Assembly (NCBI RefSeq): GCF_019104765.1
Contig: NZ_JAHRXJ010000011.1
Coordinates: 310,001 to 374,000, forward strand
DNA from: Synechococcus sp. HK05
GTDB lineage: Bacteria > Cyanobacteriota > Cyanobacteriia > PCC-6307 > Cyanobiaceae
Length of the DNA: 64,000 nt
Direction: 5' to 3'
Shown in pieces: positions 1-64,000 of this stretch (its first letter is position 1; every line of letters begins with the position of its first letter). The position numbers were made by a program, and so were the translations under genes. The notes under the pieces are model-generated. The model saw only the letters and a list, made by a program, of their open reading frames with translations, searched no databases and was not told where the DNA came from.

Positions 1-336
1 CGAGAGCCCGGCCCGGGCTGCCCGGCGCGCCAGGCTGGGGATCGGCTCGCCAGCCTGGGCTTCGATCAGGCCTGTGCTGGCTTCGATCACGGCTCCCTGC
101 AGGTGCCGGTTGCAGAGGGTGAGGCCCTCGAGGCCGGCATCGCTCACCAGCAGGTTGGAGCCGGCGCCGATCACACGCGCCTCAAGCCCTTCGGCCTGGG
201 CCCAGGCGAGCAACGCCTGGAGCTGGGCGCTGTTGTCGGGTTCGGCGAACCACTGGGCGGACCCTCCAACACGCCAGGTGGTGTAATCCGCCAGCCCCAC
301 AGAGCGGCGCAGGCCGAGTGGGGTCGGGGCCGTCAT
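1..336 (-). CDS. murB: UDP-N-acetylenolpyruvoylglucosamine reductase, 3' end missing (window edge)
   Basis: Flavoprotein that reduces UDP-GlcNAc-enolpyruvate to UDP-MurNAc in cytoplasmic peptidoglycan precursor synthesis. The visible 112 residues begin [12 protein letters not shown] and contain the family signatures YTTWRVGG (about residues 18-25) and [10 protein letters not shown] (about 62-71), which form the FAD-binding N-terminal domain. The C-terminal substrate-binding domain lies outside the window. The ATG overlaps the murC stop as ATGA, so murC and murB are probably translationally coupled in a murC-murB operon. Identity is firm from the motifs and the neighbour. The gene is cut by the window edge and is not shown to be broken. 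Confidence 0.95.
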
Positions 337-1787
337 GCCGCTAGGGGAAACATGGCGAGGGGGTCTTCGCGATTCTGCAGGCGCCCCCAGAGCCCGTTCA
401 CATCGCCGGCGCCCATGGCCAGCACCAGATCGCCCGGCAAGCTGCGCTGGGCCACGGCATCAGCGAGCTCCTCAAGGCTGTCGGCCACCGTCACGGTTAG
501 CTCCGGCCGCAGCCGCTGAATGGCGGCAGCGAGGGCATGGCTCGAGATGCCGGCGATCGGAGCTTCGCCCGCCGCATAGAGGGGAGCGAGCAGCACCTCA
601 TCGGCCTGGCCGAGGGCGTCGGCGAAGGGCTCGAGGAATTCGGCGGTGCGGCTGTAGCGATGGGGTTGGAACACGGCCAGCACCCGTTGGGGCACCTCCG
701 GCAGGGGGCTGCGTCCGCTGCTCACCATCAACTGGGCCGTGGCGAGGGTGGCGCCCACCTCGCTGGGGTGATGGGCGTAGTCGTCGACCACTTGCCGCTC
801 GGCCCAGGTGCCGCGGTAGTCGAAGCGGCGGCCGGGGGCTTGCAGGCTCTCCACGGCCTGGCGCAGTTCCGCAAACGACACGCCGTGCATCCGGCAGGCC
901 GCCATGGCCGCTGTGGCATTGCTGAGGTTGTGCAGCCCAGGCAGCGGCAGGGTGAAGCGACCCACGCAGTGCCCCTGTTCGTAGAACTCGGCCAGGGTGC
1001 TGTCGCCGCTGAGCTCCACGGGGATGGCGGCGTAATCCACGCCCTCCGCATTGGTGGTGGACCACCAATGGCTGGCGTTGAACTGCTGGCTGAGGATCGG
1101 GCAGTCGCGATTGGCCAGCAGCTGCTCGCAGCCGCGGCCGAAGCGCTGCAGCGTGGCGATCAGGGCCCCCAGATCGGCGTAGTGATCGGTGTGATCCAGC
1201 TCGAGGTTGGTGATCACCCCCAGCCAGGCCTGGAATTTCACCAGGGTGCCGTCGGATTCATCGGCTTCGGCCACCAGCAGCGCGCCCTTGCCGTTGCGGC
1301 CGTTGCTGCCAAAGGCGGGCACCACACCGCCAATCACCGCGGTGGGGTCGTGGTCGGTGGCGTGCAGCAGGCTGGCGATCAGCGTGCTGGTGGTGGTTTT
1401 GCCGTGGCTGCCGGCCACAGCCACGGAGCTCTGGGCCGCGATCATGGCCGCGAGCACATCAGACCTGTGCGCGATCTCGAGCCCGGCCCGCCGCGCTTCC
1501 TGCAGTTCGGGATTGGTGGCGGGGACCGCCGAGCTCACTACCACCAGCGGTTGGGTGGAGGTGCCGCTGCGGATGGCGGCGATGGTGGTGGCGCTCTGTT
1601 CGCGGAACACGCGCACGCCGCGGCTGCGTAGGTCCTGCAGCACGGCGTTGTCGCGGGGGTCGGAGCCGCTCACCGCATAGCCCCGATCCGCCAGGATTCC
1701 TGCAATGGCCGACATGCCGATGCCGCCCACTCCAATGAAATGGAGGGGTTGACGGCGATCGAGCTGTTGGGCCAAGGGCGTCTCCAA
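333..1787 (-). CDS. murC: UDP-N-acetylmuramate--L-alanine ligase
   Basis: Cytoplasmic ATP-dependent ligase that adds L-alanine to UDP-MurNAc, the first amino acid step of peptidoglycan precursor synthesis. At 484 residues it has normal family length. The N-terminal UDP-binding Rossmann motif [13 protein letters not shown] lies at about 17-29, the Mur ligase ATP loop GSHGKTT at about 126-132, and a C-terminal ligase domain includes the DDYAHHPSE signature. The first codon used here is TTG and there is no clear ATG, so the exact N-terminus is uncertain by a few residues. It reads away from gap2 and its stop overlaps the murB start. Confidence 0.97.
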
Positions 1788-1885
1788 GCCTGGGGTGACG
1801 GTAAGCCGGGAGGAAGTTCCCCTTGTCTGCCCGGATCGGTGTGTTTGAGAGGGATTTGAGAGGTTGGATCGCGGCGCTGAGAGCC

Positions 1886-1924
1886 ATGTCCCCAGATGGG
1901 GACATCAATAGATCTCTGTATGAT
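1886..1924 (+). promoter_or_regulatory. gap2 promoter region with a perfect inverted repeat
   Basis: Positions 1886-1905 read ATGTCCCC-AGAT-GGGGACAT, two perfect 8-base arms around a 4-base centre. Fourteen bases further on, TATGAT at 1919-1924 matches the bacterial -10 consensus at five of six positions, and gap2 starts 45 bases after that. The palindrome therefore sits where a -35 element or an operator would be. Seen: the repeat and the hexamer. Inferred: that it is a regulator-binding site rather than an RNA hairpin. The bound protein is unknown. Confidence 0.45.
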
Positions 1925-1969
1925 CGGCGGCCAAATCCCCCTTGCTAGCGGGCTTCCCCGCTCGATGCC

Positions 1970-2992
1970 ATGACCATCAAGGTTGCGATCAATGGATTCG
2001 GCCGTATCGGTCGCAACTTCATGCGTTGCTGGCTCAGCCGTGGTGAGAACACCGGCATCGAGCTGGTGGGCATCAATGGTTCCGGTGACACCAACACCAA
2101 CGCCCACCTGCTGAAGTACGACTCGATGCTGGGCCCTCTGCGCAACGCAGAGGTGACCACCACCGAAGACACGATCGTCGTGAACGGCAAGACGATCAAA
2201 ACCTTCTACGACCGCAACCCCGCCAACCTCCCCTGGAAGGAGTGGGGCGTGGATCTGGTGATCGAGTCCACCGGCGTGTTCAACGATGACGTGGGCGCCA
2301 GCAAGCACTTCGAGGCCGGTGCCAAGAAAGTGATCCTCACCGCTCCTGGCAAGGGCGCCAAGGTGGGCACCTTCGTGGTGGGCGTGAACGCCGACCAATA
2401 CCGCCACGAGGATTGGGACATCCTCTCCAACGCCAGCTGCACCACCAACTGCATGGCGCCGATCGTGAAAACGATCGACCAGGCCTTCGGCATCGTGAAA
2501 GGCACGATGACCACTACCCACAGCTACACGGGTGACCAGCGCATCCTCGATGCCGCTCACCGCGACCTGCGCCGCGCCCGCGCCGCCGCAGTGAACATCG
2601 TGCCCACCAGCACCGGCGCCGCCAAGGCTGTGGCTCTGGTGTACCCCGAGGTGAAGGGCAAGCTGAGCGGTATCGCTCTGCGCGTGCCCACCCCCAACGT
2701 GTCGGTGTGCGACATGGTGTTCGAGACCGGCCGCGACACCACCGCTGAGGAAGTGAATGCCGTGCTCAAGGCCGCGTCCGAGAACGGCATGAAGGGGATC
2801 ATCAAGTACTGCGATCTGCCCCTGGTGTCGAGCGATCACGCCGGTACCGATGAGAGCACCATCGTTGACGCCGATCTCACCCTGGTGATGGGCGGCAACA
2901 TGGTGAAGATCGTTTGCTGGTACGACAACGAGTGGGGCTACAGCCAGCGCGTGGTCGACCTCGCCGAGATCGTGGCCAAGAACTGGAAGTGA
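1970..2992 (+). CDS. gap2: Glyceraldehyde-3-phosphate dehydrogenase, Gap2 (Calvin cycle) type
   Basis: Interconverts 1,3-bisphosphoglycerate and glyceraldehyde-3-phosphate. The cyanobacterial Gap2 class works in the Calvin cycle and gluconeogenesis with NADPH or NADH. The 340-residue protein has the Rossmann start [10 protein letters not shown] (about 8-17), the active-site segment SNASCTTNC with catalytic Cys157, and the C-terminal WYDNEWGYS signature. Assignment to Gap2 rather than catabolic Gap1 rests on the overall sequence and the cyanobacterial setting. It is divergent from murC, has its own promoter-like region with a palindrome upstream, and is followed by a strong terminator, so it looks monocistronic. 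Confidence 0.93.
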
Positions 2993-3037
2993 GTTCGGTT
3001 GCAGCCCCGGGCTAATCGGCCTGGGCTCATCCGCTTC

Positions 3038-3063
3038 AGCCGCCCCTTCAAGGGCGGCTTTTT
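3038..3063 (+). terminator. Rho-independent terminator of gap2
   Basis: Stem AGCCGCCC pairs perfectly with GGGCGGCT across a 6-base loop and runs directly into a T tract. It lies 46 bases after the gap2 stop and before the 3' end of the convergent thiL gene. Confidence 0.85.
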
Positions 3064-3108
3064 CGTGCTTGGCTTGGGTGTGGGTTGGTAGCCACCCTGG
3101 TTGGCAAC

Positions 3109-4092
3109 TCAGCGGAAATGCGTAAACCCTTGTTCCGCTGCCGCAAGCGCTTCGCCGCTCTCTTGCCAGCGCACCAGGCCGGGCTCTGCCTCTACAAGGC
3201 TGCCGATGCGGCTGGTGCCAGGTAAGGCCGCCAGCAGCGCCTCGGCCCAGCTGGGCGGCAGCGCCAGCACCAGCTCGAAATCTTCACCGCCCCCCAGGCA
3301 CCAGTGCTCGCCGGCCGTGAGCTGAGCCAGTTCGGGCTCGATCGGCAGCTGGCTGCGCCCCAGCACAGCCCCGCAGCCACTGGTAGCGGCAATCGCCTTC
3401 ACGGCGGCCGCCAGGCCATCGCTGCTGTCGGTGCCGCCCACGCGCCAGGGCCGGCCCGTTGGGCGGCTGCGGTGCAGGGCCTGCACCACATCCAGGCGCG
3501 GTTGGGGGCGGCGGTGGGCCTGGATCGCCCGTTGCTGCAGCTCTGGGCTCACCTGGGCGGCCTCCGGCTCATCCAGCAGCAGGGCCAGCCCCAGGCGGCT
3601 GAGGCCATGGGGGCCGCTGCTGATCAGCCAGTCGCCCGGGCGCCCGTCGCCCCGGCGGATCGCTGTGCCGTTGGCCACACGCCCCAGGGCTGTGATCGAG
3701 AGCAGCCGCTGGCTGCCGCTGCTGCAATCGCCGCCGAGCAGCTGGCCGCCGTAGCGCGTGAGCGCTGCCCTGAAGCCGTCGTAGACGCCCTCCACCCAGC
3801 TCCAGGGGGTCTCTCCTGGAGCCACCAGGGCCACCGTGATCCCCGCCACGCTGGTGCAGCCCATGGCGGCGAGATCGGAGAGGTTGGCGGCGGCAGCTCG
3901 CCAGCCCAGGTCTTGGGGTCCGATGGTGGCGTCGCTGAAGTGCACGCCCTCCACGAGCACATCGGTGTTCACCACCAGCTGGCGGCCGTCCTGCTCGTTC
4001 AGCAGGGCGGCGTCGTCATCAAATTGACCGGGCGGCGCATAGGCGGAGAGGCGCCGCAGCAGCTCCCACTCGCCCAGGTCGCGCAGGTGCAC
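3109..4092 (-). CDS. thiL: Thiamine-monophosphate kinase
   Basis: ATP-dependent kinase that converts thiamine monophosphate to thiamine diphosphate, the last step of cofactor synthesis. The protein shows the ThiL pattern: DLGEWELLRRL near the start, then DDDAALL, the metal-binding segment VNTDVLVEGVHF, NLSDLAAMG, and GGEDFELVLALP toward the C-terminus. I chose the GTG that gives MHLRDLGEWELL because it lies 5 bases after the upstream stop. A TTG 39 bases further upstream would overlap the cyclophilin gene. It follows the cyclophilin gene closely and is probably co-transcribed with it. Confidence 0.92.
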   Translation of the reverse strand: MHLRDLGEWELLRRLSAYAPPGQFDDDAALLNEQDGRQLVVNTDVLVEGVHFSDATIGPQDLGWRAAAANLSDLAAMGCTSVAGITVALVAPGETPWSWVEGVYDGFRAALTRYGGQLLGGDCSSGSQRLLSITALGRVANGTAIRRGDGRPGDWLISSGPHGLSRLGLALLLDEPEAAQVSPELQQRAIQAHRRPQPRLDVVQALHRSRPTGRPWRVGGTDSSDGLAAAVKAIAATSGCGAVLGRSQLPIEPELAQLTAGEHWCLGGGEDFELVLALPPSWAEALLAALPGTSRIGSLVEAEPGLVRWQESGEALAAAEQGFTHFR

Positions 4093-4096
4093 GGGA

Positions 4097-5170
4097 TCAG
4101 GCGTGGGGCTTGAGATTGGCGGCCCCTTCAATCACCTTGGCGTTCACGATGCCGTCGTCGATGCCGAGCTCTTCAAGCACCTCGAAGCCATCCACCACGT
4201 AGCCAAAGGCGCTGTAGCGCCCATCCACCAGGTTGAGGCCGGCGGGGGTGAGCTCCGCTTCGTAGAGGAAGAAGAAGAACTGCGACGATCCGTCGTCGAG
4301 GGCGTGGTCGGAATGGGCCCAGCCCAGGGTGCCGAGGGTGGCGAAGGGCAGCACCGGTTGGGCGGTGAATTGGCCCAGATCCTCAAAGGTGGCGTTGTAG
4401 AAGGGCTCGGCTTCGCCAGGCACTTTGATCTCCAGCGGCACCGTGCGCTCGGCTTTGGTCTTCGGGTCGATGTAGCCGGTTTCCGGGCCCTTGGGATCGC
4501 CGGTTTGCAGCACGTAGAAGTCTTCGGCGCGGGTGAAAGGCAGGCCGTCATAGAAGCCCTTCTGCACCAGGTCCACGAAGGCGCCGGCGGTGAGCGGCGC
4601 GTTGTACCCGTCCACGATGGCCGTAAGGGTGCCCTGGGTGGTTTCGATCTCCACGGTGGCGCGGCCCAGGAGGCGGGGCAGGTCGGCGAACTCAGCGGGA
4701 ATCTCGAAGGGGAAGTCGCCGACCAGCAGCGCTTCGAGCTGGCCGATCGTGCTCAGGGCCGAACGGCGAGCAGCCAGGAAGCTGTCGCGGTCGGTGGCCT
4801 CGGCGGCCGTGGCCACGGCCTGCAGCTGGGTATCGAGCTGATCAAGCAGGGCCGTGCCCTGGGCCTGATCGCTGCCGTTGAGGCTGTTGAGGATGGCCTG
4901 GCGGTTGCTGCTGAGCTGGGTCTGGCTGCGGCGCACGTTGCTGGTGAGCGCGCTCCAGCGTTTGGCCCGCAGGTCGTCGCTGGTGCTCTCCAGGCGGTGT
5001 TGCAGCTCCTGCAGATCCGGGGCATCGATCGGCAGGGCGTTGCGCAGGATCGCGGTGGGGTCCTTCACGGCATTGCCGGGGGGCAAAGCGGCGTTGGCCG
5101 GGGCGGCGCCGATGGGGCCCCACAGGCCCAGCAGCACCACCAAGGCCAGGAGCCAGCGCTTGAGATCCAT
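4097..5170 (-). CDS. Lumenal cyclophilin-type peptidyl-prolyl isomerase (TLP38-like)
   Basis: A 357-residue protein with an N-terminal signal peptide ([15 protein letters not shown]..., Ala-rich cleavage region near residue 28), a helical region at about 35-160, and a C-terminal cyclophilin domain from about 170. That order matches thylakoid-lumen cyclophilins of the TLP38/CYP38 kind, which in plants assist photosystem II assembly. The segments [18 protein letters not shown] and SQFFFFL are cyclophilin-like but diverged, so isomerase activity is uncertain. The ATG is placed just before the signal peptide. Divergent efp starts 67 bases away. Confidence 0.85.
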
Positions 5171-5237
5171 GCTGCAGCCTCGTTTCTGCCCGGACTCTGG
5201 CACAGCCGTACAATCCGGCCTGACCCGTTCTGCCGGA

Positions 5238-5798
5238 ATGATCTCAAGCAACGACTTTCGTACCGGCACAACGATTGAGCTCGATGGCCAGGTCTGGCGC
5301 GTTGTTGAATTCCTGCACGTGAAGCCTGGCAAGGGCTCTGCGTTCGTGCGCACCAAGCTCAAGGCGGTGCAGAGCGGCAACGTGGTGGAGAAAACCTTCC
5401 GCGCCGGCGAAACCGTGCCCCAGGCGCAGCTGGAGAAGGCTGTGCTCCAGCACACCTACATGGAAGGCGAGGACTACGTCTTCATGGATATGGCCACCTA
5501 CGAGGAAACTCGCCTGACCGCCAAGCAGATCGGCGATCAGCGCAAGTACCTCAAGGAAGGCATGGAGGTGAACGTTGTGTATTGGAATGGCAAGCCGCTT
5601 GAGGTGGAGCTGCCCAACTCCGTGGTGCTCGAAATTACCGAAACCGACCCCGGCGTGAAGGGCGACACCGCCACCGGCGGCACCAAGCCCGCGATTGTGG
5701 AGACCGGCGCTCAGGTGATGGTGCCGCTGTTCCTGTCGATCGGCGAAAAGATCAAGATCGATACCCGCACCGATAGCTACCTCGGCCGCGAGAACTGA
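5238..5798 (+). CDS. efp: Elongation factor P
   Basis: Binds ribosomes stalled at proline stretches and stimulates peptide bond formation. At 186 residues it has standard length with three beta-barrel domains. The domain I tip loop KPGKGSAF holds Lys32 at the position modified in many bacteria, and the C-terminal signature [14 protein letters not shown] is present. The ATG precedes ISSNDFRTG, the usual EF-P start. It is followed after 5 bases by accB, an efp-accB arrangement common in bacteria and consistent with one operon. Confidence 0.97.
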
Positions 5799-5803
5799 TC
5801 GCC

Positions 5804-6277
5804 ATGCAACTCGATCACAACCAACTGCGGGATCTGATCGCTCTGCTGGGCGAGAGCGACATCCAGGAGCTCAAGCTCGAAGGCGACGACTTCCGCCTGG
5901 AGCTGCGCCGCAACCTGCCCACGAGCCAGCCCCAAGTGATGATGCAGGCAGCACCGGCTTCCCTGCCGGCTCCGGTGGCAGCTGCCCCTGCCACGCCGTC
6001 GGCTGCACCGCCGGCTGCTCCTGCGGTCCGCGGCGACCTGGTGGAGATCACTGCTCCGATGGTGGCCACCTTCTACCGCGCACCTTCCCCTGGCGATCCG
6101 GCCTTCGTCGAGCTGGGTGCGCGCATCAACGTCGGTCAGACCGTCTGCATCCTCGAGGCGATGAAGCTCATGAACGAGCTGGAGTCGGAGGTGAGCGGCG
6201 AGGTGGTGGAAATCCTCGTGGAAAACGGCACACCTGTGGAGTTTGGGCAGGTGCTGATGCGCGTGAAGCCGGGCTAA
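5804..6277 (+). CDS. accB: Biotin carboxyl carrier protein of acetyl-CoA carboxylase
   Basis: Carries biotin between the carboxylase and transcarboxylase parts of acetyl-CoA carboxylase, the first step of fatty acid synthesis. The 157 residues comprise a short N-terminal region, a flexible Ala/Pro-rich linker (about 48-76), and the biotinyl domain, with the modified lysine in EAMKLM at Lys121. Length and layout are normal. It lies 5 bases after efp. Its stop overlaps the stop of convergent pdxA by 4 bases. Confidence 0.97.
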   Translation: MQLDHNQLRDLIALLGESDIQELKLEGDDFRLELRRNLPTSQPQVMMQAAPASLPAPVAAAPATPSAAPPAAPAVRGDLVEITAPMVATFYRAPSPGDPAFVELGARINVGQTVCILEAMKLMNELESEVSGEVVEILVENGTPVEFGQVLMRVKPG

Positions 6278-7293
6278 CCGAGCTCGAGCGCTGTCTCCAG
6301 GGCCGCCCGCATGCTGGCGGCCCTGGCAACCCCTTGGCCGGCGATGTCGAATCCTGTGCCGTGATCGGGGGAGGTTCGCAGAAACGGAAGCCCCAGGCTG
6401 GTGTTCACCGCCTGATCGAAGGCCAGCAGCTTCACGGGGATCAAGCCTTGGTCGTGATAAAGCGCCAGGTATCCATCGGCTGCCGTTGCTGGTTCGCCGC
6501 GCCAGGCCAAGCCCGCCTCAAGCCAGCAGGTGTCGGGTGGTAGTGGGCCGATCAGCTCGGCCTGCGGGTGTTGTTGCTGCCATTGCTCGAGGGCAGGAAT
6601 CAGCCAGTCGCATTCCTCACGGCCCAGTTGGCCTGCTTCACCGGCGTGGGGATTGAGGCCAGCCACCACCAGCCGGGGTTGCGGCGCAAAGCGTTGGCAG
6701 AAGGCGAGCAACACATCCAGCTTGTGGTGAATGCATGCGGCGCTGAGCTGCTGCGGCACCGTCGCCAGGGGAATGTGGGTGGTGGCCAGCAGGGTGTTCA
6801 GCCGCCAACCGCTCTGGGGTGAGCGGGCGGTGAACAGCATTGAGGCCGCTGCCCCGCCGCAGAGCTCGGCCAGCCGTTCGGTCTGGCCTGGATACGTGTG
6901 GCCAGCGGCGTGCCAGGCGTGTTTGGCGATCGGTGCTGTCACCAAGGTGGTGCAGCGGCCGCTGTGCACCTGCTCCACCGCTGCGGTGAGCCATTGAAAG
7001 CTCGCGGCGCCGCTGGCCGCACCGGCTTGGCCCGGGGCCAGCGGGTGCTCCAGGGGCCGATCGAGCACCTCAAACGCAGCCGGATCGGCCAGGGGTGCGG
7101 TGCTGCAGGCCTGCAGCTGCTGATAGGTGCCCTCGAGCCAGCGGCGGCAACCCACCAGCAGCGGTGTGGGCTGATCGCTGGGCCAGTGCGCCAAGGCTTT
7201 GAGCGTGACTTCCGCGCCGATCCCGGCGGGATCACCCAAGGAAACCGCCAGGCGAGCCCGCTTAGCGTGCGTGGGGCTGGCTGAGTGGAGCAT
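6274..7293 (-). CDS. pdxA: 4-hydroxythreonine-4-phosphate dehydrogenase
   Basis: NAD-dependent enzyme of the DXP-dependent pyridoxal phosphate pathway. The 339-residue protein begins with the family motif SLGDPAGIGAEV (about 18-29) and carries TAPIAKHAWHAAG, AGLNPHAGE and the C-terminal YHDQGLIPVK and TSPDHGTGFDIAG segments that hold metal and substrate ligands. The ATG lies within a CATG tetramer that also supplies the ATG of the small gene on the other strand. The 3' end overlaps accB by 4 bases. Confidence 0.96.
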   Translation of the reverse strand: MLHSASPTHAKRARLAVSLGDPAGIGAEVTLKALAHWPSDQPTPLLVGCRRWLEGTYQQLQACSTAPLADPAAFEVLDRPLEHPLAPGQAGAASGAASFQWLTAAVEQVHSGRCTTLVTAPIAKHAWHAAGHTYPGQTERLAELCGGAAASMLFTARSPQSGWRLNTLLATTHIPLATVPQQLSAACIHHKLDVLLAFCQRFAPQPRLVVAGLNPHAGEAGQLGREECDWLIPALEQWQQQHPQAELIGPLPPDTCWLEAGLAWRGEPATAADGYLALYHDQGLIPVKLLAFDQAVNTSLGLPFLRTSPDHGTGFDIAGQGVARAASMRAALETALELG

Positions 7294-7450
7294 GCTGCGC
7301 TGGTTGATGTTGCTGCTGATCGCCTTCGGCCTGGTGAAAGGGGTGGAGAGCGGCTGGGTGGAGCTGCACTGGAACCGGTTGCTGCACGATGTGGGCGTGC
7401 CGTTCGTGCCGGATCCCGATCGTCCAGTTGAAGCCAGCCCCTCAACCTGA
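7292..7450 (+). CDS. Small membrane protein of unknown function (52 residues)
   Basis: The reading frame starts MLRWLMLLLIAFG, one hydrophobic segment at about 2-16, followed by a polar tail rich in Trp, Asp and Pro. I do not recognise a domain. Its ATG and the pdxA ATG overlap in one CATG on opposite strands, so any promoter must lie within the pdxA coding region. Its 3' end overlaps the convergent epimerase-like gene by 9 bases. It fills the only gap between two conserved genes. It could still be a chance frame, and conservation in relatives would decide. Confidence 0.5.
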   Translation: MLRWLMLLLIAFGLVKGVESGWVELHWNRLLHDVGVPFVPDPDRPVEASPST

Positions 7451-8365
7451 TTCCATCACGACCGTGCTGCGTGCCTGTTCCTCCCGCAGGCTGGCGGCGA
7501 AGCCTTCTCGGTAGCTCGGGTAGCGCAGGCGATACCCAAGCTCGCTGCAGAGCAGGCGGTTGCTGACGCGCCGGTTATCGGCCCAGAAGCTCAAGGCCAT
7601 CGGGCTCATCTCTGGGGCGATCGCCTCAAAGTGCCGCAGCTCTGGCAGCTTGCAGCCCAGCAGGTGGGCGGCGTAGCCCAGGGTTTCGCTGGAGGGGCAG
7701 GGGGCGTCGTCGCTCACATTGATCACCGAAGGCCGGCGCCCCTCCGGTTGATCGGCGGCATGCAGCAGGGCGCCCACGATGTCGTCGACATGGATGCGGC
7801 AGAACACCTGGCCCGGCTTGTGCACCAGCCGCGCTTGTCCGTTGCGCAGTTGCTCGAACGGACAACGCCCGGGCCCGTAGATCGCCGGTAGGCGGAAACT
7901 CTGCACCGGCAGGCCACTGCCGAGCCAGCGCTGCTCGCATTGCAGCCTGGCTTGGCTGCGGGGCAGCGTGGGCTGGGTGGGACTGTGTTCATCCACCCAG
8001 GCGCCCTGGCTGTCGCCATACACCCCCGTGGTGGAGAGATAGCCCAGCCAGCGCAGCGGTTGATGGCGCAGGGGTGTCAGCAGGTGCTCCAGGGCGGCAT
8101 CGCTGCCGATGGCATCCGGTGGAAGGGTGATCAGCACGTGGCTGAGCTGCTCCGGTAGGGCCGGAATCGCTGCGGCGCCACTGTCGAAGTGCAGCCAGTG
8201 CAGCGTCTGTGCGGCTGGCTCCGCTTCGGCAACGGGTCGAGCTTGGCGGCGTGTGAGCCACACCTGCGCGCCGCGGGCCGCGGCGGCGCGGGCGAAGCGT
8301 TCGCCGCTGTAACCACCGCCCACCACCAGCACCCTGGCCCCCGGGTTGACAGCTCGGGGGGTCAT
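7442..8365 (-). CDS. NAD(P)-dependent epimerase/reductase-like protein (extended SDR fold)
   Basis: The 307-residue protein has an N-terminal dinucleotide motif VLVVGGGYSGERF (about 12-24), a central STTGVYGD segment resembling the Ser/Tyr active-site region of extended short-chain dehydrogenases, RLPAIYGPGR, and HVDDIVGALLHA. These features match the cyanobacterial NAD-dependent epimerase/dehydratase family. Substrate and pathway cannot be read from the sequence. The usual YxxxK motif is not obvious after GVYGD, so catalysis may be altered or the protein may act as a nucleotide-binding factor. Confidence 0.75.
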   Translation of the reverse strand: MTPRAVNPGARVLVVGGGYSGERFARAAAARGAQVWLTRRQARPVAEAEPAAQTLHWLHFDSGAAAIPALPEQLSHVLITLPPDAIGSDAALEHLLTPLRHQPLRWLGYLSTTGVYGDSQGAWVDEHSPTQPTLPRSQARLQCEQRWLGSGLPVQSFRLPAIYGPGRCPFEQLRNGQARLVHKPGQVFCRIHVDDIVGALLHAADQPEGRRPSVINVSDDAPCPSSETLGYAAHLLGCKLPELRHFEAIAPEMSPMALSFWADNRRVSNRLLCSELGYRLRYPSYREGFAASLREEQARSTVVMESG

Positions 8366-8448
8366 GAGTACACCTGTATCACTGCTTGGGTTCGGCGATG
8401 ACCGCTTCCTGTTTCTCTACTCCCCTGCCTGTGGCCCATGGCCTGCGT

Positions 8449-8601
8449 ATGCGTCGGCCCCGCGTGCGTGCCCGGGGGCTGCTGTGGCCCGCCGTGGTGG
8501 CCATGGTGCTGGGTGCAGCGCTGCTGGCGCCCGAGCAGCCCCGCGCCCAGGCCGAGATCTGCGAGCGCCATAACGGTGCCGCTGCTTGTCGGATCTGGTG
8601 A
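8449..8601 (+). CDS. Small predicted secreted protein ending ICERHNGAAACRIW
   Basis: About 50 residues: an Arg-rich start (MRRPRVRARG), a hydrophobic stretch at about 11-26, an Ala-x-Ala cleavage-like site (RAQA), and a short mature peptide with two cysteines, EICERHNGAAACRIW. The two cysteines could form a disulfide in the periplasm or lumen. I start at the Met directly before the signal-like stretch. Another ATG lies 51 bases upstream. It is divergent from the epimerase-like gene and convergent with the HNH gene. I recognise no function. Confidence 0.5.
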   Translation: MRRPRVRARGLLWPAVVAMVLGAALLAPEQPRAQAEICERHNGAAACRIW

Positions 8602-8613
8602 GGCCTGGCGGGC

Positions 8614-9006
8614 TCAGGCGGCTTGCAGTCTTAGGCCGCCTGCGGGTTGAGGGGTGCTCTGGCGTGGGCTGGCCCACTGCAGCAGCCGCATCGCCAGCCG
8701 AAGGTCGCCATCGGTCCAGGCGCGAATCGCCATGGCGCGGCGCGGGTCATAGAACCGCTGGCGGCGATACCACTCGAAGGCGTCGGCGTCGCTCTTGCGC
8801 CCATTGCAGGCGAGGCAGGCCGGCACGCAGTTTTCGGTGGTGCTCAGGCCGCCACGGCTTTGCGGAAGCACGTGGTCGATCGATTCAGATGGTTTCCCGC
8901 AGTAAATGCAGGTTTTGTGAGTAAAAGAGTGGAGGTTTTGTCTCCAGCGTCGAACGCGAAGTTTGGGGCACAGATCTTCAAGGAAAACCGCATCCCTGGC
9001 GTGCAT
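8614..9006 (-). CDS. HNH endonuclease family protein
   Basis: The 130-residue protein has a complete HNH (beta-beta-alpha-metal) motif: CIYC zinc pair at Cys33/Cys36, DHVLPQSRGG with the general-base His45, a middle Asn in the TTEN segment, CLAC at Cys64/Cys67, and NGRKSD. The CxxC pairs should bind structural zinc and the His/Asn set a catalytic metal, so it is probably an active nuclease. It is divergent from a SNF2/HARP-like helicase across 176 bases. No homing-endonuclease host gene or phage genes are nearby. The target is unknown. Confidence 0.85.
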   Translation of the reverse strand: MHARDAVFLEDLCPKLRVRRWRQNLHSFTHKTCIYCGKPSESIDHVLPQSRGGLSTTENCVPACLACNGRKSDADAFEWYRRQRFYDPRRAMAIRAWTDGDLRLAMRLLQWASPRQSTPQPAGGLRLQAA

Positions 9007-9182
9007 CCGATTGCCTCGGTTGGGCAGAGTTTGCCTGCGGTGGCTGGGATGTCAATGTGTCGAGCGATGCAGTTTTGGCTTTTGATGCCATGGCTTGCAC
9101 GCCGCCCGTGCCTCTCTAGAATCCAATTCGCTGCGCGACACTGGGGCTCTGTCGTGGCGCCGCCGCTGGTGCTCAACGACAG

Positions 9183-10790
9183 TTGCCGTCGCTGTGTCCC
9201 TTGCCTGCTCCTCCTCAAGCGCCGCCCCGTTGTCTGATCCGTTTGGGGGCCTCTGGTTGCATAGAGGTGCAGCTGCCGTTTGATGCGGTCACCCAAGCGC
9301 AGTTGCGGGCGGTGCGGCCCCGGGGGCAGTGGCTGGCGCGCCGTGGCTGTTGGCAGTTCCCCCTTGAGGCGGCGGCGGTGCTGCGCGAACGCTTCGCTGG
9401 CCGTTTTGCTGTGGATCCGGCTTTGCAGCAGTGGTTCGCCTGGTTGGAGCAACCCCTGCCGCCCCTGCCGCCCCATCGCACGCTTGTGGAGGTTGCGGAG
9501 CTGCAGCAGCCTCTACCCGATGGACGGGTGTTGTTCGCCCATCAACGCGCCGCGGCGCGTTGGCTCCTGGCCCGTCGCGGTGCCGTGCTGGCCGATGCGA
9601 TGGGGCTGGGCAAAACGCTCACGGCCTTGGCGGCAGCCCGAGCCATGGTGCGGGCGGCCGACTGTTGCATCGTGGTGGTGGCCCCGGCCGGCTTGCATCA
9701 CCACTGGCTGCAGGAGGCCTCTGCGCTCCAGCTGCAGCTTGAGCTGCTCAGCTGGGCCCGCCTCCCGGATGGGCTGCCCCCAGCCGGCACAGTGCTGATT
9801 GCCGATGAGGCCCATTACGCCCAGAACCTGCAGGCCAGCCGCACCCAGGCGTTTCTGCGGTTGAGCCGGCATCCGCGGGTGCGGGCGGTGTGGCTGCTCA
9901 GCGGCACGCCCATGAAAAACGGCCGGCCGGTGCAGTTGTTCCCGTTGTTGGCCGCCATTGGTCATCCGCTGGCTGCGGATCAACGCGCTTTTGAAGAGCG
10001 CTACTGCCAGGGTCACTGGCTTGAGCGCGGCGGCAAGCGGCAGTGGCAGGCCATGGGGGCTACCCATCTCGAGGAATTGCAGCGGCTCACCCGGCCGCTG
10101 GTGCTGCATCGCCGTAAGCAGGATTGCCTGGATCTGCCGCCCAAGCAGCGGCTGCTGGTGCCCGTGCAGCTCAGCGAGGCTGAAGGGCGAGGCTTTCAGC
10201 ACCGCCTTCAGCTCAAGGTGGATGACTACCGCCGCCGCGCTGAGGCCGGCTTGGTGCGCCGGGACGCCGAGGTGCTTGCGGTGTTCACGGCCCTGCGCCA
10301 GATCAGTGCGGACTACAAATTGCCGGCGGCCAGCGCCTTAGTGCAGCGTCTCCTGGGCCAGGGCGAGGCGGTGGTGGTGTTCACCGCCTTTGTGGCCGCC
10401 GCGGAGTTGTTGCACAGCCGGTTGGGGGGGGTGCTGCTCACGGGCCGGCAGCCGCCCAGTGAACGCCAGGCCATCGTGGATCGCTTTCAGGCCGGTGAGG
10501 CCAGCCTGTTGATTGCCACCTTTGGGGTGGGTGGTCTCGGGTTCACCCTGCACCGCGCCCGCCATGTGGTGCTGTTGGAGCGTCCTTGGACGCCCGGCGA
10601 CGCTGAACAGGCCGAAGATCGTTGCCATCGCATCGGCATGCAGGGCAGCTTGCACAGCCATTGGCTGCAACTGGGCGTGGCTGATCAGATGGTCGACGAC
10701 CTGCTCGCCAGCAAGGCGGCCCGGATCGAGCAGGTGCTCAGCCGGCGGACGCTGCCGGGGCTGGTGCGCCAGCTCCTGGAGCGTTGGTGA
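9183..10790 (+). CDS. SNF2-family DNA-dependent ATPase with N-terminal HARP-like region
   Basis: About 535 residues. Residues 15-80 (GCIEVQLPFDA, RGCWQFPLEAAAVL) resemble the HARP domain of SMARCAL1-type annealing helicases. The SNF2 ATPase core follows: DAMGLGKT (about 138-145), DEAH (208-211), LLSGTPMKN, then the helicase C lobe with VVFTAF, LIATFGVGGLGFTLH and the SNF2 motif VI region EQAEDRCHRIGM. It probably acts on branched DNA in fork repair, which is inferred from the family. No ATG lies upstream in frame. TTG at the given position is the first candidate, and the true start is uncertain. The 3' end overlaps a convergent lipoprotein gene. Confidence 0.85.
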   Translation: MPSLCPLPAPPQAPPRCLIRLGASGCIEVQLPFDAVTQAQLRAVRPRGQWLARRGCWQFPLEAAAVLRERFAGRFAVDPALQQWFAWLEQPLPPLPPHRTLVEVAELQQPLPDGRVLFAHQRAAARWLLARRGAVLADAMGLGKTLTALAAARAMVRAADCCIVVVAPAGLHHHWLQEASALQLQLELLSWARLPDGLPPAGTVLIADEAHYAQNLQASRTQAFLRLSRHPRVRAVWLLSGTPMKNGRPVQLFPLLAAIGHPLAADQRAFEERYCQGHWLERGGKRQWQAMGATHLEELQRLTRPLVLHRRKQDCLDLPPKQRLLVPVQLSEAEGRGFQHRLQLKVDDYRRRAEAGLVRRDAEVLAVFTALRQISADYKLPAASALVQRLLGQGEAVVVFTAFVAAAELLHSRLGGVLLTGRQPPSERQAIVDRFQAGEASLLIATFGVGGLGFTLHRARHVVLLERPWTPGDAEQAEDRCHRIGMQGSLHSHWLQLGVADQMVDDLLASKAARIEQVLSRRTLPGLVRQLLERW

Positions 10791-11142
10791 GCGTGCGGCA
10801 GCTCTGCGCCCGCAGCTGAATCTCCTCCACCAACAACGGATCCGACTGCTCTGTTTTGGGCAATTGTTTGAGCAGCCGTTCAGCCTCCAGGCTGTCGCGG
10901 CAGGCGGTCTGGTTATCGCCGGCCAGGCTGTGGAGCAACGCCCGTTCGTTGCGGGGTTGGGGCTGTTGCGGATGGGCCTCCACCACGCCATCACAGCGTT
11001 CGATCGCCCGTTTCAGGCGCTTGATCTCCACCTGCCGCAAACAGTCGCCCACGCCCGGCAGGGTGGTGGTGGGATCACCTGGGGCGCTGATGCAGCCCCC
11101 CAGCAGCACCAGGGCCAGGGCTGCAGCTGAACCCGATCCCAC
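10738..11142 (-). CDS. Predicted lipoprotein with a helical repeat-like domain
   Basis: From the GTG start the protein is MGSGSAAALALVLLGGC, a signal peptide with lipobox LGGC, so it should be lipid-anchored. The mature part is helical and contains RLKRAIERCDGVVEAHPQQPQPRNERALLHSLAGD, a TPR-like segment of paired helices that is too short to be certain, and ends in an Ala/Pro-rich tail. Without the GTG no good start exists. It follows the secreted protein gene upstream by 13 bases, so the two are probably co-transcribed. Function unknown. Confidence 0.6.
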   Translation of the reverse strand: MGSGSAAALALVLLGGCISAPGDPTTTLPGVGDCLRQVEIKRLKRAIERCDGVVEAHPQQPQPRNERALLHSLAGDNQTACRDSLEAERLLKQLPKTEQSDPLLVEEIQLRAQSCRTLTNAPGAGAPAPAASAG

Positions 11143-11155
11143 CCGGCTGATCGCC

Positions 11156-11587
11156 TTAATAGGCGTAGCGCTCGCTGCGGGTCGCTCCACCCTCGTTGCT
11201 GCTACCGCTGGCGGCTTCGCGCTGCTGCTGTTTCTGCTGCTGCTCCTGAGCTGCGCTCGCATAGAGATCACCGAGGTATCGGCCGCAGTCGGGGAAGGAG
11301 CCCGGGTTTTGCACCACAGCCTCCGTGATCATCACCGCCGCGTGCTCCGGCGAGGTTTTGAACAGGCTGGCGCTCTGGCGCTTGATCAGCGCATAGGCCG
11401 CCAGCCAGCTCACCTCATGGTTGTTGCCTGAATTGCGCATGAAGCAATACACCTGGGCACCTTTGCCGGCTGCACTCGAAGGGGTGTCGGCGGCTCGCGC
11501 GGCGGGCAGTGCGCCCACCATGCCCATGGCGGTTGCCGAGGTGATGGCCAGTGCCGGCACAACCCTGGCGAGTGTGAAGCGCAGCAT
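11156..11587 (-). CDS. Secreted cyanobacterial protein of unknown function (possibly DUF6554)
   Basis: The 143-residue protein has a cleavable signal (about 1-32, ending ARAAD), then a conserved-looking core: GAQVYCFMRNSGNNHEVSW, AAYALIKRQSASLF, SPEHAAVMITEAVV, FPDCGRYLGDL. A Gln-rich segment and a charged tail follow. I associate the core with a picocyanobacterial family that I recall as DUF6554, which should be confirmed. The two cysteines (in QVYC and FPDC) could pair. It precedes the lipoprotein gene in a likely two-gene operon. No biochemical role is known to me. Confidence 0.7.
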   Translation of the reverse strand: MLRFTLARVVPALAITSATAMGMVGALPAARAADTPSSAAGKGAQVYCFMRNSGNNHEVSWLAAYALIKRQSASLFKTSPEHAAVMITEAVVQNPGSFPDCGRYLGDLYASAAQEQQQKQQQREAASGSSNEGGATRSERYAY

Positions 11588-11656
11588 GAATCGGTTCAGG
11601 CAGTGGGGCCCAAGGTATCGGGCGCCCGCGGCCTGATCCAGGGGTTGGCGGATGGT

Positions 11657-12181
11657 TCAGCCGGGTGGCGGCGGTGTGATGCCACTCGCCAGGAGCAGCC
11701 GCAGCATCACGGGCAACACCAGCAACACGGTGATCAGGCGCACCGCATGCAGCACCGCCACCGGTGCACCCACGCCCAGTTCATCGCCGGCCAGGCTCAT
11801 GCCGCTGATTCCTCCTGGTGCTGCTCCCAACAGAGCCACCAGCGGGTCGAGGCCCAACAGCCGGCTGCAGCACACCCCCACCACCAATCCCGCCACCACC
11901 AAGCTCACCGTGATCAGCACAGCCGGTTTCCACAGCTGCTTTAGTTCGCCCAGGGCCGTGGCGCTCAGGCTGGTGCCGATCACCGTGCCGATCCCAATTT
12001 CCAAGGCGGTTCGGGTGCCGCTCGGCCAGCTGGCGGCGTCCAGTCGGCCGCTGAGGCTCACGAGGCCAGCTCCCAGCAGGGCGCCCGCCAGGGGTGCGGC
12101 GGGTATCCCCGTGCGCAGGGCGAGCAGCCCGCCCGCCAGGCCGGCCGCCAGATACGCCAGCAGCTGCAGGGGTGGACTCAT
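11657..12181 (-). CDS. AbrB-type integral membrane protein (half-length)
   Basis: The 174 residues form about five or six hydrophobic segments with Gly-rich turns, including GLLALRTGIPAAPLAGALLGA and APGGISGMSLAGDELGVG. The second of these is typical of the membrane AbrB duplication family (named for AmoA-like regulators and unrelated to DNA-binding AbrB). Most members are about 350 residues with two such units. This one has a single unit with clean start and stop, so it would need to dimerise. Function in the family is unproven. Confidence 0.75.
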   Translation of the reverse strand: MSPPLQLLAYLAAGLAGGLLALRTGIPAAPLAGALLGAGLVSLSGRLDAASWPSGTRTALEIGIGTVIGTSLSATALGELKQLWKPAVLITVSLVVAGLVVGVCCSRLLGLDPLVALLGAAPGGISGMSLAGDELGVGAPVAVLHAVRLITVLLVLPVMLRLLLASGITPPPPG

Positions 12182-12264
12182 GGCAGCCAGCCGCGGGAAC
12201 GGATCAAGTCTGCTGGCTGCCTGTCGGGTTGTGTGTTGTGATCGGAGCCTCTCGTCTGAGCAGC

Positions 12265-12507
12265 ATGGCCGCTGAATCGGTGTCCTTCCGGATCACACGA
12301 TCCACCGAGGATCTGGCACAAACCGTGGCGGCCCTCTCCCAGCGGCTGGTGAAGCTGGAGCAGCGTTTGGCGGCACTGGAGCTCCAGATCGATCGGGTTG
12401 CGGCCGAACCGGAGCCCGATCCGGAGGATCTGCTACGCCTCGATCGCGTGGCCAGCCTCTTGGCCGATTGCCGCAACCTGCTGGACGACGACGCCCAAGC
12501 AGCCTGA
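12265..12507 (+). CDS. Small coiled-coil protein of unknown function (80 residues)
   Basis: Starting MAAESVSFRITRSTEDL, the protein has a heptad-rich helix over about 15-50 (LAQTVAALSQRLVKLEQRL) and an acidic loop, then a second helix, RLDRVASLLADCRNLL. No signal or membrane segment is seen. It is the first of three consecutive small same-strand genes. The divergent AbrB-type gene lies 83 bases upstream. No recognised domain. Confidence 0.6.
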   Translation: MAAESVSFRITRSTEDLAQTVAALSQRLVKLEQRLAALELQIDRVAAEPEPDPEDLLRLDRVASLLADCRNLLDDDAQAA

Positions 12508-12550
12508 GCAACGTCTTGGCAGCGGTGCCACAATGGAAAGAAAGCGAACC

Positions 12551-12775
12551 ATGGCCTTCTCCAACAGCCATCGCACCGCTCCGGTTACCGCTTCTGGCAA
12601 GGCCCCGGCGTCGCCCGCCTGCCAAAACCGTGGCTACGCCGAGGGCGGCCACCAGCTGGAAAAACTGGAATTCGCCCTGGCGGTCGCGATCACGCGCGGC
12701 GATCAACCTCGGGTTGCCCAGCTGCGTGATCAGATCGATGCCTTGGGGGGCAACCGCGAAGAACCCGGCACCTGA
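12551..12775 (+). CDS. Small soluble protein of unknown function (74 residues)
   Basis: The protein starts MAFSNSHRTAPVTASGKAP and ends in a helical segment, EGGHQLEKLEFALAVAITRGD followed by QLRDQIDAL. This looks like a compact helical hairpin with a disordered N-terminus. An ATG 18 bases upstream (MERKRT) is an alternative start. It lies 43 bases after the coiled-coil gene and is probably co-transcribed. I do not recognise it. Confidence 0.6.
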   Translation: MAFSNSHRTAPVTASGKAPASPACQNRGYAEGGHQLEKLEFALAVAITRGDQPRVAQLRDQIDALGGNREEPGT

Positions 12776-12888
12776 GCGCCCAGTGCCCCAGCGGCGCTTG
12801 GCCCGTGTTCTGATTCCGTGATCGGTTGGAGCGTGGCGCCTGCACTTGTGCCACGCCCGGTAACATCGATCCACGCCAATGTCGACGC

Positions 12889-13098
12889 ATGCAAGCGACT
12901 CGTCAGGCTCCGGCTCAGGCCGCTCGCCGCGAAGATCTGTTGAAAGAGGCGGGTAGCCATGCAGAAGCGGCGGAGCTAGCCGCTGCTTCCGGAGAGATAG
13001 AAACCGCTGCGCGGTTGATCCTGCAATCACTGGATTGCGAACGCCGCGCCGGCAGTGTTGGCCCTCAAGTGCTGCAGCTGATCAAGCCACGTCATTGA
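12889..13098 (+). CDS. Small helical protein of unknown function (69 residues)
   Basis: Starting MQATRQAPAQAARREDLL, it contains two Ala-rich helices: KEAGSHAEAAELAAASGEIETAAR and LILQSLDCERRAGSVG. The pattern resembles a single TPR-like hairpin. It ends 57 bases before the convergent tRNA-Gly gene. No signal, membrane segment or known domain is seen. Confidence 0.6.
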   Translation: MQATRQAPAQAARREDLLKEAGSHAEAAELAAASGEIETAARLILQSLDCERRAGSVGPQVLQLIKPRH

Positions 13099-13155
13099 TC
13101 CCGATCGGGCATCTCGGCATCAGCCTTGGCCCAAGTTTTTCAGTGGTTTCCTTGA

Positions 13156-13227
13156 AGCGGGTGACCGGGCTCGAACCGGCGACGTTCAGCTTGGGAAGCT
13201 GACATTCTACCACTGAATTACACCCGC
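13156..13227 (-). tRNA. tRNA-Gly, anticodon CCC
   Basis: Reading the minus strand, the acceptor stem GCGGGTG pairs with CACCCGC. The D arm contains AATTCAGTGGTAGAAT, the anticodon stem TCAGC/GCTGA encloses the loop TTCCCAA, and the T arm holds GGTTCGAGCCC. The anticodon CCC (genomic 13193-13195) reads GGG glycine codons. CCA is not encoded directly after the discriminator base. Confidence 0.95.
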
Positions 13228-13318
13228 AAAATCTGAAGCTCGTGCTCCAGATTGGTTGGCCAGTGTGTTGCGATTGCCCGCAACTTTGGCTGACCAACCT
13301 TAGCAACCAGCTCCTGGA

Positions 13319-13780
13319 TCAGTTGGCTGCGGCTGGAGCTGTGCCCGTGCACTCAACAGCGGCCTGAAGCTCTTTGTGGGCGGCCACCACGCTGTCGGCC
13401 TGGGGTTTGAGGGTTTTGGCGGCTTCCTCGAGGGTGAGCTGCTTCTCCTTCGACACCTTCTTCAGCTCTTTGTTGAAGGCTTGCGCCTGCTTCTGGAATG
13501 CCTCCAGGCGTGCGGCTTCCAGGGTGACCTCGGCCTGCTTCAGGCCCTTGAGGGCGGTGCGCAATTGTTTGCCGGCGGCCTCCGCCTCACCCACGGTGGA
13601 GGTGGGCGTCAGGGCGGCGCTGGCTTCCAGGGCGCTGCCCACTTTCGCCAGCTGGTCGCACACATTCACGGTGGCCTGTTGCTCAGTCACCACCTTGTTC
13701 TTCTTTTTCTTTTCCACGGGGGAGCACGCCACCAGAGCCAGGCTCAGGCAGGCGGCTGCGACGGCAAGAGAGCGGCGCAT
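13319..13780 (-). CDS. Predicted lipoprotein with Lys-rich helices
   Basis: From MRRSLAVAAACLSLALVAC there is a signal peptide with a lipobox ending at Cys20, then a Lys-rich patch (EKKKKNK) and an almost entirely helical mature domain (QLRTALKGLKQAEVTLEAAR, FNKELKKVSKEKQLTLEEA) likely to be a coiled coil. It carries two further cysteines, one in NVCDQL and one in VECTG. A second ATG 15 bases upstream is possible. It follows the aminotransferase on the same strand with no overlap. Role unknown. Confidence 0.7.
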   Translation of the reverse strand: MRRSLAVAAACLSLALVACSPVEKKKKNKVVTEQQATVNVCDQLAKVGSALEASAALTPTSTVGEAEAAGKQLRTALKGLKQAEVTLEAARLEAFQKQAQAFNKELKKVSKEKQLTLEEAAKTLKPQADSVVAAHKELQAAVECTGTAPAAAN

Positions 13781-13850
13781 TGGGAGGCAAAGCATGCACC
13801 CCGACCCTAGGCAGGGCGGCATGCTTTGCCCGCAGCCATGAGCCCCTGTG

Positions 13851-15002
13851 TCAGCTGGCCAGGGCTGCCGCACAGGCGGCGACGCCAGCACCGGCTGATC
13901 CTTTGTGCAGGCCCAGTTCCTGCAGGGTCGCTTCGATGGCGGCCACAGCGGTGAGCACGTCGCGATCGCAAACGAAGCCGAGGTGGCCGATGCGGAACAC
14001 GTGGCCCTTGAGGTGATCCTGGCCGCCGGCCAGCAGGATGTCGAAGCGCTCCTTCACCTTCTTGCGCAGGCTCTCAGCGTCGATCCCATCCGGGGCCACG
14101 GCGGTGATGGCCGGGCTGCCGCAGCCCTCAGCCGCATAGAGGGGCAGGCCGATCGCCTTCATGCCGGCCTGGGCGGCGGCGCGGTGGCGGGCATGGCGGG
14201 CGAAGATCGCCTCAAGGCCTTCGGCTTGCATCATCTCCAGCGCCGCTTCCAGGGCGAAGTAGAGGTTGATCGCCGGGGTGAAGGGATTGCTGTCGGCGTG
14301 GGCCGATTTGCGGTACTTCGCCAGATCCAGATAGAACTTCGGCAGATCGGAGCGCTCGGCGGCAGCCCAGGCGCGATCGCTCATGGCCACGAAGGCCAGG
14401 CCTGGCGGCATCATGTAGCCCTTCTGAGAGCCGGAGCCGATCACATCGATGCCCCAGGCATCCATCGGCACGCTGCAGGCCCCCAGGCTGGTGACGCAGT
14501 CGGCGATGGTGAGGGCGGTGCCGTGGGCCTTCACGTGCATGGCGATCGTTTCCAGATCGTTGATCACCCCGGTGGAGGTTTCCGAGTGGGTGAGGATCAC
14601 GGCCTTGATCGCCTTGGCGCTGTCGGCCTCGAGGGCACTGCGGAAGGCTTCGGGATCGAGGGGTTGGCCCCACTCGGCCTTGATCACCTGCACATCCAGG
14701 CCGTAGGCCTTGGCCACCTTCACCCAGCGCTCACCAAACTTGCCGTTGTCGCCGCAGAGCACCTTGTCGCCCTTGCTCAGCACATTGATGATTCCGGCTT
14801 CCATGGCGGCGGTGCCACTGCCGGTGATCACCAACACATCGTTCTTGGTCTGATGCAGCCATTGCAGCTGTTCTGTGGTGCGGCGCACGATCTTCTGGAA
14901 GTCGGCGCTGCGGTGACCGATGGGGTGCTTACCCATCGCTTGCAGGACGGTTTCCGGCACCGGGGTGGGGCCGGGGATCATGAGGGTGAGCTTGTCCTGC
15001 AT
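13851..15002 (-). CDS. Class V aminotransferase (serine/alanine-glyoxylate aminotransferase-like)
   Basis: PLP enzyme of 383 residues that starts MQDKLTLMIPGPTPVPE, the typical start of serine-pyruvate and alanine-glyoxylate aminotransferases. Other motifs are GHRSADFQ, ITGSGTAAMEAG, THSETSTGV, DCVTSLGA, and SGSQKGYMMPPGL with the PLP lysine. In cyanobacteria this family was long labelled 'soluble hydrogenase 42 kDa subunit'. A photorespiratory glyoxylate to glycine role is plausible but not shown. The ATG is internal to a longer open frame, and the conserved N-terminus fixes it. Divergent from cbiD by 92 bases. Confidence 0.9.
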   Translation of the reverse strand: MQDKLTLMIPGPTPVPETVLQAMGKHPIGHRSADFQKIVRRTTEQLQWLHQTKNDVLVITGSGTAAMEAGIINVLSKGDKVLCGDNGKFGERWVKVAKAYGLDVQVIKAEWGQPLDPEAFRSALEADSAKAIKAVILTHSETSTGVINDLETIAMHVKAHGTALTIADCVTSLGACSVPMDAWGIDVIGSGSQKGYMMPPGLAFVAMSDRAWAAAERSDLPKFYLDLAKYRKSAHADSNPFTPAINLYFALEAALEMMQAEGLEAIFARHARHRAAAQAGMKAIGLPLYAAEGCGSPAITAVAPDGIDAESLRKKVKERFDILLAGGQDHLKGHVFRIGHLGFVCDRDVLTAVAAIEATLQELGLHKGSAGAGVAACAAALAS

Positions 15003-15094
15003 GGAAACAGCGGGTGGGGCGAATCTGGAGGCGGCTGCGCTGCCCGATGCGGCGCAATCCACCACCTTAAAAAACAGCCTTCCGGCCTGCTGCA

Positions 15095-16243
15095 ATGACT
15101 AGTTCCGGCTACACCCTGCCGGTGTGGGTGGCCGCTGCCGCCGTGGCAGCGGTGCAGCGCCTGCGCGGCGAGCCGCTCTCCAGCTCCGCCGCCCCCGAGG
15201 TGTTGCTGCAGTTGCAGCCGGATGCCGATGCTCCCGAGCCGCCGCTGGTGGCGGTGGCTGTTGAGGGCGCGGCTCTGCTGGGGCCGGATCGGGCCCTGGG
15301 GATCAGCCGCTGCGAGCCCGGTGACGGCCTGGATCTCACCCGTGGCCTGGCGGTGTGGGTGGAGGCCCGTTGGGCGGAGCTACTGCCGGGCGAGGCGTGG
15401 TTGCAGCTGAAGGCCGGTGAGGGTGTGGGGGTGTTGGCCGGCAGCGCTGCGTTGTGTCTTTCGGCGTTCGCGCGGGCGCTGCTCGCGTGCAACCTGCAGC
15501 CCCTGCTGCCGGATGGGTGTGGCCTGAGGCTGCGCATCACCCTGCCTGGGGGGCGGCAGCTGGCGCAGCGCACCAGCAATGAGGCCTTCGGTGTGGTGGA
15601 TGGTTTGGCTCTGATCGGCACGCAGGCGGCGGTGCAGCGCAGCGCCGATCCCGATCAGCTGGCCCGCGCCCGCGCTGAACTGGTGCGCCGGGCCGCGGAT
15701 CCCGCCCTCGCTACCGAGCTGGTGCTGGTGATCGGTGAAAACGGGCTGGATCTGGCCCCCAGCCTCGGCTTGCCAGCCCCTTGGCTGCTGAAAGCCGGCA
15801 ACTGGATCGGCCCGCTGATGGTGGCGGCGGCGGAGCAGGGGGTGGAGCGCCTGCTGCTGTTTGGCTACCAGGGCAAGTTGATCAAGCTCGCCGGCGGCAT
15901 CTTCCACACCCACCACCACCTGGCCGATGGTCGTTTGGAGGTGCTCACCACCCAGGCGGCGCTGCTGGGGTTGCCTCTGGAGCAGCTGCAGCGCCTGGCG
16001 CGGGCCGCCAGCGTGGATGAGGCGCTGCGCGATCTGGCGGCGGCTGATGCAGCGGCGGCTCGGGCCCTGCAGCAGCAGCTGGCGGCTGCCATCGAGGAGC
16101 GCAGTGCCGCCTACGTGGCCCGGCACGGCCAGCGCGGTCTACGCATCGGGGCGGTGTTGTTCGATCGCGCGCGGCGCCTCTGCGCCCAGGGGCCCTGCGG
16201 AGCCGAGTTGCTGCAGGCCTTCAGGGCCCGAGATCTAGGGTGA
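15095..16243 (+). CDS. cbiD: Cobalt-precorrin-5B C1-methyltransferase
   Basis: SAM-dependent methylation at C1 of the corrin ring with loss of acetaldehyde, in the anaerobic cobalamin (pseudocobalamin in these cyanobacteria) pathway. The 382 residues contain the CbiD pattern: an Ala-rich N-terminus, [40 protein letters not shown] and [20 protein letters not shown]. No other cobalamin gene is beside it, and guaA follows after 34 bases. Length is normal. Confidence 0.92.
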
Positions 16244-16277
16244 AGGGATTGCCCGGGCCGCAGCAGCTGGCCGCCCT

Positions 16278-17873
16278 ATGTCGAACGTGACCCCCACCGC
16301 CATCGGCGAAACCGATCGTCATCCAGCGATCGTGATTCTGGATTTCGGTTCTCAGTATTCCGAGCTGATTGCCCGGCGCGTGCGCGAAACCGAGGTGTAT
16401 TCCCTGGTGATGGGATACAGCACCACGGCGGAGGAGCTGAAGGCGATCAATCCCAAGGGGATCATTCTCAGTGGTGGCCCCAGTTCGGTGTATGCCGAGC
16501 ACGCTCCGTTGTGTGATCCCGAGATCTGGAATCTGGGGATTCCTGTGCTGGGTGTTTGCTACGGCATGCAGCTGATGGTGCAGCAGCTGGGGGGTTCGGT
16601 GGTGGCGGCTGGCCGCGCTGAATACGGCAAGGCGCCGCTCTACGTGGACGACCCCACCGATCTGCTCACCAACGTGGATGAAGGTTCCACGATGTGGATG
16701 AGCCATGGCGACTCCGTGGAGCGGTTGCCGGATGGCTTTGTGCGATTAGCCCACACCGACAACACTCCCGAAGCGGCGGTGGCTGATCACGCCCGCCGGC
16801 TGTATGGCGTGCAGTTCCACCCCGAAGTGGTGCACTCCACTTGCGGCATGGCGATGCTGCGCAACTTCGTTTATCACATCTGCGGTTGTCTACCGGACTG
16901 GACCACCGCTGCCTTCATTGATGAGGCGGTGGCCGATGTGCGCCGGCAAGTGGGCGACAAGCGCGTGCTGCTGGCGCTTTCGGGCGGTGTGGATTCCTCC
17001 ACGCTCGCCTTCCTGCTGCACAAGGCGATCGGTGATCAGCTCACGTGCATGTTCATCGACCAGGGCTTCATGCGCAAAGGCGAGCCCGAGTTTCTGGTGG
17101 AGTTTTTCGACAAGCGCTTCCACATCAATGTGGAATACATCAATGCGTGCGAGCGTTTCATCAACAAGCTCGAAGGGGTCACCGATCCTGAAGAGAAGCG
17201 CAAATTGATTGGCACAGAATTCATCCGGGTGTTTGAAGAGGAGAGCAAGCGCCTCGGGCCCTTCGATTACCTCGCCCAGGGCACGCTCTATCCCGATGTG
17301 ATCGAGAGCGCTGGCACCAATGTGGATCCCAAAACGGGTGAACGGGTGGCGGTGAAGATCAAGAGCCACCACAACGTGGGCGGCCTCCCCAAAGACCTCC
17401 AGTTCAAGCTGGTGGAGCCGCTGCGCAAGCTGTTCAAAGACGAGGTGCGCAAAGTGGGCCGCACCCTCGGGCTGCCCGAGGAAATCGTGGGCCGTCACCC
17501 CTTCCCGGGCCCCGGCCTGGCGATTCGCATCCTGGGCGAGGTGACCAACGACAAGCTCGACATCCTGCGCGATGCCGATCTGATCGTGCGTGAAGAGATC
17601 AAGACCGCTGGCCTCTATCACGAGATCTGGCAGGCCTTTGCCGTGCTGTTGCCCGTGCGCAGCGTGGGGGTGATGGGTGACAAGCGCACCTATGCCTTCC
17701 CGGTGGTGCTGCGCTGCGTGTCGAGTGAAGATGGCATGACCGCCGATTGGTCGCGCTTGCCTTACGACCTGCTGGAGACCATCTCCAACCGGATCGTGAA
17801 TGAGGTGAAGGGGGTGAACCGCGTGGTGCTTGATATCACCAGCAAGCCCCCCGGCACGATCGAGTGGGAGTGA
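16278..17873 (+). CDS. guaA: GMP synthase (glutamine-hydrolysing)
   Basis: Converts XMP to GMP with glutamine and ATP. The 531-residue protein has an N-terminal class I amidotransferase domain with GGPSSVY, nucleophile Cys in GVCYGMQLM (about 95) and FHPEVVHS. The ATP-pyrophosphatase domain has the P-loop SGGVDSS (about 235-241). The C-terminal dimerisation domain has the [12 protein letters not shown] signature and ends PPGTIEWE. All expected catalytic motifs are present. Close spacing after cbiD suggests shared transcription, without an evident functional link. Confidence 0.98.
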
Positions 17874-17939
17874 GCGCTGGCGGATCCGCTGGCCGCAGCC
17901 GGACGGCTCCGTTACCCTCGGGGCCCCGGCTCAGGAGCC

Positions 17940-18551
17940 TTGACCGCCGCCCCCCAGCAGGACCTCCAGCTGCAGCGCCGCCTCCAGCAGGACAGCATCC
18001 AGCTGGCCGGCAAGGTTGTTTATCTCAACCCATTCCTGTACTGGCGTCGCTTTGACGCCAACACCGACCGTTGGCTGCGGGAGCCAGGCCAGCTGGCGGA
18101 AGACCAGGTGAGCGCTAATCGTGTGCGCTTCTACCCCGAACTCGACTGGGAGCTGCTCAGCGACGAGGAGCGGGTGATCAAGGACGGCGCCGTTGAGATG
18201 TTTCTCAAGAGCCTGGAGCTGATCAGCACCTTCAACCCGGAGCTCAACCCCGGCCAGCTGCTCGAGGTGGAGCGCAAGATGGCCGTCACCAAGAAACGAG
18301 CCTTCGAGCGCTGGGTGACGAAAGCGCTGAAGCGCCGGCTGCAGCAGGAGGCCAGCGAGCGCCGCCGCTTCGATCGCGAGCGGCTGATGCGCGATTGGAG
18401 CGAATGGTTGCTGTTGCCTGTCACCCGTCAGGCCCTGCTGCCGTTTTCGGCCTTGTTGGTGCTGGCCGTTGGTGGCGGTTGGTGGTGGGGATCCCAGCAG
18501 TTCTGTCGTCAGCAGATCGTGCAACCCCCCGTGGAGTCGGGCCCGCGCTGA
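17940..18551 (+). CDS. Conserved-looking protein with one C-terminal membrane helix
   Basis: Starting at TTG with AGGAG five bases upstream, the 203-residue protein has an N-terminal soluble region (QLAGKVVYLNPFLYWRRFD, RVRFYPELDWELLSDEER), a highly charged helix (RWVTKALKRRLQQEASERRRFDRERL, given in part), and a single membrane segment near residues 160-183 (LLPFSALLVLAVGGGWWWG). I do not recognise a domain. It is the first of a run of three genes that ends in penicillin-binding protein 2, so a role in envelope growth is possible but only positional. Confidence 0.65.
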   Translation: MTAAPQQDLQLQRRLQQDSIQLAGKVVYLNPFLYWRRFDANTDRWLREPGQLAEDQVSANRVRFYPELDWELLSDEERVIKDGAVEMFLKSLELISTFNPELNPGQLLEVERKMAVTKKRAFERWVTKALKRRLQQEASERRRFDRERLMRDWSEWLLLPVTRQALLPFSALLVLAVGGGWWWGSQQFCRQQIVQPPVESGPR

Positions 18552-18596
18552 GCACGCCAGACTGGGTGTTCGACCTGCGCCGCCGCTTCGGCTCTG

Positions 18597-18980
18597 ATGG
18601 CTTCTGATCCCCTCGATGCCTTGCGCCTCACCCTGATGCAGGAGGTGTTGCCGGTGGGGCTGGCGGTGGTGGAACGCGCCAGGCGCGGTGGTCCCCGCGA
18701 CGTGATCGAGGCCTTCAGTGCTCAGGCCGATCCTTTGGAGCAGTTGCGCCAGGAGGGTGAGCCCGCGGCTCGTCAGGTGCGCGAGAGCCTCGACCGCCTG
18801 CAACCAGGACTGGGCAACCCGGTGATGAAGGTGGAGGTGCGCGATATGCAGGACGATGACCCCGCCAGCGGCGCCCCGCCGGCCGCTGAGGCCAGCGATC
18901 GCCAAGACTTGCAGCACGCCCTGGCCCGGATTGCTGCGCGGCTCACGCAGCTGGAGCAGAGGCTGCAGCCGGAGGCCTGA
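18597..18980 (+). CDS. Protein of unknown function, 127 residues
   Basis: Helical N-terminal part (LRLTLMQEVLPVGLAVVERAR), a central region ending NPVMKVEVRDM, an acidic linker DDDPASGAPPA, and a C-terminal coiled-coil helix, LARIAARLTQLEQRLQ. There is no signal or membrane segment. It lies between the single-helix membrane protein (45 bases upstream) and PBP2 (5 bases downstream), so it is probably expressed with PBP2. Confidence 0.65.
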   Translation: MASDPLDALRLTLMQEVLPVGLAVVERARRGGPRDVIEAFSAQADPLEQLRQEGEPAARQVRESLDRLQPGLGNPVMKVEVRDMQDDDPASGAPPAAEASDRQDLQHALARIAARLTQLEQRLQPEA

Positions 18981-18985
18981 GCGGG

Positions 18986-20776
18986 ATGGCGCTGGCTTCG
19001 GGCGGGCAACGCCACACAGGCATGCAGCAGCAGCCAGCGATCCTGCTGGGGCTGGTGGTGCTGTTCGCTTCAGCGATGGTGCTGCGGCTGGGTTGGCTGC
19101 AGTTGCTGCACGGCCAGGAAAATCGGGCCCGAGCCGATGAAAACCGCATTCGCCTGCTGGCGCGCAACCCCGTGCGCGGCCGCATTCTCGATCGCAACGG
19201 CCAGGTGCTGGTGTCGAGCCGGCTCACCTACAGCCTCTACCTCCAGCCCAAGCAGGTGAACGACCAGAGCTGGCCGGCCTTGCGGAGCCGGCTCAGCCAG
19301 CTGATGGGGCTTCCGGAAGCCCAGTTGGACCAGAAGCGGCGTGAAGGGCCTGGTGCCCAGCGTTATCGGATCGAGCTGGCCAGCGAGCTCACGCCCCAGC
19401 AGGTGCTGCGCTTCCGCGAGCAGAGCTCAGGCCTCAAGGGTGCCGAGGTGGATCTCGATGTGCTGCGTAGCTACCCGCACGGCTCTCTGGGGGCCCATGC
19501 CCTCGGCTACACCCAGCCGATCACCGAGCAGGAATACAAGAGCCTGGCCAAAAAGGGCTATCAGATCCGCGATCGCATCGGCCGCATCGGCCTCGAGGCG
19601 GCCTTTGAGTCGCATTTGCGCGGGGCCTGGGGCGGCCAGATGGTGGAAGTGAATGCCATGGGTGAGATCCAGCGGATCCTGGGCGATCGGCCGTCGAAGG
19701 CCGGCAAGGATCTGCACACCACCCTCGATCTGGATCTGCAGCGGGCGGCTGAGGAGGTGCTCAAAGACAAGCCCGGCGGTGCGATCGTGGCGCTCAACCC
19801 GGCCAATGGCGCGATCCTGGCTCTGGCCAGCCGCCCCACCTTCGATCCCAACTTCTTCTCGAAAAGCGTTACCACCCAAAAGGAATACGACGCCCTGTTC
19901 AATTCACCGGTGAAGCCGCTGCTCAGCCGAGCGATGAGCGCCTACGACCCGGGCAGCACCTGGAAGGCGGTGACCGCCATGGCGGGGATGGAGAGCGGCA
20001 AGTTTCTCCCCAACACCAAGCTGGTGACGCGGGGCTGCATCACCTACGGCGGCCACTGCTTCCCGGATCACAACGGCGCCGGGTTCGGCACCATCGGCTA
20101 CGAGGACGCGTTGCGCTTCTCGAGCAACACGTTCTTCTATCAAATCGGTGTGGGTGTGGGTTCGATCGCCCTCCACAACGCGGCCTTGAGCCTGGGGTTC
20201 ACCAAACCCTCCGGCATCGAGATCGGCTACGAGGAAAGTCTCGGTTTGGTGGGGAATGAGCGCTGGGCGGCCCAGGGCCGCGGCTGGGCCAAACCCGGAA
20301 GCACGCCCTGGATCCCTGAAGACATGGCCAGCATGTCGATCGGGCAGTCGGTGGTGCAGATCACGCCGCTGCAGCTGGCCCGGGCCTATGCCGTGTTTGC
20401 CAATGGTGGCTATCTGATCACGCCCCACCTGGTGGATCAGGGGCTGGATTGGACCGATCCTCCCCGCCGCACCAAGGTGAACATCAAGCCCGCAACCCTC
20501 GCCACCATTGCCCGCGGACTGCGCAAGGTGGTGTCGGATGGCACGGGGGCTGGCATGAACGTGCCCAACCTGCCGCCCGTGGCAGGCAAGACCGGTACCG
20601 CCGAAGACAGCACCGGTGGCCCGGATCACGCCTGGTTTGCTTGTTATGCGCCGTATCCCAACGGCCAGATCGTGGTGGTGGCGTTTGCGCAGAACACCCC
20701 GGGCGGCGGTTCCGTGCATGCCCTGCCGATGGCGCGCAAGGTGCTCGAGGTGTGGAATCAGCTGCGCAAGAGCTGA
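18986..20776 (+). CDS. mrdA: Penicillin-binding protein 2 (class B transpeptidase)
   Basis: Cross-links peptidoglycan during cell elongation with RodA. The 596-residue protein has a membrane anchor at about 18-40 (ILLGLVVLFASAMVLRLGW), a class B pedestal with the RGRILDRNG motif (about 69-77), and a transpeptidase domain with the SxxK active site Ser324-Thr-Trp-Lys327, the SxN motif (SSNTFF), and the KTG triad KTGTAE at about 535. All three catalytic motifs are intact. It ends exactly where convergent sqdX ends, with no base between. Symbol given by analogy. Confidence 0.92.
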   Translation: MALASGGQRHTGMQQQPAILLGLVVLFASAMVLRLGWLQLLHGQENRARADENRIRLLARNPVRGRILDRNGQVLVSSRLTYSLYLQPKQVNDQSWPALRSRLSQLMGLPEAQLDQKRREGPGAQRYRIELASELTPQQVLRFREQSSGLKGAEVDLDVLRSYPHGSLGAHALGYTQPITEQEYKSLAKKGYQIRDRIGRIGLEAAFESHLRGAWGGQMVEVNAMGEIQRILGDRPSKAGKDLHTTLDLDLQRAAEEVLKDKPGGAIVALNPANGAILALASRPTFDPNFFSKSVTTQKEYDALFNSPVKPLLSRAMSAYDPGSTWKAVTAMAGMESGKFLPNTKLVTRGCITYGGHCFPDHNGAGFGTIGYEDALRFSSNTFFYQIGVGVGSIALHNAALSLGFTKPSGIEIGYEESLGLVGNERWAAQGRGWAKPGSTPWIPEDMASMSIGQSVVQITPLQLARAYAVFANGGYLITPHLVDQGLDWTDPPRRTKVNIKPATLATIARGLRKVVSDGTGAGMNVPNLPPVAGKTGTAEDSTGGPDHAWFACYAPYPNGQIVVVAFAQNTPGGGSVHALPMARKVLEVWNQLRKS

Positions 20777-21928
20777 TCAGCCCACCAGGGCAGGGTTTGG
20801 CGTGCTGCTGAGCACTTGGCGGTAGTAGCGGCGCAGCTGCTCGGTGGCTCCCGCCCAGCCCCAGCGCTCTGCTTCCTGGCGGGCGTTGCGGCGCAGTTGC
20901 TCCCGTTGGCTGGGATCACCCAGCAGGCGCAGGGCCGCAGCGGTGAGGCTGCCGGCGCCCCCATCCACCCCGTCGGGTTCGTAGAGGCAGCCGTTCACGC
21001 CGTCGGTCACGATGTCGGGGATGCCGCCGCGGTTGGCGCCCACCACCGGGCAGCCGGCGGCCATCGCTTCCAGCAGTACAAGCCCCAGGGTTTCGGTGCT
21101 GCTGGGGAACAGGAAGGCATCGGCGCTGGCGTAAGCGCTGGCCAGCTCTTCGCCGGCCAGATACCCCACGAAGGTGGCGGCACTGCCGGCAAACAGCGTT
21201 TCCAGTTGCTGCCGGTAAGGGCCATCACCCACCAGCGCCAGGCGCGCATCCGGCAGGGCATCGAGCACGGGCCGAATCCGCTCGATCTGCTTCTCAGCCG
21301 ATAGGCGCCCGATGTAGAGCAGCAGCTTGCCGGTGTCGCTGCGGCCGCCCAGCAGGCGCTGGCGCATGGCTTCGCTGCGCAGCTCGGGGCGGAACAGGTC
21401 GGTGTCGACACCGCGCTGCCAGAGGGCGGTGTGCTGGATGCCCTTCTCGCTCAGCTCGGCCACCATCGCGGTCGAGGTGCAGAGGTTGAGCTGGGCCTGG
21501 TTATGGGCGGCTTTGAGCAGCTCCCACAGCACCGGCTCGAGCATGCCGAGGCCGTAGTGCTCGAGGTATTTGGGCAGATGGGTGTGGTAGCTGGCCACCA
21601 GGGGATAGCCCTTGGTTTTGGCGATCCAGATTCCCCCCAAACCCAGCACGGCTGGGTTCACCACATGCACCAGATCCGGGTTGAAGGCCTCCAGCGCATC
21701 CGACACCATCGGCCGCGGTAGGGCCAGCTTCAGCTCGGGATAGAGGGGTAGCGGCATGGCCGGCACCCCCAGCACCTGAGCGCCCATGTAGGTGTCGGGT
21801 GCGCCCTCCGGGCAGACGATCAGCACCTCATCGCCGGCCGCCACCAGGTGCTGCACCGTTTTGGTGAGCCGGGTGACGATCCCATCCACCTTGGGGAGGA
21901 AGGTTTCGGTGAAGAGGGCGATCTTCAA
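20777..21928 (-). CDS. sqdX: Sulfoquinovosyldiacylglycerol synthase, GT4 family
   Basis: Transfers sulfoquinovose from UDP-sulfoquinovose to diacylglycerol, the final step of thylakoid sulfolipid synthesis. The 383-residue protein starts MKIALFTETFLPKVDGIVTR, has HVVNPAVLGLGG and SYHTHLPKYLEHYG in the N-terminal Rossmann domain, and the GT-B donor site with YIGRLSAEKQ and the E-x7-E segment ETLGLVLLEAMAAG. TTG is the start codon in frame. It follows sqdB by 19 bases in a sqdB-sqdX operon, which supports the call. Confidence 0.95.
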   Translation of the reverse strand: MKIALFTETFLPKVDGIVTRLTKTVQHLVAAGDEVLIVCPEGAPDTYMGAQVLGVPAMPLPLYPELKLALPRPMVSDALEAFNPDLVHVVNPAVLGLGGIWIAKTKGYPLVASYHTHLPKYLEHYGLGMLEPVLWELLKAAHNQAQLNLCTSTAMVAELSEKGIQHTALWQRGVDTDLFRPELRSEAMRQRLLGGRSDTGKLLLYIGRLSAEKQIERIRPVLDALPDARLALVGDGPYRQQLETLFAGSAATFVGYLAGEELASAYASADAFLFPSSTETLGLVLLEAMAAGCPVVGANRGGIPDIVTDGVNGCLYEPDGVDGGAGSLTAAALRLLGDPSQREQLRRNARQEAERWGWAGATEQLRRYYRQVLSSTPNPALVG

Positions 21929-21947
21929 GGCAGAGGGCCGGGTGGGA

Positions 21948-23141
21948 TCAGGCCGCCTGGATGGCAGCTTCCTGGGTCTTGGTCCAGGCCGAAATGCAGG
22001 GGATGCGGCTGCGGTCGCAGCGATCGGCGTAGCGACCGGCGATCTCCACCACTTCCTTGAGCAGGCCGTCGTCGAGGGTGGTGGGGTTGAGGCCCAGCTC
22101 GATGAAGCAGCGGTTGTCCACGATCAGATCGTTCTCCACCGCCTCGTTTCGGGGGTTGGGGAGGTGGTTGATCTCGGCGCCGGTGAGGGCGGCCACCTTC
22201 TTGGCTAGTTCGCCCACCTGATGACTTTCAGTCATCTGGTTGAAGATCTTCACCCGCTCACCGCGGGTGGGAGGGTTCTCCAGGGCTAGTTGTACGCAGC
22301 GAACCGAATCGCGAATGTGGATGAAGGCGCGGGTCTGTCCGCCGGTGCCGTGCACAGTGAGCGGGTAGCCGATCGCGGCCTGCATCAAGAAGCGGTTGAG
22401 CACCGTCCCGTAGTCACCGTCGTAGTCGAAGCGGTTGGTGAGGCGCGGGTCGCGGTCGGTGGCTTCGGTGTTGGTACCCCAGACGATGCCCTGGTGCAGA
22501 TCCGTGATCCGCACGTTGTCGTTTTTGTTGTAGTAGAGGAAGAGCAGCTGATCCAGCGTCTTCGTCATGTGATAGACGCTGCCCGGGCTGGCGGGGTGCA
22601 GGATTTCTTCCTCGAAGCGGGAGCCATCCGGCTGGGGCACCTCCACCTTCAGGTAGCCCTCGGGGATGGTGGCGCCGCGGTGGGAGCCGTAGCCGTACAC
22701 ACCCATCGTGCCCAGGTGCACCACGTGGATGTCGAGGCCGCTCTCCACGATGGCGGCCAGCAGGTTGTGGGTGCCGTTGACGTTGTTATCAACGGTGTAG
22801 CGCTTGGTGGCGCTGCTCTTCATCGAATAGGGCGCAGCGCGCTGCTCGGCGAAGTGCACCACCGAATCCGGGCGCTCTTCCAGCAACAGATCCAGCAGGC
22901 GCTGATATTCGTGGGCAATGTCCATGTGGACAAAGCGCATCGGCTTGCCGCCGGTCTGCTCCCAGGCCCGCAGACGATCGGGCATGGTCGCGATCGGGGT
23001 CAACGACTCGACGGCCAGATCGACGTCGATCTTGCGGCGGCTGAGGTTGTCGACGATCAGCACGTCGTGGCCCTGATCCGCCAGGTTCACGGCGCAGGGC
23101 CAGCCACAGAAGCCGTCACCGCCGAGAACGAAAACCTTCAC
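21948..23141 (-). CDS. sqdB: UDP-sulfoquinovose synthase
   Basis: Makes UDP-sulfoquinovose from UDP-glucose and sulfite using bound NAD. The 397-residue extended short-chain dehydrogenase has GGDGFCGWPCAVNLADQG (about 8-25) for NAD binding, HFAEQRAAPYSMKSS, HLGTMGVYGYGSHRG and PASPGSVYHMTKTLDQ (a Tyr-x-x-x-Lys type site), plus the family-typical DNLSRRKIDVDL. It uses a GTG start. The psb34-type gene lies 68 bases upstream and sqdX directly downstream. Confidence 0.97.
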   Translation of the reverse strand: MKVFVLGGDGFCGWPCAVNLADQGHDVLIVDNLSRRKIDVDLAVESLTPIATMPDRLRAWEQTGGKPMRFVHMDIAHEYQRLLDLLLEERPDSVVHFAEQRAAPYSMKSSATKRYTVDNNVNGTHNLLAAIVESGLDIHVVHLGTMGVYGYGSHRGATIPEGYLKVEVPQPDGSRFEEEILHPASPGSVYHMTKTLDQLLFLYYNKNDNVRITDLHQGIVWGTNTEATDRDPRLTNRFDYDGDYGTVLNRFLMQAAIGYPLTVHGTGGQTRAFIHIRDSVRCVQLALENPPTRGERVKIFNQMTESHQVGELAKKVAALTGAEINHLPNPRNEAVENDLIVDNRCFIELGLNPTTLDDGLLKEVVEIAGRYADRCDRSRIPCISAWTKTQEAAIQAA

Positions 23142-23209
23142 CGCTGGACTCCTGGTTGGCGAGCGGCTGATCGGGCCACCGCTCCGTCAGGGCAAGCTAC
23201 TACAGGGAT

Positions 23210-23377
23210 TCAGCTGATCCCTGCGGCCACGCCCACCAGCAGCAGCACCAGCACGGCGCCGCCGATCAGCAGCAGCTTGCTGTTGGCGGCGCTGGTCTCG
23301 CCGACCTCCATCACCTCCATGCGTGGTTCTTTAGCGAAGGCATTGAGCCTGCCGCCGTCCTCTTCGGTGACCTGCAT
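23210..23377 (-). CDS. psb34: Psb34 / ssl1498-family small thylakoid membrane protein (55 residues)
   Basis: The short frame reads MQVTEEDGGRLNAFAKEP, then a polar linker and one membrane helix (LLLIGGAVLVLLLVGVAA). The N-terminal GGRLN-FA-EP signature followed by a single C-terminal helix is that of the ssl1498 family, described in Synechocystis as Psb34, a photosystem II assembly factor. The family has been called light-harvesting-like, although this protein has no chlorophyll-binding ExxN motif. It lies between thiG (69 bases) and sqdB (68 bases) on the same strand. Confidence 0.82.
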   Translation of the reverse strand: MQVTEEDGGRLNAFAKEPRMEVMEVGETSAANSKLLLIGGAVLVLLLVGVAAGIS

Positions 23378-23446
23378 CGCAGTGGGGAGTCGTTGAGGCG
23401 ACAGTAGGGAGGTTGGCCAGATTTGCCTCGCACCCGTGCGGAAGCT

Positions 23447-24280
23447 TCACGTGCCCACGCGGCCGGCGATGGGGGAGCTGGGATTGGCGTCGGCGCGGAT
23501 GGGCAGGCGGCCGGCATGGAACGCGGTGCGACCCGCCTCGCAGGCCATGGCCATGGCGCGCGCCATGGCGGGCGGATCGCCGGCCATGGCAATGGCGCTG
23601 TTGATCAGCAGGGCATCGGCGCCCATCTCCATCGCCTGAGCGGCTTCGCTGGGCACCCCCAGCCCCGCATCCACCACCACCGGCACCGTGGCGTTTTCAA
23701 TGATCAGTGCGATGTTGGCGGCGTTGCGGATGCCCTGGCCGGAGCCGATCGGGGAGCCCAGGGGCATCACCGTGGCGCAGCCGGCCTCTTCGAGTCGCTT
23801 GGCCAGCAGCGGGTCGGCATTGATGTAAGGCAGCACGGTGAAACCCTCTTTCACCAGCTGCTCCGCGGCCTCCAGGGTGCCGATCGGATCGGGCAAGAGG
23901 TGCCGGGTGTCGGGAATCACCTCCAGCTTCACGAAGGTGTTGTCGTCCTGCCCGGCCAGCTTCGCTAGCTCCCGCCCGAGCCGCGCCACGCGGATCGCCT
24001 CCTCGGCGGTGGCGCAGCCGGCGGTGTTGGGCAGCATCCAGATCCGCCGCCAGTCGATCGCCTCCATCAGCCCTTCGTGGCCGGCGGCCTGGCTCTGCAC
24101 GCGGCGCACCGCCACGGTCACAATGTCGCAGGCGCTGCTCACCAGGCTGGCCTGCATCGCCTGGATGCTCGGGTATTTGCCGGTGCCGGTCATCAGGCGG
24201 CTGTTGAAGCTGCGCCCGCCGATCACCAGGGGGTCGTTCTGCTGGCTGTTGGTGGCGGTCACGGCAGCGTTTGGGGCCAT
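23447..24280 (-). CDS. thiG: Thiazole synthase
   Basis: Forms the thiazole phosphate of thiamine from 1-deoxyxylulose-5-phosphate, dehydroglycine and ThiS-thiocarboxylate. The 277-residue TIM barrel has [12 protein letters not shown] near residue 30, TVAVRR, the Schiff-base lysine in [16 protein letters not shown], and the phosphate-binding [22 protein letters not shown]. The first 20 residues are probably disordered. thiS is not adjacent. A ThiO-like oxidase is found near the other end of this window. Confidence 0.96.
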
Positions 24281-24345
24281 GCAGCGAACGTACCGCGCGG
24301 TCCTAACCGATCGCCCCAGACCCTCTTACCCTTGGGCAACTTCAC

Positions 24346-24876
24346 GTGACTGTTGTGATTCCCTTGCTGCTGGCTGCCACGCCCCTGCCCGTTGGCAGTG
24401 CGGTGCCCTTCCAGGAGCCCGCGTCGGTATCAACCCCGCTGTTGGAGAATTTCGGTCAGCAGGCACCGGTGCGCACCTTTGATCCGGTGGCCCGCGCGGC
24501 GGATCTGGCCACTACCATGCCGAGGCAATGGAGCGGCACGTATCAGCCGTTTGCCGGTGGCAGCCCGGTGAGCGTGCAGCTGGATGTGTCGGCTGTGCAG
24601 GCCATGGGGCAGATGGTGGATTTACGCGGTCAGATGACCGTCGGTTCCACCACCCTGCCGGTGCAGGGCAACCTCAACGCCAGCTCGGATCAACTCGATC
24701 TGTTGCTGCTCGGTGATGTGAGCGCTGCGGGCCTCGAAGACGGTGGCCGTTTCCTCGGTCTGCAGGGCTTCACCTTGTCGGGATGGTCGGCACCCCGGCT
24801 CACCAATCCGGGTGGTCAACTGGTGCTGAATCCGGTGGGCGCCAGCGCTGCACCCGCGATTCGCGGATTGTGGTGA
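24346..24876 (+). CDS. Cyanobacterial protein of unknown function, probably secreted
   Basis: From a GTG start the protein has a short hydrophobic beginning (MTVVIPLLLAATPLPVGSAV) that may be a signal peptide, then about 150 residues of predicted beta structure: RQWSGTYQPFAGGSPVSVQLDVS, QMVDLRGQMTVGSTTLPVQG, LQGFTLSGW. No known domain is recognised. It is divergent from thiG across 65 bases and convergent with ycf37 at 25 bases. Confidence 0.7.
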   Translation: MTVVIPLLLAATPLPVGSAVPFQEPASVSTPLLENFGQQAPVRTFDPVARAADLATTMPRQWSGTYQPFAGGSPVSVQLDVSAVQAMGQMVDLRGQMTVGSTTLPVQGNLNASSDQLDLLLLGDVSAAGLEDGGRFLGLQGFTLSGWSAPRLTNPGGQLVLNPVGASAAPAIRGLW

Positions 24877-24901
24877 GGCCTTGATCAGGCAGATCTGATC
24901 G

Positions 24902-25423
24902 TCAGGCGGCAGTGCGCTCCAGGCGCTTCAGCCGCTTTTTCGCTGTGCCATTGCTGCTGTCGAGCTCGAGCACTTTCAGATAGTTCTCCTTGGCTTCCTC
25001 GGGCTTTTGCTGCTTCTCGAGGGCGAAGGCGAGGTTGTTCAGAGCCACCGGATAGTCGGCCTTGGCGCGTAGGGCGGCCCGGTAGTGCTTGATGGCTGCG
25101 CCGTAGTTGCTCTGGGCAGCCAGCGCAAAGCCCAGCGCGTTTTCGATCAACGCCTGGGCTTCGGGGGGTTCAGCGGCCGAGCACTTGCTGGCCAGCTTCA
25201 GATTGTCGATGGCTTGGCCGTAGAGCCGCTTGCGCAGCTGCACGGAGGCCAGTTCGTAGAGATCGGCGGCGGTTTGCTCACCACTTTTGCTGGATTGCTC
25301 CAGCCGGATCAACGCCACTTCGTCGCGGCGGACCCGCAGGATTTGGCGAGCCACCAGCACGGCGGCAGCGCCAAGAATCACCAGCAACCCGATCAGGTAG
25401 GCCTGAGGAAGCGAAAAATCCAT
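24902..25423 (-). CDS. ycf37: Ycf37-like TPR protein, photosystem I assembly
   Basis: The 173-residue protein starts MDFSLPQAYLIGLLVILGAAAVL, a membrane anchor at about 8-28, then RQILRVRRDEVAL and three TPR-like hairpins at about 60-165 (e.g. AIDNLKLASKCS, AIKHYRAALRAKADYPVALNN, AKENYLKVLELDSSN). This layout is that of Ycf37 (Pyg7 in plants), which helps assemble or stabilise photosystem I trimers. The start is the ATG 3 bases inside a TTG. It precedes rplT on the minus strand only as a neighbour in reverse order. Confidence 0.82.
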   Translation of the reverse strand: MDFSLPQAYLIGLLVILGAAAVLVARQILRVRRDEVALIRLEQSSKSGEQTAADLYELASVQLRKRLYGQAIDNLKLASKCSAAEPPEAQALIENALGFALAAQSNYGAAIKHYRAALRAKADYPVALNNLAFALEKQQKPEEAKENYLKVLELDSSNGTAKKRLKRLERTAA

Positions 25424-25458
25424 CAACCAACCTGATCAGGCAGCGCAGAGATTAGCGG

Positions 25459-25806
25459 TCAGCTCTTGGCTGCACCCACCACAGCGGTGAAGCTGCCGGG
25501 ATCCACAACAGCCAGCTGGGCGAGCATCTTGCGGTTCAGCTGCACATCAGCCTTCTTGAGGCCGCCAATCAAACGGCTGTAGCTCAGGCCATTCAGGCGA
25601 GCGGCAGCGTTGATGCGAGCGATCCACAGGCGGCGGAAGTCGCGCTTGCGGCGGCGACGATCGCGGTACGCGTTGCAGAGGGCCTTCATCACCCGCTGGT
25701 TGGCGGTGCGGAACAGCGAGCCGTTGCCGCCGCGGAAGCCGCGGGCCAAACGCAGGATTTTGTTGCGGCGCTTACGGGCGACATTGCCCCTCTTAACGCG
25801 TGCCAT
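25459..25806 (-). CDS. rplT: 50S ribosomal protein L20
   Basis: The 115-residue basic protein has the L20 pattern [41 protein letters not shown] and [13 protein letters not shown]. It binds 23S rRNA early in large-subunit assembly. It lies 45 bases after rpmI, the usual rpmI-rplT pair, without infC in this window. Full length. Confidence 0.98.
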
Positions 25807-25851
25807 CGATGGTTCTCAGAAAACGGTGAAACAGCGGGTCAGCCGGGCGAT

Positions 25852-26049
25852 TCAGCTGTAGGGGAGCATGGCGCGCACGTTGTCCGCGTCGCGCTCGTCA
25901 ACCACGGCCATGGTGCCGAGGAAACGCTTGCGCTTCGGGCTCTTGTGGTCGAGCAGGTGGTTGCGGAAAGCGTGGCGGCGCATGAACTTTCCGCTGCCGG
26001 TGGCTTTGAACCGCTTGGCGGCTGCTTTGCGGGTCTTGAGCTTCGGCAT
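25852..26049 (-). CDS. rpmI: 50S ribosomal protein L35
   Basis: The 65-residue protein begins [21 protein letters not shown] and contains the L35 core [19 protein letters not shown]. Full length and first gene of the rpmI-rplT pair. The 93-base gap to the divergent SpoIID-like gene should hold promoters for both, but I see no clear -35/-10 pair. Confidence 0.97.
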
Positions 26050-26142
26050 TGTCTACGCGCTCGGGCACAAACGATGAGAGTACGACCTGGGAGTTCCTTC
26101 CGCCAACTCCCCCTAGGGTCGAGCAGCTCCAGCATCGATGCG

Positions 26143-27654
26143 ATGGCCTCTCCCCGAGCCTTCACAGCCCTGATGTCGCTGGCGCTACTGGTGGCCGGTT
26201 GCCAGGGGGCCGAGGCTGAATCGTTCACCCGCTTGCCGGTGCCCAAGCCGCCTGCGGTGCAAGGCCAGCAGCCGGTGCTTTGGGTGTCGTTGGCGGCCCA
26301 TCTGGGGCCGCAGCCGCTGCTTCTGGAGGGGGCCTCGGCGCCCCTCCAGCTGCGCGATGCCCAGGGGGAACGCGTCAGTGGGCGCCGTCTGTCGCTGCGC
26401 TGGGTTCAGCAGCCTCTGCCGGAACCCTTGGAGATCCGGCGCAGTGTGCTGGGTCCCTTCGCCAGTTTTGAGGCTGCCGAGCAGGCGGCCTTGGCCTGGA
26501 ACGCGCTTGGTGTGGCAGCGGAGGTGGCACATCCGCGTGAGTGGGAGGTGTGGGCCCCGGCAGATCTGGCCGGGCCAAAGGGCTATCCCGTGCGGCAGGT
26601 GCAGCAACGGCTGACGCAGCGGCGGGTGCTGCAGCTCAACACCGCTTCGGGCTGGCGCAGCCTGCAGGGCCCCGTGCAACTTCAGGCACCCGGTGGTCTC
26701 CGCTTCAACGGCGGCGTGTTTGCCGGGCCGTTCCGCTTGCAGGCCGATGCCTACGGCAGCTGGACCCTGGTGGAGCAGGTGCCGCTGGAGCGCTACTTGC
26801 AGGGCGTGGTGCCCCATGAAATCGGTGCGGGATCACCGCCGGCGGCCCTGGCGGCCCAGGCCGTGCTGGCGCGCACCTGGGCCCTGCGCAACCGGCATCG
26901 CTTTGCGGTGGACGGCTATCACCTCTGCTCCGACACCCAATGCCAGGTGTACAGCGATCCCCGTCAGGCCGGCTCGGCGGTGCGTCAGGCGGTGAGCCGC
27001 ACCACGGGGCAGGTGCTGGCCCTCAATGGCGAACCCATTCATGCTGTTTATCACGCCAGTAATGGCGGCGTGAGTGCCGATGAAGATGAGGCCTGGCCGC
27101 TGCCTGAGCTCCGTTACCTCGAGCCATCCCTCGATTGGCGCTCGGCGCCACCCCCGGGTTTAACCCTTCCGCTCGACCATCAAGAGGTGGCCGCCCTGCT
27201 GGCTCGCCAATCCGGCGTGGTGGGTGCCGCCCATCCCCTGTTCCGCTGGCGGCGCCAGCTGGATCAGGCCAGCCTGCGCAAGGGTCTGGGGGCCAGGGCT
27301 GCCAGCCTGGGCTCTCCCCTCAAACCGGTTGTGCTGGAGCGGGGTCCCAGCGGCCGGGTGGTGCGTCTGGCGATCGAGGGGCCGGGGGGGCAGGTGGTGC
27401 TCGAGCGCGATGCCATCCGGCGCACCTACCGCCAGTTGCCCAGCACCTTGTTTGTGCTGAGCCCCAGCGGCACCGGCCGCTGGAGTGTGGTGGGCGGTGG
27501 GTTCGGCCATGGGGCTGGCTTGTCGCAGGCGGGGGCCATCGATCTCGCGGCTCGCGGCTGGAGCGTGGAGCAGATCCTCAGCCGCTATTACCCCGGCGCG
27601 CAGCTGGTGCCGATTCAGGCCCTGCCTGCAGAGGACCATCGGGGAGCCCTCTAA
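26143..27654 (+). CDS. SpoIID/LytB-domain lipoprotein
   Basis: About 503 residues starting MASPRAFTALMSLALLVAGCQ, with a lipobox ending at Cys20. After an N-terminal region of roughly 210 residues comes a SpoIID core: VPLERYLQGVVPHEIGAG, AAQAVLARTWALRN, HASNGGVSADEDEAWPL and the C-terminal GFGHGAGLSQAGAIDLAARG. SpoIID is a peptidoglycan lytic transglycosylase in sporulating bacteria. In cyanobacteria these proteins probably modify the cell wall, since no sporulation is involved. CSDTQCQVY in the core holds two cysteines. The ATG was chosen because it starts the signal peptide. Confidence 0.86.
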   Translation: MASPRAFTALMSLALLVAGCQGAEAESFTRLPVPKPPAVQGQQPVLWVSLAAHLGPQPLLLEGASAPLQLRDAQGERVSGRRLSLRWVQQPLPEPLEIRRSVLGPFASFEAAEQAALAWNALGVAAEVAHPREWEVWAPADLAGPKGYPVRQVQQRLTQRRVLQLNTASGWRSLQGPVQLQAPGGLRFNGGVFAGPFRLQADAYGSWTLVEQVPLERYLQGVVPHEIGAGSPPAALAAQAVLARTWALRNRHRFAVDGYHLCSDTQCQVYSDPRQAGSAVRQAVSRTTGQVLALNGEPIHAVYHASNGGVSADEDEAWPLPELRYLEPSLDWRSAPPPGLTLPLDHQEVAALLARQSGVVGAAHPLFRWRRQLDQASLRKGLGARAASLGSPLKPVVLERGPSGRVVRLAIEGPGGQVVLERDAIRRTYRQLPSTLFVLSPSGTGRWSVVGGGFGHGAGLSQAGAIDLAARGWSVEQILSRYYPGAQLVPIQALPAEDHRGAL

Positions 27655-27678
27655 AGTTCGGCAGACCTGGAACATGCC

Positions 27679-29034
27679 ATGGCCGCCGGGGGCACAGCCA
27701 CAGGAGCCCGCCGACTGCAGGCCTCGCTGTTTCTGATCGGTTGTTGTCTGGCCGGAGGGTTGCCCCACGCCCTGCCGGCCTCACGGAGCCTCTGGCCCTC
27801 TCTGGCGCTCACCTTGATCCTGGGCACCTATGCGGTGCGCAGCGTGTTTCTGCCCCGATGGCGCGGGGCGGGTGCGGTGGTGGAGAGCCCGGATCCGGCG
27901 GCCTGGCCGGCCGTGGATTTGGTAGTGGCGGCGCGCGATGAAGAGGCGGTGATCGGTCGCCTGGTGGAACGGCTCGCCGATCTGAAGTATCCCCCTGAGC
28001 AGCTGCGCCTCTGGGTGATCGACGACGGCAGCGAAGACCGCACCCCCGAGGTGCTCGAGACCTATCAACGCCGTTACCCCCAGTTGCAGGTGCTGCGCCG
28101 CAGCCGCGATGCCGGCGGCGGGAAATCAGGCGCGCTGAATGCCTTGTTGCCCCAATTGCAGGGCCGCTGGCTGTTGGTGCTCGATGCCGATGCCCAGTTG
28201 CAGCCCGATGGCCTGCAGCGTCTGGTGGCGTTCGCCGAGGCGGGCGGTTGGTCGGCTGTGCAGCTGCGCAAAGCCGTGGTGAATGCCGACCAGAACTGGC
28301 TCACCCGCGCCCAAGCCATGGAGATGGCCCTGGATGCGGTGATTCAACAGGGGCGGTTGCACAGCGGTGGCGTGGTGGAGTTGCGCGGCAACGGCCAGCT
28401 GTTGCAGCGCCAGGCCGTGCTCGCCTGTGATGGCTTCAACGAAGCCACGGTCACCGACGATCTCGATCTCAGCTTTCGCCTGCTGGTGCAAGGCCAGCCG
28501 GTGGGCTTGCTCTGGGATCCGCCGATTCAGGAGGAGGCCGTGACCAGCCTGATGGGCCTCTGGCGCCAGCGCCAACGTTGGGCTGAGGGTGGTTTGCAGC
28601 GCTTCTTCGATTACTGGGGCCCGCTCACCGGTGAGGCCACGAGCGGGGCCCGCAAACTCGATCTCAGCGGCTTTTTTCTGCTGCAGTACGCCTTGCCGGT
28701 GATGGCTGTGGCGGATCTGGCCACGAGCCTGCTCAGCCGCAGCACGCCGTTGATGTGGCCGCTGTCGTTTGTGGCCTTCGGCCTCTCGGGCGGCGCCATC
28801 CTGGTGGGCTGCTCGCGCACCAATGAAGGGCCTGCGCTGCCTCGCATGCATCCCCTCAATCTCGCCCTGGGCATTGCCTATCTGGGCCACTGGTTCGTGG
28901 TGATCCCTTACACCACCTTGCGGATGGCGCTGCTGCCGAAGCGGCTGGTGTGGGCCAAAACCCTGCATGTGGGTGCCGGCCACGACCAGACCCCGGGAAG
29001 CGAGGAGGCGGATCTCACCACCCAGGTGCTCTGA
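27679..29034 (+). CDS. mgdA: Membrane glycosyltransferase family 2, likely monoglucosyldiacylglycerol synthase
   Basis: Predicted to transfer glucose from UDP-glucose to diacylglycerol, the first step of cyanobacterial galactolipid synthesis. The 451-residue protein has two N-terminal membrane helices (about 12-55), a GT-A domain with DLVVAARDEE, VIDDGSEDRT, VLDADAQL (DxD), VTDDLDLSFRL and QRQRWAEGG (QxxRW), then membrane helices near the C-terminus. This layout matches Sll1377 of Synechocystis. A different glycolipid or polysaccharide acceptor is possible. It starts 24 bases after the SpoIID-like gene. Confidence 0.8.
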   Translation: MAAGGTATGARRLQASLFLIGCCLAGGLPHALPASRSLWPSLALTLILGTYAVRSVFLPRWRGAGAVVESPDPAAWPAVDLVVAARDEEAVIGRLVERLADLKYPPEQLRLWVIDDGSEDRTPEVLETYQRRYPQLQVLRRSRDAGGGKSGALNALLPQLQGRWLLVLDADAQLQPDGLQRLVAFAEAGGWSAVQLRKAVVNADQNWLTRAQAMEMALDAVIQQGRLHSGGVVELRGNGQLLQRQAVLACDGFNEATVTDDLDLSFRLLVQGQPVGLLWDPPIQEEAVTSLMGLWRQRQRWAEGGLQRFFDYWGPLTGEATSGARKLDLSGFFLLQYALPVMAVADLATSLLSRSTPLMWPLSFVAFGLSGGAILVGCSRTNEGPALPRMHPLNLALGIAYLGHWFVVIPYTTLRMALLPKRLVWAKTLHVGAGHDQTPGSEEADLTTQVL

Positions 29035-29049
29035 CCCTCCTAATCGGGA

Positions 29050-30918
29050 TCAGGCCGCCTGGCTGCTGCCGTTGCTGTCGTCGAGCTCGGGTAAGGGGCC
29101 ATCGAGCTGCACCACTTCGCCGTTGAAGAAGTCGGCGAGGCGCTTGGCCTGATCGTCGATCAGGGCTGGTTGTGCCTGGGGTGTGGTGGCGACCGGTGGT
29201 GGTGCTGCCGCTGGCGTTGGTTCGGCCGGTGGCGCTACGGGTTGGGGCGGCTCTGCCACCGGAGCTGGCGCAGCGGCGCGCTGGGGCTCGGCTGCGGCAG
29301 CACGCGGGGGCTCGGGCGCTGGGGAACTTGCTACGGCGACAGGCTGTGGTGGAGCTGCTGCGATCGGGGCCTGCGCTGGTGCTGCTGGGGCCTGCGGCGG
29401 TGGCGGTGCACCGCCGGCTTCGAGCATGACCTGGCGGGGGCTGCCCAGGGCTGAGGCCACCGCCTTCTCCAGCAGGGGCAAGCGGCTTTGCACCATGGCC
29501 ATCCAGTTGCCGGCCACCTGCACCACCGCGCGCTGTTGATCCAGGCGGGCCAACACGGCCTGCTGCGAGAGCAACATGCGCGTGGAGGGCAGCTCCAGGC
29601 CCGCCAGGATCTGTTGCCAGAGCTCCACCAAATCGGTGCCGGCTGAGGGCGCGGCTGGCGCGGGAGCGGCGGGTTCTGGTTCGGGCGGCGCCGCTGGTGC
29701 GGTGGGAGCTGGCGCAGCAGCGACAGCCGGGATTGGAACGACCGGTGCTGAGGGAGCCGGTGCAGCCACAGGTGCTGGGGCTGGGGCTTGAGCTGGTCCG
29801 GCGGCGGCGGTGCGGGCTTGTTGGGGTTCGGCGAGCAGGCCCAGCACCAGCACCTCCAGCCACAGGCGCGGTTGCACGCTCTGGCGCAGCTGCTGTTCGC
29901 TGCCCTTCAGTTGGGCCTGCCAACGCAGCAGCGGCGCTTTGCCGATGCGCCGTGCCAGATCGGGCAGGCCGCTGCGGAACTGGGGCGAAAAGCTGCTGAG
30001 TTCAAGTCGGTCGGGGGCCACGCCCGCCAGCACCAGATCCCGCAGCAAGCCGGCCAGCCCCTGCAGCACCGCTGAGGGTTCACGGCCACGCTCCAATAGG
30101 GTGCGGATCGCTTCGATCAGCCCGAGGGGTTCACCGGCTGCCAGGGATTCCGCCAGCTGCAGCAGTTCCTGTTCGGGCACCGCGCCCAGCAGCTCCCACA
30201 CCGCCTGGGGTTCCACCGGCGGCGGCAGCAGGCTGAGCTGATCGAGAAGGCTTTCAGCGTCGCGTAGGCCGCCCTGGGCCCGCTGGGCCACTACATGCAG
30301 GGCTTCAGCGGTGATGCCGATCTGCTCCTGCTCGGCAATCCAGCCCAGATGCCGTTCCAGGGCATCGAGGGGAATGCGGCGGAAATCAAAGCGCTGGCAG
30401 CGGCTCAGGATCGTGGGCAGCACCCGCTGGGGGTCGGTGGTGGCCAGCACGAACACCACCCGCGGCGGCGGCTCCTCCAGCGTTTTGAGCAGGGCGTTGA
30501 AGGCCGCCGTGGAGAGCATGTGGCACTCGTCCACCACATACACCTTCCAGCGGGCTTGCACCGGCGCAAAGCGGGAGCGCTCGATCAGCTCGCGGATGTT
30601 GTCAACGCCGGTGTTGGAGGCGGCGTCGATCTCGATCACATCGAGGGCGTTGCCGTTCGCGATCGAGGTGCAGAGCTCACAGGTGCCGCAGGGCTCCGGC
30701 GTGGGGCCATCGGAGCCGATGCAGTTGAGTGAGCGCGCCAGGATGCGGGCGCTCGACGTTTTGCCCGTGCCGCGTGGGCCGCTGAAGAGGTAGGCCGGCG
30801 CGATCCGCCCTGAGCGCAGCGCATTGCCGAGGGTGGCCGCGATCGCCTCCTGCCCCACCAGCTGATCGAAGCGCTGCGGGCGGTACTTGTGGTGGAGGGG
30901 TTGGTAGGCAGCCGGCAT
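29050..30918 (-). CDS. dnaX: DNA polymerase III subunit gamma/tau
   Basis: Clamp-loader ATPase of the replicase. The 622 residues comprise an AAA+ domain with Walker A GPRGTGKTSSAR (about 43-54), a zinc-binding CGTCELC region, Walker B VDECHM, sensor 1 ATTDPQRV and the collar domain to about residue 360. A long Pro/Ala-rich low-complexity linker follows (about 370-600) with a short acidic end. There is no intein, unlike Synechocystis dnaX, and I see no A-tract slippage site for a gamma frameshift. It is the last gene of the tig-clpP-clpX block, 10 bases after the LRAT-domain gene. Confidence 0.96.
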   Translation of the reverse strand: MPAAYQPLHHKYRPQRFDQLVGQEAIAATLGNALRSGRIAPAYLFSGPRGTGKTSSARILARSLNCIGSDGPTPEPCGTCELCTSIANGNALDVIEIDAASNTGVDNIRELIERSRFAPVQARWKVYVVDECHMLSTAAFNALLKTLEEPPPRVVFVLATTDPQRVLPTILSRCQRFDFRRIPLDALERHLGWIAEQEQIGITAEALHVVAQRAQGGLRDAESLLDQLSLLPPPVEPQAVWELLGAVPEQELLQLAESLAAGEPLGLIEAIRTLLERGREPSAVLQGLAGLLRDLVLAGVAPDRLELSSFSPQFRSGLPDLARRIGKAPLLRWQAQLKGSEQQLRQSVQPRLWLEVLVLGLLAEPQQARTAAAGPAQAPAPAPVAAPAPSAPVVPIPAVAAAPAPTAPAAPPEPEPAAPAPAAPSAGTDLVELWQQILAGLELPSTRMLLSQQAVLARLDQQRAVVQVAGNWMAMVQSRLPLLEKAVASALGSPRQVMLEAGGAPPPPQAPAAPAQAPIAAAPPQPVAVASSPAPEPPRAAAAEPQRAAAPAPVAEPPQPVAPPAEPTPAAAPPPVATTPQAQPALIDDQAKRLADFFNGEVVQLDGPLPELDDSNGSSQAA

Positions 30919-30927
30919 GGCTGGAGG

Positions 30928-31599
30928 CTACTGGCCGTGCTCGAGCATGCGCTCCAGCCGGCCTTCCAGTTCCTCCACTTCGCTGAGCTGATCCGCCAGC
31001 TTCTGGGCGGCCAGCCGCAGTGTTTCAAAGCCTGGGCTCTGCGCCTCGCCCGGACTCCAGCGTTGCTCCGCCTTGGCGAGTTCGAGCTCGAGCCGCTGCT
31101 GCAGCTTCAGCCGCAGGCCATCGAGTTGTTCGATGCTGCGCCGCGCGAGGGCCTTGCCCTGCTCGAGCTGCGCATCGTTGAGCCGCAGACCCTGCCGCAA
31201 CAGCATCCGTGCGCCGCTGAGCACGGCGGCCGGCATGAACTGGCCGAGGGCCAGGGCCCCCAGGCTGCCGGTGTGCAGCCAGTTCTCCACTTGCTCGCTG
31301 CGGTGCCGGCCGGTTTTGCACCAGTGGGCGAAGTGCTCGCAGTTGTTGAACAGCAGGTTGTAGTTCTGCTCCCCGAGGCGGCCCATGGCTCGGCGCAGGG
31401 TCACCCCCGGCGCCGAGCAGCTGCCCTCGGGGTAGGCCACCACGCTCAGGGGCTGGCCGCGGCTGAACTCCTCCACGGGGCTGCGCAGGATCTCCCGCCC
31501 CTCGAGGTAGTGGGCCACGGTGCCGTCGCCCAGATCGATGCCGTGGTGGTTGAACAGGCCGTGCTGGCGCGGCACCTGCAGGTGATCAGCAACGGCCAT
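30928..31599 (-). CDS. LRAT/NC-domain protein with C-terminal coiled coil
   Basis: The 223-residue protein has an N-terminal LRAT-like (NlpC/P60-related) fold: catalytic His in NHHGIDLGDGTVAHYLE (about 17-33) and catalytic Cys87 in NNCEHFAHWC. A helical part follows (LRQGLRLNDAQLEQGKAL) and a C-terminal coiled coil (KLADQLSEVEELEGRLER). LRAT-type proteins are thiol acyltransferases or phospholipases, and the bacterial substrate is unknown. It sits 12 bases after clpX and 10 before dnaX, an unexpected position within a protease/replication block. I saw no signal peptide; the region near residues 105-120 is only mildly hydrophobic. Confidence 0.8.
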   Translation of the reverse strand: MAVADHLQVPRQHGLFNHHGIDLGDGTVAHYLEGREILRSPVEEFSRGQPLSVVAYPEGSCSAPGVTLRRAMGRLGEQNYNLLFNNCEHFAHWCKTGRHRSEQVENWLHTGSLGALALGQFMPAAVLSGARMLLRQGLRLNDAQLEQGKALARRSIEQLDGLRLKLQQRLELELAKAEQRWSPGEAQSPGFETLRLAAQKLADQLSEVEELEGRLERMLEHGQ

Positions 31600-31611
31600 G
31601 GCCGCCCGCGC

Positions 31612-32964
31612 TCAGGCGGTTTCCTGCTGCACGGCTTCGTTGCCTGGCAGAGGCAGCACCTTGGCTTTTGTGCGCTCCTCCACCAGCTCGCGGGTCACGG
31701 TGAAGGCCTTGGTGCTCTTGTCGGATGGCAGGTCGTACATCAGATCGAGCATCAGCTCCTCCACGATCCCCCGCAGGGCGCGGGCGCCGGTTTTGCGGCG
31801 ATGGGCTTCGGCGGCGATCGCCTCCACGGCGCCGGGCTCAAAGTCGAGGCGCACCTCATCCATGCTCAGCAGCGTCTGGAACTGCTTCACCAGGGCATCG
31901 CGCGGTTCGGTGAGGATCGCTTCGAGAGCGCGGTTATCGAGCGGTTCGAGCACGGCGCTCACCGGCAGGCGGCCGATGAACTCGGGGATCAGGCCGTACT
32001 TCACCAGGTCGTCGGGCTCCAGGTGGCGCAGTACGTGGGCGGCCTGTTGATCCTTGGCCTGGCGGCTGCGGCCGCGGCCCGCCTCCGGGATGAAGCCGAT
32101 GGAATTGCGGCCCATGCGCCGTTGCACCACATCCTCTAGGCCCACGAACGCACCGCCGCAGATGAACAGGATCTGGCTGGTGTCGATCTGGATGCAGTCT
32201 TGATAGGGGTGCTTGCGGCCGCCCTGGGGAGGCACGTTGGCCACGGTGCCTTCCAGCAGCTTCAGCAGTGCCTGCTGCACCCCTTCGCCCGATACATCGC
32301 GGGTGATGGAGGGGTTCTCGCTCTTGCGGGCGATCTTGTCGATCTCGTCGATGTAGATGATGCCCCGCTGGGCCTGATCCACATCCAGATCGGCTTTCTG
32401 CAGCAGCCGCAGCAGGATGTTTTCCACGTCCTCGCCCACGTAACCCGCTTCGGTGAGGGTGGTGGCATCGGCCACGGCGAAAGGTACATCCAGCAGCTCC
32501 GCCAGGGTTTGGGCCAGGAGTGTTTTGCCGCAGCCCGTGGGGCCGATCAGCATGATGTTGCTCTTGTGCAGGCGCGTGGCGGTTTCGTTGCTCTCGCCCT
32601 TGCCATCGCCCTGCCAGGCCAGGCGTTTGTAGTGGTTGTAGACGGCCACCGAGAGCACCTTCTTGGCCTCCTCTTGCCCCACCACCTGGGCATCGAGGTG
32701 GGCTTTGATCTCCCGCGGTTTGGGGATCTCGGCGAGGGTGGGGGCAGGCTTGCTGCTCTTCTTGGCCGGTGCCTTGCCTTTGGCTTCGGCGGGTTGGCGG
32801 GCGCCGCCGCCATGGCCCTCCACGAGTTCCTCATCCAGGATCTCGTTGCAGAGGTCGATGCACTCGTCGCAGATGTACACGCCCGGCCCGGCGATCAGCT
32901 TGCGCACCTGGTCCTGCGACTTGCCGCAGAACGAGCACTTCAGGTGGGCATCGAACTTGGGCAT
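31612..32964 (-). CDS. clpX: ATP-dependent Clp protease ATP-binding subunit ClpX
   Basis: AAA+ unfoldase that feeds substrates to ClpP. The 450-residue protein has the N-terminal zinc domain [10 protein letters not shown]...CDECIDLC (about 10-45), Walker A GPTGCGKT (about 138-145), Walker [10 protein letters not shown], the pore GYVGED motif, and the C-terminal small AAA domain. Cys4 zinc ligands and all AAA motifs are intact. It follows clpP by 103 bases. Confidence 0.98.
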
Positions 32965-33067
32965 CGAGCAGAAGCGGCGGTGCGGCGGGAGCGTCCTGGC
33001 TGGGGCGGGTCAGGGGCCCGAAACCAGGATCAACGGGATCCCGCGTTTCGTCAGCCGTCCTTAAGGA

Positions 33068-33688
33068 TCAAACCGGGGCGTCGTCGGTGACGACGCGGTC
33101 GATCAGTCCGTATTGAACCGCTTCCGCCGGGGAAAGGAAGTAGTCGCGGTCGGTGTCTTCAGCGATCTTCTCGAGGGGCTGGCCGGTGTGCTCGGCCATC
33201 AACCCGTTGAGGGTGTCTTTGAGATAGAGGATCTCCTTGGCCTGGATCTCGATGTCCACCGCCTGACCCTGGGCGCCGCCGAGGGGCTGGTGGATCATGA
33301 TCCGGGCATTCGGCAGAGCCAGCCGCTTGCCTTTGGTGCCGCCGGAGAGGAGGAAGGCGCCCATGGAGGCGGCCAGGCCATAACAGATGGTCACCACATC
33401 CGGCGCCACCTGCTGCATGGTGTCGTAGATCGCCAGGCCGGACGTCACCGAGCCCCCCGGTGAGTTGATGTAGATCTGAATGTCCTTCTCGGGATCTTCG
33501 GCCTCAAGGAAGAGCAGCTGGGCCACCATCGCATCGGCGACCTGGTCGTCGATGCCGGTGCCCAGGAAGATGATGCGCTCGCGCAGCAGGCGCGAATAAA
33601 TGTCGAAGGCCCGCTCCCCTCGGCCCGATTGCTCCACAACCGTGGGGAGCACGCCCGGAGCCGCCACCGGGGCTGTTGCGCTGCCCAT
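33068..33688 (-). CDS. clpP: ATP-dependent Clp protease proteolytic subunit
   Basis: Serine protease of the Clp complex. It begins [20 protein letters not shown] and has the catalytic triad: Ser in [12 protein letters not shown], His in [10 protein letters not shown], and Asp in [15 protein letters not shown]. The chosen ATG gives 206 residues. An upstream GTG would add 24. Cyanobacteria carry several ClpP/R paralogs. Its place between tig and clpX marks this as the ClpX partner, often called ClpP2. Confidence 0.96.
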
Positions 33689-33798
33689 GGCGATGGTGGC
33701 TTCCGGGCGGGTGCCCAGCCAGCGGTTCTGGATCGGATGGGGGGTGCTGGCGTTGATCACGCGGCCGGACTGTTGTCAGTCCGGCCAATCTATGGGGA

Positions 33799-35235
33799 TC
33801 AGGCTTCGGCAGCGGGCTCGGCGTCGGCCTCAGCCTTGGCCTTCTTGGCGGTGCTCTTCTTGGCAGCGGCCTTCTTGGGCTTGTCGCCCTCGGTTTCCGG
33901 GGCCTTCTCGGTGATGGTGGAGTTGCTCTCCAGCCAACCCATCAGCTTTTCGCGCATCAGGTCTTCCTGCACGGCCTGGCGCAGGCGGGCGGGATCGATG
34001 CGGGAGTTGTCGCTGAAGCCGCGGCTGAGCTCCTTCACCTTGGCTTCGATCTCATCGGCGGCCACCTCGATCTTCTCGGCGGTGGCGAGGGCCTTGAGGG
34101 CCAGGCTCCGCTTGAGGCGCTCTTCGGCCTCGGGGCGGGAGGTTTCGCGCAGGCTCTGGATCAGCTGCGGGGTGAACAGCTTCTTCACGTCCATCCCTTG
34201 CTGGGCGAGCTGACCGGCGGTCTGCTCGAGCAGCGAGATGATCTCCTCCTGCACGAGGGTTTCGGGCAGTTCCACCTCGAGCTGCTCCACCAGGGCCGCC
34301 AGCAGTGCGTCGTGGCGGTTCGATTCGTTGCGGCGCTCGGCGTCGTCCTTGAGGCGCTCCTCCAGATCGGCGCGCAGTTCCGCCAGGGTCTGCTTGTCGC
34401 TGGCCTGCTGGGCGAAGGCGTCGTCGAGGGCGGGCAGCTCGCGGGTTTTCAGCTCGGTGAGGGTGATCTCAAAGCTGGCCTTGCGACCGGCGGCGTCCTC
34501 CTGGGGGTACTCCTCAGGGAACTGGCAAGCCACGGTTTTGCTGTCGCCGGGCTTCATGCCAAGGATGCCCTCCACGAAGCCGGGGATCATGCGGCCGTCT
34601 TCCAGCTCCACTTCCATCGCATCAGCGCTGCCGCCGCTGATGGCTTCGCCGTTATCGACATAGGTGCCGCTGAAGTTGATCACGGCCACATCACCGCTTT
34701 CGGCGGCGCGCTTCTCCACCGGCACCAGGGTGGCCAGCTGACGGCGGGATTGTTCGATCAGCTCATCCACGCGGGCAGCATCGAAGCTCACGGCTTCGGC
34801 TTCGGCCTTGAGGCCCTTGGTGCTCTTGAGGCTGGGGGTGGGTTCCACATCCATCTCAAGGGTGAGGCTCAGCTCCTTGCCGGGTTCAAAACGCTCGAGC
34901 AGCGCTTCAAAGCCGCCATCCACGCTGGGCTGGCCGATCGCGGGGATCTCGGCCTGCTTGAGGGCATTGCGGAACACGCTGTCCACCAGCTCTTCGAGGG
35001 CGGTGGCCCGGATCCGGGCAGCGCCGATCTGCTGCACCAGCACGGCGCGGGGCACCTTGCCTTTGCGGAAGCCGGGCAGCTTGATGGTGCGGCTCAGCTT
35101 CTCCACAGCCTGCTCATGGCTGGTTTGGGTGAGGCCTGCGGGAACACCGATCTCCACCGCCATTCGGCTGCCGGGGCGAGGGCTGGTGCTCACCTTGAGC
35201 TCGGATTGGCTGGCTTTGGCGGCGGCAGGACTCAT
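33799..35235 (-). CDS. tig: Trigger factor
   Basis: Ribosome-bound chaperone and prolyl isomerase. The 478 residues have a ribosome-binding domain with the [12 protein letters not shown] signature (about 56-67), an FKBP-like domain (about 175-255, with [14 protein letters not shown]), and a long helical arm. The C-terminus carries a Lys/Ala-rich tail ([15 protein letters not shown]). The first 20 residues are a non-conserved extension. An internal ATG ([10 protein letters not shown]) is an alternative start. It is first in the tig-clpP-clpX order and divergent from asd. Confidence 0.96.
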
Positions 35236-35499
35236 GGATCAGCGTCTAGGCAGCCCACGATCCTAGGAACTGACGTGTGACAGCCCCTCAGGCTGAGTCG
35301 CCAGCCCTGCGTTGGGCACGTATTGTTGGCAGCAAGAACAGCGACCTGAAGATCCCTTAGCGAAAGCCCGACGGGCTTCCGCACAGCATTTGGCAGACGG
35401 CAACCGCCCTGTGGCACGCGCCTGATTGGGTTGCTCCGGCTCCACGTTCTTCTTGTTTCAGCGACATCTCTGCACCTGAACCACGCTCCTGAATCTCCC
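35236..35499. other. Longest intergenic region of the window, between tig and asd
   Basis: This 264-base gap between divergent genes should hold both promoters and both leaders. I see a compact hairpin AAGCCC-GAC-GGGCTT at 35364-35378 and no convincing -35/-10 pair or tRNA. Open frames inside it have no recognisable protein character. A small RNA is possible but has no positive support beyond the hairpin. Confidence 0.3.
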
Positions 35500-36576
35500 T
35501 TGACCAGCTCCATTCGCCCCCTGCCTCAGCGCCCTCTGCATGTCGCCGTTCTCGGTGCCAGCGGTGCCGTAGGTCAGGAGCTGTTGCTGCTGTTGGCCGA
35601 GCGTCAGTTCCCGGTGGGGCGGCTCACGTTGTTGGCCTCGCCTCGTTCGGCTGGTCAGACCGTGGAGTGGAACGGTCAGACCCTCACGATCGAGCCTGTG
35701 AGCGCTGATGCGTTCCACGGCGTTGATGTGGTGTTGGCGTCGGCCGGTGGCTCGGTGTCGAAGCAGTGGGCTCCGGTGGCTGCCGCCGCGGGTGCCGTGG
35801 TGATCGATAACTCCAGCGCCTTCCGCATGGATGCGGCGGTGCCGCTGGTGGTGCCCGAGGTGAATCCCCGCGCCGCCTTTGCCCACAACGGTGTGATCGC
35901 CAACCCCAACTGCACCACAATCCTGATGACGCTGGCCCTGGCGCCACTGGCGGCGAAGCGGCCGCTGCGCAGGGTGGTGGTGAGCACCTATCAATCCGCC
36001 AGTGGCGCCGGCGCCCGGGCCATGGAGGAGTTGGCCAGCCTCAGCCGCACCGTGCTTGATGGCGGCACGCCCGAAAGCAGTGTGCTGCCCTATTCCCTGG
36101 CGTTCAATCTGTTTCTCCACAACTCGCCGCTTCAGGACAACGGCTATTGCGAGGAGGAGCTGAAGATGCTCAATGAAACCCGCAAGATCATGGGACTGCC
36201 CGATCTGCGCGTGTCGGCCACTTGTGTGCGGGTGCCGGTGCTGCGGGCCCATTCCGAAGCGATCAACATCGAGTTTGAGGAGCCGTTCCCGGTGGAGGAG
36301 GCTCGGACCCTGCTGGCCGCGGCCCCTGGCGTGGAGCTGATTGAAGACTTCAGCGCCAACCGTTTCCCGATGCCCACGGATGTGACCGGCCGCGATGCGG
36401 TGGCCGTGGGCCGGATCCGCCAGGACCTCAGCGAGCCCAATGCGCTTGAGATCTGGCTCTGCGGTGATCAGATCCGCAAGGGCGCTGCCCTCAATGCCAT
36501 TCAAATCGCCGAGCTGTTGCTGGATCCCGCAGCGGCCGCGGCCGCCGGTGCGGCGACGGCAGGGGCGGTGGCTTGA
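35500..36576 (+). CDS. asd: Aspartate-semialdehyde dehydrogenase
   Basis: Makes aspartate semialdehyde for lysine/diaminopimelate, methionine and threonine synthesis. Motifs are [15 protein letters not shown] (NADP site), NPNCTTI with catalytic Cys138, [10 protein letters not shown], and the active-site histidine in [12 protein letters not shown]. About 358 residues. No ATG precedes the Rossmann motif in frame. I used the TTG giving [10 protein letters not shown], with another TTG 69 bases upstream. Its stop overlaps a TTG of dapA, and the pathway order asd-dapA fits an operon. Confidence 0.93.
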
Positions 36577-36578
36577 GC

Positions 36579-37499
36579 ATGGCGGCTTCTGTGCTCCAAC
36601 CTGGCGCCGCCTCACCTGCGCCCTTCGGGCGGGTGCTCACAGCGATGGTGACCCCCTTCGCTGCCGATGGCTCCGTTGATCTCGACCTGGCGGCACGGCT
36701 GGCCAGCCACCTGGTGGAGCATGGCTCCGATGGCCTGGTGCTCTGCGGCACCACGGGCGAGTCGCCCACCCTCAGCTGGGATGAGCAGCATCAGTTCTTC
36801 TCGGCGGTGAAGAGCGCCGTGGGGGATCGCGCCAGCCTGCTGGCCGGTACCGGCAGCAATTGCACCGCTGAGGCCGTGGAGGCCATTGCGGAGGCGGCTG
36901 CCCTTGGCGCCGACGGTGCCCTGGTGGTCGTGCCCTACTACAACAAGCCACCTCAGGACGGCCTTGAAGCCCATTTCCGGGCTGTGGCCGCAGCGGCTCC
37001 TCAGCTGCCGCTGATGCTCTACAACATTCCTGGTCGTACCGGCTGCAGCATCACGCCGGAGACCACAGCCCGGCTGATGGATCTTCCCAACGTGGTGAGC
37101 TTCAAGGCCGCCAGTGGCACCACGGAAGAAGTGAGTGCGCTGCGCGCCCTCTGCGGTGAGCGCCTGGCCATCTACAGCGGCGACGACGCCCTGCTGCTGC
37201 CGATGTTGGCGGTGGGCGCCGTGGGTGTGGTGAGCGTGGCCAGCCATGTGGCTGGCGATCAGATCCAACAGATGGTGCAGGCCTTCCTGGCCGGTGATCA
37301 CCGCACGGCCCTGGCGCTGCATGAACAGCTGCTGCCGCTCTGCAAGGCGATGTTCTCCACCACCAATCCCATCCCCGTGAAAGCTGCGCTGGAACTCAGC
37401 GGCTGGCCCGTGGGTGCCCCAAGGCTTCCTCTTGTTTCCGCCTCGAACGACGTGCGCGACCGACTCTCCTCCGTGATGGCAGCCCTGCGTCCCACCTGA
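36579..37499 (+). CDS. dapA: 4-hydroxy-tetrahydrodipicolinate synthase
   Basis: Condenses pyruvate and aspartate semialdehyde, the first committed step to diaminopimelate and lysine. The 306-residue TIM-barrel protein has [28 protein letters not shown], Tyr148 in LYNIPGRTG and the Schiff-base Lys176 in VVSFKAASG. The start is the ATG two bases after asd. A TTG 6 bases upstream overlaps the asd stop. Confidence 0.96.
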
Positions 37500-37585
37500 C
37501 GCCAAGGCCTACCTGAGCGCGCTACGGCGTTTGCTCCCTCGATGTTTCCGTTCTGATTCCGGCTGCGCCGGACCCCCTTTTCTGA

Positions 37586-39565
37586 ATGACGAACCAAGCC
37601 AAACAACCCTGTCTGCGTGTCATCCCCCTGGGTGGCCTTCACGAGATCGGTAAGAACACCTGCGTTTTTGAATACGGCGACGACATCATGTTGGTGGATG
37701 CCGGCCTGGCATTCCCCAGCGACGGCATGCACGGCGTGAACGTCGTGATGCCTGATACCAGCTATCTGAAGGAAAACCAGAAGCGCATCCGCGGCATGAT
37801 CGTGACCCACGGTCACGAAGATCACATCGGTGGCATTGCCCACCACCTCAAGAACTTCAACATCCCTGTGATTCATGGGCCGCGCCTGGCGCTGGCGATG
37901 CTCACCGGAAAGATGGAAGAAGCCGGTGTGATGGATCGCACCATCCTTCAAACCGTCGCTCCTCGCGATGTGGTGAAGGTGGGTCAGCACTTCTCCGTGG
38001 AGTTCATCCGCAACACCCACTCGATGGCCGACAGCTTCTCGCTGGCCATCACCACTCCGGTGGGCACCGTGATCTTCACCGGTGATTTCAAGTTTGATCA
38101 CACCCCCGTCGACGGTGAAACCTTCGACATGGCCCGCCTCGCCCACTACGGCGAACAGGGTGTGCTGTGTCTGTTCAGCGACTCCACCAACTCCGAAGTG
38201 CCGGGCTTCTGCCCCCCGGAGCGTTCGGTGTTTCCCTGCCTGGACCGCCACATCTCCCAGGCGGATGGCCGGGTGATCATCACCACCTTTGCCAGTTCGA
38301 TTCACCGCGTGGCGATGATCCTGGAGCTGGCGCTCAAGAATGGCCGCAAGGTGGGCCTGCTCGGCCGCTCCATGCTCAACGTGATCGCCAAGGCGCGTGA
38401 GTTGGGCTACATGCGCGCCCCGGATGATCTGTTTGTGCCGATCAAGCAGATCCGTGACCTGCCCGATCGCGAAACCCTGCTGCTGATGACCGGCAGCCAA
38501 GGTGAGCCCTTGGCCGCTCTGAGCCGTATCTCCCGCGGTGAACACCCGCAGGTGCAGGTGAAGACCTCCGACACAATCATCTTCTCCGCCAGCCCGATCC
38601 CGGGCAACACGATCTCGGTGGTGAACACCATCGACCGGCTGATGATGCTCGGCGCCAAGGTTGTCTATGGCAAGGGCGAAGGCATTCACGTGTCTGGTCA
38701 CGGTTTCCAGGAAGACCAGAAGCTGATGCTGGCGCTCACCAAGCCGAAGTATTTCGTTCCCGTGCACGGCGAGCACCGCATGCTCGTGTGCCACAGCAAG
38801 ACCGCTCAATCGATGGGCGTTCCGGCCGAGAACATCCTGATCATCGACAACGGTGATGTGGTCGAACTCACCCCTGATTCGATCAACAAAGGTGAACCGG
38901 TGAAGGCCGGCATCGAGCTGCTCGATGCTTCCCGCAACGGCATCGTCGATGCTCGCGTGCTCAAAGAGCGTCAGCAACTGGCCGACGACGGTGTGATCAC
39001 AATGCTGGCGGTGATCAGCACCGATGGCGTGATGGCTGCGCCGCCGCGGGTGAATCTGCGCGGTGTGGTGACCGCCGCGGACCCTCGCAAGCTCAGCCTC
39101 TGGGCCGAGCGCGAGATCACCTGGGTGCTCGAGAACCGCTGGCAGCAGCTGTCGCGCAACAGCGGCGGCAAGGCTCCCGATGTGGATTGGATGGGCGTGC
39201 AGCGCGAAATCGAGATCGGTTTGCAGCGCCGTCTGCGCCGTGAGCTGCAGGTGGAGCCGCTGATCATCTGCCTGGTGCAGCCGGCCCCCGGTGGTACCCC
39301 TGCCTACAAGGGTCGCGCTGACGCTGAACCGGATACCCGTCCTGCCCCCCGCGGCGGCCGCGGCGGCGGTCGTGATGGTGGCCGCCCCGACCGTGGCGAG
39401 CGCTCCCAGCAGCCTCGCCGCGAGCTGGCCACCGTCGGCGCTGCTCCCGCTCCGGCCTCTGCGCCTGCTGCTGCCGCTCCGGCCGCTGTGGCCACCCCGG
39501 CGCGCACGGAAGAGCCCGAAATCAGCGGCCGCACCCGCCGCCGCCGTTCGGCGGCCGCTGGCTGA
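37586..39565 (+). CDS. rnj: Ribonuclease J
   Basis: 5'-exo/endoribonuclease of mRNA decay and rRNA processing. The 659 residues show the metallo-beta-lactamase motif HGHEDHIGG (about 73-81), the beta-CASP segments FTGDFKFDH, SDSTNSEVPGF, TTFASSIHR and VSGHGFQED, and a conserved C-terminal domain to about 555. The last 100 residues form an Arg/Gly- and Ala/Pro-rich disordered tail (RGGRGGGRDGGRPDRG) that may bind RNA. It follows dapA by 86 bases. Confidence 0.96.
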   Translation: MTNQAKQPCLRVIPLGGLHEIGKNTCVFEYGDDIMLVDAGLAFPSDGMHGVNVVMPDTSYLKENQKRIRGMIVTHGHEDHIGGIAHHLKNFNIPVIHGPRLALAMLTGKMEEAGVMDRTILQTVAPRDVVKVGQHFSVEFIRNTHSMADSFSLAITTPVGTVIFTGDFKFDHTPVDGETFDMARLAHYGEQGVLCLFSDSTNSEVPGFCPPERSVFPCLDRHISQADGRVIITTFASSIHRVAMILELALKNGRKVGLLGRSMLNVIAKARELGYMRAPDDLFVPIKQIRDLPDRETLLLMTGSQGEPLAALSRISRGEHPQVQVKTSDTIIFSASPIPGNTISVVNTIDRLMMLGAKVVYGKGEGIHVSGHGFQEDQKLMLALTKPKYFVPVHGEHRMLVCHSKTAQSMGVPAENILIIDNGDVVELTPDSINKGEPVKAGIELLDASRNGIVDARVLKERQQLADDGVITMLAVISTDGVMAAPPRVNLRGVVTAADPRKLSLWAEREITWVLENRWQQLSRNSGGKAPDVDWMGVQREIEIGLQRRLRRELQVEPLIICLVQPAPGGTPAYKGRADAEPDTRPAPRGGRGGGRDGGRPDRGERSQQPRRELATVGAAPAPASAPAAAAPAAVATPARTEEPEISGRTRRRRSAAAG

Positions 39566-39586
39566 TCCATGGGGTTCGGCTTGAGA

Positions 39587-41053
39587 TCACTCTCGGGCCG
39601 AACCCAGACCGCTGTAGGCCAGATACTGCTGGATCAGGATTGCCCCTAAGGGCACGGTGATCAGCAGAGGCAGGCCGCACAGCAGCACTGAGCCCAGGAT
39701 CAGCAGCCCGGCCACCAGCTGCCACTTGAGCAGCCCGGCTCCAGCTGGGCTCGAGCCCACCTCTTTCACCGCCGCGATCAACGCCGGCGCGGCTGCTTCC
39801 TGCTGACAGACGACCCGCCGGATCACCACCGGAGTGGCGATCGCCACGAGCACGCCAGGCACGATCAGCAGCAGCAGTCCGGCCGCGGTGGCCAGCCCCA
39901 CCACCACGCCGGCCCTCACGTAGCGCCAGACATCGCGGCGCAGCAGCTGCAGCATGTCGCCGGCGCTGGGATGGCTGCCGGTGTGGAACGCGAGGGCCGG
40001 CAGCATCTGCAGGCTCACTCCGAGCAGGTTCGACCAGAGGTTGAGGGCGATGGCGCCGACGGCCAGCGCGATGGCCGGCAGCACGGCCAGCAGAGGGTTG
40101 ATGTTGGCCAGTCCCTGCAAGCCATTCCCTATCAGCTGCAGCAGGGCGCCCGCCAGGGCTGCCAGCACCACCAGCCCTTCCAGGATCAGATAGCTGCGCC
40201 AGTGGCGTTTGAACAGGGTCCAGGCCGCACCCAGGCTCGGGGCGGTCACGTGAACGGTGGCTGTGGTTGTGCTGGGTTGGTCGCTGGCCCCCTGGGCAAC
40301 GGCCGGTGCCGCGTCTTGCGGGGTGGGGTTGCCTGATTCGGCTCGGCTGGAGAGCCGCACCAGCAGCAGGCCGCGTTCGAGCGCGCTGCGAGCGCTTTCG
40401 CTGCGGGGTGCGTCTTGCAGTGCTGGATCGAGGGGAGGCTCGGGCGGAGGGGGTGTGGTGTCCGGCGGTGGCTCGGGCTCCGGGGAGTGTTCCGAGGGTT
40501 CGGGGCTTGCGGCTACATCCGCCGCGTCAAGGCTGGTGTCGTTGCTGGTTGCCCAAGGAGTGGCGGGAGGTTCCGGCGCCTCCGGCAGTACCGGCGCGAT
40601 CGGTTGGGTGGCCGGTTCCGCTGTGGCCCACGCCGCTTGGATCTGAGTGAGGGCTTGCTGAGGATCCTGCAGTTGGCTCAGCCAAGGGGTGGCGGGGAGA
40701 TCAGCCGCCGTTGCGCTCGCGCTGCTGGCTTGGGTTTCGGGTTCTGGACTCGATGGTTCGGCTTGATCGGTTGGCGCGCAGAGCTCCAGGCTCTGTTCGG
40801 CCAGCTGGCGGTAATTGGGTTCTGAGCAGCTCGTTAGCACCGCCTGGTAAGCCGCTGCCGCCTCGCGGGGCTGGGCCAGGCCATAGAGATGGATATGGCC
40901 GATCAGCAGCTGCAGGCGTTGATCCAGTTGGTCGGGGCGGTTTGGAGGGAGCTGCGGTTGCAGGGCCAGGGCCAGCTCCAGAGCCCGCGCGAAATCTCCC
41001 TGGCCGTAGGCCCGCTCCACGGCGCTGTAGGCCTGCTCCTCCGGGCTGGGCAT
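39587..41053 (-). CDS. Membrane protein with TPR-like N-terminus and acidic Pro/Ser-rich linker
   Basis: The 488-residue protein has an N-terminal helical repeat region (about 1-110, AYSAVERAYGQGDFARALELALALQ), a long disordered acidic Pro/Glu/Ser linker (about 110-245), and a C-terminal membrane domain with five or six helices (LILEGLVVLAALAGALLQL, LLAVLPAIALAVGAIALNLW, VVGLATAAGLLLLIVPGVLVAI). I recognise no family. The three-part layout suggests a cytoplasmic interaction module tethered to a membrane core. It is convergent with rnj and lies downstream of tilS on the same strand. Confidence 0.75.
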   Translation of the reverse strand: MPSPEEQAYSAVERAYGQGDFARALELALALQPQLPPNRPDQLDQRLQLLIGHIHLYGLAQPREAAAAYQAVLTSCSEPNYRQLAEQSLELCAPTDQAEPSSPEPETQASSASATAADLPATPWLSQLQDPQQALTQIQAAWATAEPATQPIAPVLPEAPEPPATPWATSNDTSLDAADVAASPEPSEHSPEPEPPPDTTPPPPEPPLDPALQDAPRSESARSALERGLLLVRLSSRAESGNPTPQDAAPAVAQGASDQPSTTTATVHVTAPSLGAAWTLFKRHWRSYLILEGLVVLAALAGALLQLIGNGLQGLANINPLLAVLPAIALAVGAIALNLWSNLLGVSLQMLPALAFHTGSHPSAGDMLQLLRRDVWRYVRAGVVVGLATAAGLLLLIVPGVLVAIATPVVIRRVVCQQEAAAPALIAAVKEVGSSPAGAGLLKWQLVAGLLILGSVLLCGLPLLITVPLGAILIQQYLAYSGLGSARE

Positions 41054-41077
41054 GGGGTTGCACGGTTGGCCCCCTGT

Positions 41078-42109
41078 TTAGGGCCGGTTGCGGTGGCTCA
41101 GCCACAGGTGTTGACGATCCCAGTGCAACTGGAGTCCTCCCGTGAGCGCCTGGCGGCCAGGTCCGTGCGCGGGCTCGAGGCGGCGCAGCAGGGCTTGCAG
41201 GTGCTCCGCCGGCAGGGGGCTGATGCCCTGAAGGCTCAGCCAGTGCTGCAGCAGTTGACGTTGATTCGCGGCTTTCAGGGCCAGGAGTGCGCGCCGCTGT
41301 AGGGCCCCCTCCGGTGCCGGTTGATCCGCCCGGAGCCCGGCCAGAGCCAGGTCCAACAGTTCGTCCTGGCTCTGCTGTTCTTGGGCCAGTCGTTCAGCCA
41401 CGCCGCTGATGCGTCGGCTGGCGCCGGGGTGCAGGTGCTCCAGCACCGGCAACACCTCCTGGCGCAGGCGGTTGCGGCTGTACCGGGGCTCTTGGTTGCT
41501 GGTGTCCAGCCAGAGCGGGAGGCCGAGCTGCTCGCGGATCTGTTCCGTTTCTTGGCGGCTGAACAGCAGCAGCGGGCGCACCAGGGTGAGATCCGTCGCC
41601 AGGGCACGCTGCGGTCGCAGGCTGGCCAAGCCGCGGCGGTGGCTGCCGCGGGCCAGCTGCAGCAGCAGGGTTTCGGCGCGGTCGCTGGCTGTATGACCCG
41701 TCACCACATGGCTCGCGCCGCTGCGGCGAGCGGCGGCCTCCAGGGCGCTGTAGCGCCAGGCGCGAGCGGCGGCCTCAGCGGGTTGCGGCTCTGGCCACAC
41801 CTCGATCTGCAGCGGCAGCCCCTGCTGGTGTGCCCATTGGCTTAGTTCGCTGGCCTGCCGGCTGGAGTCGGCCCGCAGCCGGTGGTCGCCGTGCCAGAGC
41901 TGTAGTTGCCAGTGATGCAGTCGCTGCAGATCCCGCAGCAGCCCCACCAGCGCCATCGAATCCTGCCCGCCCGACACCGCCAGCAACAGGCGGGCTCCAT
42001 CGGGCAGCAGCTCCGGACGCTGCAACAGCCAGCGGTGCAAGCGCAGGTGGTGGCGGCTCCAGGGTTGCGCCAAATGCTGCGTGGGAGAATCGCTCCACTC
42101 TGTCTGCAC
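41078..42109 (-). CDS. tilS: tRNA(Ile)-lysidine synthase
   Basis: ATP-dependent modification of C34 in tRNA-Ile(CAU) to lysidine. The N-terminal PP-loop ATPase has AVSGGQDSMALVGLL (about 40-54), WHGDHRLR, TGHTASDRAETLLLQLARG and DTSNQEPRYSRNRLR; a shorter C-terminal domain follows. No ATG is well placed, and the GTG giving MQTEWSDSPTQ is the best candidate and overlaps nothing. It is divergent from ycf23 with only 4 bases between the starts, so their promoters must overlap coding sequence. Confidence 0.92.
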   Translation of the reverse strand: MQTEWSDSPTQHLAQPWSRHHLRLHRWLLQRPELLPDGARLLLAVSGGQDSMALVGLLRDLQRLHHWQLQLWHGDHRLRADSSRQASELSQWAHQQGLPLQIEVWPEPQPAEAAARAWRYSALEAAARRSGASHVVTGHTASDRAETLLLQLARGSHRRGLASLRPQRALATDLTLVRPLLLFSRQETEQIREQLGLPLWLDTSNQEPRYSRNRLRQEVLPVLEHLHPGASRRISGVAERLAQEQQSQDELLDLALAGLRADQPAPEGALQRRALLALKAANQRQLLQHWLSLQGISPLPAEHLQALLRRLEPAHGPGRQALTGGLQLHWDRQHLWLSHRNRP

Positions 42110-42113
42110 TGGT

Positions 42114-42884
42114 ATGTCGCGTCTCGCCCAGCTGCCCGCTTCGCTTCGTACGGCTCTGGTGGAGCGCCGCGCCCTCAAGGTGATCGCCGGCCTCACCAAC
42201 TTCGATGCCGCCAGTGTGGAGCGCATCAGCCGCGCCGCCGGCATGGGCGGTGCTGATCTGATCGATGTGGCCTGCGATCCGGCTCTGGTGCAGCTGGCTG
42301 CTGAGGTGAGCGGCCTGCCGATCTGCGTGAGCGCTGTGGATCCTGAGCTGTTCCCCGCCGCGGTGGCTGCCGGTGCCGCCATGGTGGAGATTGGCAACTA
42401 CGACGCCTTCTATCCCCTCGGCCGCATCTTCGACGCCGCCGAAGTGCTGGCGATCACCCGCCGCACTCGCGAGCTGCTGCCCGAGGTGGTGCTGAGCGTG
42501 ACCGTGCCCCACGTGCTGCCCCTCGATCAGCAGGAACAGCTGGCCGTGGATCTGGTGGCCGCCGGTGCCGACATCATCCAGACCGAAGGCGGCACCAGCG
42601 CCAAGCCTTTCAGTGCCGGCAGCCTCGGCCTGATCGAAAAGGCAGCCCCCACCCTGGCCGCTGCCCACAGCATCAGCCGTTCCCTGCTCGCCGCTGAGCA
42701 GGGCGTGCCCGTGCTTTGCGCCTCCGGTCTGTCGTCGGTCACCGTGCCGATGGCGATCGCTGCCGGTGCCGCCGGCGTGGGTGTGGGTTCGGCCGTGAAC
42801 AAGCTGAACGACCAGCTGGCGATGGTGGCCGTGGTGCGCGGTCTGCGCGAGGCCCTCGGCACTGCCGTCAGCGCGGCTGTCTGA
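42114..42884 (+). CDS. ycf23: Ycf23 / DUF561 family protein
   Basis: The 256-residue TIM-barrel-like protein begins MSRLAQLPASLRTALVERRALKVIAGLTNF and contains ADLIDVACDP, PICVSAVDPE, MVEIGNYDAFYPLGR, ADIIQTEGGTSAKP and PVLCASGLSSVTVPMAIAAGAAGVGVGS. These match the Ycf23 (DUF561) family found in cyanobacteria and red-lineage plastids. Its biochemical function is not established. It is divergent from tilS and followed by a strong terminator, so it is likely monocistronic. Confidence 0.9.
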   Translation: MSRLAQLPASLRTALVERRALKVIAGLTNFDAASVERISRAAGMGGADLIDVACDPALVQLAAEVSGLPICVSAVDPELFPAAVAAGAAMVEIGNYDAFYPLGRIFDAAEVLAITRRTRELLPEVVLSVTVPHVLPLDQQEQLAVDLVAAGADIIQTEGGTSAKPFSAGSLGLIEKAAPTLAAAHSISRSLLAAEQGVPVLCASGLSSVTVPMAIAAGAAGVGVGSAVNKLNDQLAMVAVVRGLREALGTAVSAAV

Positions 42885-42906
42885 ACGCTGCGGCGGTTCA
42901 ACTCCA

Positions 42907-42953
42907 AACCCTCCACCACGTTGCGGGGATTCCGCACGTGGTGGTGGGTTTTT
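42907..42953 (+). terminator. Rho-independent terminator of ycf23
   Basis: Long stem: AACCC and CCACCACGT pair with ACGTGGTGG and GGGTT across a 14-base loop, with one T:T mismatch, followed by five T's. It lies 22 bases after the ycf23 stop. Confidence 0.85.
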
Positions 42954-43014
42954 GCTGCCGGCGGCGTTGCCCATGAACACCACGCCGCTGGGCTGACTGC
43001 CCGAGAATGGCCCG

Positions 43015-45024
<2,010 letters not shown>

Positions 45025-45138
45025 ATTCATTAATTCGTTTACGTCAGCATTTGTGCATGAATTCGGGATCTTTTCCGTATTTCTCGCTGTCTGCTCTTGA
45101 AAGTTCGGCTAAAGCTGAGCTAATCGCAGCAGATCCGG

Positions 45139-47259
45139 ATGGGTTTCTATCTGCTTCATCTGCATCTGCACGGTCTGTTTCGTGGGCACGACCTGGAATT
45201 GGGGCGTGATGCGGATACCGGTGGGCAGACCACCTACGTACTGGAGTTGATGCGTGGCCTGGCTGCCCGGCCGGAGGTGGATCGCGTTGAGGTGGTCACC
45301 AGGCTGATCCACGACAAGCGGGTGTCTCCCGACTACGCCGAGCCCCGTGAAGAGTTGGGCGGCGGAGCCTGCATCGTGCGCCTGCCCTGCGGGCCGCGCC
45401 GCTATCTGCGTAAGGAGTTGCTCTGGCCCCATCTCGATGAGTTGGCGGATGCCGTGGTGGCCCACATCGCCGCGCAGGAGCGTCGTCCCGACTGGATTCA
45501 TGCCCACTACGCCGATGCCGGTTATGTGGGGGCCCTGGTGTCGCAGCGACTGGGCATTCCCTTGCTGTTCACGGGGCATTCCCTGGGCCGAGAGAAGCAG
45601 CGCCGCCTGCTGGCCGGCGGCATGGCGCACGATCAGATCGAGCACACCTATGCGATCAGCCGCCGGATTGATGCGGAGGAGCGCACCCTGGCCCAGGCGG
45701 CCCTGGTGATCACCAGCACGCAACAGGAGGCCGAGCAGCAATACAGCCGCTACGACCGCTTTGTGCCTGAGCGAGCGGTGGTGGTGCCGCCGGGGGTGGA
45801 TGCGAGGCGTTTCCATCCCCAGCCGCTGCCGGGTGAGGAGCAGGCGGTGGCGGAGCTGATGCGGCCGTTTTTGCGGGATCCGGCCAAGCCGCCGCTGCTG
45901 TGCATCTGCCGGGCTGTGCGCCGCAAGAACGTGCCTGCCCTGGTGGAGGCCTTTGGTCGCTCGGCCCTGCTACAGGAGCGCCACAACCTGGTGCTCGTGC
46001 TGGGCTGCCGGGAGGATCCCCGCGCCATGGAGAAGCAGCAGCGCGATCAGTTCCAGCAGATCTTTGAGTTGGTGGATCGCTTCGATCTCTATGGGCGAGT
46101 GGCCTATCCGAAGCAACACCGCGGCGATGACATCCCCGCGATCTATCGCTGGGCGGCCCGGCGAGGTGGCGTGTTTGTGAACCCTGCCCTCACGGAACCC
46201 TTCGGGCTCACCCTCTTGGAAGCTGCGGCCTGCGGCCTGCCGCTGGTGGCCACCGATGACGGCGGGCCGCGCGACATCCTGCAGCGCTGCACCAACGGCC
46301 AGTTGGTGGATGTCACCGATCTCGATGACCTGCAGCAGGCCCTCGAAGCCGCTGCCGCCGACCCCCAACGCTGGCGCCGCTGGCGGGACAACGGCATCGA
46401 GGCGGTGAGCCGCAATTTCAGCTGGGATGCCCATGTGTGCGCCTATCTCGGCCTGGCCCAGCGCCGTTGTCAGGAGGTGCAGCAGCAGCGGCCGCAACCG
46501 GTGGTGCCGGTTGCGCCCACCGCGCCGGTGAAGCGCTTGCTGTTGCTGGATCTGGATGTGTGCCTCGATGCACCCGATCCAGCGGGGTTGCAGGAGCTGC
46601 GCCGTCGCCTGGCGGCCGATGCCAGCTGCGGCATCGGCATGATCAGCGGCCGCAGCTTCCCCTCAGCCAGCCTTCGCTACCACGAGCTGCATCTGCCGGC
46701 GCCGCAGGTGTGGATTCTTGAGGCCGGTGCCGAGATCCTCTATGGCCCTGAGGGGGTCGCGGATCTGGCCTGGCGTGAGCAGATCGCCCAGGGCTGGCAG
46801 CGCGACGCCGTGGAGCAGGCCCTGGCGGATCTCGCCCCGCGCCTTATGCCCCAGCCGGAGGCGCAGCAGGGGCCCTTCAAGCTCAGCTACACCCTTCAGC
46901 CGCCTCCGGCCGGGGTGCTGGAAATGGTGCGTCAGCGCCTGCGCCAGGGGCGATTTGAAGCCCGCGCCCATCTGTTCCACCACTGGTTCCTTGATGTGTT
47001 GCCGCTGCGGGCCTCCAAGGCCGAGGCGATTCGTCACCTGAGCTTGAGCTGGGGGCTGCCGCTGGAGCAGGTGATGGTGGTGGCTTCGCAGCAGGGTGAT
47101 GGTGAGCTGCTCAATGGCCGCGCCCTCGGGGTGGTGGTGGGCGATCACGACCGCTCGCTCGACGATCTGCGCCGCCGCTCGAAGGTGTTCTTCGCCTCAC
47201 GCCGCCAGGCTTGGGGGGTGCTGGAGGGCCTGGATCACTACCGCTTCCTGCGGCGCTGA
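45139..47259 (+). CDS. sps: Sucrose-phosphate synthase with C-terminal phosphatase-like domain
   Basis: Makes sucrose-6-phosphate from a nucleoside diphosphate glucose and fructose-6-phosphate, a compatible-solute pathway in picocyanobacteria. The GT4 domain (about 1-455) has GLFRGHDLELGRDADTGGQT, HAHYADAGYVGAL, FTGHSLGREK and the donor site TEPFGLTLLEAAACG. The HAD-type sucrose-phosphatase-like domain (about 465-706) has Asp471-x-Asp473-x-Cys475 where DxDxT is usual, SGRS, and SQQGDG where GDSGND is usual, so its phosphatase activity is doubtful. An AT-rich 114-base gap precedes it. Confidence 0.9.
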   Translation: MGFYLLHLHLHGLFRGHDLELGRDADTGGQTTYVLELMRGLAARPEVDRVEVVTRLIHDKRVSPDYAEPREELGGGACIVRLPCGPRRYLRKELLWPHLDELADAVVAHIAAQERRPDWIHAHYADAGYVGALVSQRLGIPLLFTGHSLGREKQRRLLAGGMAHDQIEHTYAISRRIDAEERTLAQAALVITSTQQEAEQQYSRYDRFVPERAVVVPPGVDARRFHPQPLPGEEQAVAELMRPFLRDPAKPPLLCICRAVRRKNVPALVEAFGRSALLQERHNLVLVLGCREDPRAMEKQQRDQFQQIFELVDRFDLYGRVAYPKQHRGDDIPAIYRWAARRGGVFVNPALTEPFGLTLLEAAACGLPLVATDDGGPRDILQRCTNGQLVDVTDLDDLQQALEAAAADPQRWRRWRDNGIEAVSRNFSWDAHVCAYLGLAQRRCQEVQQQRPQPVVPVAPTAPVKRLLLLDLDVCLDAPDPAGLQELRRRLAADASCGIGMISGRSFPSASLRYHELHLPAPQVWILEAGAEILYGPEGVADLAWREQIAQGWQRDAVEQALADLAPRLMPQPEAQQGPFKLSYTLQPPPAGVLEMVRQRLRQGRFEARAHLFHHWFLDVLPLRASKAEAIRHLSLSWGLPLEQVMVVASQQGDGELLNGRALGVVVGDHDRSLDDLRRRSKVFFASRRQAWGVLEGLDHYRFLRR

Positions 47260-47274
47260 CGTGCGGCCCGGGCC

Positions 47275-48315
47275 TTAGAGGGGCGGTTGCTCCTGGCTGC
47301 GGTACAGCTCACGATGCGGGTTGGCATCCGGGAGCCAGTAGCTGATGTCTTCATGCCAGTAGGGAGTGCCTTCCAAGCGGCTGGAGCTGAGCTTGGTGGA
47401 GGCCATCGCGCTCACCAGAGCGCCCATATCCACCGGCGAGAGGTCGGTTAGCACGTCTTTGCCGGCGATGCTCATCAGCTCCGGCAGGCGGGTGGCCATG
47501 GCGGGATTGGCCAGCTTCTTGAACACCTCTTTGAGCACCAGCTTCTGGCGCTCCATCCGGCCGATGTCGCCGAGCTCGTCGTGGCGGAAGCGCAGGAAGC
47601 CTTCCAGGGCTTCGCCCTTGAGCAGTTGCTGGCCGGGATAGAGATCGATGTACAGCCCCTGGCTGTTGTCCACGTAGTACATCCGCTTCGGCACATCCAC
47701 GTCCACCCCGCCGATGGCATCCGCCAGGCGCTGCACGGCATTGAGGTTGAGCACCAGGTAGCGATCCACCTTGGCGGAGAGCAGTTTGCTCAGCTCCTGC
47801 TTCACCATGTCGGGCCCGCCGCTGCTGTACAGCGCGTTGGCCTTCATCACGCCGTAGCGGTCGGATTCGATGAAGGTGTCGCGCGGCACCTGGGTGAGCT
47901 CAGTCCGGCCATCGCGCAGCTGCACGGTGAACATCACGTCGGTGTTGGTGCTCACGTGGTCGGTGCCCAGCACCACGATGCGCCGGTCGCCCATGCCGGC
48001 CGGTGCCACCAGCGAACCGATCACGTTGCTGGGGTGATGCAGGCCCGCCACCAGGCCGGTGGCGAGGTGAGGGAGCGGGCCATTGAGGCCGTAGCCCAGG
48101 CCGATGCCGGCGAGGAATAGAGGCAGCCGCGGCAGGCCGCTTTTCGCTGGTTTGGCGTTTTTAGGGCGCCGCCGCTGGTCCAGCGGCGTGACCGTGGCCT
48201 TGTCGCGGGAGGGCGCCGCGCCGCGCCGGCCCTGGCGCTGCTGCTGCTCCACAGGCTTCAGCCGCCCGCGGGCATCGCGGCGACGGGGAGCGGGATTGGG
48301 CTGAGCCTGCGACAT
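47275..48315 (-). CDS. LytR-CpsA-Psr (LCP) family protein
   Basis: LCP enzymes attach lipid-linked glycopolymers to peptidoglycan at the outer face of the membrane. The 346-residue protein has a basic, disordered cytoplasmic start (about 1-58), one membrane segment (LPLFLAGIGLGYGLNG, about 62-77) and an LCP domain with VLGTDHVSTNTDVMFTVQL, VPRDTFIE, YSSGGPDMVKQ, GGVDVDVP and FLRFRHDELGDIGRMERQKLVL. These include the Asp and Arg residues that bind the prenyl-phosphate substrate. The polymer it attaches is unknown. Start chosen at MSQAQPNP. Confidence 0.9.
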   Translation of the reverse strand: MSQAQPNPAPRRRDARGRLKPVEQQQRQGRRGAAPSRDKATVTPLDQRRRPKNAKPAKSGLPRLPLFLAGIGLGYGLNGPLPHLATGLVAGLHHPSNVIGSLVAPAGMGDRRIVVLGTDHVSTNTDVMFTVQLRDGRTELTQVPRDTFIESDRYGVMKANALYSSGGPDMVKQELSKLLSAKVDRYLVLNLNAVQRLADAIGGVDVDVPKRMYYVDNSQGLYIDLYPGQQLLKGEALEGFLRFRHDELGDIGRMERQKLVLKEVFKKLANPAMATRLPELMSIAGKDVLTDLSPVDMGALVSAMASTKLSSSRLEGTPYWHEDISYWLPDANPHRELYRSQEQPPL

Positions 48316-48392
48316 GGACGGTGTGCGTGGCCGCACCGTATCGCGCGTCTTCCCTTGTGGCCAGAGGCATCTGGGCCTCTCGCCCAGCTGGA

Positions 48393-49583
48393 TCAGCGGC
48401 CCGGGAGCACCGTGATGGCGGCCGCGGCCTGATCGGCCTTCGCGCGCGCCTCCTCCAGGCTGGCGCCACTGGCCAGGGCGACACCCATGCGCCGGTGGGG
48501 GCGTGCATCGGGTTTGCCGAACAGCAGCACCTGCACATCCACCTCTTCGAGAGCCTGATCCAGGCCGCTGAAGGCCACACTCTCACTGGCTTGTTGCGCC
48601 AGGATCACCCGGCTGGCGGCCGGGCCTGTGGAGCGGATTTCCGGGATCGGTAGCCCCAGCACCGCCCGCAGGTGCAGTTCGAATTCGCTCAGGTTCTGGC
48701 CGGCGAGCGTGACCAAGCCGGTGTCGTGGGGGCGGGGGGAGAGTTCCGAGAACACCACCTCACTGCCGCCGTCGGCGGTGCGGCACACGAAAAACTCCAC
48801 CCCGAAGATGCCGGCCCCGCCGAGGTTGTCGGTCACCAGGCGCGCCATGCTCTGGGCGGCGGCCAGTTGCTCCCACTCCAGATGAGCCGGCTGCCAGCTG
48901 CACTGGTAGTCGCCCCGCTCCTGGATGTGACCGATGGGCGGGCAGAACAACGTGGGGCCCTGCCACTGCTTCACGGTGAGCAGGGTGATCTCCTGCTCAA
49001 AGTGGAGAAACTCCTCCACGATCACCCGCGCGCCACTGCCGCGGGCGCCGGCCATCGCTGCCTCCCAGGCGGCGGTGATGCCATCGGGGCCCTCCACCAC
49101 GCTCTGGCCTTTGCCGGAGGAGCTCATCACCGGCTTCACCACCACCGGCCAGCCCAGAGGCGCGGCGGCGGCGGCCAAGTCTTCGGCGCTTTCGGCGTAG
49201 GCGAAGCGGGCGGTGCGTAGCCCCAGCTCCGTGGCGGCGAGATCGCGGATCCGATCGCGGTTCATCGTGACCGCCGTGGCCCGTGCCGTGGGGATCACGG
49301 TGATGCCGCCGGATTCCAGCTCCGCCAGGGCATCCACGGCCAGCGCTTCAATTTCCGGGATCACCACATCCGGCTGATGGCGGCGCACCACAGCCTTGAG
49401 GGCCTCGGGGTCGGTCATGGCCACCACCTCGGCTTGATCGGCCACCTGCATCGCCGGTGCGCCGGCGTAGCGATCCACCGCGATCACCCGGCAGCCCAGT
49501 CGCTGGGCGGCAATCGCCACCTCTTTGCCCAGTTCCCCGCTGCCCAGCAACATCAGCGTGCGCGGAAACGTGGGGCTGGCCAT
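48393..49583 (-). CDS. purT: Formate-dependent phosphoribosylglycinamide formyltransferase
   Basis: Uses formate and ATP to formylate glycinamide ribonucleotide in purine synthesis. The 396-residue ATP-grasp protein has GSGELGKEVAIAAQRLG (about 13-29), VIPEIEALAVDAL, VVVKPVMSSSGKGQSVV (ATP binding), FGVEFFVCR and SELSPRPHDTGLVTL. The ATG starting MASPTFPRT was chosen because the upstream frame is low-complexity. PurU, the formate-generating enzyme, is encoded later in this window. Confidence 0.94.
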   Translation of the reverse strand: MASPTFPRTLMLLGSGELGKEVAIAAQRLGCRVIAVDRYAGAPAMQVADQAEVVAMTDPEALKAVVRRHQPDVVIPEIEALAVDALAELESGGITVIPTARATAVTMNRDRIRDLAATELGLRTARFAYAESAEDLAAAAAPLGWPVVVKPVMSSSGKGQSVVEGPDGITAAWEAAMAGARGSGARVIVEEFLHFEQEITLLTVKQWQGPTLFCPPIGHIQERGDYQCSWQPAHLEWEQLAAAQSMARLVTDNLGGAGIFGVEFFVCRTADGGSEVVFSELSPRPHDTGLVTLAGQNLSEFELHLRAVLGLPIPEIRSTGPAASRVILAQQASESVAFSGLDQALEEVDVQVLLFGKPDARPHRRMGVALASGASLEEARAKADQAAAAITVLPGR

Positions 49584-49633
49584 GGCCGCGGCTGAGGCGA
49601 GAGACTGCACCGATCCTGCCCCGGCGCCCCCCT

Positions 49634-49804
49634 GTGCTGCAGTTCCTCCCATTGGCCTACGCCACAGCTGGTGATGCCGCCGATGGTTTGCTCAATGGGT
49701 TGAGCATCGAGAGTTTGCAGCGCTGGACTCTGGTGTATCTGGGGATCTCAGCCCTGGCCTTCATCGTGGTCTGGTTGGTGGGCTACCTGCGCCGGCCTGG
49801 TTGA
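49634..49804 (+). CDS. Small single-helix membrane protein (56 residues), unknown
   Basis: From a GTG the frame reads MLQFLPLAYATAGDAADGLLNGLSIESLQRW (in parts), then one membrane helix (LVYLGISALAFIVVWLVGYL) and a short basic end, LRRPG. The layout resembles small thylakoid membrane subunits, but I do not recognise a family. It is divergent from purT with 50 bases between the starts. Confidence 0.55.
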   Translation: MLQFLPLAYATAGDAADGLLNGLSIESLQRWTLVYLGISALAFIVVWLVGYLRRPG

Positions 49805-49827
49805 GCCGTCGGACCAGGCCGGACGAA

Positions 49828-50070
49828 TCAGCCCTGATCGATCAGATCCAGCTGCCGCACCGGCGACTGCTCATCGATGAAGCCGTAAGCGGCGAACACG
49901 GAGGCATCGTTGTGGGTGATGTGCTGGCCATCGCTGTGGCGCTCCAGCACGAATCCTTCGGCCGCCATCCGCCGCATCAGCGCGGCTGCTTCTTCAAAGC
50001 GCGCCGCCATCGCCTCAAGGCTGGCGCAATCAGCCGTGAGACCAGCCTCCTTCCAGGTGAAGTACGCCAT
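49828..50070 (-). CDS. Small protein of unknown function (80 residues) coupled to mraY
   Basis: The protein [21 protein letters not shown] contains a helix (AARFEEAAALMRRMAAEGF) and a polar C-terminus (ERHSDGQHITHND, FAAYGFIDEQSPVRQLDL). No membrane segment is seen. Its ATG shares one base with the mraY stop (TGATG), a sign of translational coupling. No known domain. Confidence 0.65.
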   Translation of the reverse strand: MAYFTWKEAGLTADCASLEAMAARFEEAAALMRRMAAEGFVLERHSDGQHITHNDASVFAAYGFIDEQSPVRQLDLIDQG

Positions 50071-51134
50071 CAGGGGAGCAGCACCAGTCCCAGCACCACC
50101 AGTATCAGGCTGATCAGCCAGAAGCCCACCACCACTTGCTGCTCGCTGGCGCCGCCCAGCTCGAAGTGGTGATGCAGCGGGGCCATGCGGAACACCCGCC
50201 GGCCCTGGCCGGTGGCCGGGTTTTTGGTGGCCTTGAACACCCATACCTGCACGATCACCGAGAGCGATTCGGCGAGGAATACACCCCCCATCAGCAGCAG
50301 CGGCCAGAGGCTGTTGCTCAGCAGCGCCACCGCTGCCAGGGCTGCGCCCATGGCCAGGGAGCCCGTGTCACCCATGAAGACCCGGGCCGGGTGGCGGTTG
50401 AACAGCAGGAAGCCCAGCCAGCAGCCCGCCATGGCAGCGCAGAAACCGGCCATGGCGGGATCGCCTTCATGGCCCCGCAGCATCAGCTGCACGCCGAGAC
50501 CGCTGAACACGATGGCGCCGCAGCCGGCGGCCAGTCCATCGAGGCCATCGGTGAGGTTGGTGGCGTTGCTCTCCGCCAGAAACACAAACAATCCGAGCGG
50601 CCAGATCAGCAGTCCCAGGGGCAGGACCCAGCCCAGGGGCAGGGCAATCGCCGCTCCGATCTGCTGGTCCCAGTGGGCCCAGGCCAGAAACCCGATGGCG
50701 CCTAGGGCCTGCAGCAGCAATTTGCCGCGGGGGCTCAGGCCGGTGTTGTGGCGTTTGGTGAGGCTGCGCCAGTCGTCGACTGCGCCGATCGCCATGGTGG
50801 CCAGGGTGATCGCCGCCACCGCCAGCAGCCGCTGATCGGCTGGGGCCACCAGGCCTCCGGCGATGACCCCCACCGGCACCACCAGCAGGCCGCCCATGGT
50901 GGGCGTGCCCGCCTTGCTCTGGTGCGCCTGGGGGCCCTCCTCGCGGATCACCTGCCCCAGCTTGAGCCGGCGTAGCTGCGGCACTCCCCAAGCGCAGAGC
51001 AGGCTGCTCACCACAGCGCTGATCAGCAACGGCGGCACCAGCTGTGGGGCCTGGCTGAACCAGTCGCACAGGGCACTCAGCCCCAACAGCAACAAGCCCA
51101 GCAACAGCGCCAGGGAGCGGCTGTTGCTGGGCAT
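50070..51134 (-). CDS. mraY: Phospho-N-acetylmuramoyl-pentapeptide transferase
   Basis: Transfers phospho-MurNAc-pentapeptide to undecaprenyl phosphate, making lipid I. The 354-residue protein has about ten membrane helices and the catalytic loops [75 protein letters not shown], and [11 protein letters not shown]. It starts at [13 protein letters not shown], and another candidate lies 30 bases upstream. It stands apart from murC-murB and has only small unknown genes beside it. Confidence 0.96.
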
Positions 51135-51177
51135 GGAGGCGATCAGCCTGGTGGGGGAGATCAAGGGGCTGAGGAGA

Positions 51178-51453
51178 TCAGTCTTCCCAGTCTTCCTCGT
51201 TCTGCTCGTCGGCGGCGTTGTAATCCTCTTTCTCGCCCATCAGTGCGGAAAGCTCTTCCTCTTCCACCGTGCTCACATCGCTGCTGGCGGTTTCCTCATC
51301 GGCCACCAGGCGGCCGCTGGTTTCCAGCCAGCTCAGCAGGTCTGGCTCTTCACGCAGGGGCAGCACCGGTGCCGGCTCGTTGCGCCCGTAGCGGGTCAGC
51401 GAGGGGTTGATGCCATCCAACTGGCTGAGGCTGGTGCTGAGGTTGCTGCTCAT
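51178..51453 (-). CDS. DUF3134-family small acidic protein
   Basis: The 91-residue protein begins [16 protein letters not shown] and contains [29 protein letters not shown] (in parts), which I associate with DUF3134 from cyanobacteria; the Leu-Leu-x-Trp-Leu-Glu core is the recognisable part. The C-terminal half is strongly acidic and probably disordered ([23 protein letters not shown]). It reads into mraY, 43 bases downstream. Function unknown. Confidence 0.72.
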
Positions 51454-51512
51454 ATGGCTATCGGGGAGGGCACGGGTTGAGCGCGGGCGGCACGTGCGGC
51501 TTGCGGCCCGGC

Positions 51513-51830
51513 GTGTGCCAATCGACCATCCTAACGGAGTCCCCTGCAACGATCGATCTGGCTCACCCCACCACGCCCCTCTGGCGGGCCCTGTTGGGGC
51601 CGTGGTTGCTGGCCCTGGCCGTGAGCGCAGCCCTGGTGGCGGCCGGCCGGCACTGGCCTACGCCCCTGCTGCAGCAACCCTGGGCTTTGGCGAATCCAGG
51701 CCTGCCGGCGCTGCTGGCCCTGCTGTTGGTGCTGCTCCCACCAGCGCTGATGGCGGCCCTGCTGCTCGCGCGCCTGTGGCGCCACCACGACAGGGGAGAA
51801 TCGATCGATTGCGCGCATGGAGAGCGTTGA
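51513..51830 (+). CDS. Small membrane protein coupled to argG, unknown function
   Basis: The frame has no ATG. From GTG it would give about 105 residues: [20 protein letters not shown], then two membrane helices ([19 protein letters not shown] and [22 protein letters not shown]), and a charged tail, [15 protein letters not shown]. Its stop and the argG ATG overlap as TGATG, which supports real translation. TTG codons upstream are alternative starts. No known domain. Confidence 0.5.
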
Positions 51831-53029
51831 TGGGCCGGGCCAAGAAGGCGGTACTCGCGTATTCCGGCGGTGTGGACACCAGCGTCTGCATCCCTTATCT
51901 GAAAAACGAGTGGGGCGTGGAGGAGGTGATCACCTTCGCTGCCGACCTCGGCCAGGGCGATGAGCTGGAGCCGATCCGCCAGAAAGCCCTCGATTCCGGG
52001 GCCAGCCAGTCGATCGTGGGCGATCTCATCGAGCCGTTCATCCGTGAGTTCGCCTTCCCGGCGATCCGTGCCAACGCCCTCTACGAAGGCCGCTACCCCC
52101 TCTCCACCGCCCTAGCCCGGCCGCTGATTGCCCGCCGCCTGGTAGAGATCGCCCGCGAGGTGGGTGCCGATGCTGTGGCCCATGGCTGCACCGGCAAGGG
52201 CAACGACCAGGTGCGTTTCGATGTGGCGATCGGCGCCCTCGCCCCTGATCTGAAGGTGCTCACCCCGGCGCGGGAATGGGGCATGAGCCGCGAGGAAACC
52301 ATCGCCTATGGCGAGCGCTGCGGCATCCCCTCACCGGTGAGCAAGAAGTCGCCCTATTCGATCGACCTCAACCTGCTGGGTCGCTCGATTGAGGCGGGCC
52401 CGCTGGAGGATCCCAACGTGGAGCCCCCCGAGGAGATCTACGCCCTCACGGTGAGCGTGGAGGCGGCGCCCGAGCAGGCTCAGGTGGTGGAGATCGGCTT
52501 TGAACAGGGCAACCCGGTGAGCATCGATGGCATGCGCCTCGACCCGGTGAGCCTGATCCGCCGCGCCAATGAGCTGGCTGGCAGCCATGGCTTCGGCCGC
52601 CTCGACATGATCGAGAACCGGGTGGTGGGCATCAAGAGCCGCGAGATCTACGAAACCCCGGGTTTGCTGCTGCTGATCAAGGCCCACCAGGAACTGGAGA
52701 GCCTCACCCTCGCTGCCGATGTGCTGCGCAGCAAGCGCCAGCTCGAGCAGCAGTGGGCCGACCAGGTGTATCAGGGCCTTTGGTATGGCCCGCTCAAGGA
52801 TGCCCTCGATGGCTTCATCGAGCGCACCCAGCGCACCGTGAACGGCACCGTGAAGGTGAAGCTGCACAAGGGCAACGCCACCGTGGTGGGCCGCAGCAGC
52901 GCCAACAGCCTCTATGTGCCCGATATGGCCACCTACGACGCTGGCGATCAGTTCGACCACCGCGCCGCTGAGGGCTTCATCTACGTGTGGGGTCTGCCCA
53001 CCCGTCTCTGGGCGGCCAGCCAGCGCTGA
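51830..53029 (+). CDS. argG: Argininosuccinate synthase
   Basis: Joins citrulline and aspartate with ATP in arginine synthesis. The 399-residue protein begins [21 protein letters not shown] with the PP-loop AYSGGVDTS (about 9-17), then [43 protein letters not shown] and [16 protein letters not shown]. All are characteristic. A GGAGAG sits before the start. The start overlaps the stop of the small upstream membrane protein gene. Confidence 0.97.
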
Positions 53030-53045
53030 GTTCAGGTCTGTTGAA

Positions 53046-53429
53046 TCAAGCGGCGCGTGGGCTCTGGCGATCCGCCCGGCCCATGCGCCGGATCGGCGGC
53101 CGGCTCGGTAGAGGCGGTAAGGCCAGGCTGCCCTGATTGGCGCCGTCGGGGTTAAACCGCAAGCGCACCTCACCCGGCACGGGCGCCAGCAGTTGGATCT
53201 GCTGGCGCAGTTCAGCGTTGTCGTCGAGCAATCGCTCTTGCCGCTCCAGCACCGGTTGCAGGCGCTGCTCAAACTTGCGCTCGAAGATCTCGGGAATCTC
53301 TTCGAGCAGTGCTTCGAGCTCGGCGATGTGTAGCCGTGCTTCTGCCAGTTTGCGCTCAGCCGTGGCCAGGGCCAGCTGCAACGGAAGCTCGCTGGCCTCT
53401 TGCGGCTGCTCGGTGATTAGTTCCTCCAC
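53046..53429 (-). CDS. Coiled-coil protein of unknown function (127 residues)
   Basis: From a GTG start the protein MEELITEQPQEASELPLQLA continues as a long helix with heptads (ATAERKLAEARLHIAELEALL, FERKFEQRLQPVLERQERLLDDNAELRQQIQLL, in parts) and ends with a short segment VRLRFNPDGANQGSLALPPLP. It is probably a soluble dimer. It lies downstream of the rpsF terminator and is convergent with argG at 16 bases. No recognised family. Confidence 0.6.
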   Translation of the reverse strand: MEELITEQPQEASELPLQLALATAERKLAEARLHIAELEALLEEIPEIFERKFEQRLQPVLERQERLLDDNAELRQQIQLLAPVPGEVRLRFNPDGANQGSLALPPLPSRPPIRRMGRADRQSPRAA

Positions 53430-53447
53430 CGCTAACCGCCCAGCTAT

Positions 53448-53483
53448 AAAAAACCGACCAAACCTTAACCAAGGCCTGGTCGG
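53448..53483 (-). terminator. Rho-independent terminator of rpsF
   Basis: On the minus strand, CCGACCA pairs with TGGTCGG, with a nested inner stem CCTT-GGTT-AAGG, directly followed by six T's. It lies 22 bases after the rpsF stop. Confidence 0.85.
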
Positions 53484-53504
53484 GATTCAAGCTGCTGGAA
53501 GCGA

Positions 53505-53873
53505 TCAGGCTTCGCTGGTCTGCAGGGCAGCAGCGTCACTGGTGGCCTGGGCTACGGGGCCGCTGCGGGGAGCAGGCAGGGGGCCGTCTTGCTTCACGGT
53601 GAGGTAGCGAATCACGTCTTCGCTGATGCGCATCGCCTTCTCGAGGGTGGCCACCTGTTGGCCGTCGCCGTTGTGGGCGAGCTGCACGTAGATGCCTTCT
53701 TTGTGCTTGGCGATGGGGTAGGCCAGGCGGCGCTTGCCGCGCATCTGGCAATCGAGCACCTCAGCGCCGGCTTCGGTCACCAGATCGCGGTACTTGGTGA
53801 CATGGGTTTCCACCTCTTCCTCCGGAATGTCCGGACGAAGGATGTACATCGTTTCGTAATAGGGCTGCGACAT
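53505..53873 (-). CDS. rpsF: 30S ribosomal protein S6
   Basis: The 122-residue protein begins [21 protein letters not shown] and has the S6 core [28 protein letters not shown] (in parts) and [13 protein letters not shown]. Binds the central domain of 16S rRNA with S18, which is not adjacent here. The C-terminal 25 residues are an Ala/Pro-rich extension. A terminator follows. Confidence 0.97.
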
Positions 53874-53962
53874 GGCTTGCGCGATCCGACGTGGACGCCG
53901 AAGGGAACGGTGGCTGGTGGGCCGGAGCTAGGCCCCTGCTCTCCAGCGGCGGATCGTCCACC

Positions 53963-54424
53963 CTACAGCTGCATGCGCACCGCTTCCGACAGGCTCGGGA
54001 CGTCGGCTTCCTTGCCGCGTATGCACTGCACCACGGCGAACACCAGCAGCACCAGCATTCCCAGGAACACGGTGTTGTCGAGGGTGCGGCCGGCGAAGCC
54101 CATGGCGCGGAGCTGCAGCAGCTGGAAGGCCAGCGACACCACCACCAGCACGATGTCGAGCAGGATCGCCTGCAGCACGTTGAAGCGCAGGTAGTAGGGG
54201 ATGCGCGGGTTCCGCACCACCGCCAGGAACAGCACCAGGAAGAGCAGGAAGCCGCCGAACGGAACCGACCGCTCCAGCAGCAGCACGGGCAGCGCCGGCA
54301 GCATCAGCCACTGCAGCGCCGGAAAGAGGTTGTCGAGCGAACCGGCAAAGGGCAAGGCATCGCTCCAGGGCAGCAGGTAGCCCAGCACCGCCAACAACCG
54401 TTGCCACCAGGGAATGTCGCCCAT
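53963..54424 (-). CDS. Tic20-family membrane protein
   Basis: The 153-residue protein has four hydrophobic helices and the Tic20 pattern near RLLAVLGYLLPWSDALPFAG, VVRNPRIPYYLRFNVLQAILLDIVLVV and DNTVFLGMLVLLVFAVVQCIRGKEADVP (given in parts). Plastid Tic20 is a protein-import channel subunit. The role of the cyanobacterial proteins is not settled. Full-length. The gene is 25 bases from aroE on the same strand. Confidence 0.83.
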   Translation of the reverse strand: MGDIPWWQRLLAVLGYLLPWSDALPFAGSLDNLFPALQWLMLPALPVLLLERSVPFGGFLLFLVLFLAVVRNPRIPYYLRFNVLQAILLDIVLVVVSLAFQLLQLRAMGFAGRTLDNTVFLGMLVLLVFAVVQCIRGKEADVPSLSEAVRMQL

Positions 54425-54448
54425 CGCATGCTCCTCAATGGGCAGAGG

Positions 54449-55378
54449 CTATGGCAGGTGCTCGAGCAGTGCCTGGCGCATCACCGCCACCGGCACCTCC
54501 GGCAGGCCGCTCCACAGGCGCAGGGCCGCTGCCCCTTGTTCCACCAGCATCTCGAGACCATCGAGGCTGCGGCAGCCACGGTTGGCGGCGCGCTGCAGCA
54601 GTTGCGTGGGACGCGGTGTGTAGATGATGTCGTACACGCTGGCGCCGCTCTGCAGGGCGCTCAGCTCGCTGGCGTTGAGCGGGCACGCCTCAGCGGCGGC
54701 GGGGTTGCTGGCTGAGGCCATGCCCACCGGGGTGGTGTTCACCACCAGATCAGCCTCCGCGAGGGCGCCGGTGAGGCTGCCGCTCTCGCTGCTCCAGCTC
54801 AGTGCCTGGAGCTGCGGCGCCCAGGCCCGGCAGTCGTTGAGGAAGGCGTTCAGCGCTTCCGGCCTGCGGCCCGCCAGCTGAATGCTGCCGAAACCCAGCT
54901 CCACCAGGCCCGCCACCACAGCGCGGGCGCTGCCGCCGCAGCCCAGCACCACGGCCCGCTTGCCGCTCCAGTCGGTCCCCTCCCGGCGCAGTGGCGCGCA
55001 GAAGCCTTCCACATCGGTGTTGGTGCCGTGCCAGCCGCCGCCAGGCAGCGGCACCAGCGCGTTCACGGCCCCCAGCCGTTCCGCCAGGGGGCTCAGCTCG
55101 CGGCAGAGGGCGGCCACCGCCTGTTTATGGGGGATGGTCACGTTGAGGCCGCGGCAGCCCATCGCTTCCAGGCCGCGCACCACGGCGGCTAGTTCGCCAG
55201 CGGGAGCCGGAAGGGCCAGGAACACCCAATCGAGCCCCAGCGCCTGCAGCGCCGCGTTCTGCATCACCGGCGAGAGGGAGTGGTGCACCGGATCGCCCAA
55301 CACCCCCACAAGGGCAGTGGTGCCGCGAATGCTCGGGAAGCCGGTCACGCTGGGTCGGGTGCTGTTCGGCAACCACAC
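54449..55378 (-). CDS. aroE: Shikimate dehydrogenase
   Basis: NADPH-dependent reduction of 3-dehydroshikimate in the aromatic amino acid pathway. Motifs are [20 protein letters not shown] (shikimate binding), [12 protein letters not shown] with the catalytic Lys, [21 protein letters not shown] (NADP), and [13 protein letters not shown] gives 309 residues including a short N-terminal extension. A second GTG 30 bases on is equally possible. It is divergent from dnaK with 53 bases between. Confidence 0.95.
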
Positions 55379-55431
55379 CTAGCCCCGGAATGGGCCCGCT
55401 GTTGAGGATGCCTCCAGTTCAGAGGACAGTC

Positions 55432-57333
<1,902 letters not shown>

Positions 57334-57353
57334 GCACCGCTCACGGTGTGATC

Positions 57354-57378
57354 ACCCCGGCTTCGGCCGGGGTTTTTT
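57354..57378 (+). terminator. Rho-independent terminator of dnaK
   Basis: Stem ACCCCGGC pairs perfectly with GCCGGGGT across the stable tetraloop TTCG and runs into six T's, 20 bases after the dnaK stop. Confidence 0.92.
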
Positions 57379-57409
57379 CATGCCCATGCCCAGCCCCTCA
57401 GGCATCGGC

Positions 57410-57439
57410 AAAAAAAGAGACGGGTGCGACCCCGTCTCT
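57410..57439 (-). terminator. Rho-independent terminator of pstS
   Basis: On the minus strand AGAGACGGG pairs with CCCGTCTCT across a 6-base loop and is followed by seven T's. It faces the dnaK terminator 31 bases away. Confidence 0.88.
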
Positions 57440-57548
57440 GTGATCTCCCTTGCCCGACCCGTTGCAGGTCGTGAGTGAAGGATGCCGCGGGTTGAGGCCC
57501 GTGGCTGTGTTCTTTGTAACTAGCTGAACAGTGAGTGGCCCGTTGGCC

Positions 57549-58547
57549 TCACTCGCCGATCTTGGCTACAGCGGCCTTGGCCTTCTCGATCACAGGGGCC
57601 GGCATCGTGACGTAACCCAGCTGCGGTGCCTGGGCCTGAGCCTGCTCTGAGAGCATGAAGTTGAAGGCTTTCTTCAGCAGCTCGGCCTTGGTGCCGTTGC
57701 CGTTTTGATAGGCCAGGATCCAGGTGAAGGTCACGATCGGGTAGCCCTTGATCGGATTGGGATTGCCACCGATCAGATCGGGGCCCAGATCGATCGAACC
57801 GAGCGCTTCGCTTTCGCTTTCGCTGCTGGGTTTCACCAGCTCGCCGGAGGCATTGGTGAGGGCCGCGGCTTGCAGCTTGCCTTTCACGTAGGCCGATTCC
57901 ACATAGCCCAGGCCGCCTTCCACCTGGTTGAGCTGGGCCGCTACGCCCTCATTGCCCTTGGCGCCCACGCCGGTGGGCCAGGCCACGGTTTTGGAGGTGC
58001 CAGGGCCGCTCTTCCAGGCATCCGAGATGGCGGCCAGGTGCTTGGTGAAGTTGTAGGTGGTGCCGGAGCCGTCGGAGCGGTGCACCACGGTGATCTTCTT
58101 GTCGGCGCAACCCAGCTGGCTGTAATTGGTGATCTTGCCGAGGAAGATCTCAGCCAGCTGCTGCTGGCTCAGCTTCAGGTCGCAGCCGGGGTTGTTGTAG
58201 GCCACGGCGATCGCACCGGCGGTCATCGGGATCTGCAGCACGCCGCGGCTCACCTTGGCGATGTCTTCGGCCTTCATCGGCGCATCGGAGGCGCCGAAGT
58301 CCACCGTGCCAGCGATGAACTGGCGCACGCCGGCCCCGGAGCCCACCGACTGATAGTTCACCTGAACACCTTGTGAGGCCAGTTCCTGGAACCAGCGCTG
58401 GTAGATGGCGGCGGGGAATGACGCACCCGCACCCGCGAGGCTGCCTTTCACGGAATCGCCACCGCCCATGGAGCAGGAAACGAGGCTGAAGCTGGCGGCG
58501 AGTCCGGCCAGTCCGGTGAGGACTCGAGCGGTGGTGGTTCGGCGCAT
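57549..58547 (-). CDS. pstS: Phosphate ABC transporter substrate-binding protein
   Basis: Periplasmic phosphate-binding lipoprotein of the high-affinity Pst system. The 332-residue protein has a lipobox (SLVSC, Cys25), then GAGASFPAAIYQRWF, VNYQSVGSGAGVRQFIAGTVDFGASDAPM (in parts), HRSDGSGTTYNFTKHL and KGYPIVTFTWILAYQ, with residues of the phosphate pocket. The permease and ATPase genes (pstCAB) are not in this window, so pstS stands alone, as happens in picocyanobacteria with several PstS copies. A Pho-box-like element lies upstream. Confidence 0.95.
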   Translation of the reverse strand: MRRTTTARVLTGLAGLAASFSLVSCSMGGGDSVKGSLAGAGASFPAAIYQRWFQELASQGVQVNYQSVGSGAGVRQFIAGTVDFGASDAPMKAEDIAKVSRGVLQIPMTAGAIAVAYNNPGCDLKLSQQQLAEIFLGKITNYSQLGCADKKITVVHRSDGSGTTYNFTKHLAAISDAWKSGPGTSKTVAWPTGVGAKGNEGVAAQLNQVEGGLGYVESAYVKGKLQAAALTNASGELVKPSSESESEALGSIDLGPDLIGGNPNPIKGYPIVTFTWILAYQNGNGTKAELLKKAFNFMLSEQAQAQAPQLGYVTMPAPVIEKAKAAVAKIGE

Positions 58548-58620
58548 GGTGGAGAAGGTAGTCGTGGAGGCCGTGGGTTCAGCGACCTGCCTTTGACCCT
58601 ATGTACAGCCGGCCAGTGTG

Positions 58621-58639
58621 ACTTAAAGAGCAGGTAAAG
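58621..58639 (-). promoter_or_regulatory. Candidate Pho box upstream of pstS
   Basis: On the minus strand, CTTTACCT-GCT-CTTTAAGT gives two 8-base repeats at an 11-base period. Cyanobacterial Pho boxes are described as 8-base repeats of a PyTTAAPyPy(T/A) type with 3-base spacers. This fits with two imperfect matches. It starts 74 bases before the pstS ATG. Inferred role: phosphate-starvation control by the PhoB/SphR regulator. The element overlaps the last codons of the ThiO-like gene. Confidence 0.5.
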
Positions 58640-59816
58640 GTCCTGGCGACTGCAGCTGCTCCAGCACCCAGGCCGCGCTTGCCGGCGCCAGCAACACGCC
58701 GTTGCGGTAGTGGCCGCTGGTGAGCACCAGGCCGGGTTCGAGCAGTTCCAGCAGGGGCGCCGGCCGCTCGTCGGGGCGGGCGCGCAGGCCCTGCCAATGC
58801 CGCAGTGGTTCGGCCTGCCGCAGCCAGTCGGGAGCGGCGCCGCCGAGATGGCGCAGTTCGGCCAGGGCCTCGGGGCTGCCTTGGGTGAGGCCCGGTTCCA
58901 CGGTGGCCCCCAGCCAGAGGCGTCCGCCGGGGCGGGGCACCAGGTTGAAGCCATTCCAGCTGGCGCTGCCCGGCCAGGTCTCGGCGTTGCAGCCGGCCGG
59001 CAATTGCAGCTCCAGGGCCTGGCCCAGCACCGGGCTCTGGGGGCGCCTATGACCCAGGGGCTCCAGCAGTGCTGGGCTCGCCAGGCCAGCAGCGATCACC
59101 AACCAGTGGCTGCGGCAGGAGCCTGCCTCGGTGTGGATGATCCAGCGTTGATCGGCACCTTGGTTTCCCCGCTCCAGCTGCAGCACCGCAGCCGCTTGGG
59201 TGATCAGGCCGTGGTTGCGTCCGTCGTCCAGCAGGGCCTGCATGGCTGGTTGCGGGTCGATCTGAGCGTCGTTCGGTGAGAACAGCGCTCCGGCCGCATC
59301 CGCGGGGAGGGCTGGGCTGAGCGCCTGCAGCTCAGCCCGGTTGAGCAGCCGCAGCGGCAGCCCTTGCCGTTGGCGTTGTTCGGCCAGGCGTGCCTGGGCC
59401 TGCCACTCCTGCTCGTTGCAGGCCAGTTGCAGCAGGCCAGGCCGCCAGGGAATGTGGTGGCCCCGCTCGCTGAGCTGTTCACGCCACTGGCGCCAGAGGG
59501 CCAGGGATTGCTGCCTCAGCCGCCAGCCCCGCCCGCTGCTGCGCCGGAAGATCTCAGCCATCAGCAGCCCGAGGGCGGCGCTACTGCCGGCCTCGCTGGA
59601 TTGGCCGTGGGCCAGGGCTGGATCGATCAGCTGCACCCGATGGCCGTGCTGGCTGAGCAACCAGGCCACAGAAAGGCCCACCACGCCGGCGCCGATCACG
59701 GTGATCGACGTGGGCCGGCGGGTGGGCTCTGGTGGAGTGATGGTGATGGAGGCGGGATCAGGCCTGCTTGAGGTCGGCCTGCACCTGGGCCGGCAGCACC
59801 TGGGCGTAGAGGCCAA
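58623..59816 (-). CDS. FAD-dependent glycine oxidase-like protein (ThiO type)
   Basis: FAD-dependent oxidase that in the ThiO family supplies dehydroglycine for thiazole synthesis. The protein has ITVIGAGVVGLSVAWLLSQHGHRV (FAD dinucleotide motif, in parts), SSEAGSSAALGLL, DAQIDPQPAMQALL, WLGATVEPGL and SGHYRNGVLLAPASA. Family assignment is good, but D-amino acid oxidase or another substrate is possible. The only upstream start is a TTG that overlaps psbQ by 59 bases. The next, a GTG, lies inside the first beta strand of the Rossmann fold, so the N-terminus is unresolved. Confidence 0.8.
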   Translation of the reverse strand: MASTPRCCRPRCRPTSSRPDPASITITPPEPTRRPTSITVIGAGVVGLSVAWLLSQHGHRVQLIDPALAHGQSSEAGSSAALGLLMAEIFRRSSGRGWRLRQQSLALWRQWREQLSERGHHIPWRPGLLQLACNEQEWQAQARLAEQRQRQGLPLRLLNRAELQALSPALPADAAGALFSPNDAQIDPQPAMQALLDDGRNHGLITQAAAVLQLERGNQGADQRWIIHTEAGSCRSHWLVIAAGLASPALLEPLGHRRPQSPVLGQALELQLPAGCNAETWPGSASWNGFNLVPRPGGRLWLGATVEPGLTQGSPEALAELRHLGGAAPDWLRQAEPLRHWQGLRARPDERPAPLLELLEPGLVLTSGHYRNGVLLAPASAAWVLEQLQSPGPLPAL

Positions 59817-60264
59817 AGCCGCTGGCCACCTGGATGTAGGCCTTGCTCAGCTTGTTGGCGTCCTGCAGGCGGGCGGCTTCATCAAGATCGGCCAGAGCGT
59901 TCTTGAGGGCGTCAGCGCGCTTGTTGGCCTCGGGGCGCTCAGCGGGCAGCAGGCGCTGGTTGATGTAGAGCATCTCTCGGCCCACTTCCTGCATCGGGCC
60001 GTGGATCAGGTTGCGGGTGAAGGTCCAGTCGCGCTCGTTGACGAGGGTGGCCAGCTCGGGCAGGCGATCGCGGGCGGCCAGGAAGCCTTCGGCCTGGCGT
60101 TCGATCACGGCGATGTCCTCGGTGCTGAGGGTGGGGGCTTTGGCCTTACCGCCGCTGCAGGCGGTGAGACCGAAGCTCAGCACCAGAGCCAGAGCCACCA
60201 GGGCCAGGCTGCGCAGGGCGGATGCAAACCGGGTGGTCAGCGCGGACATCGACTGAGCAGCCAT
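59758..60264 (-). CDS. psbQ: Photosystem II lipoprotein PsbQ
   Basis: Lumenal lipoprotein of the oxygen-evolving complex. The 168-residue protein has a signal with lipobox LTAC (Cys36) and a four-helix bundle: TEDIAVIERQAEGFLAARDRLPELA, NERDWTFTRNLIHGPMQEVGREML, LPAERPEANKRADALKNAL and SKAYIQVASGFGLYAQVLPAQVQ (given in parts). The layout matches cyanobacterial PsbQ (sll1638 family). ATG giving MAAQSMSALTT was used, and the internal MSALTT is an alternative. Its 3' end is overlapped by the ThiO-like frame. Confidence 0.9.
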   Translation of the reverse strand: MAAQSMSALTTRFASALRSLALVALALVLSFGLTACSGGKAKAPTLSTEDIAVIERQAEGFLAARDRLPELATLVNERDWTFTRNLIHGPMQEVGREMLYINQRLLPAERPEANKRADALKNALADLDEAARLQDANKLSKAYIQVASGFGLYAQVLPAQVQADLKQA

Positions 60265-60373
60265 GACGTTGGAGCTTGATTGCGGGACTTTACCCAGGGC
60301 TTTTCGCCTTGAAGCGCCCGTGGGCAGCAGGCCGGCAGAATTCAGTGTTTCCAGGGCTGCGCCCCGCCTCGCC

Positions 60374-61246
60374 ATGACGGCTGCCACGGCCATCCTTCAG
60401 ATGATCTGCCCGGATCAGCCCGGCCTGGTGCGGGAGCTCTCCGGCTGGGTCGCGGGCAATGGCGGCAACATCGTGCATGCCGATCACCACAGCGATCAGG
60501 GGGCCGGGCTGTTTCTGAGCCGCATTGAGTGGCAGCTCGAGGGGTTTGGCCTGCCCCGCGAGGCGATTGCTCCGGCCGCGGCGGCCCTGGCGGAGCGCCT
60601 CAACGGCGAACAAACCGTCACCTTCTCCGATGAGAAGCCCGCCGTGGCGATCTTTGTGAGCAAGCAAGACCATTGCCTGCTGGATCTCCTCTGGCGCGTG
60701 CGCACCGGTGAGTTGCCGATGCGGGTGCCTCTGGTGATCGCCAACCATCCCGACCTGGGATCAATCGCCGAAGAGTTTGGCGCCCGCTTTGAGCACGTTC
60801 CGATCAGCAATGCCAACCGCGAAGAGGCCGAAGCCCGCCACCTGGAGCTGCTGGCGGAGCACGGCATCGAGCTGGTGATCCTGGCGAAATACATGCAGGT
60901 GCTCACACCGCGCTTTCTCGCGGCCTTCGACCCCCCGGATGCCTTCCACCGGGTGATCAACATCCACCACTCCTTCCTGCCGGCCTTCATGGGCGCGCAG
61001 CCTTATCACCGGGCCTGGGAGCGGGGCGTGAAGCTGATCGGTGCCACCGGCCACTACGTGACCGATGAACTCGATGCGGGCCCGATCATTGCCCAATCGA
61101 CCGTGAACGTGAGCCACCGCGATGAGGTGGAGGATCTGATTCGCAAGGGCCGCGACACCGAACGCCTCGCCCTGGCCCGGGCGGTGCGTCTGCATCTCAA
61201 ACGCCAGGTGATGGTGTATCGCGGACGTACGGCGGTGTTCGAGTGA
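60374..61246 (+). CDS. purU: Formyltetrahydrofolate deformylase
   Basis: Hydrolyses 10-formyl-tetrahydrofolate to formate and THF. The 290-residue protein has an N-terminal ACT-like domain (ILQMICPDQPGLVRELSGWVAGNGGN), then the formyltransferase-like domain with VIANHPDLGSIAEEFG, ILAKYMQVLTPRFLAAF, NIHHSFLPAFMGAQPYHRAWERGVKLIGATGHYVTDELDAGPII (in parts) with catalytic Asn-His-Asp type residues, and VEDLIRKGRDTERLALARAV. Its stop overlaps the next start as GTGA. Confidence 0.94.
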   Translation: MTAATAILQMICPDQPGLVRELSGWVAGNGGNIVHADHHSDQGAGLFLSRIEWQLEGFGLPREAIAPAAAALAERLNGEQTVTFSDEKPAVAIFVSKQDHCLLDLLWRVRTGELPMRVPLVIANHPDLGSIAEEFGARFEHVPISNANREEAEARHLELLAEHGIELVILAKYMQVLTPRFLAAFDPPDAFHRVINIHHSFLPAFMGAQPYHRAWERGVKLIGATGHYVTDELDAGPIIAQSTVNVSHRDEVEDLIRKGRDTERLALARAVRLHLKRQVMVYRGRTAVFE

Positions 61247-62598
61247 ACGCCGACCGTTGGGGTGCGAGGGCTGGCCAGGCTGTGCTCGCCCGGTTGGATG
61301 CGCACCGGCCCCCTGAGGCCGATCGCTGGGGGTGGCGTTGTTTCCAGCTCGGTGTGTTTGTGCTGCCTGCCAGCGCCTTATTCGCCGCCATGCTGCTGCT
61401 GGTGCCGTTAATTCAGGGCAGCCGCCGGCGCAGCCCCTGGGGGCACGACCGGGTGAATGGTGTGTTGGCGCTGGTGGCGGTGTTGATGCTGGCTGGGGCG
61501 GCCCTCGCCACACTGCGCAGCCAGGCGTTGCCCAGCTATTCCCCCTCCCTGGCCTGGGTGGGGCTGTTCAACTGGATACCCCTGTTCTGGGGGTTCTGGG
61601 CGTTTCAGGCTTATGTGGCGGATGGCGCCGCGCGGCGCCGGGTGGCGCTTGCCCTGGTGGCTGGCACCGTGCCGGTGGTGGTGACCGGCCTGGGGCAGCT
61701 GTGGCTGGGTTGGCAGGGCCCCTGGCAGATCCTTGGTGGGGCCGTGATTTGGCACCTGCAGGAGGGTGGCCGCCCGCAGGGGCGCCTCTCAGGCCTGTTC
61801 GATTACGCCAACATCACGGCTGCCTGGCTGTCGTTGAGCTGGCCGCTGCTGCTGGCGGCGCTCTTGGCCTGCGGCCGCCGCTGGCGGCAAAGGCTGGCCG
61901 GCAGTGGCTGGCGCTTCCTGGTGGTCCTGGGCCTGGCGGCAGCCCAGGTGACTGCTTTGTATCTCACCGATTCCCGCAATGCCTGGGGCGCGATGTTGCT
62001 GGCTGTCCCGTTGGTGGCTGGCCCTGGCCGTTGGCTGTGGCTGCTGCCGCTGCTCCTGCTGGCGCTCTTGCCCGTGGCCCTGGCCAGCCTGCCGGGGGTG
62101 CCTGGGGTGCTGCAGGATCCTGCCCGCGCGCTGGTGCCCCAGTCGGTGTGGGGGCGCCTCAACGATCTCAACCACCACAGCCAGCGCAAGCTGGCATCCC
62201 TGCGCATCACCCAGTGGAGCGTGGCGGCGGGGTTGATTGCCGAGCGCCCCTGGCTGGGCTGGGGTTCTGCTGCATTCAGCGTGATCTATCCCCTGCGCAC
62301 CGGCCGCTGGCATGGCCACCCCCACAACATCGCCTTCGATCTGGCGGTGAGCTTTGGCTTACCCGTGGCGCTCCTGGTGGTGGGGCTTGTGCTGTGGCTG
62401 CTGATTCGCGCACTGCGCCTGGGGATGGCCACCGGGCCTGTGTTCGAACGGGCCTGGTGGGCCTCAGCTCTGGTGGTGGCGGTGCTGCACGCCAGTGATA
62501 TCCCGATGTACGACAGCCGCCTCAACATCGCCGGCTGGATCCTGCTGGCGGGGCTGCGCTGCTGGGCCTTCAGGCCAGTGCTTCCTGCTGGTGCTTGA
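61243..62598 (+). CDS. O-antigen-ligase-like polytopic membrane protein
   Basis: The 451-residue protein has about ten membrane helices and a large loop (about 290-360) with ARALVPQSVWGRLNDLNHHSQRKLASLRITQW (in parts) and WLGWGSAAFSVIYPL, HPHNIAFDLAVSFGLPVALLV. The N-DLN-x-R and P-HN patterns fit the WaaL/Wzy/IctB superfamily, whose members join or polymerise surface sugars. Exact role unknown, and IctB-type proteins were once called bicarbonate transporters. Overlap with purU (GTGA) suggests coupling. It overlaps the radical SAM gene at the 3' end. Confidence 0.78.
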   Translation: MNADRWGARAGQAVLARLDAHRPPEADRWGWRCFQLGVFVLPASALFAAMLLLVPLIQGSRRRSPWGHDRVNGVLALVAVLMLAGAALATLRSQALPSYSPSLAWVGLFNWIPLFWGFWAFQAYVADGAARRRVALALVAGTVPVVVTGLGQLWLGWQGPWQILGGAVIWHLQEGGRPQGRLSGLFDYANITAAWLSLSWPLLLAALLACGRRWRQRLAGSGWRFLVVLGLAAAQVTALYLTDSRNAWGAMLLAVPLVAGPGRWLWLLPLLLLALLPVALASLPGVPGVLQDPARALVPQSVWGRLNDLNHHSQRKLASLRITQWSVAAGLIAERPWLGWGSAAFSVIYPLRTGRWHGHPHNIAFDLAVSFGLPVALLVVGLVLWLLIRALRLGMATGPVFERAWWASALVVAVLHASDIPMYDSRLNIAGWILLAGLRCWAFRPVLPAGA

Positions 62599-64000
62599 GC
62601 AGGGTGGCCTTCGGCAGAGGACCCTCCAGGTGCTCCCAGGGCAACACCCGATCAGCGCTCCAGCTGGCCTGGATCACCTCCTCCCAGGGCGGTGGCAGGG
62701 GATTGCCTTCGAAGACCGCATCGCCCTCGCGCACGGCGCGGTAAGCCTGTTTCCAGCCCCCCAGGCTTTCGTGGCGACCGCGTGCCGCGGCGATCACCGG
62801 AGCCAGGCGCCGGTCGCTGCGTGAGAGCAGCGCCTGGATCACGCTCCAGCCATAGCTCTCCGGCCGCAGTTCGATTCCCTTGGGCTTGAGGCGTTTGGCC
62901 AGCAGCTTCAGCCGTTTTTCTGCCTCCGGCCGCACGCCCTGCCACTGGAAGGGCGTGTGGGCCTTGGGCACGAAGGTGCTCACCCCCAGGCTGAGCCGCA
63001 ACCCGGGTGTGGCTTTCTTCAGGGCCAGCAGCAGTTCGGCGGTGGCTTCCACATCGGTGTCGTCTTCCGTGGGGAGGCCCACCATCCCGTAGAGCTTCAG
63101 GCCCGTGAGTCCGCCTTCTTTGGCGTAGCGAGCCGCGGCGTGGATCTCCTCGGTGGCGAGCTTTTTGTTCACCACCTGGCGCATCCGTTCACTGCCGCTT
63201 TCGATGGCGATGGTGAGGGATTTGCTGCCGCGCTTGGCCAGGATCCGGCCCAGCTCCGGAGTCACCGTGGCGGCCCGAACCGAGCTCACACTCACCCGGG
63301 TGCCCTCGAAGCGATCGCCATCGAGCCACGTGAGCAGGTCGCCGAACTGGGGGTGTTGGGTCACGGAGGCGCCCAGCAGCCCCAGGCGCTGGGTGGCGGT
63401 GAGGCCTTTCTCCACAGCGGGGATCAAACCGTCGTCGAGGCTGGGCGTGCGGAAGGGCAGGGTGAGATAGCTCGCCAGGCAGAAGCGGCAGAGCTCCGGG
63501 CAGCTGCGCACCACCTCCACCATGTGGATGGAGGGCCAGGCTGCCTCCGGCGTGATCACCGTGGAGTGGCTGAGGGTGTTGCCGCGCCAGGTTTGTTTGG
63601 CCACGGTGGCGGGAATGCCCGGCTCGATGGGCTCCACGGCCAGCAGCGCCCCGTCTGGGCCGTAGCGCGGCGCGTAGAGCGCAGGCACATACACACCCGG
63701 CACCTGGGCCAGCTGCCGCAACCGCTCGGGCCGCGGCGCGCTGCGGCAGGCCTGCAGGGCGTCAATGAAGGCGGGCAAGAGCTGTTCGCCGTCGCCCAGA
63801 AGCACCACATCAAAGAAGGGGGCAAGAGGCTCGGGGTTGGCGGTGAGCACCGGCCCGCCCCCGAACACGATTGGATCGTTGTCGCTCCGTTCAGCGGCCC
63901 AGAGGGGGATGCGCTGCTGCTCGAGCAGATCCAGCAGCACGGGGCCATCCAGCTCCCAGCTCAGCGAGAGGCCGAACAGGTCGCAGTGGCGGTGCGGTGC
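62570..64000 (-). CDS. B12-binding-domain radical SAM protein, 5' end missing (window edge)
   Basis: The visible 476 residues have the Rossmann-like B12-binding/N-terminal region (ANPEPLAPFFDVVLLGDGEQLLPAF), the radical SAM cysteine motif CPELCRFC (CxxxCxxC), the TIM-barrel segments VVRSCPELCRFCLASYLTLPFR, SVSSVRAATVTPELGRI and IAIESGSERMRQVVNKK (given in parts), and TGLKLYGMVGLPTEDD. A B12-binding radical SAM family of unknown substrate is the likely assignment. The frame is open to the window edge, so the gene starts beyond it. It overlaps the ligase-like gene by 29 bases. Confidence 0.85.
   Translation of the reverse strand, partial: APHRHCDLFGLSLSWELDGPVLLDLLEQQRIPLWAAERSDNDPIVFGGGPVLTANPEPLAPFFDVVLLGDGEQLLPAFIDALQACRSAPRPERLRQLAQVPGVYVPALYAPRYGPDGALLAVEPIEPGIPATVAKQTWRGNTLSHSTVITPEAAWPSIHMVEVVRSCPELCRFCLASYLTLPFRTPSLDDGLIPAVEKGLTATQRLGLLGASVTQHPQFGDLLTWLDGDRFEGTRVSVSSVRAATVTPELGRILAKRGSKSLTIAIESGSERMRQVVNKKLATEEIHAAARYAKEGGLTGLKLYGMVGLPTEDDTDVEATAELLLALKKATPGLRLSLGVSTFVPKAHTPFQWQGVRPEAEKRLKLLAKRLKPKGIELRPESYGWSVIQALLSRSDRRLAPVIAAARGRHESLGGWKQAYRAVREGDAVFEGNPLPPPWEEVIQASWSADRVLPWEHLEGPLPKATLLKHQQEALA

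Follow-up and report, generated by a model that had tools for sequence, protein, structure and literature searches.

The window analysed here is a 64,000-nucleotide stretch of Synechococcus sp. HK05, and it carries a run of genes in the order tig-clpP-clpX-LRAT-dnaX, all on one strand:

29050..30918, minus strand: dnaX, downstream neighbour of the LRAT gene (NCBIfam equivalog NF011510, 837.8 bits, over cut-off)
30928..31599, minus strand: LRAT-domain gene, 223 aa (ATG-start open reading frame; PF04970, 81.4 bits; purifying selection)
31612..32964, minus strand: clpX, upstream neighbour of the LRAT gene (NCBIfam equivalog TIGR00382, 651.6 bits, over cut-off)
33068..33760, minus strand: clpP, upstream in the run (TIGR00493, 341.8 bits)
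33799..35235, minus strand: tig (trigger factor), upstream in the run (TIGR00115, 392.7 bits)

The LRAT gene is separated from clpX by 12 bases, as the original prediction had it, and from dnaX by 9 bases according to the open reading frame coordinates, rather than the 10 first given. Judged from codon substitutions, the frame at 30928-31599 is a real gene, because dN lies well below dS in 9/9 pairwise comparisons, with dN/dS ratios spanning roughly 0.03-0.22 over the LRAT part and 0.02-0.33 over the C-terminal part. A search of positions 28900-35500 returned no sigma-70-type promoter and only 2 sites resembling terminators, where shuffles gave 4.4 on average, so it says little about transcription. 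The genome search found a single LRAT match in this organism, and among the best 80 of 540 named loci the closest proteins are 99% (Cyanobacteria bacterium M_surface_7_m2_037 MAG) and 96% identical (Vulcanococcus sp. MAG).

The N-terminal half of the encoded protein holds the catalytic domain and its candidate active-site residues:

31303..31593, minus strand: LRAT (permuted NlpC/P60) domain, residues 3-99 (Pfam; AlphaFold2 model against HRASLS3)
31546..31548, minus strand: His18 codon, aligned with HRASLS2 chain position 23 (phmmer; invariant in alignment)
31510..31512, minus strand: His30 codon, aligned with HRASLS2 chain position 35 (phmmer; invariant in alignment)
31339..31341, minus strand: Cys87 codon, presumed nucleophile in an NCEHF motif, aligned with HRASLS2 chain position 113 (phmmer; invariant)

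The PF04970 LRAT match covers residues 3-99 at 81.4 bits against a cut-off of 24.3, and neither another Pfam family nor an NCBIfam model matched the protein at E<=0.01. Searched with phmmer against human HRASLS2, the protein gave a best whole-sequence E of 0.0043, a comparison in which the stretch holding H18 and H30 is not significant by itself. The permuted triad H18, H30 and C87 is identical in 104/104 family proteins and 45/45 proteins from outside the picocyanobacterial family, as are Y80, N86, E88 and F90 in all 149 aligned proteins; L001 (a copy of the window protein), L150 (a broken frame of 62 codons) and L152 (a late start, with the first His missing) were omitted from this alignment.

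An AlphaFold2 model built on the window protein together with 49 relatives reaches a mean pLDDT of 72.1, with values of 81-96 per ten-residue block across the first 80 residues. Residues 1-99 of the model matched crystal structures of HRASLS2, HRASLS3/PLAAT3 and PLAAT4 with Z scores of 12.9-13.4, including HRASLS3 (4dot) at Z 13.4 and 2.4 Å over 97 residues, and matched two NMR models at Z 10.9-11.3. The first five Foldseek rows (E 1.6e-5 to 9.6e-5) all belong to the PLAAT/HRASLS family, and the top structural match of the domain is 8iuf_E7, a chain of a Euglena respiratory supercomplex (Z 13.8, 3.7 Å). The Pfam score, the invariance of the catalytic Cys and His residues and the likeness of the model to human PLAAT/HRASLS enzymes all bear out the original description of an LRAT-type Cys/His protein with an intact active site.

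The C-terminal half is less readily assigned and contains two features:

31198..31263, minus strand: moderately hydrophobic segment, residues 113-134, possible membrane contact (hydropathy)
30937..31176, minus strand: two long helices, residues 142-180 and 189-221, a putative PspA/Vipp1 hairpin remnant (AlphaFold2; weak profile similarity; tree)

The segment at 113-134 has the highest 19-residue hydropathy of the C-terminal part (1.36), and the AlphaFold2 model falls below pLDDT 50 at residues 111-125, within part of this segment. The two helices, modelled with moderate confidence, agree with the coiled coil claimed from the sequence at first sight. What that first reading missed is the kinship of the protein to LRAT-PspA/Vipp1 fusion proteins. 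The window protein itself gave no match to PF04012 (PspA_IM30) at E<=0.01, and a profile of the family C-termini did not match a set of 12 Vipp1/PspA proteins (probability 0.2).

The kinship emerged from relatives outside the family. In a phylum-wide sample, 75/292 genomes matched LRAT, with 20 of the 75 rows coming from the family. Among the 45 outside relatives, 38 carry PF04012 behind the LRAT domain at E<=1e-3, in a search that does not name its 38. Ten proteins were also checked singly against the PF04012 cut-off of 33.9: L050 (48.3 bits), L036, L139, L143 and L038 exceeded it, L135 (33.4) and L060 (27.9) fell short of it, and no match was obtained for L141, L146 or L003, a member of the family. 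The seven outside proteins lacking PF04012 are taken to be L141, L144, L146-L149 and L151; L151 is short, and the others have Gly/Ala-rich or hydrophobic C-termini. L141, L144, L146, L147, L148 and L149 form a second class of cyanobacterial LRAT proteins. A profile of 27 outside PspA-type C-termini aligned with the 12 Vipp1/PspA proteins at a probability of 98.6 (E 7.4e-16), spanning 71 columns at 41% identity and positions 52-122 of the Vipp1/PspA profile, and retrieved Vipp1/PspA chains in the PDB from E 1.1e-10.

LRAT relatives are also encoded at 17 viral-collection loci, none of which has a clpX or dnaX match. One of these contigs, L273, encodes an LRAT protein at 150-842 whose C-terminus looks PspA-like by eye, followed about 800 bases downstream by a same-strand open reading frame at 1646-3388 with a GHSLGGALA lipase-like motif, likewise seen by eye; L273 may be a chromosomal fragment. 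Vipp1/PspA was absent among the 50 matches listed for the L273 model, the alignment behind which held no other PspA-type row. The LRAT-domain frames on the viral-collection contigs L274-L289 include several (L280, L282-L287 and others) in which, by eye, a long insert separates the second His from the NCEHF motif.

Comparison of the family C-termini with the PspA-type C-termini outside the family yielded a weak match (hhalign probability 17.3, E 0.0014, 85 columns), with a gap around the hairpin tip. In an HMM test of 38 PspA-type C-termini picked by eye, 16/38 scored above the 95th percentile of heptad-preserving shuffles, against an expectation of about 2; 2/38 exceeded the maximum of 760 such shuffles (10.5 bits), and 1/38 was clearly above the highest plain shuffle (10.8). 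L143 scored 8.9 and L139 5.0, and neither the six hydrophobic C-termini nor the 12 Vipp1/PspA proteins stood out. Since the 38 C-termini are mutually related, we treat this test as support and not as proof. Structural comparison of the helices with ESCRT-III proteins was set aside: the CHMP4B hairpin (Z 11.4, rank 8; Foldseek E 1.4) scored within 1 Z unit of unrelated helical proteins, and CHMP2A-CHMP3 reached Z 11.3, with unrelated coiled coils next at 10.7.

To place the family among LRAT proteins, a tree was built by a quick method from the window protein, 35 randomly chosen proteins of the other 103 in the family and all 45 outside proteins, using 103 columns, SH-aLRT support and midpoint rooting. 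The family forms one group (99*) that joins L139 (87) and then L143 (90), these joining branches being unstarred. The family, L139, L143 and 36 other PspA-type rows lie on one side of a starred branch (95*), across which fall the 7 rows without PspA. Both L139 and L143 have a PspA match together with a hydrophobic segment. Because the tree places the family with L139, L143 and the PspA-type rows, an LRAT-PspA protein is the most likely ancestor of the window protein, which would have lost the recognisable hairpin sequence. Homology of the C-terminal part is suggested by this 103-column tree, with its unstarred joining branches, and by weak profile scores, and the helices would then be a worn-down PspA hairpin. 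Given how weak the profile matches are, it is possible that an unrelated coiled coil took the place of the hairpin in the window family.

As to what the enzyme might act on, cyanobacterial membranes contain MGDG, DGDG, SQDG and PG. The S1 pocket of permuted NlpC/P60 enzymes is hydrophobic, and these enzymes have been linked to lipids or to lipidated proteins (accessible parts of PMC3142127 and PMC10318531); a bacterial permuted member cleaves PG and PE (accessible part of PMC12994826). These associations, the role of LnsA in lipoprotein acylation described below and the cyanobacterial lipid set lead us to predict that the protein is probably a phospholipase A or lipid acyltransferase that associates with membranes and uses PG or a glycolipid as its substrate. 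Within the open-licence literature, we found no reported activity for any cyanobacterial member. The 36 family genomes without the LRAT gene discussed below count against the predicted lipid enzyme, in that these cells dispense with the gene.

Under a different assignment, proteins or lipoamino acids rather than glycerolipids would be the substrates of the thiol hydrolase or acyltransferase, making it, for instance, a lipoprotein or N-acyl-amino-acid amidase or a PPPDE-like peptidase. PF05903 (Peptidase_C97) also matches 5/45 outside relatives (best E 0.00021), YiiX has been proposed to be a lipid-peptide or lipoamino-acid amidase (accessible part of PMC3142127), and LnsA, a permuted NlpC/P60 enzyme of S. 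aureus, is required for lipoprotein N-acylation (accessible part of PMC7387801). Set against these points, the protein resembles LRAT/PLAAT members in its NCEHF motif and its best structural matches, and, as read from its sequence, it shows no start resembling a signal peptide; we consider such a function unlikely.

The place of the gene between clpX and dnaX was examined in relatives. A sample of the family contained an LRAT match in 103/151 genomes, or 70/95 among those at least 90% complete, and in 103/103 of the LRAT-bearing genomes clpX and dnaX flank the gene on the same strand, so the position is conserved across the family. Distances between hit ends at these loci have medians of 22 (clpX) and 56 bases (dnaX) and maxima of 522 and 374; the 522-base distance belongs to L115, where the clpX frame is broken. 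At this locus (G054) clpX lies in two overlapping pieces, covering profile positions 1-231 and 228-410, with the LRAT frame open, and the clpX frame is either truly broken or misassembled. A second set, consisting of the best 80 of 540 named loci, represents close relatives whose organisms overlap the first set. Here clpX is upstream on the same strand at 79/79 loci with upstream sequence (within 700 bases at 75), and dnaX is downstream on the same strand at 73/78 loci with downstream sequence (within 700 bases at 66). The remaining five, L200, L202, L213, L224 and L256, keep clpX and have other open reading frames in place of a dnaX match within 3 kb downstream.

Outside the family the arrangement differs: with flanks of about 1.5-3 kb or to the contig end, clpX occurs beside 1/47 LRAT loci, namely L139. 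The question of whether the gene sits elsewhere in relatives thus has a divided answer, yes outside the family (1/47 near clpX) and no within it (103/103). L133 and L153, which have weak PF04970 matches, gave no tblastn LRAT match and do not enter the synteny counts. Because clpX accompanies 1/47 outside loci, the clpX link is confined, in these samples and by gene order, to the family and its nearest LRAT relative. At L139 the order is clpP, clpX, an alpha/beta hydrolase (PF00561, 95.5 bits) and LRAT, with no dnaX match; in this genome (G186, L139:2172-5070), clpX and the hydrolase overlap by 4 bases and the LRAT-PspA gene follows 23 bases on, all on one strand. No common neighbour gene was seen among 44 outside loci except GntR-like upstream frames in 5 (L046, L052, L053, L135 and L138, assigned by eye from the N-terminal residues). 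At L042 the flank includes a match to clpP on the opposite strand.

The LRAT match is absent from 48/151 family genomes, and in 36/48 of these clpX and dnaX stand side by side without it. At the 27 LRAT-lacking loci that were read, clpX and dnaX are same-strand neighbours, 10-230 bases apart by hit ends in 26, with no LRAT similarity at E<=1e-3. At the locus L178 (G107; 2082-2991), a prepilin-like open reading frame with a GFTLVELL motif, recognised by eye, fills a 910-base gap between clpX and dnaX. Coordinates alone place the two genes next to each other without LRAT in G114, G116, G117, G130, G133, G135, G136, G146 and G149. The other 12 LRAT-lacking genomes have no clpX and/or dnaX match, or have the two on separate contigs, and were left out of the adjacency count.

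On a tree of ClpX and DnaX comprising 104 bearers (103 from the family sample and G413 from the phylum sample), 27 of the 48 lackers and L139 as outgroup, the presence or absence of LRAT needs 5 changes, compared with a mean of 24.9 when states are shuffled, and at least 4 changes are forced by starred branches. The natural reading of these changes is loss, because the outgroup L139 bears the gene. The largest LRAT-lacking group comprises 17 rows, and its members that are 99-100% complete have genomes of 1.6-1.9 Mb. L258 (Prochlorococcus MIT 0701) carries the LRAT gene, as does L259 (Synechococcus WH7803), and a control search gave an LRAT match in a laboratory strain of S. elongatus.

These data speak to the proteolysis tie that the original prediction offered, beside a simply compact genome, for the position of the gene. 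On such a view the protein might serve ClpX(P) in the role of adaptor, substrate or regulator. The constant place of clpX upstream on the same strand, at all 103 family loci and at the 79 of 80 named loci with upstream sequence, fits such a partnership, as do the one-strand order clpP-clpX-alpha/beta hydrolase-LRAT at L139, the nearest outside relative in the LRAT tree, and the five named loci that keep clpX while dnaX is missing within 3 kb downstream. RpaA is also reported to regulate clpX directly in S. elongatus (accessible part of PMC9239245). The gene is not kept wherever clpX is kept, however, as the 36 LRAT-lacking family genomes with clpX beside dnaX attest; its state changes 5 times on the ClpX+DnaX tree, and across cyanobacteria no general LRAT-clpX linkage was seen (1/47 outside loci). 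Co-occurrence and synteny therefore do not support a ClpX or proteolysis link, and from gene order and distribution we consider a working partnership with ClpX(P) quite improbable. The clpX and dnaX neighbours look like inherited order rather than functional partners.

Two further observations concern clpX and dnaX themselves. All 8/8 sampled genomes of family code f11 (G189, G249, G277, G302, G333, G340, G385 and G391) have two clpX matches, the second copy having, where listed, a longer frame of 462-465 codons. In some Cyanobacteriia (G189, G198 and G241 among them) the best dnaX match has an E near 1e-62 to 1e-65, against about 1e-130 in others, a difference for which a split or intein-bearing dnaX may account.

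It is very improbable that the protein lacks a catalytic role and serves as a membrane or scaffold component, with its triad retained for structure: the top domain match to the Euglena supercomplex chain (8iuf_E7) indicates that such folds can be complex subunits, but a triad identical in 149/149 proteins along with N86, E88 and F90 is unexpected in a dead enzyme.

Returning to the lipid enzyme that we favour, the gene product would be a cytoplasmic, membrane-associated enzyme of the LRAT/PLAAT type. Cys87, activated by His18 and His30, would accept an acyl chain from a glycerolipid of the membrane, forming a thioester, and hand it on to water or another acceptor, so acting as a phospholipase A or an acyltransferase on the cell's own membranes. 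Its ancestor would be a cyanobacterial LRAT-PspA fusion whose PspA/Vipp1 hairpin could plausibly anchor the enzyme to membranes or to Vipp1/PspA polymers. In the picocyanobacterial form the conserved hairpin tip would be gone and a hydrophobic segment would lie ahead of the helices. Docking of the LRAT protein on this genome's own PspA_IM30 product is possible, since a full PspA_IM30 gene is present elsewhere in the genome (G000:C9:166670-167308, 210.8 bits). The slot between clpX and dnaX would represent inherited gene order, with co-expression with the clp genes at most. A bolder version, which we think distinctly unlikely, has a lipid-editing enzyme on a Vipp1/PspA (ESCRT-III-type) hairpin riding Vipp1/PspA assemblies and cutting or transferring acyl chains where thylakoid or plasma membrane is bent or repaired. 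Picocyanobacteria would then have trimmed the hairpin and put the gene under clp control, coupling the switching of lipid editing to that of protein quality control, and the lineages streamlined furthest would have dropped the gene.

The fusion of an LRAT-type domain to PspA is itself already in print, as the accessible part of PMC11237479 attests. Most likely, and going by sequence comparison, the LRAT gene that picocyanobacteria carry in the clpX-dnaX interval is a derived form of that known fusion; among the papers listed from the open-licence literature, we found none on this gene and none that describes it in this way. In the picocyanobacterial family, where most of the sampled genomes carry it, the gene thereby gains a testable function as a PLAAT-like lipid enzyme, and its relatives join such an enzyme to the hairpin of Vipp1, the thylakoid-membrane maintenance protein, which offers a genetic handle on whether lipid editing couples to Vipp1/PspA assemblies. 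The locus also illustrates that a conserved slot beside clpX can be inherited order, because the gene appears to have been lost several times while clpX and dnaX stayed joined.

Among known systems, the nearest are the PspA_IM30-NlpC/P60 fusions, e.g. AFZ52345.1, predicted to modify phosphatidylcholine (Ravi et al. 2024, accessible part of PMC11237479). The likeness lies in the combination of LRAT with PF04012 in the outside relatives, with which AFZ52345.1 would presumably share a family. Unlike these fusions, the window protein has no recognisable PspA domain and shows a gap where the hairpin tip would be; it also carries a hydrophobic segment, and its gene belongs to the tig-clpP-clpX-dnaX run. 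Vipp1/IM30 and PspA resemble the C-termini of the outside relatives over profile positions 52-122, which is part of the PspA domain, whereas they have no detectable match in the window family. YiiX, LnsA and Tox-Act1 share a permuted Cys/His core that has been linked to lipids or fatty acids (accessible parts of PMC3142127, PMC7387801 and PMC12994826) but belong to other subfamilies than the window protein; the same sources describe a predicted signal peptide in LnsA and secretion of Tox-Act1 by a T6SS. Among the 50 matches listed for each model, YiiX (2if6_B) appeared for L273 only, at Z 8.6 and 6.4 Å. Human PLAAT/HRASLS enzymes share the fold of the catalytic domain, the aligned His, His and Cys and the NCEHF motif, at about 22% identity over the domain. 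Human members of that family end in a transmembrane helix, whereas the window protein carries a hydrophobic segment and two long helices at its C-terminus.
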